Positions 1 through 11,066 of a stretch of 11,066 bases of DNA are shown piece after piece; the stretch's first letter is position 1; every line of letters starts with the position of its first letter. Location of the stretch: contig PLEU01000136.1 of assembly GCA_003136515.1 (NCBI GenBank), forward strand, positions 12,670-23,735, in the 5' to 3' direction. The translations under genes and the position numbers were made by a program. The notes under the pieces are model-generated. The model made no database searches. It was not told the origin of the DNA and saw only the letters and a program-made list of their open reading frames with translations. Origin of the DNA: Spartobacteria bacterium (GTDB taxonomy: Bacteria > Verrucomicrobiota > Verrucomicrobiae > Chthoniobacterales > UBA6821).

Positions 1-444
1 CACGGTCTTGCGGAGGCCATGCGTCTGCCGAAGTCGATTCTGAGCCTCCTCGTCCTAGGCGGAGGGGTTTCTGCAATCCTGATCGCACTCTCCATGGAGC
101 TTATTCCCAGCACACTGATTTATCCGCTCATTGTGGATGGAAAACCACTTAATTTGATGGCATTACCGCAATATGTGCCGATTACGGTGGCACTCACACT
201 CATGATTGGCGCGGTGACGGCTGTTGCCGGGATGATCCTGCTCGGAGGAATGCCTCGACTCAATAATCCAATGTTTGCGTGGGACCTCTTCGAGAAGGGG
301 GCCTCTCGCAGTTTCTTCATCGCCGTCGAGGCCAACGACAGTAAATTCAAGACAGCCGTGGTTACAGAACTGCTGCAGGGAGTGGGTGCCCTTGATCTCG
401 TCGCCATCCACGAGGAGACCTCTGAATCAGCCAACCGGGAATAA
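1..444 (+). CDS. actD: ActD, ACIII membrane subunit (DUF3341), 5' truncated by window edge
   Basis: ActD is a membrane subunit of Alternative Complex III, which oxidises quinol and passes electrons to a c-type cytochrome or directly to an oxidase; ActD itself binds no cofactor. The frame is open from base 1 and begins HGLAEAM, which matches the family's conserved stretch before the first membrane helix (usually preceded by TPFPV). The ATG at 19 is therefore an internal Met and the true start lies upstream. Visible parts are TM1 (about residues 13-33 counted from base 1), a periplasmic loop with YPLIVDGKPLN, TM2 (about 60-83), and a soluble C-terminal tail with the family pattern FFIAVEAND...F. 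The stop is followed by actE three bases later. actA, actB and actC are expected upstream of the window. Identity is confident from the family pattern and from actE and actF directly downstream. Confidence 0.9.
   Translation, partial: HGLAEAMRLPKSILSLLVLGGGVSAILIALSMELIPSTLIYPLIVDGKPLNLMALPQYVPITVALTLMIGAVTAVAGMILLGGMPRLNNPMFAWDLFEKGASRSFFIAVEANDSKFKTAVVTELLQGVGALDLVAIHEETSESANRE
437..440 (+). promoter_or_regulatory. Candidate ribosome binding site of actE
   Basis: GGGA lies seven bases before the ATG at 448, inside the last codons of actD. It is modest, but is one of only two recognisable Shine-Dalgarno-like sites in the operon. It supports the start at 448. Confidence 0.45.
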
Positions 445-447
445 CTT

Positions 448-1176
448 ATGGTACGCTATTTCCTTCTTCTGCTTATCTTTGTGACGCTCTTGGTTGTCGG
501 TGTGGCCGGGTTGCGCAATTACTCCTTCCTGAGCCACAAGAGCAAGCGTCCACCGATTGAACTCTTTCCAGACATGGTGCGGCAGGACAAAGTCAAGGCG
601 CAGGCTCCAAGCGAATTTTTTGCCGACGGGCGCGGAGCCCGTGAACCGATCGAGGGTACGGTGCCGATGGGATACACCCAGCCAACCGCTCTGGCAGTAT
701 CCACCAATGGAGCTGTCATGGGAGGTGCTTACGAAGAAGTGATCTTCGCAGGGAAGGAAGATTATGCCAATACCGGCAAGGATGGCACGAACTGGGGGAA
801 TGGGTTGCCTTTTACAGCCACGCTTGCCACCTTGGAGAGGGGTCATGAACGTTATCAGATCCAATGTGCCGTTTGTCACGGTGCCACCGGACAGGGCAAC
901 GGGATCACCACCAAATATGGTCTCGTGGGCGTTGCCAATTTTCAGCAGCAGCGCCTGCGCGACATGGATGACGGGGAAATTTACAACACCTTAGTCAATG
1001 GGAAGAACACCATGCTCGGCTACGGTTCGGTCATTCAGGTTCCTGACCGTTGGGCCATCATTGCCTATATCCGCGCCCTCCAGCGCGCCCAGAATGCCAC
1101 CATCGAAGATGTTCCAGCCGATCAGCGCGCAGCGCTTCTGGGGACGAATCCAGCCACCACTCCCGCATCACCATGA
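448..1176 (+). CDS. actE: ActE, mono-haem cytochrome c subunit of ACIII
   Basis: ActE is the single-haem c-type cytochrome subunit of ACIII on the periplasmic face, thought to be an exit point for electrons leaving the multi-haem ActA/ActB part. The 242-residue protein starts with one hydrophobic helix (about residues 4-21) that is a membrane anchor or signal. Family landmarks follow: IELFPDMVRQDKVKAQ (about 37-52), EPIEGTVP (66-73), the haem c motif C140-A-V-C143-H144 and a candidate axial Met189 in NTMLGYGS, then DRWAIIAYIRALQRAQ near the end. No lipobox Cys is visible near the N-terminus, so a helix anchor is more likely than a lipid anchor. The gene starts three bases after actD, and its stop overlaps the actF start by four bases (ATGA). 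Assignment is firm from motif, length and gene order. Confidence 0.93.
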   Translation: MVRYFLLLLIFVTLLVVGVAGLRNYSFLSHKSKRPPIELFPDMVRQDKVKAQAPSEFFADGRGAREPIEGTVPMGYTQPTALAVSTNGAVMGGAYEEVIFAGKEDYANTGKDGTNWGNGLPFTATLATLERGHERYQIQCAVCHGATGQGNGITTKYGLVGVANFQQQRLRDMDDGEIYNTLVNGKNTMLGYGSVIQVPDRWAIIAYIRALQRAQNATIEDVPADQRAALLGTNPATTPASP

Positions 1177-2369
1177 GCGTTGAGAATACCTCGCTTCCAG
1201 CTCCGGAAACCTTCGACTACAAGCATGTCGGAGGACGTTTTGTAGGTATTTGTGGAGTGGCTGCAATATCACTTGTGCTGGCGTTGTTGCTGGGGATCCA
1301 TGACCCGAAGCAGTTCGCCTTTTCCTGGCTTTTTTCCGGATGCTTCTTCTTCACCCTGATGATCGGTTCTCTCTTCTGGGTGGTGATTCATCACGCAGTT
1401 GATTCAGCCTGGAGTGTAGGTATTCGTCGTCAGCTTGAAAATATCGCCTGCCTTCTGCCGCTTCTCGCGGTGCTGCTACTGCCTCTGATTCAGGTCGCCC
1501 CTCTGGTGTGGGGTTGGATGGCTGAATCGCCGGATCAGAATCACGAATTGGCCGAAAAAGTCCCTTATCTGACGATCAACTTCTTTGTGGTCAGAACATT
1601 TTTCTACTTCGCCCTCTTCGGCATCGTGGCCTATCTGCTTCGCCACAACTCACTCCGCCAGGATCTCGACGGGGCTGCGATTCACACGATCCGCAATCGC
1701 CGCGTGGCCTACTTTATCATTCCCGTAGGGGCGATCTCGCTCACGTTCTGGTCTTTCGACTGGATCATGGGATTGAACTATCGGTGGTACTCCACGATCT
1801 GGGGCATCTACATTTTCTCCGGTTGTGTGATCGGATCCCTCAGTCTGATCATCCTGCTCGCTAATGCGCTCCGTTCTGCCGGTTATCTGAAGACCGTCTT
1901 CACCGAACAGCACAACTACGCCCTCGGGAAATTTCTCCTAGCCTTCACCCTCTTCTGGTCCTGGATTGCCTTTGTTCAATATATGTTGATCTGGTATGCT
2001 AATATTCCCGAGGAAACGGCCTATTATACACTGCGCACCCACGGGTCATGGAAAATACTGGGTCTCCTGCTCGTGGTGGGGCACTTCCTTGTTCCCTTTG
2101 TACTACTCCTTTTCCGATCACCCAAATCCAGCGCAGGCTTTCTGGGGTTAGTTGCAGGGTGGGTGCTTGCGATGCATCTCCTAGACATTTACATCATGAT
2201 TCTTCCCGTGCTACATCCCAGAGGATTCCATCCGGCTGTTATGGATGTTGTTGCCGTGATTGCCATCGGGAGCACGCTCGCAGCCGTTTTTCTGAAACGG
2301 CTTGGCGATTCCCCTCTCTGGCCAGCGCGTGACCCACGTCTGGCGGAAGCTGTCAACTATATCGACTGA
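1173..2369 (+). CDS. actF: ActF, NrfD/PsrC-like membrane subunit of ACIII
   Basis: ActF is one of two NrfD-like polytopic subunits of ACIII (the paralogue of ActC). In known ACIII structures quinol is oxidised at ActC, while ActF lies in the membrane domain and may take part in proton movement. The 398-residue protein has about ten hydrophobic segments. Diagnostic ActF stretches are WVVIHHAVDSAWSV (about residues 69-82), TFWSFDWIMGLNYRWYSTIW (about 190-209), LGKFLLAFTLFWSWIAFVQY (about 250-269) followed by MLIWYANIPEET, and FRSPKS near the last helices. The start at 1173 is chosen because it forms the ATGA overlap with actE and gives the normal N-terminus; the frame stays open upstream to an ATG at 1050, but that would overlap actE by 127 bases. 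No Shine-Dalgarno precedes 1173, so translation is probably coupled to actE. Confidence 0.93.
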   Translation: MSVENTSLPAPETFDYKHVGGRFVGICGVAAISLVLALLLGIHDPKQFAFSWLFSGCFFFTLMIGSLFWVVIHHAVDSAWSVGIRRQLENIACLLPLLAVLLLPLIQVAPLVWGWMAESPDQNHELAEKVPYLTINFFVVRTFFYFALFGIVAYLLRHNSLRQDLDGAAIHTIRNRRVAYFIIPVGAISLTFWSFDWIMGLNYRWYSTIWGIYIFSGCVIGSLSLIILLANALRSAGYLKTVFTEQHNYALGKFLLAFTLFWSWIAFVQYMLIWYANIPEETAYYTLRTHGSWKILGLLLVVGHFLVPFVLLLFRSPKSSAGFLGLVAGWVLAMHLLDIYIMILPVLHPRGFHPAVMDVVAVIAIGSTLAAVFLKRLGDSPLWPARDPRLAEAVNYID

Positions 2370-2379
2370 TACCGATATC

Positions 2380-2766
2380 ATGAGCGACCACCACTCCCAC
2401 CCTCTCGCAGAGCCCAAGACGAATTCGGGATTTCCCTTCGTGATGCTCCTTGGAATCTTTTCCTTGATACTTCTTCTCGTAGTCGGGGGGCTTTTGCTTG
2501 GCCGAAGCGACACTGCAACCGAGGACGAGGATTCAGCGCGATCTGCCGTGCGAATCAAAAATCTGGCAGAGCTTCAGGCGGCCGATACTACACAGCTCAC
2601 CACTTACGGCTGGGTTAATCAGGCCAAGGGGATTGTTCACATTCCAATCGACCGGGCCATGGAATTAGTGCTGCCATCACTGAACGCCCATTCCGAACCA
2701 TCGTTGGGTTCATCAGCCACACCTGCTCCGGCCACACAGATGGCACCCACTGTTCCCAAGCCATGA
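2380..2766 (+). CDS. Small one-TM protein of unrecognised family between ACIII and cbb3-like genes
   Basis: I do not recognise a named family. The 128-residue product has a His-containing cytoplasmic start (MSDHHSHPL), one membrane helix (about residues 21-40), an acidic patch (TEDEDS, about 47-52), then a periplasmic stretch ELQAADTTQL...YGWVNQAKGIVHIPIDRAMEL (about 64-99) and a Pro/Ala/Thr-rich tail. The YGWV...G-I-x-IPIDRAMEL pattern resembles short hypothetical proteins I recall from oxidase and copper-delivery loci of Verrucomicrobiota and Acidobacteriota; that is memory, not a search. There is no Cys, so it is neither a Sco-type copper protein nor a cytochrome. By position after ActF it could be the equivalent of the small one-TM ActG of Rhodothermus, but homology is not established. 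The ATG at 2380 is preferred over the in-frame ATG at 2302, which would overlap actF by 68 bases; 2380 is ten bases after the actF stop. Its stop overlaps the next start by ATGA. Confidence 0.8.
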   Translation: MSDHHSHPLAEPKTNSGFPFVMLLGIFSLILLLVVGGLLLGRSDTATEDEDSARSAVRIKNLAELQAADTTQLTTYGWVNQAKGIVHIPIDRAMELVLPSLNAHSEPSLGSSATPAPATQMAPTVPKP

Positions 2767-4217
2767 GCGCAACCATCGATTCCCTGCATCACTCCCGGAC
2801 TTCCCTGCATGATGATGGGGCTGACACCTTTTCTATTGATGAATCCGTACGTCTGCCAGTGCTGGCTCTCTTCGGGAATGCCATCCATTGGCTTGTGGTG
2901 GCTGTGCTGATTTCTGCGGTTATTGCGATCAAACTCATCGTGCCTGGGTTTCTCAATTTCAGCTGGGCGAATTTTCTTAGTTATGGGCGACTTGCTCCTA
3001 TTGCCCGCGACTTGTTCCTGTACGGATGGGCCTCACAGGCGGCACTTGCTTCCGGGATCTGGCTTGCCGCCCGCCTTGCCGGACGTCCCCTTGCGAGCAC
3101 CCCCCAGAGAAGAGTGCTTCTGCACACGCTTCTGATTAGTGCCACGGTCCTTTGGAATCTTGGAGTGGTGCTGGGATCATTGGCTATCTTTGCAGGATAC
3201 ACGACTGGAGTGGAGTGGCTCGAATATCCTGGATGGGCATCAGCGACGCTCTTTCTATCCTTCCTGCTGATAGGCATCTGGGCGGTTCTGCTTTTCGATC
3301 GCAGAAGCAACGAGGATCCCGAAGTGGCTCAATGGTATCTGGTCGCCGGGTTTTGTTCCTTTCCATGGATCTACGGAACGGCCAACTTGCTTCTGGTGTG
3401 GAAACCGCTTCCTGCTCCGTCGCAGGGAGTCGTGCAGGCTTGGTTTAGCGGAAGCTTCCTCTCACTCTGGCTCCTACCTGTGGCCCTAGCAGCCCTTTAT
3501 GCTATGATACCGAGGGCGCTGGGTTCGCCTATAAATCGTGGAAGTCTGGCTCCGCTCGCTTTCTGGTCTGTTCTTTTTCTGGGTGGCTGGAATGGTATCC
3601 AACGCCTAATAGGGGGTCCTGTTCCTGCCTGGATGACATCCATCGGAGTCGTATCGAGTGTGCTCTTCCTCATACCCATCATGATTATCAGTATTAATCT
3701 CCTTGGAATCGATTTTGGTAAAAATCCAAGGGTGGGCAGGAACGTGCCATTGCGTTTCCTTATCCTCGGCCTCTTTGCCCTCATTACGCTTGGCATCATC
3801 GGCGCCATCTCCTCCCTTCCCACGATTAGCGCAGCGCTCCATTTTACTGGTGTGTCCGAGGCTCAGACACAGCTCTGGATTCTTGGAGCCGTCACCTTCC
3901 CTCTTTTCGGAGTGCTCTATGAAGGATTGCCTCGGTTAATGGGTCGTGAGTGTTGGTCAGAGAAACTTTCCGAACGCCACTACTGGCTGACCCTTGTCGG
4001 GTTTTGGCTCCTTATTGGAATGTTGGTTCTGGAGGGGCTCTTCACAGGCCTAGCCTTAGTAGATCCGGGCGTTACATTCCTCAACGTGGCCTCCTATGCC
4101 TATCCCTTCCGGTTCATAGAAGTGGTCGCCCAGTTTCTCCTGCTAGCTGGAACGCTGATGCTGGGATTGAATATAACACGCGCCTTTGCCGGCGACTACC
4201 TATTCCCGAAGCGCTAA
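2763..4217 (+). CDS. CcoN-like (cbb3 oxidase subunit I) protein lacking all haem and copper ligands
   Basis: This is a 484-residue, 12-TM homologue of the catalytic subunit of cbb3 cytochrome oxidase (haem b, haem b3, CuB). It aligns without gaps to the usual CcoN blocks, with every ligand changed: the low-spin haem His of GRLRPLH is Ala81 (GRLAPIA); the CuB His of VQWWYGH is Gly230 (VQAWFSG); the CuB pair in WAGPHH is Gln280-Arg281 (WNGIQR); the b3 and b histidines in HYTDWTIGHVH are Gln368 and Gln370 (HFTGVSEAQTQ). The Tyr cross-linked to a CuB ligand (PVYSY) is Gly260. Surrounding residues are kept (GRL, VQ.W, FW, H360, PRL, H406), and there is no stop or frameshift. Only seven His remain (9, 10, 16, 42, 121, 360, 406), none in a ligand position. 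It should bind none of the normal cofactors and cannot reduce O2 or NO by the known mechanism. It is probably a membrane scaffold for the following cytochromes. Overlap with the upstream gene is ATGA; ccoO-like follows four bases later. Automatic annotation would call it ccoN or coxA. Confidence 0.88.
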   Translation: MSATIDSLHHSRTSLHDDGADTFSIDESVRLPVLALFGNAIHWLVVAVLISAVIAIKLIVPGFLNFSWANFLSYGRLAPIARDLFLYGWASQAALASGIWLAARLAGRPLASTPQRRVLLHTLLISATVLWNLGVVLGSLAIFAGYTTGVEWLEYPGWASATLFLSFLLIGIWAVLLFDRRSNEDPEVAQWYLVAGFCSFPWIYGTANLLLVWKPLPAPSQGVVQAWFSGSFLSLWLLPVALAALYAMIPRALGSPINRGSLAPLAFWSVLFLGGWNGIQRLIGGPVPAWMTSIGVVSSVLFLIPIMIISINLLGIDFGKNPRVGRNVPLRFLILGLFALITLGIIGAISSLPTISAALHFTGVSEAQTQLWILGAVTFPLFGVLYEGLPRLMGRECWSEKLSERHYWLTLVGFWLLIGMLVLEGLFTGLALVDPGVTFLNVASYAYPFRFIEVVAQFLLLAGTLMLGLNITRAFAGDYLFPKR

Positions 4218-4221
4218 CCCT

Positions 4222-4869
4222 ATGCACCGCCTTCCGACACTGCTTAGCGGCATTTTTCTCGTTTTCCTTACGTCGTGGCTGGGATTGGTAGCCTATCCGG
4301 CCCTTCAGCTTGGTCGTCTTACTCCGGTGAATGATGCCGATACCGGGGGCACACTTCCTCCACTTTACAACGGATCGGCCGTTGCGGGGCAGAGGGTATA
4401 TGCCTCGGAAGGGTGCGTGTATTGCCACAGTCAGCAGGTGCGGCAGACGAGTGTCACTCATTCTGATATCGAACGCGGATGGGGCCTTCGGCCCTCCGTA
4501 GCACGAGATTATCTGCGCGACAGCACCGCCTTCCTAGGATCAAGCAGGATTGGAGAGGATCTCTCGAATGTTGGCACACGTATTACCAATGCGGCGGCCT
4601 ACTACAAGGAACTTTATGCCCCAGAATCTGTTTCCATAGACGCCACGATGCCCTCTTACGGTGATCTTTTCAGAGTTCGCCCGATTCAAGGACAGCGATC
4701 CACGGAAGCGCTTGATTTACCTCCTGAGTTCGCACCAAAGCCTGGCTATGAAGTTGTGCCCACAACCGATGCCAAAAACCTAGTAGCGTATCTTCTTTCG
4801 CTGAAGCATGACTATGCGCTTCCGGAAGCTGATTCCGTCAAGAATAGCCCGGCAGCATCTTCCCATTAG
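4222..4869 (+). CDS. CcoO-like membrane-anchored mono-haem cytochrome c
   Basis: CcoO (FixO) is the single-haem subunit of cbb3 oxidase that sits on CcoN and passes electrons to its haem b. This 215-residue protein has one N-terminal membrane helix (about residues 6-26), then the family landmarks: EGC65-V-Y-C68-H69-SQQVR, an ERGWGLRPSVARDY region, RIGEDLSNVGTR (about 109-120), PESV and the candidate axial Met143 in ATMPSYGDLF, and a C-terminal NLVAYLLSLK. Length is normal for the family. The Met of the usual CHSQM is Gln71, a non-ligand change. The start at 4222 puts the helix close to the N-terminus and follows the CcoN-like stop by four bases; an in-frame ATG at 4186 would overlap by 32 bases. 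No strong Shine-Dalgarno is seen. Haem binding looks intact, yet the partner subunit has no haem b to receive the electron, so the acceptor must be something else. Confidence 0.88.
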   Translation: MHRLPTLLSGIFLVFLTSWLGLVAYPALQLGRLTPVNDADTGGTLPPLYNGSAVAGQRVYASEGCVYCHSQQVRQTSVTHSDIERGWGLRPSVARDYLRDSTAFLGSSRIGEDLSNVGTRITNAAAYYKELYAPESVSIDATMPSYGDLFRVRPIQGQRSTEALDLPPEFAPKPGYEVVPTTDAKNLVAYLLSLKHDYALPEADSVKNSPAASSH

Positions 4870-4883
4870 CTGAATATCGAGCC

Positions 4884-5567
4884 GTGAATCACGATCCCAC
4901 TACTCCAAACAAGCGACATCAGGACTCCAGCGAGCACTCCTTGAGTCGTCCGCTCTCACCTTGGCTGGTCGGAGCCTTCATTCTTGTGCTTCTATGGGGT
5001 GGTTTCTATCTCGCTTTCAACAGCGGCGGCTTCCGTCAGGATGTTTACGAAAGCGATGCGGTTAACTGGGCTGGTGGCGGTGCCAGTGCCGAGGCGCCAC
5101 CTGATCCGAAAGTTGTAGGCAAACGGCTCTATAGCCAGAACTGTGTGGTCTGCCATCAGGCCACTGGGCTTGGCGTGCCAGGACAGTTTCCGCCCCTTGC
5201 TGGGAGTGACTGGGTCAATTCAGATTCCATCCACGGTGACAACCACCTGGTGCTTCTTCTTCTCCACGGACATCAGGGGCCGATGAACGTTGAGGGGCAG
5301 ACTTATAACAACGCGATGCCCCAATGGAAGCAGCTTTCGGATGATCAGATTGCTTCAATCCTAACCTACATCCGCTCCGACTGGGGAAATAACGCGCCCG
5401 CGATCGACACTTCCTTCGTCACGCTGATGCGCAAGGAGAGTGAATCGCAGAGCGATCCCTGGACCCAGTCCGAATTGATGGCGATCCCCCGTGCCATGGA
5501 TACCTCAAAGGGTGCGGCACCTGCAGCGCCAGCGGCTTCCGCAGCACCCCCTGCCAAACAAAACTAG
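4884..5567 (+). CDS. Membrane-anchored mono-haem cytochrome c in the CcoP position
   Basis: This 227-residue cytochrome c has a short polar cytoplasmic N-terminus, one membrane helix (about residues 27-45), a linker, and one cytochrome c domain with C87-V-V-C90-H91 and the candidate axial Met145 in NNAMPQW, ending in SDDQIASILTYIRSDWG. The motif GLGVPGQFPPLAGSDWV is typical of c domains attached to oxidases. A Pro/Ala-rich tail (about 209-224) closes it. True CcoP carries two haem domains and an N-terminal helical hairpin, so this is at most a half-CcoP; it may equally be a cytochrome dedicated to the A1 oxidase downstream. The start codon is GTG at 4884, 14 bases after the upstream stop, with only a weak GAG before it; no in-frame ATG is available before the membrane helix. 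The stop is two bases before coxB. Confident as a cytochrome c; the partner is inferred. Confidence 0.88.
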   Translation: MNHDPTTPNKRHQDSSEHSLSRPLSPWLVGAFILVLLWGGFYLAFNSGGFRQDVYESDAVNWAGGGASAEAPPDPKVVGKRLYSQNCVVCHQATGLGVPGQFPPLAGSDWVNSDSIHGDNHLVLLLLHGHQGPMNVEGQTYNNAMPQWKQLSDDQIASILTYIRSDWGNNAPAIDTSFVTLMRKESESQSDPWTQSELMAIPRAMDTSKGAAPAAPAASAAPPAKQN

Positions 5568-5569
5568 AG

Positions 5570-6511
5570 ATGATTTCCGCGTTTACACACACCTCGATTA
5601 CCGCCCGCCGAGTCTTGTCCCGTTTGACAACCGCAGGGATTTTCCTGCTGTTTTTGTCAACGCAGGCTATGGCTGAGCAGCGGTCAGGAAATATCTACGG
5701 TCTTCCCCCTTGCGTGACCGTTAGCGGAGAGAGGATTGATTTCATATTCAAGATGATCTTCTGGTTGACCGCAGTGGTCTTTGTACTGGTTCAAGGTACC
5801 TACCTCGTATACTTGATCAAATATCGCTATCGCCCAGGGGTGAAGGCTCACTACAGCCACGGCAACAATACTCTTGAAATCGTCTGGACGACGCTTCCGA
5901 CGATCATCTTTCTGGCGCTCGCCATCTACAGCAACAGGGTATGGGATGAAATTCATATTCCTGCACCCAAGAATGCCCTGACCATTGATGTTTCCGCTTA
6001 CCAGTTTGGCTGGCAAATGCGCTACCCCGGTGTGAGCGGGGAGCTTTCACCTAGCGACGTGAAGGAGATTTCAATGAAGAATCCCTTTGGAACGGATTCC
6101 ACCGATGAAAGAACTGCCCAGGATGTAATTTCGCCCGAACTGGTGATTCCCGTTGGCCGCCCAGTGCATGTGCTGCTTCATTCCCGCGACGTGATCCATT
6201 CTTTTTATGTGCCTGAGTTTCGAATCTATCAGGATTGCGTTCCCGGGCGCACGATCGGTTGGGTCTGGTTTCAAGCAACACGGACTGGTGATTTCCAACT
6301 CGCCTGCAACCAACTCTGTGGCACGGGGCATTTCAACATGAAAGCCCCCATCCATGTGGTCTCCGAAGGGGAATTTCATGATTGGCTAAAAACTCGCCAA
6401 GATAAGAATGCAGCAACTGCCAAGGCGGCGGCTACTACTGCGGATAAAGCTTCAGGAGAGACCAGTCAGGGGGCTTCCTTGACCAGCGCCAAAACACCCA
6501 ATACACTGTAA
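5570..6511 (+). CDS. coxB: Cytochrome c oxidase subunit II with intact CuA site, no fused cytochrome c
   Basis: Subunit II takes electrons from cytochrome c at its CuA centre and passes them to haem a in CoxA. The 313-residue product has a signal peptide with probable cleavage after AMA (residue 35), two membrane helices (about 58-83 and 104-122), and a periplasmic cupredoxin domain. CuA ligands are His210 (DVIHSFYVPEF), Cys246, Cys250, His254 and Met257 in CNQLCGTGHFNM; Gln248 stands where most family members have Glu, whose backbone carbonyl binds copper. The electron-entry region reads YQFGWQMRY, with Phe146 at the site of the usual entry Trp. The last 40 residues are a Lys/Ala/Thr-rich tail without CxxCH, so this is not a caa3-type fusion, and electrons must arrive from a separate cytochrome c such as the two encoded upstream. 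The gene starts two bases after the preceding stop and ends three bases before coxA. Confidence 0.95.
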   Translation: MISAFTHTSITARRVLSRLTTAGIFLLFLSTQAMAEQRSGNIYGLPPCVTVSGERIDFIFKMIFWLTAVVFVLVQGTYLVYLIKYRYRPGVKAHYSHGNNTLEIVWTTLPTIIFLALAIYSNRVWDEIHIPAPKNALTIDVSAYQFGWQMRYPGVSGELSPSDVKEISMKNPFGTDSTDERTAQDVISPELVIPVGRPVHVLLHSRDVIHSFYVPEFRIYQDCVPGRTIGWVWFQATRTGDFQLACNQLCGTGHFNMKAPIHVVSEGEFHDWLKTRQDKNAATAKAAATTADKASGETSQGASLTSAKTPNTL

Positions 6512-6514
6512 GCG

Positions 6515-8317
6515 ATGAGTGCAACATTAACCCACACATCCCCCGCTACGGAGACGTTTCCGGACATTTCAGGCGGCAGTCATCATGAGGACCACGGACA
6601 TGGCCATGGCAAAAATGGGTTGATGCATTATATCTGGAATACGGATCACAAAATGATCGCGATGCAGTTCCTTTTCAGCGCAGCCTTTTTCCTAGCCCTT
6701 GGAGGATCGATGGCGATCGCCATGCGTTGGCAACTTGCTTTTCCGGGACATCCCATTCCAATTCTGGGACATCTTCTCCCTTCCACGGTTGTGAGTGATG
6801 ACGGCGCACTGATTCCCGGTGGATATAACATGCTTGTCACGATGCATGGAACGATCTTGGTGTTTTTCTTTGCCATGCCCGTACTCATCGGCGTCTTCGG
6901 AAACTTCCTGATACCTTTAAAAATCGGAGCTGGGGACATGGCCTTTCCCGCCGTGAATGAGGTCAGCTACTGGCTCTTTGCCCTGTCAGGAGTTCTGATT
7001 ACGGCCACTTTTTTTGCTCCTGGCGGGGCACCGGGTACGGGATGGACCGCCTATGCTCCCCTGAGCAGTGTCGCGGATTATAATCACACAAAATTGGGCC
7101 AGTCACTCTGGTGTGCTGCACTCTTTGTCAACGGACTCTCCTCTCTGACAGGTGCTGTGAATTATATCACGACTGTTATCACGATGAGGGCACCCGGCAT
7201 GACGATGTTTCGGATGCCGCTACCCGTCTGGGCTATCTTTGTAACTGCAATCCTCCTGATCTTTGCCATTCCCGTTCTGTCTGCCGCCGCCGCGCTTATT
7301 ATTTTCGATCTGAACTTTGGAACCAGTTTCTATGAGCCGGCAGGAGGGGGGCAGCCGATTCTCTGGCAGCACCTTTTTTGGTTTTTCGGACATCCTGAGG
7401 TTTATATCCTGATTCTTCCTGCGATGGGATTCACCTCGGAAATTCTTTCGGTTTTCTCGCGCAAGCCTGTTTTTGGTTACAAAGCCATGGTTTACGCAAT
7501 TTGTATACTGGGGCTCTTTGGATTCATCGTGTGGGGCCATCACATGTATGTCAGCGGCATGAATCTCACCTTGAGTGCGGCGTTCTCGGTATCCACCATG
7601 GTGATCGCGGTGCCAAGCGCCATCAAAACCTTCAACTGGATGGGCACTGTCTGGCGCGGATCAATACATTACACCGTGCCGATGGCCTTTGCAGTGGCCT
7701 TCGTCTCCATGTTTGTGATCGGAGGGCTGAGTGGGATCTTCATGGCGTCAACGCCAGTTGATCTCTTCGTCCATCACACTTATTTCATCGTAGCCCACTT
7801 CCATTATGTCCTTTTTGGCGGTTCTGTTTTCTCGATATTTGCAGCCATATATTTCTGGTATCCGAAGATGTCGGGCCGTATGTGGAACAATACACTCGGG
7901 TGGATACACTTTTGGATGACGCTCGTCTTTTTTAATCTGACTTTTTTTCCGATGCACAACCTCGGCCTTGCGGGAATGATGCGCCGCATTTCAGATCCGA
8001 CCGTCTATGACTGTCTGCGTCAGGTACAACCTCTTAATGTGGTCTGCACGATCGGGGCGATGGGGCTTGGCCTTTCAGCGCTGCCATTCTTCTTCAACAT
8101 GTTCTGGAGTCTAAAATACGGACCCAAGGCACCTGCAAATCCCTGGAATTCGACAACGCTTGAATGGACGGTTGAAAATCCTATTCAGCACGGAAACTTC
8201 CCCGTTACGCCGACGGTGTATCACGGTCCCTATGAATATAGTGTTCCTGGAATGGAGAAGGATTTTCTGCCACAGAACGAGAAGGCCCCCGCCCACGTGA
8301 CCCTAGAGGCCCACTAA
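6515..8317 (+). CDS. coxA: Cytochrome c oxidase subunit I, A1-type haem-copper oxidase
   Basis: This is the catalytic proton-pumping subunit that reduces O2 to water. All cofactor residues are present in the 600-residue protein: haem a ligands His111 (TMHGT) and His430, haem a3 ligand His428 (AHFHYV), CuB ligands His293, His342 and His343, and the cross-link Tyr297 in FGHPEVY. D-channel Asp141 (GDMAFP), Asn130 and Asn148 are present, Glu295 marks subtype A1, and K-channel Ser308 and Lys371 (SAIKTFNW) are present. Departures are His421 where the Mg-site Asp normally stands (VHHTYF instead of VHDTYF) and Glu149 in place of the second Asn of the NN pair. The N-terminus has a His-rich run (HHEDHGHGHG, about 23-32). 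There is no fused subunit III. It lies three bases after coxB and 20 bases before ctaA. The next coding start has a clear ribosome binding site. Confidence 0.97.
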   Translation: MSATLTHTSPATETFPDISGGSHHEDHGHGHGKNGLMHYIWNTDHKMIAMQFLFSAAFFLALGGSMAIAMRWQLAFPGHPIPILGHLLPSTVVSDDGALIPGGYNMLVTMHGTILVFFFAMPVLIGVFGNFLIPLKIGAGDMAFPAVNEVSYWLFALSGVLITATFFAPGGAPGTGWTAYAPLSSVADYNHTKLGQSLWCAALFVNGLSSLTGAVNYITTVITMRAPGMTMFRMPLPVWAIFVTAILLIFAIPVLSAAAALIIFDLNFGTSFYEPAGGGQPILWQHLFWFFGHPEVYILILPAMGFTSEILSVFSRKPVFGYKAMVYAICILGLFGFIVWGHHMYVSGMNLTLSAAFSVSTMVIAVPSAIKTFNWMGTVWRGSIHYTVPMAFAVAFVSMFVIGGLSGIFMASTPVDLFVHHTYFIVAHFHYVLFGGSVFSIFAAIYFWYPKMSGRMWNNTLGWIHFWMTLVFFNLTFFPMHNLGLAGMMRRISDPTVYDCLRQVQPLNVVCTIGAMGLGLSALPFFFNMFWSLKYGPKAPANPWNSTTLEWTVENPIQHGNFPVTPTVYHGPYEYSVPGMEKDFLPQNEKAPAHVTLEAH

Positions 8318-8323
8318 GGACAA

Positions 8324-8329
8324 AGGGAG
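8324..8329 (+). promoter_or_regulatory. Ribosome binding site supporting the GTG start of ctaA
   Basis: AGGGAG stands eight bases before GTG at 8338, in the 20-base gap after coxA. It is the best Shine-Dalgarno match in the window and is the reason for choosing this GTG, with the first membrane helix beginning about residue 27. The remainder of the gap shows no promoter or hairpin. Confidence 0.7.
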
Positions 8330-8337
8330 CCCCAAAC

Positions 8338-9414
8338 GTGGAAGGGAATATCACCAGGAGCAAGAATCAGGGGAGTGCTGAATCGATTAGCCAGACTTCC
8401 TTGACGCTGGTGCATCGCGTGGCTTTGGTGGCTGCTGTGGCCACATTCCTGCTCATTGTCGTGGGGGGGCTTGTCACCTCAAAAGGGGCTGGAATGTCGG
8501 TGCCAGATTGGCCGACAACTTATGGCTACAACATGTTTCTCTTCCCGTATTCAAAGTGGGTGGGTGGGATATTCTGGGAGCATTCCCATCGGCTGCTTGC
8601 GACCGGCATCGGGCTGATCACGATCCTTCTCGCCATCGTTACCTTTAGCGAAGATGCGCGCATCTGGGTTCGTTGGCTCGCCGTAGCTGCGGTGATCGGG
8701 GTTATTACTCAGGGGGTGCTCGGGGGACTGCGCGTCACCCTTTATAAGGATCAGATTGGGATATTTCATGCTCTTCTGGCACAAAGCTTTTTTGCCCTTC
8801 TTCTCGTGATGAGCGCTGTGACAGGACGTGGATTTCTTTCGCGTTCATGGTTCCGCGACAATGCAGCAGCCTCCCTCCGGTGGCTGGCGCTGGCAGGCCT
8901 GATCCTGACCTATTTCCAGTTGGCGATAGCGGCTACAATACGACATCAGCACATGCCGCTGGCGATTCCTGATTTCCCAACTTCCTATGGCCAACTCCTT
9001 CCGGACACGTCAGTCGCAGCCATCGAGCGGATCAATGCCGAGCGTATTCGGAACATGATAGCACCGGTGACAACGATACAGATTTATCTCCAACTCATCC
9101 ATCGTGCAGGAGCACTCGCGCTGATGCTCACGGTCGTTACATTTTCCATCCGTTCGGCTGAGATCACACCCATCGGTCACTGGTTACGGACTTGGAGCCT
9201 GATTTGGGTTGGGGGAATGCTGCTTCAGATTTTGCTGGGCGCCATCACGATCTGGACCAACAAGGCTGCTGATATTGCCACGGCACATATGGCACTCGGG
9301 GCACTTCTGACAGGGTTTACCGTCCTCCTTACATTTCGACTTTTCTGCGCGGCGCATGGAGCCCGAGCTAACGAGGGAGACTCCATAACCCTAACACACC
9401 CCTCCTACGCATGA
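8338..9414 (+). CDS. ctaA: Haem A synthase (CtaA/Cox15)
   Basis: CtaA oxidises the C8 methyl of haem O to a formyl group, giving haem A for CoxA. The 358-residue protein has eight predicted membrane helices arranged as two similar halves: VPDWPTTYG (55-63) is echoed by IPDFPTSYG (210-218). The four conserved histidines are His84 in WEHSHR with Glu81 before it, His144 (IFHALLAQ), His255 (LIHRAG) and His317 (TAHMALG). In the Bacillus enzyme the C-terminal pair holds the stable haem b and the N-terminal half is catalytic. The disulfide Cys pair of the Bacillus type is absent, since the only Cys is near residue 337. It starts with GTG behind a good ribosome binding site and overlaps ctaB by ATGA, consistent with cofactor supply made together with the oxidase. 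Confidence 0.95.
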   Translation: MEGNITRSKNQGSAESISQTSLTLVHRVALVAAVATFLLIVVGGLVTSKGAGMSVPDWPTTYGYNMFLFPYSKWVGGIFWEHSHRLLATGIGLITILLAIVTFSEDARIWVRWLAVAAVIGVITQGVLGGLRVTLYKDQIGIFHALLAQSFFALLLVMSAVTGRGFLSRSWFRDNAAASLRWLALAGLILTYFQLAIAATIRHQHMPLAIPDFPTSYGQLLPDTSVAAIERINAERIRNMIAPVTTIQIYLQLIHRAGALALMLTVVTFSIRSAEITPIGHWLRTWSLIWVGGMLLQILLGAITIWTNKAADIATAHMALGALLTGFTVLLTFRLFCAAHGARANEGDSITLTHPSYA

Positions 9415-10298
9415 ATGGATCCGATTCAATTGCTGTAAAGCCTGCCGGCCTTTTCTCCGATTTGATGGAGCTTTCCAAAGCAAGGCTCTCATTTCTGGTG
9501 CTGCTCACTACGCTTGTCGGATTCCTGCTCGGATGGAACGGCCCGATGGACTACAAGATTCTCTGCGCGACTCTTCTTGGTACGGCCCTGAGCGCCGCCG
9601 GGGCTTCCGCTCTCAACCAATGGCTGGAACGTGATTTGGATTTGCTCATGCCCAGAACCTCCGATCGTCCCCTCCCCGCGGGACGGATGCACCCTGCCGA
9701 TGCACTAATGTTCGGGCTTCTTTGCTGTGGCAGTGGAGTGTTGATACTGGCGCTGCTGGTGAACCCCCTCACAGCGACGCTCTCATTTCTGACGATCGTG
9801 ATCTATGCAGGTGTTTACACACCGCTAAAACGTGCCAGTGAACTGAATACGCTAATAGGAGCTATTCCCGGGGCGCTCCCCCCGCTGATTGGTTGGACGG
9901 CTGCAACCGGTACAATGGGTGACGAGGGGTGGATGCTTTTTCTCATCCTCTGGTTCTGGCAGATGCCACACTTCTTGGCGATATCGTGGCTCTATCGGGA
10001 TCAATATGCCGCTGCTGGATTCAGGATGCTCAGCACGCGTGATCCGGAGGGGTGGGCCACGGGATGGCATGCACTGATATACTCCATGGCGCTGCTGGCG
10101 ATTACCCTGATTCCAGGACTTCTTGGATTTGCCTCGCCGTACTACTTCTTTGTGGCATTGGCTCTGGGTGCAGTGATGGTCTTCCTCTCATGCGATCTCC
10201 TCAGAATCCGCGATGAATCGTCGGCCCGCCGCCTCTTTTTTGCTTCCATAATTTATTTGCCCCTTCTTTTGGGGGCGCTTATCGCTTTCGCCCGATGA
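9411..10298 (+). CDS. ctaB: Protohaem IX farnesyltransferase (haem O synthase)
   Basis: CtaB (CyoE, Cox10) adds a farnesyl group to protohaem, making haem O, the substrate of CtaA. It is a UbiA-type membrane prenyltransferase of 295 residues with about nine helices. The first allylic-diphosphate/Mg motif is N69-QWLERDLD-LLMPRTSDRPLPAGR, with Asp75, Asp77, Arg82 and Arg86; the second region is WFWQMPHFLAISWLYRDQY, with the following AAGFRML. YTPLKR and the G-A-x-PG-ALPPLIGW block are also typical. Glu73 stands for the first Asp of the motif, a common variant. The start at 9411 overlaps the ctaA stop (ATGA), and its own stop overlaps the next small gene in the same way. Haems O and A are needed only by the A1 oxidase here, since the CcoN-like protein has lost its haem ligands and cbb3 enzymes use haem b anyway. 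Confidence 0.96.
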   Translation: MNGSDSIAVKPAGLFSDLMELSKARLSFLVLLTTLVGFLLGWNGPMDYKILCATLLGTALSAAGASALNQWLERDLDLLMPRTSDRPLPAGRMHPADALMFGLLCCGSGVLILALLVNPLTATLSFLTIVIYAGVYTPLKRASELNTLIGAIPGALPPLIGWTAATGTMGDEGWMLFLILWFWQMPHFLAISWLYRDQYAAAGFRMLSTRDPEGWATGWHALIYSMALLAITLIPGLLGFASPYYFFVALALGAVMVFLSCDLLRIRDESSARRLFFASIIYLPLLLGALIAFAR

Positions 10299-10435
10299 TG
10301 CGATCGATCAAACACGATTCTAAGCGCCGTGCCTTGCAGTGGAAAATTCTTGCGGGGTTGGTTGCTTTTGCGCTCGCTCTTTGTGCTCTTGTCGTGGTGA
10401 TGATGTTGCGCCGTGGCCCGGCTGTCGCCTACTGA
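10295..10435 (+). CDS. 46-residue one-TM protein between ctaB and coxC
   Basis: A short frame starts ATGATG, giving an ATGA overlap with the ctaB stop, and ends TGA at 10433-10435, ten bases before coxC. The product has a basic N-terminus (MMRSIKHDSKRR), one membrane helix (about residues 16-38) and an LRRGPAVAY end. I do not recognise the family. It fits the pattern of tiny membrane proteins in oxidase operons, such as assembly factors or small structural subunits, and fills what would otherwise be the only gap of more than 20 bases in the operon. The exact overlap geometry, shared with four other junctions, and the clean basic-then-hydrophobic pattern make it probably real. The length is too small for certainty. 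It lacks Cys-x-x-x-Cys or Met/His copper motifs, so a copper chaperone role is not indicated. Confidence 0.65.
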   Translation: MMRSIKHDSKRRALQWKILAGLVAFALALCALVVVMMLRRGPAVAY

Positions 10436-10445
10436 TTTTTCGAAA

Positions 10446-11066
10446 ATGAACAACGCCGCCTTCAACAACGCTTCCCTCTTTCACGCGCCACCCGCCGTGA
10501 AGGAACCTTCCCAAACCCACGGTTTGACTCCTGCTGCCATTTGCAGACTTGGAACGGTCATTTTTCTCTGTTCTGAGGTGATGCTCTTTAGCGGGCTGAT
10601 AGGAACCTACATTGTGGTGCGTCAGTCAGGTGGCTTTTGGAACTGGCCCCCCAATTTCGGTGGTAGTGAACCTCTTCCTGCCATGCCAAAGCTCCTCACT
10701 GGCATCAACACGATCATCCTGATCAGCTCCAGTTTCGCATATCACTTCGCTGAAGTTCATGTGAAGAAAGGAAAATCGGGCGCATTCTTTATCCTGCTGG
10801 CCGCTATGTTGGGGGCCACATTCGTGGGACTTCAGTGCGTGGAGTGGACCCATCTCTACCACGAGGGCCTATGGTTCAATAAGGGTGGAGTATACGGTTC
10901 AACGTTCTTTGTTCTCACTGGTTTTCATGGTGCTCACGTTTGCGTCGGCGTCCTGCTTATTCTCTGGTGCTTTTTCCTTCAGGTGACACGGCGCAAGTTC
11001 ACCCCTCAGCGGCATGTGGCGCTCGAAAATGTCGGCCTTTACTGGCATTTCGTCGATGTGGTCTGG
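10446..11066 (+). CDS. coxC: Cytochrome c oxidase subunit III, 3' truncated by window edge
   Basis: Subunit III binds CoxA, stabilises turnover and helps proton uptake, and carries no metal. The frame opens with ATG at 10446 and runs without stop for 207 codons to the window end. After a polar N-terminus it shows helix one with Glu44 (FLCSEVMLFSGLIGTYI), the conserved acidic residue of the family that reacts with DCCD in other members. Further on are QCVEWTHLY (about 129-137), the GVYGSTFFVLTGFHGAHV block (about 147-164) and YWHFVDVVW at the edge, all classic subunit III signatures. Only the C-terminal end is missing, so the gene is nearly complete. No ribosome binding site is visible before the start, and there is no earlier in-frame ATG nearby. 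It follows the 46-residue gene by ten bases and is part of the same operon; subunit IV is expected next. Confidence 0.94.
   Translation, partial: MNNAAFNNASLFHAPPAVKEPSQTHGLTPAAICRLGTVIFLCSEVMLFSGLIGTYIVVRQSGGFWNWPPNFGGSEPLPAMPKLLTGINTIILISSSFAYHFAEVHVKKGKSGAFFILLAAMLGATFVGLQCVEWTHLYHEGLWFNKGGVYGSTFFVLTGFHGAHVCVGVLLILWCFFLQVTRRKFTPQRHVALENVGLYWHFVDVVW

Follow-up and report, generated by a model that had tools for sequence, protein, structure and literature searches.

Genes at the locus

The window, by which we mean the whole stretch of 11,066 nucleotides analysed, carries an intact gene, here called N, that lies between gene sets for two respiratory complexes, alternative complex III (ACIII) and a CoxA-type oxidase (Table 1). 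The names ActE and ActF follow gene order and are presumptive. For the conserved 128-aa protein (hyp128), a Pfam and NCBIfam profile search returned no family reaching its cut-off; relatives were detected at 43 of 71 loci of the ligand-poor class described below and at 19 of 28 full-ligand loci. The CoxA translation, read by eye, contains GHPEVY, GHHM and AHFHY, which we take to be its ligand motifs.

A scan of genome contigs yielded 12 close loci, ten titled Spartobacteria, one Chthoniobacterales and one Proteobacteria. All have the gene order actD, actE, actF, hyp128, N, O, P, coxB, coxA, ctaA, ctaB, coxC within contig reach; hyp128 is present in 11 and missing just in L006, whose contig begins inside N. 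The Proteobacteria-titled locus (L010) is a MAG with a Spartobacteria-like cluster, possibly mislabelled or misbinned. CoxA is spread over two frames in L006 (3671-5442), as is ActF in L133. The viral contigs scanned contained no relative.

Table 1. Genes of the window and the N residues standing at ligand columns of cbb3 subunit I (3mk7)
Feature	Position	Strand	Evidence	Remark
ActD, ACIII	1..444	+	PF11821 97.5 bits	window edge removes 5' end
Mono-haem cytochrome c, ActE by position	448..1176	+	PF13442 43.7 bits	
ActF by position, 400 aa	1167..2369	+		without Pfam family; kept in relatives
hyp128, conserved 128-aa protein	2380..2766	+		one hydrophobic stretch by eye
N, ligand-free CcoN-like subunit, 484 aa	2763..4217	+	ORF; PF00115 126 bits; model	fold match 3mk7
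Ala81 of N	3003..3005	+	phmmer, MAFFT	at H60, haem b His column
Gly230 of N	3450..3452	+	phmmer, MAFFT	at H207, CuB His column
Gly274 of N	3582..3584	+	phmmer, MAFFT	at Y251, cross-link Tyr column
Gln280-Arg281 of N	3600..3605	+	phmmer, MAFFT	at H257, H258, CuB His columns
Gln368 of N	3864..3866	+	phmmer, MAFFT	at H345, haem b3 His column
Gln370 of N	3870..3872	+	phmmer, MAFFT	at H347, second haem b His column
O, CcoO-like mono-haem cytochrome c	4222..4869	+	PF02433 55.2 bits, over cut-off	CXXCH intact
P, CcoP-like mono-haem cytochrome c	4884..5567	+	PF00034 50.2 bits	CXXCH intact
CoxB, oxidase subunit II	5570..6511	+	TIGR02866 152.5 bits	above cut-off 147.7
CoxA, CoxA-type (aa3-like) oxidase subunit I	6515..8317	+	PF00115 497.8 bits; TIGR02891 632 bits	TIGR02891 slightly below cut-off 670.75
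CtaA, haem A synthase	8338..9414	+	PF02628 106.3 bits	
CtaB, haem O synthase	9411..10298	+	TIGR01473 280.5 bits	above cut-off
CoxC, oxidase subunit III	10425..11066	+	NF050119 111 bits	below cut-off 190; window edge removes 3' end

A CcoN-like subunit without its ligands

Searched against solved structures with phmmer, N matched five distinct sequences, each named cbb3 subunit I, the best being 9g6b (E 1.3e-16) and 3mk7 (E 4.1e-16) over query residues 40-474. In 3mk7 (P. stutzeri CcoN1, numbered here by counting residues in the alignment output) we take H60, H207, H257, H258, H345 and H347 to be the haem b, haem b3 and CuB ligands of cbb3, and Y251 to be its cross-link Tyr. Window N has none of the six histidines, whether aligned by phmmer to 3mk7 or by MAFFT with full-ligand relatives. 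The initial annotation had placed Ala81, Gly230, Gln280, Arg281, Gln368 and Gln370 at these histidines, and the gapped phmmer alignment and MAFFT arrive at identical columns. It was also right that the active-site Tyr is gone, but not about the residue in its place: Gly260, which it named, falls at Y237 in the YSY motif, and the correct column holds Gly274. The span it gave, 3003-3872, covers residues 81-370 of a reading frame that runs from 2763 to 4217.

N has the fold of a haem-copper oxidase subunit I. Its predicted model (pLDDT 93.5, helices throughout) superposes on 3mk7 at 1.9 A, with 443 residues aligned between model positions 24 and 480. The frame, described as intact from the outset, is indeed open, and ten of ten relatives in the searched genomes have no stop inside the match. 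Besides lacking the six histidines and the Tyr, window N departs from the CcoN of 3mk7 in falling below the cut-off of the NCBIfam ccoN equivalog TIGR00780 (113.2 bits against 583.15, scored for window N rather than for full-ligand ACIII-linked N) and in being accompanied by a mono-haem P. From its sequence, N almost certainly can no longer catalyse O2 reduction; it is a descendant of CcoN rather than a CcoN enzyme, and probably one that still works in the same complex.

We also considered and rejected a NO reductase. NorB retains the ligands of both its haem and its non-haem Fe; in N, the haem b, b3 and FeB His columns are likewise lost (A, G, Q, R, Q, Q), and the NorB structures 3o0r and 4xyd match N more weakly than CcoN does.

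Ligand loss across the phylum

Is this the defect of a single gene? Among 7998 candidates scored, 143 homologues were found, and the 120 of these that were listed have no His at the six columns in 103 cases, one in 12, two in 2, four in 1 and six in 2, two of the 120 having a gap at one ligand column. Because 103 of the 120 listed homologues keep none of the six His, the loss is not a chance event.

From the phylum of G001, the genome that carries the Spartobacteria locus L001, 387 genomes were drawn, and 110 of them matched at 1e-10, other oxidases among the matches. The 87 new phylum matches at E 1e-60 or better, together with the 12 contig-scan loci, make up a set of 99 loci. The slot after the ACIII genes is occupied by a full-ligand N (six His and Tyr) at 28 of these and by an N with at most three of the six His at 71, where none is kept in 28, one in 36, two in 5 and three in 2. 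Counts of four or five occur at no locus; four are retained in P0089, a metagenome protein. The cross-link Tyr (Y251 column) is kept in none of 78 lost rows. The loss of every ligand, as first described, therefore holds for window N, but not as an isolated case, since 71 of the 99 loci show repeated and often partial losses. A loss row does not always mean a cofactor-free protein, because some lineages retain one to three His and two rows both haem b His. These two, L018 and L021 (signature HNSQRYH), keep the haem b pair but not the CuB/b3 set, as do P0135 and P0136; N of L018 and L021 could still hold haem b, and all four proteins may possibly represent a haem-b-only intermediate.

Full and lost N share one slot architecture, with act genes upstream and O and P downstream. 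ActF was detected at 97 of the 99 loci, O at 97 and P at 94, and the undetected cases fall at contig ends, except for P in full-ligand L134 and L140; with ActD identified by Pfam in the window, N lies inside the act gene cluster. Every one of the 71 loss rows has an open frame, 454-613 codons in length; in three, the end of the locus truncates it. We also compared the 46 columns that reach 95% constancy or more among 48 full-ligand rows with the 13 rows of the window clade. Kept in 13 of 13 are R76, R104, G145, E151, E154, W191, Y246, P250, L262, F267, W268, W276, G278, W290, P305, N312, Y386 and P390, while the columns lost in 13 of 13, besides the ligands and the Tyr, are R78, N83, Y187, G218, W226, T238, Y247, K251, S259, Y340, F407, R453 and G457.

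Number of losses and selection on N

How often were the ligands lost? A 75-row mixture-model tree, with the ligand columns blanked, shows five changes and rejects one clade for its 52 lost rows (against 23; p-AU 0.0016). A 57-row mixture-model tree, of a hand-picked set with methanotroph rows added, also shows five changes and rejects a single lost clade (38 against 19 rows; p-AU 0.0015). A simpler and quicker LG tree, with 120 rows, shows three. Rows with the signatures QQGRHQQ, AHSSRRW and FEAADVQ group with other lost rows in the LG tree and stand beside full-ligand rows in both mixture trees; L023 is nested among full-ligand rows in all three. Near-duplicate, truncated or odd rows (L005, L008, L009, L012, L013, L014, L019, L108, L112, L121, L122) were left out of all trees, and the 75-row tree drops 45 more, including the long branches L053, L063, L097 and L101. 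The changes are read as losses because regain of seven residues is implausible. With several deep forks unsettled, the trees firmly indicate at least two or three losses and, by parsimony, we infer five.

Across 26 pairs of close relatives from eight loci, dN/dS of N is 0.067-0.183, with the qualifications that pairs were filtered at 74% identity (the window gene, L006 and L007 fall below this and hence are in no pair), that dS is frequently greater than 1, and that some frames carry pre-start codons, which inflate dN. For ActF the same 26 pairs give 0.041-0.180, with one undefined. Together with the pLDDT of 93.5 and the conserved operon slot, these values uphold the initial annotation in its view that the fold is under purifying selection although the ligands are gone. 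As a check, it had suggested asking whether homologues with such losses form a clade with dN/dS below 1; dN/dS is below 1 in 26/26 pairs, and the single clade is rejected (p-AU 0.0015-0.0016). The dN of N exceeds that of ActF in 18 of the 26 pairs, which would fit a scaffold under weaker constraint and, equally, slow decay.

Partner cytochromes and the CoxA-type oxidase

The haem motifs of the partners have been conserved on both sides of the ligand divide. CXXCH is present in O in 70/70 loss rows (window counted) and 28/28 full rows aligned, and in P in 69/69 loss rows (window counted) and 26/26 full rows aligned; Met145 of P is kept in 68/69 loss rows and 26/26 full rows. With PF02433 over its cut-off, a mono-haem CcoO partner stands beside N. 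P is not a di-haem CcoP: it has one CXXCH, at full-ligand loci too, whereas CcoP of cbb3 carries two haem motifs. The partner cytochromes and the operon, absent from the initial annotation, point to the likely role of N.

Is another oxidase at hand? Of 97 genomes, 93 have a TIGR02891 (CoxA) match at E <= 1e-30 (76/80 and 17/17). Since the match is over the curated cut-off in 46/80 and 0/17 genomes, "aa3" is the nearest label and not a proven type; among 14 control genomes eight match, four over the cut-off. By class, 69/69 loss genomes and 24/28 full-ligand genomes have a CoxA match, those of G006 and G393 being split or partial only. The four genomes without one (G156, G011, G138 and G238) each have a full-ligand N (L041, L044, L069 and L072); they are two pairs of near kin in the 120-row tree, and two are small, at 1.3 and 1.7 Mb. 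The difference in CoxA absence between the classes has a p of 0.005, computed on 71 loss loci though 69 genomes were searched, and with kinship ignored. Near N and on the same strand, CoxA occurs at 30/65 loss loci against 1/26 full loci (Fisher p 5.6e-5, kinship ignored and eight loci with short contigs dropped). At the other 35 loss loci no coxA is near N, and CoxA as its partner there is therefore putative. Ligand loss goes with the availability of another oxidase, in counts weakened by kinship and incomplete genomes.

Verrucomicrobial methanotrophs

N was found in 12 of 13 genomes of the family of G275; PF02461 (methane/ammonia monooxygenase A family) is present in 9/9 tested of the 13, including G018, which has no N. 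The 12 methanotroph N rows (loci within L153-L171, one row ending before the last two ligand columns) retain at most one of the six His and have the signatures ADAAHQx or SESSHFV. P0121 of Methylacidimicrobium sp. AP8 is 100% identical to N of G275, P0132 of Methylacidiphilum kamchatkense Kam1 is 100% identical to N of G162, and P0134 is the M. infernorum N, with signature SESSHFV. At the seven methanotroph loci fetched, O and P are present in all, followed by CoxA, CoxC and CoxB, and act genes precede N in six; at L168, ActD-F were looked for beside N and none was detected. The N match in G402 (L164 / L169) has one stop, right at the N-terminal edge of the match; the frame that follows is open over 479 codons.

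A ccoN search of 13 methanotroph and 10 window-clade genomes gave no match above 82 bits (cut-off 583); six of 14 control genomes match, one over the cut-off. Weak partial matches to other frames in the methanotroph genomes, up to 45.7 bits, are taken as other oxidases or NO reductases.

In the sections of the published accounts available to us, the ACIII genes of Kam1 are described as co-located with a cbb3-type oxidase and set beside high O2 affinity and low-O2 growth (PMC6688271), a cbb3 type is placed among the terminal oxidases of verrucomicrobial methanotrophs (PMC8498564, PMC10205796), and in Methylacidiphilum caldifontis IT6 aa3 and cbb3 genes are next to ACIII (PMC11102522). Judged by its sequence, the ACIII-linked "cbb3 oxidase" of Kam1 and AP8 is of the ligand-poor kind, with a core that has no place for haems or copper. 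The prediction that such genes would be annotated as oxidases and miscounted was well founded: sources name them cbb3-type subunit I and, in the sections available, papers appear to count a cbb3 oxidase, a reading of these genomes that is corrected here. The ligand-poor N of Kam1 undercuts the link drawn in the available text between the ACIII-linked cbb3 oxidase and high O2 affinity (PMC6688271).

A possible role for N

Why keep an oxidase core that reduces no O2? The fold and the partners, which a scaffold needs, were kept, and what catalysis needs was lost. N would, with rather better than even probability, be a retired cbb3-type core serving as a non-catalytic membrane scaffold for the O/P haems where these bridge ACIII and a CoxA-type oxidase, and a scaffold or relay role for N is, on balance, somewhat probable. 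The ancestor of N would have been a working C-type oxidase in one operon with ACIII and mono-haem O and P. With a CoxA-type oxidase also in the cell, its O2 chemistry would have become dispensable and its haem/copper pocket would have decayed, repeatedly, in separate lineages. The fold would have been retained since N is still what ties O and P to ACIII. Electrons would pass from menaquinol to ACIII, on to the haems c of O and P and then to the CoxA oxidase, whose coxBA genes in the window lie just downstream. This order of events, the physical assembly of O and P on ACIII by way of N, and the electron path are our inferences. We give an even chance to the broader proposal that in Verrucomicrobiota the catalytic ACIII-linked cbb3 core was independently emptied of haems and copper several times and became a permanent cofactor-free platform, forming an ACIII-N-O-P-CoxA respirasome with the O/P haems as wire. 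If true, the cbb3 oxidase of verrucomicrobial methanotrophs would not exist as an oxidase.

Could the emptied pocket have acquired a new cofactor or ion, such as a haem in another placement, a quinone or an ion held by new conserved residues, for example His42, Cys198, Asp83 and the basic one at position 280/281? The first three are invariant in 13/13 window-clade rows, and 53/71 loss rows, belonging to clades kept apart in the mixture trees, have a basic residue at 280 or 281, a pattern that is not fully explained. A new cofactor is nevertheless unlikely: the candidate residues differ among separately lost clades, the basic residue can serve as filler, whether of space or of charge, and of the window clade's only invariant His, His42 and His406, the latter is common to full-ligand ACIII-linked forms (30/30). 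Just as doubtful, in our view, is a role for N in assembly or stability, in which it would promote the maturation of O, P or the CoxA oxidase and stay outside the final complex. The window-clade operon does also have the assembly genes ctaA and ctaB, and N is constrained, as its dN/dS indicates, but its slot has come down from a structural, catalytic subunit and still has O and P next to it, and the lack of a nearby coxA at 35/65 loss loci also speaks against such a factor.

Far less probable still are the two readings in which N either does nothing or has changed nothing. A decaying remnant without a role, caught ahead of its loss, would account for N being less conserved than CoxA and ActF in most pairs, but dN/dS is far below 1 in 26/26 pairs, and 71/71 loss rows are open, the G402 stop touching only the N-terminal edge of the match. 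A working oxidase whose displaced ligands the alignment missed would be in keeping with the overall similarity of N to CcoN. It is very hard to reconcile with the 443-residue structure alignment to 3mk7 at 1.9 A, with a window clade that has just two invariant His (42 and 406), and with the additional disappearance of Arg78, Arg453 and the Tyr in 13/13 window-clade rows; we take the two arginines to have propionate-side roles.

Relation to known systems

The full-ligand ACIII-linked C-type oxidase of Verrucomicrobiota (28/99 loci) is like the ligand-poor form in operon slot, in O and P and in tree family, and differs in keeping HHYHHHH and in having coxA near at 1/26 loci. Adjacency of a C-type oxidase to ACIII is reported, citing Refojo 2010, in the accessible part of PMC8498564. 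In the Flavobacterium johnsoniae ACIII-cytochrome oxidase supercomplex (Sun 2018), ACIII is likewise bound to a haem-copper oxidase, contact being made via oxidase subunit III (PMC8361435); the portion of the account available does not mention a dead CcoN-O-P module. The same portion defines the haem-copper family by subunit I homology with six conserved histidines (PMC8361435). The proteins described here form a widespread, selected set of family members without those six His. We found no description of a ligand-free haem-copper subunit I in the titles and abstract starts of the literature searched, a body outside which most subscription papers lie, and earlier notice is possible. More than once, it seems, evolution has made a structural part out of a respiratory enzyme core, which amounts to a natural experiment about the non-catalytic needs of supercomplexes. 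Cultured strains (Kam1, AP8 and M. infernorum) carry a ligand-poor N, so that the claim is directly testable.

Related proteins occur in other settings as well. L121 encodes a ligand-poor N relative of 347 aa, with O and P, and act genes were not detected nearby. Loci L102-L112, which are not ACIII-linked, encode full-ligand N-like proteins (one row truncated) together with a CcoO-like gene; in 9 of these 11, an upstream frame has seven CXXCH.
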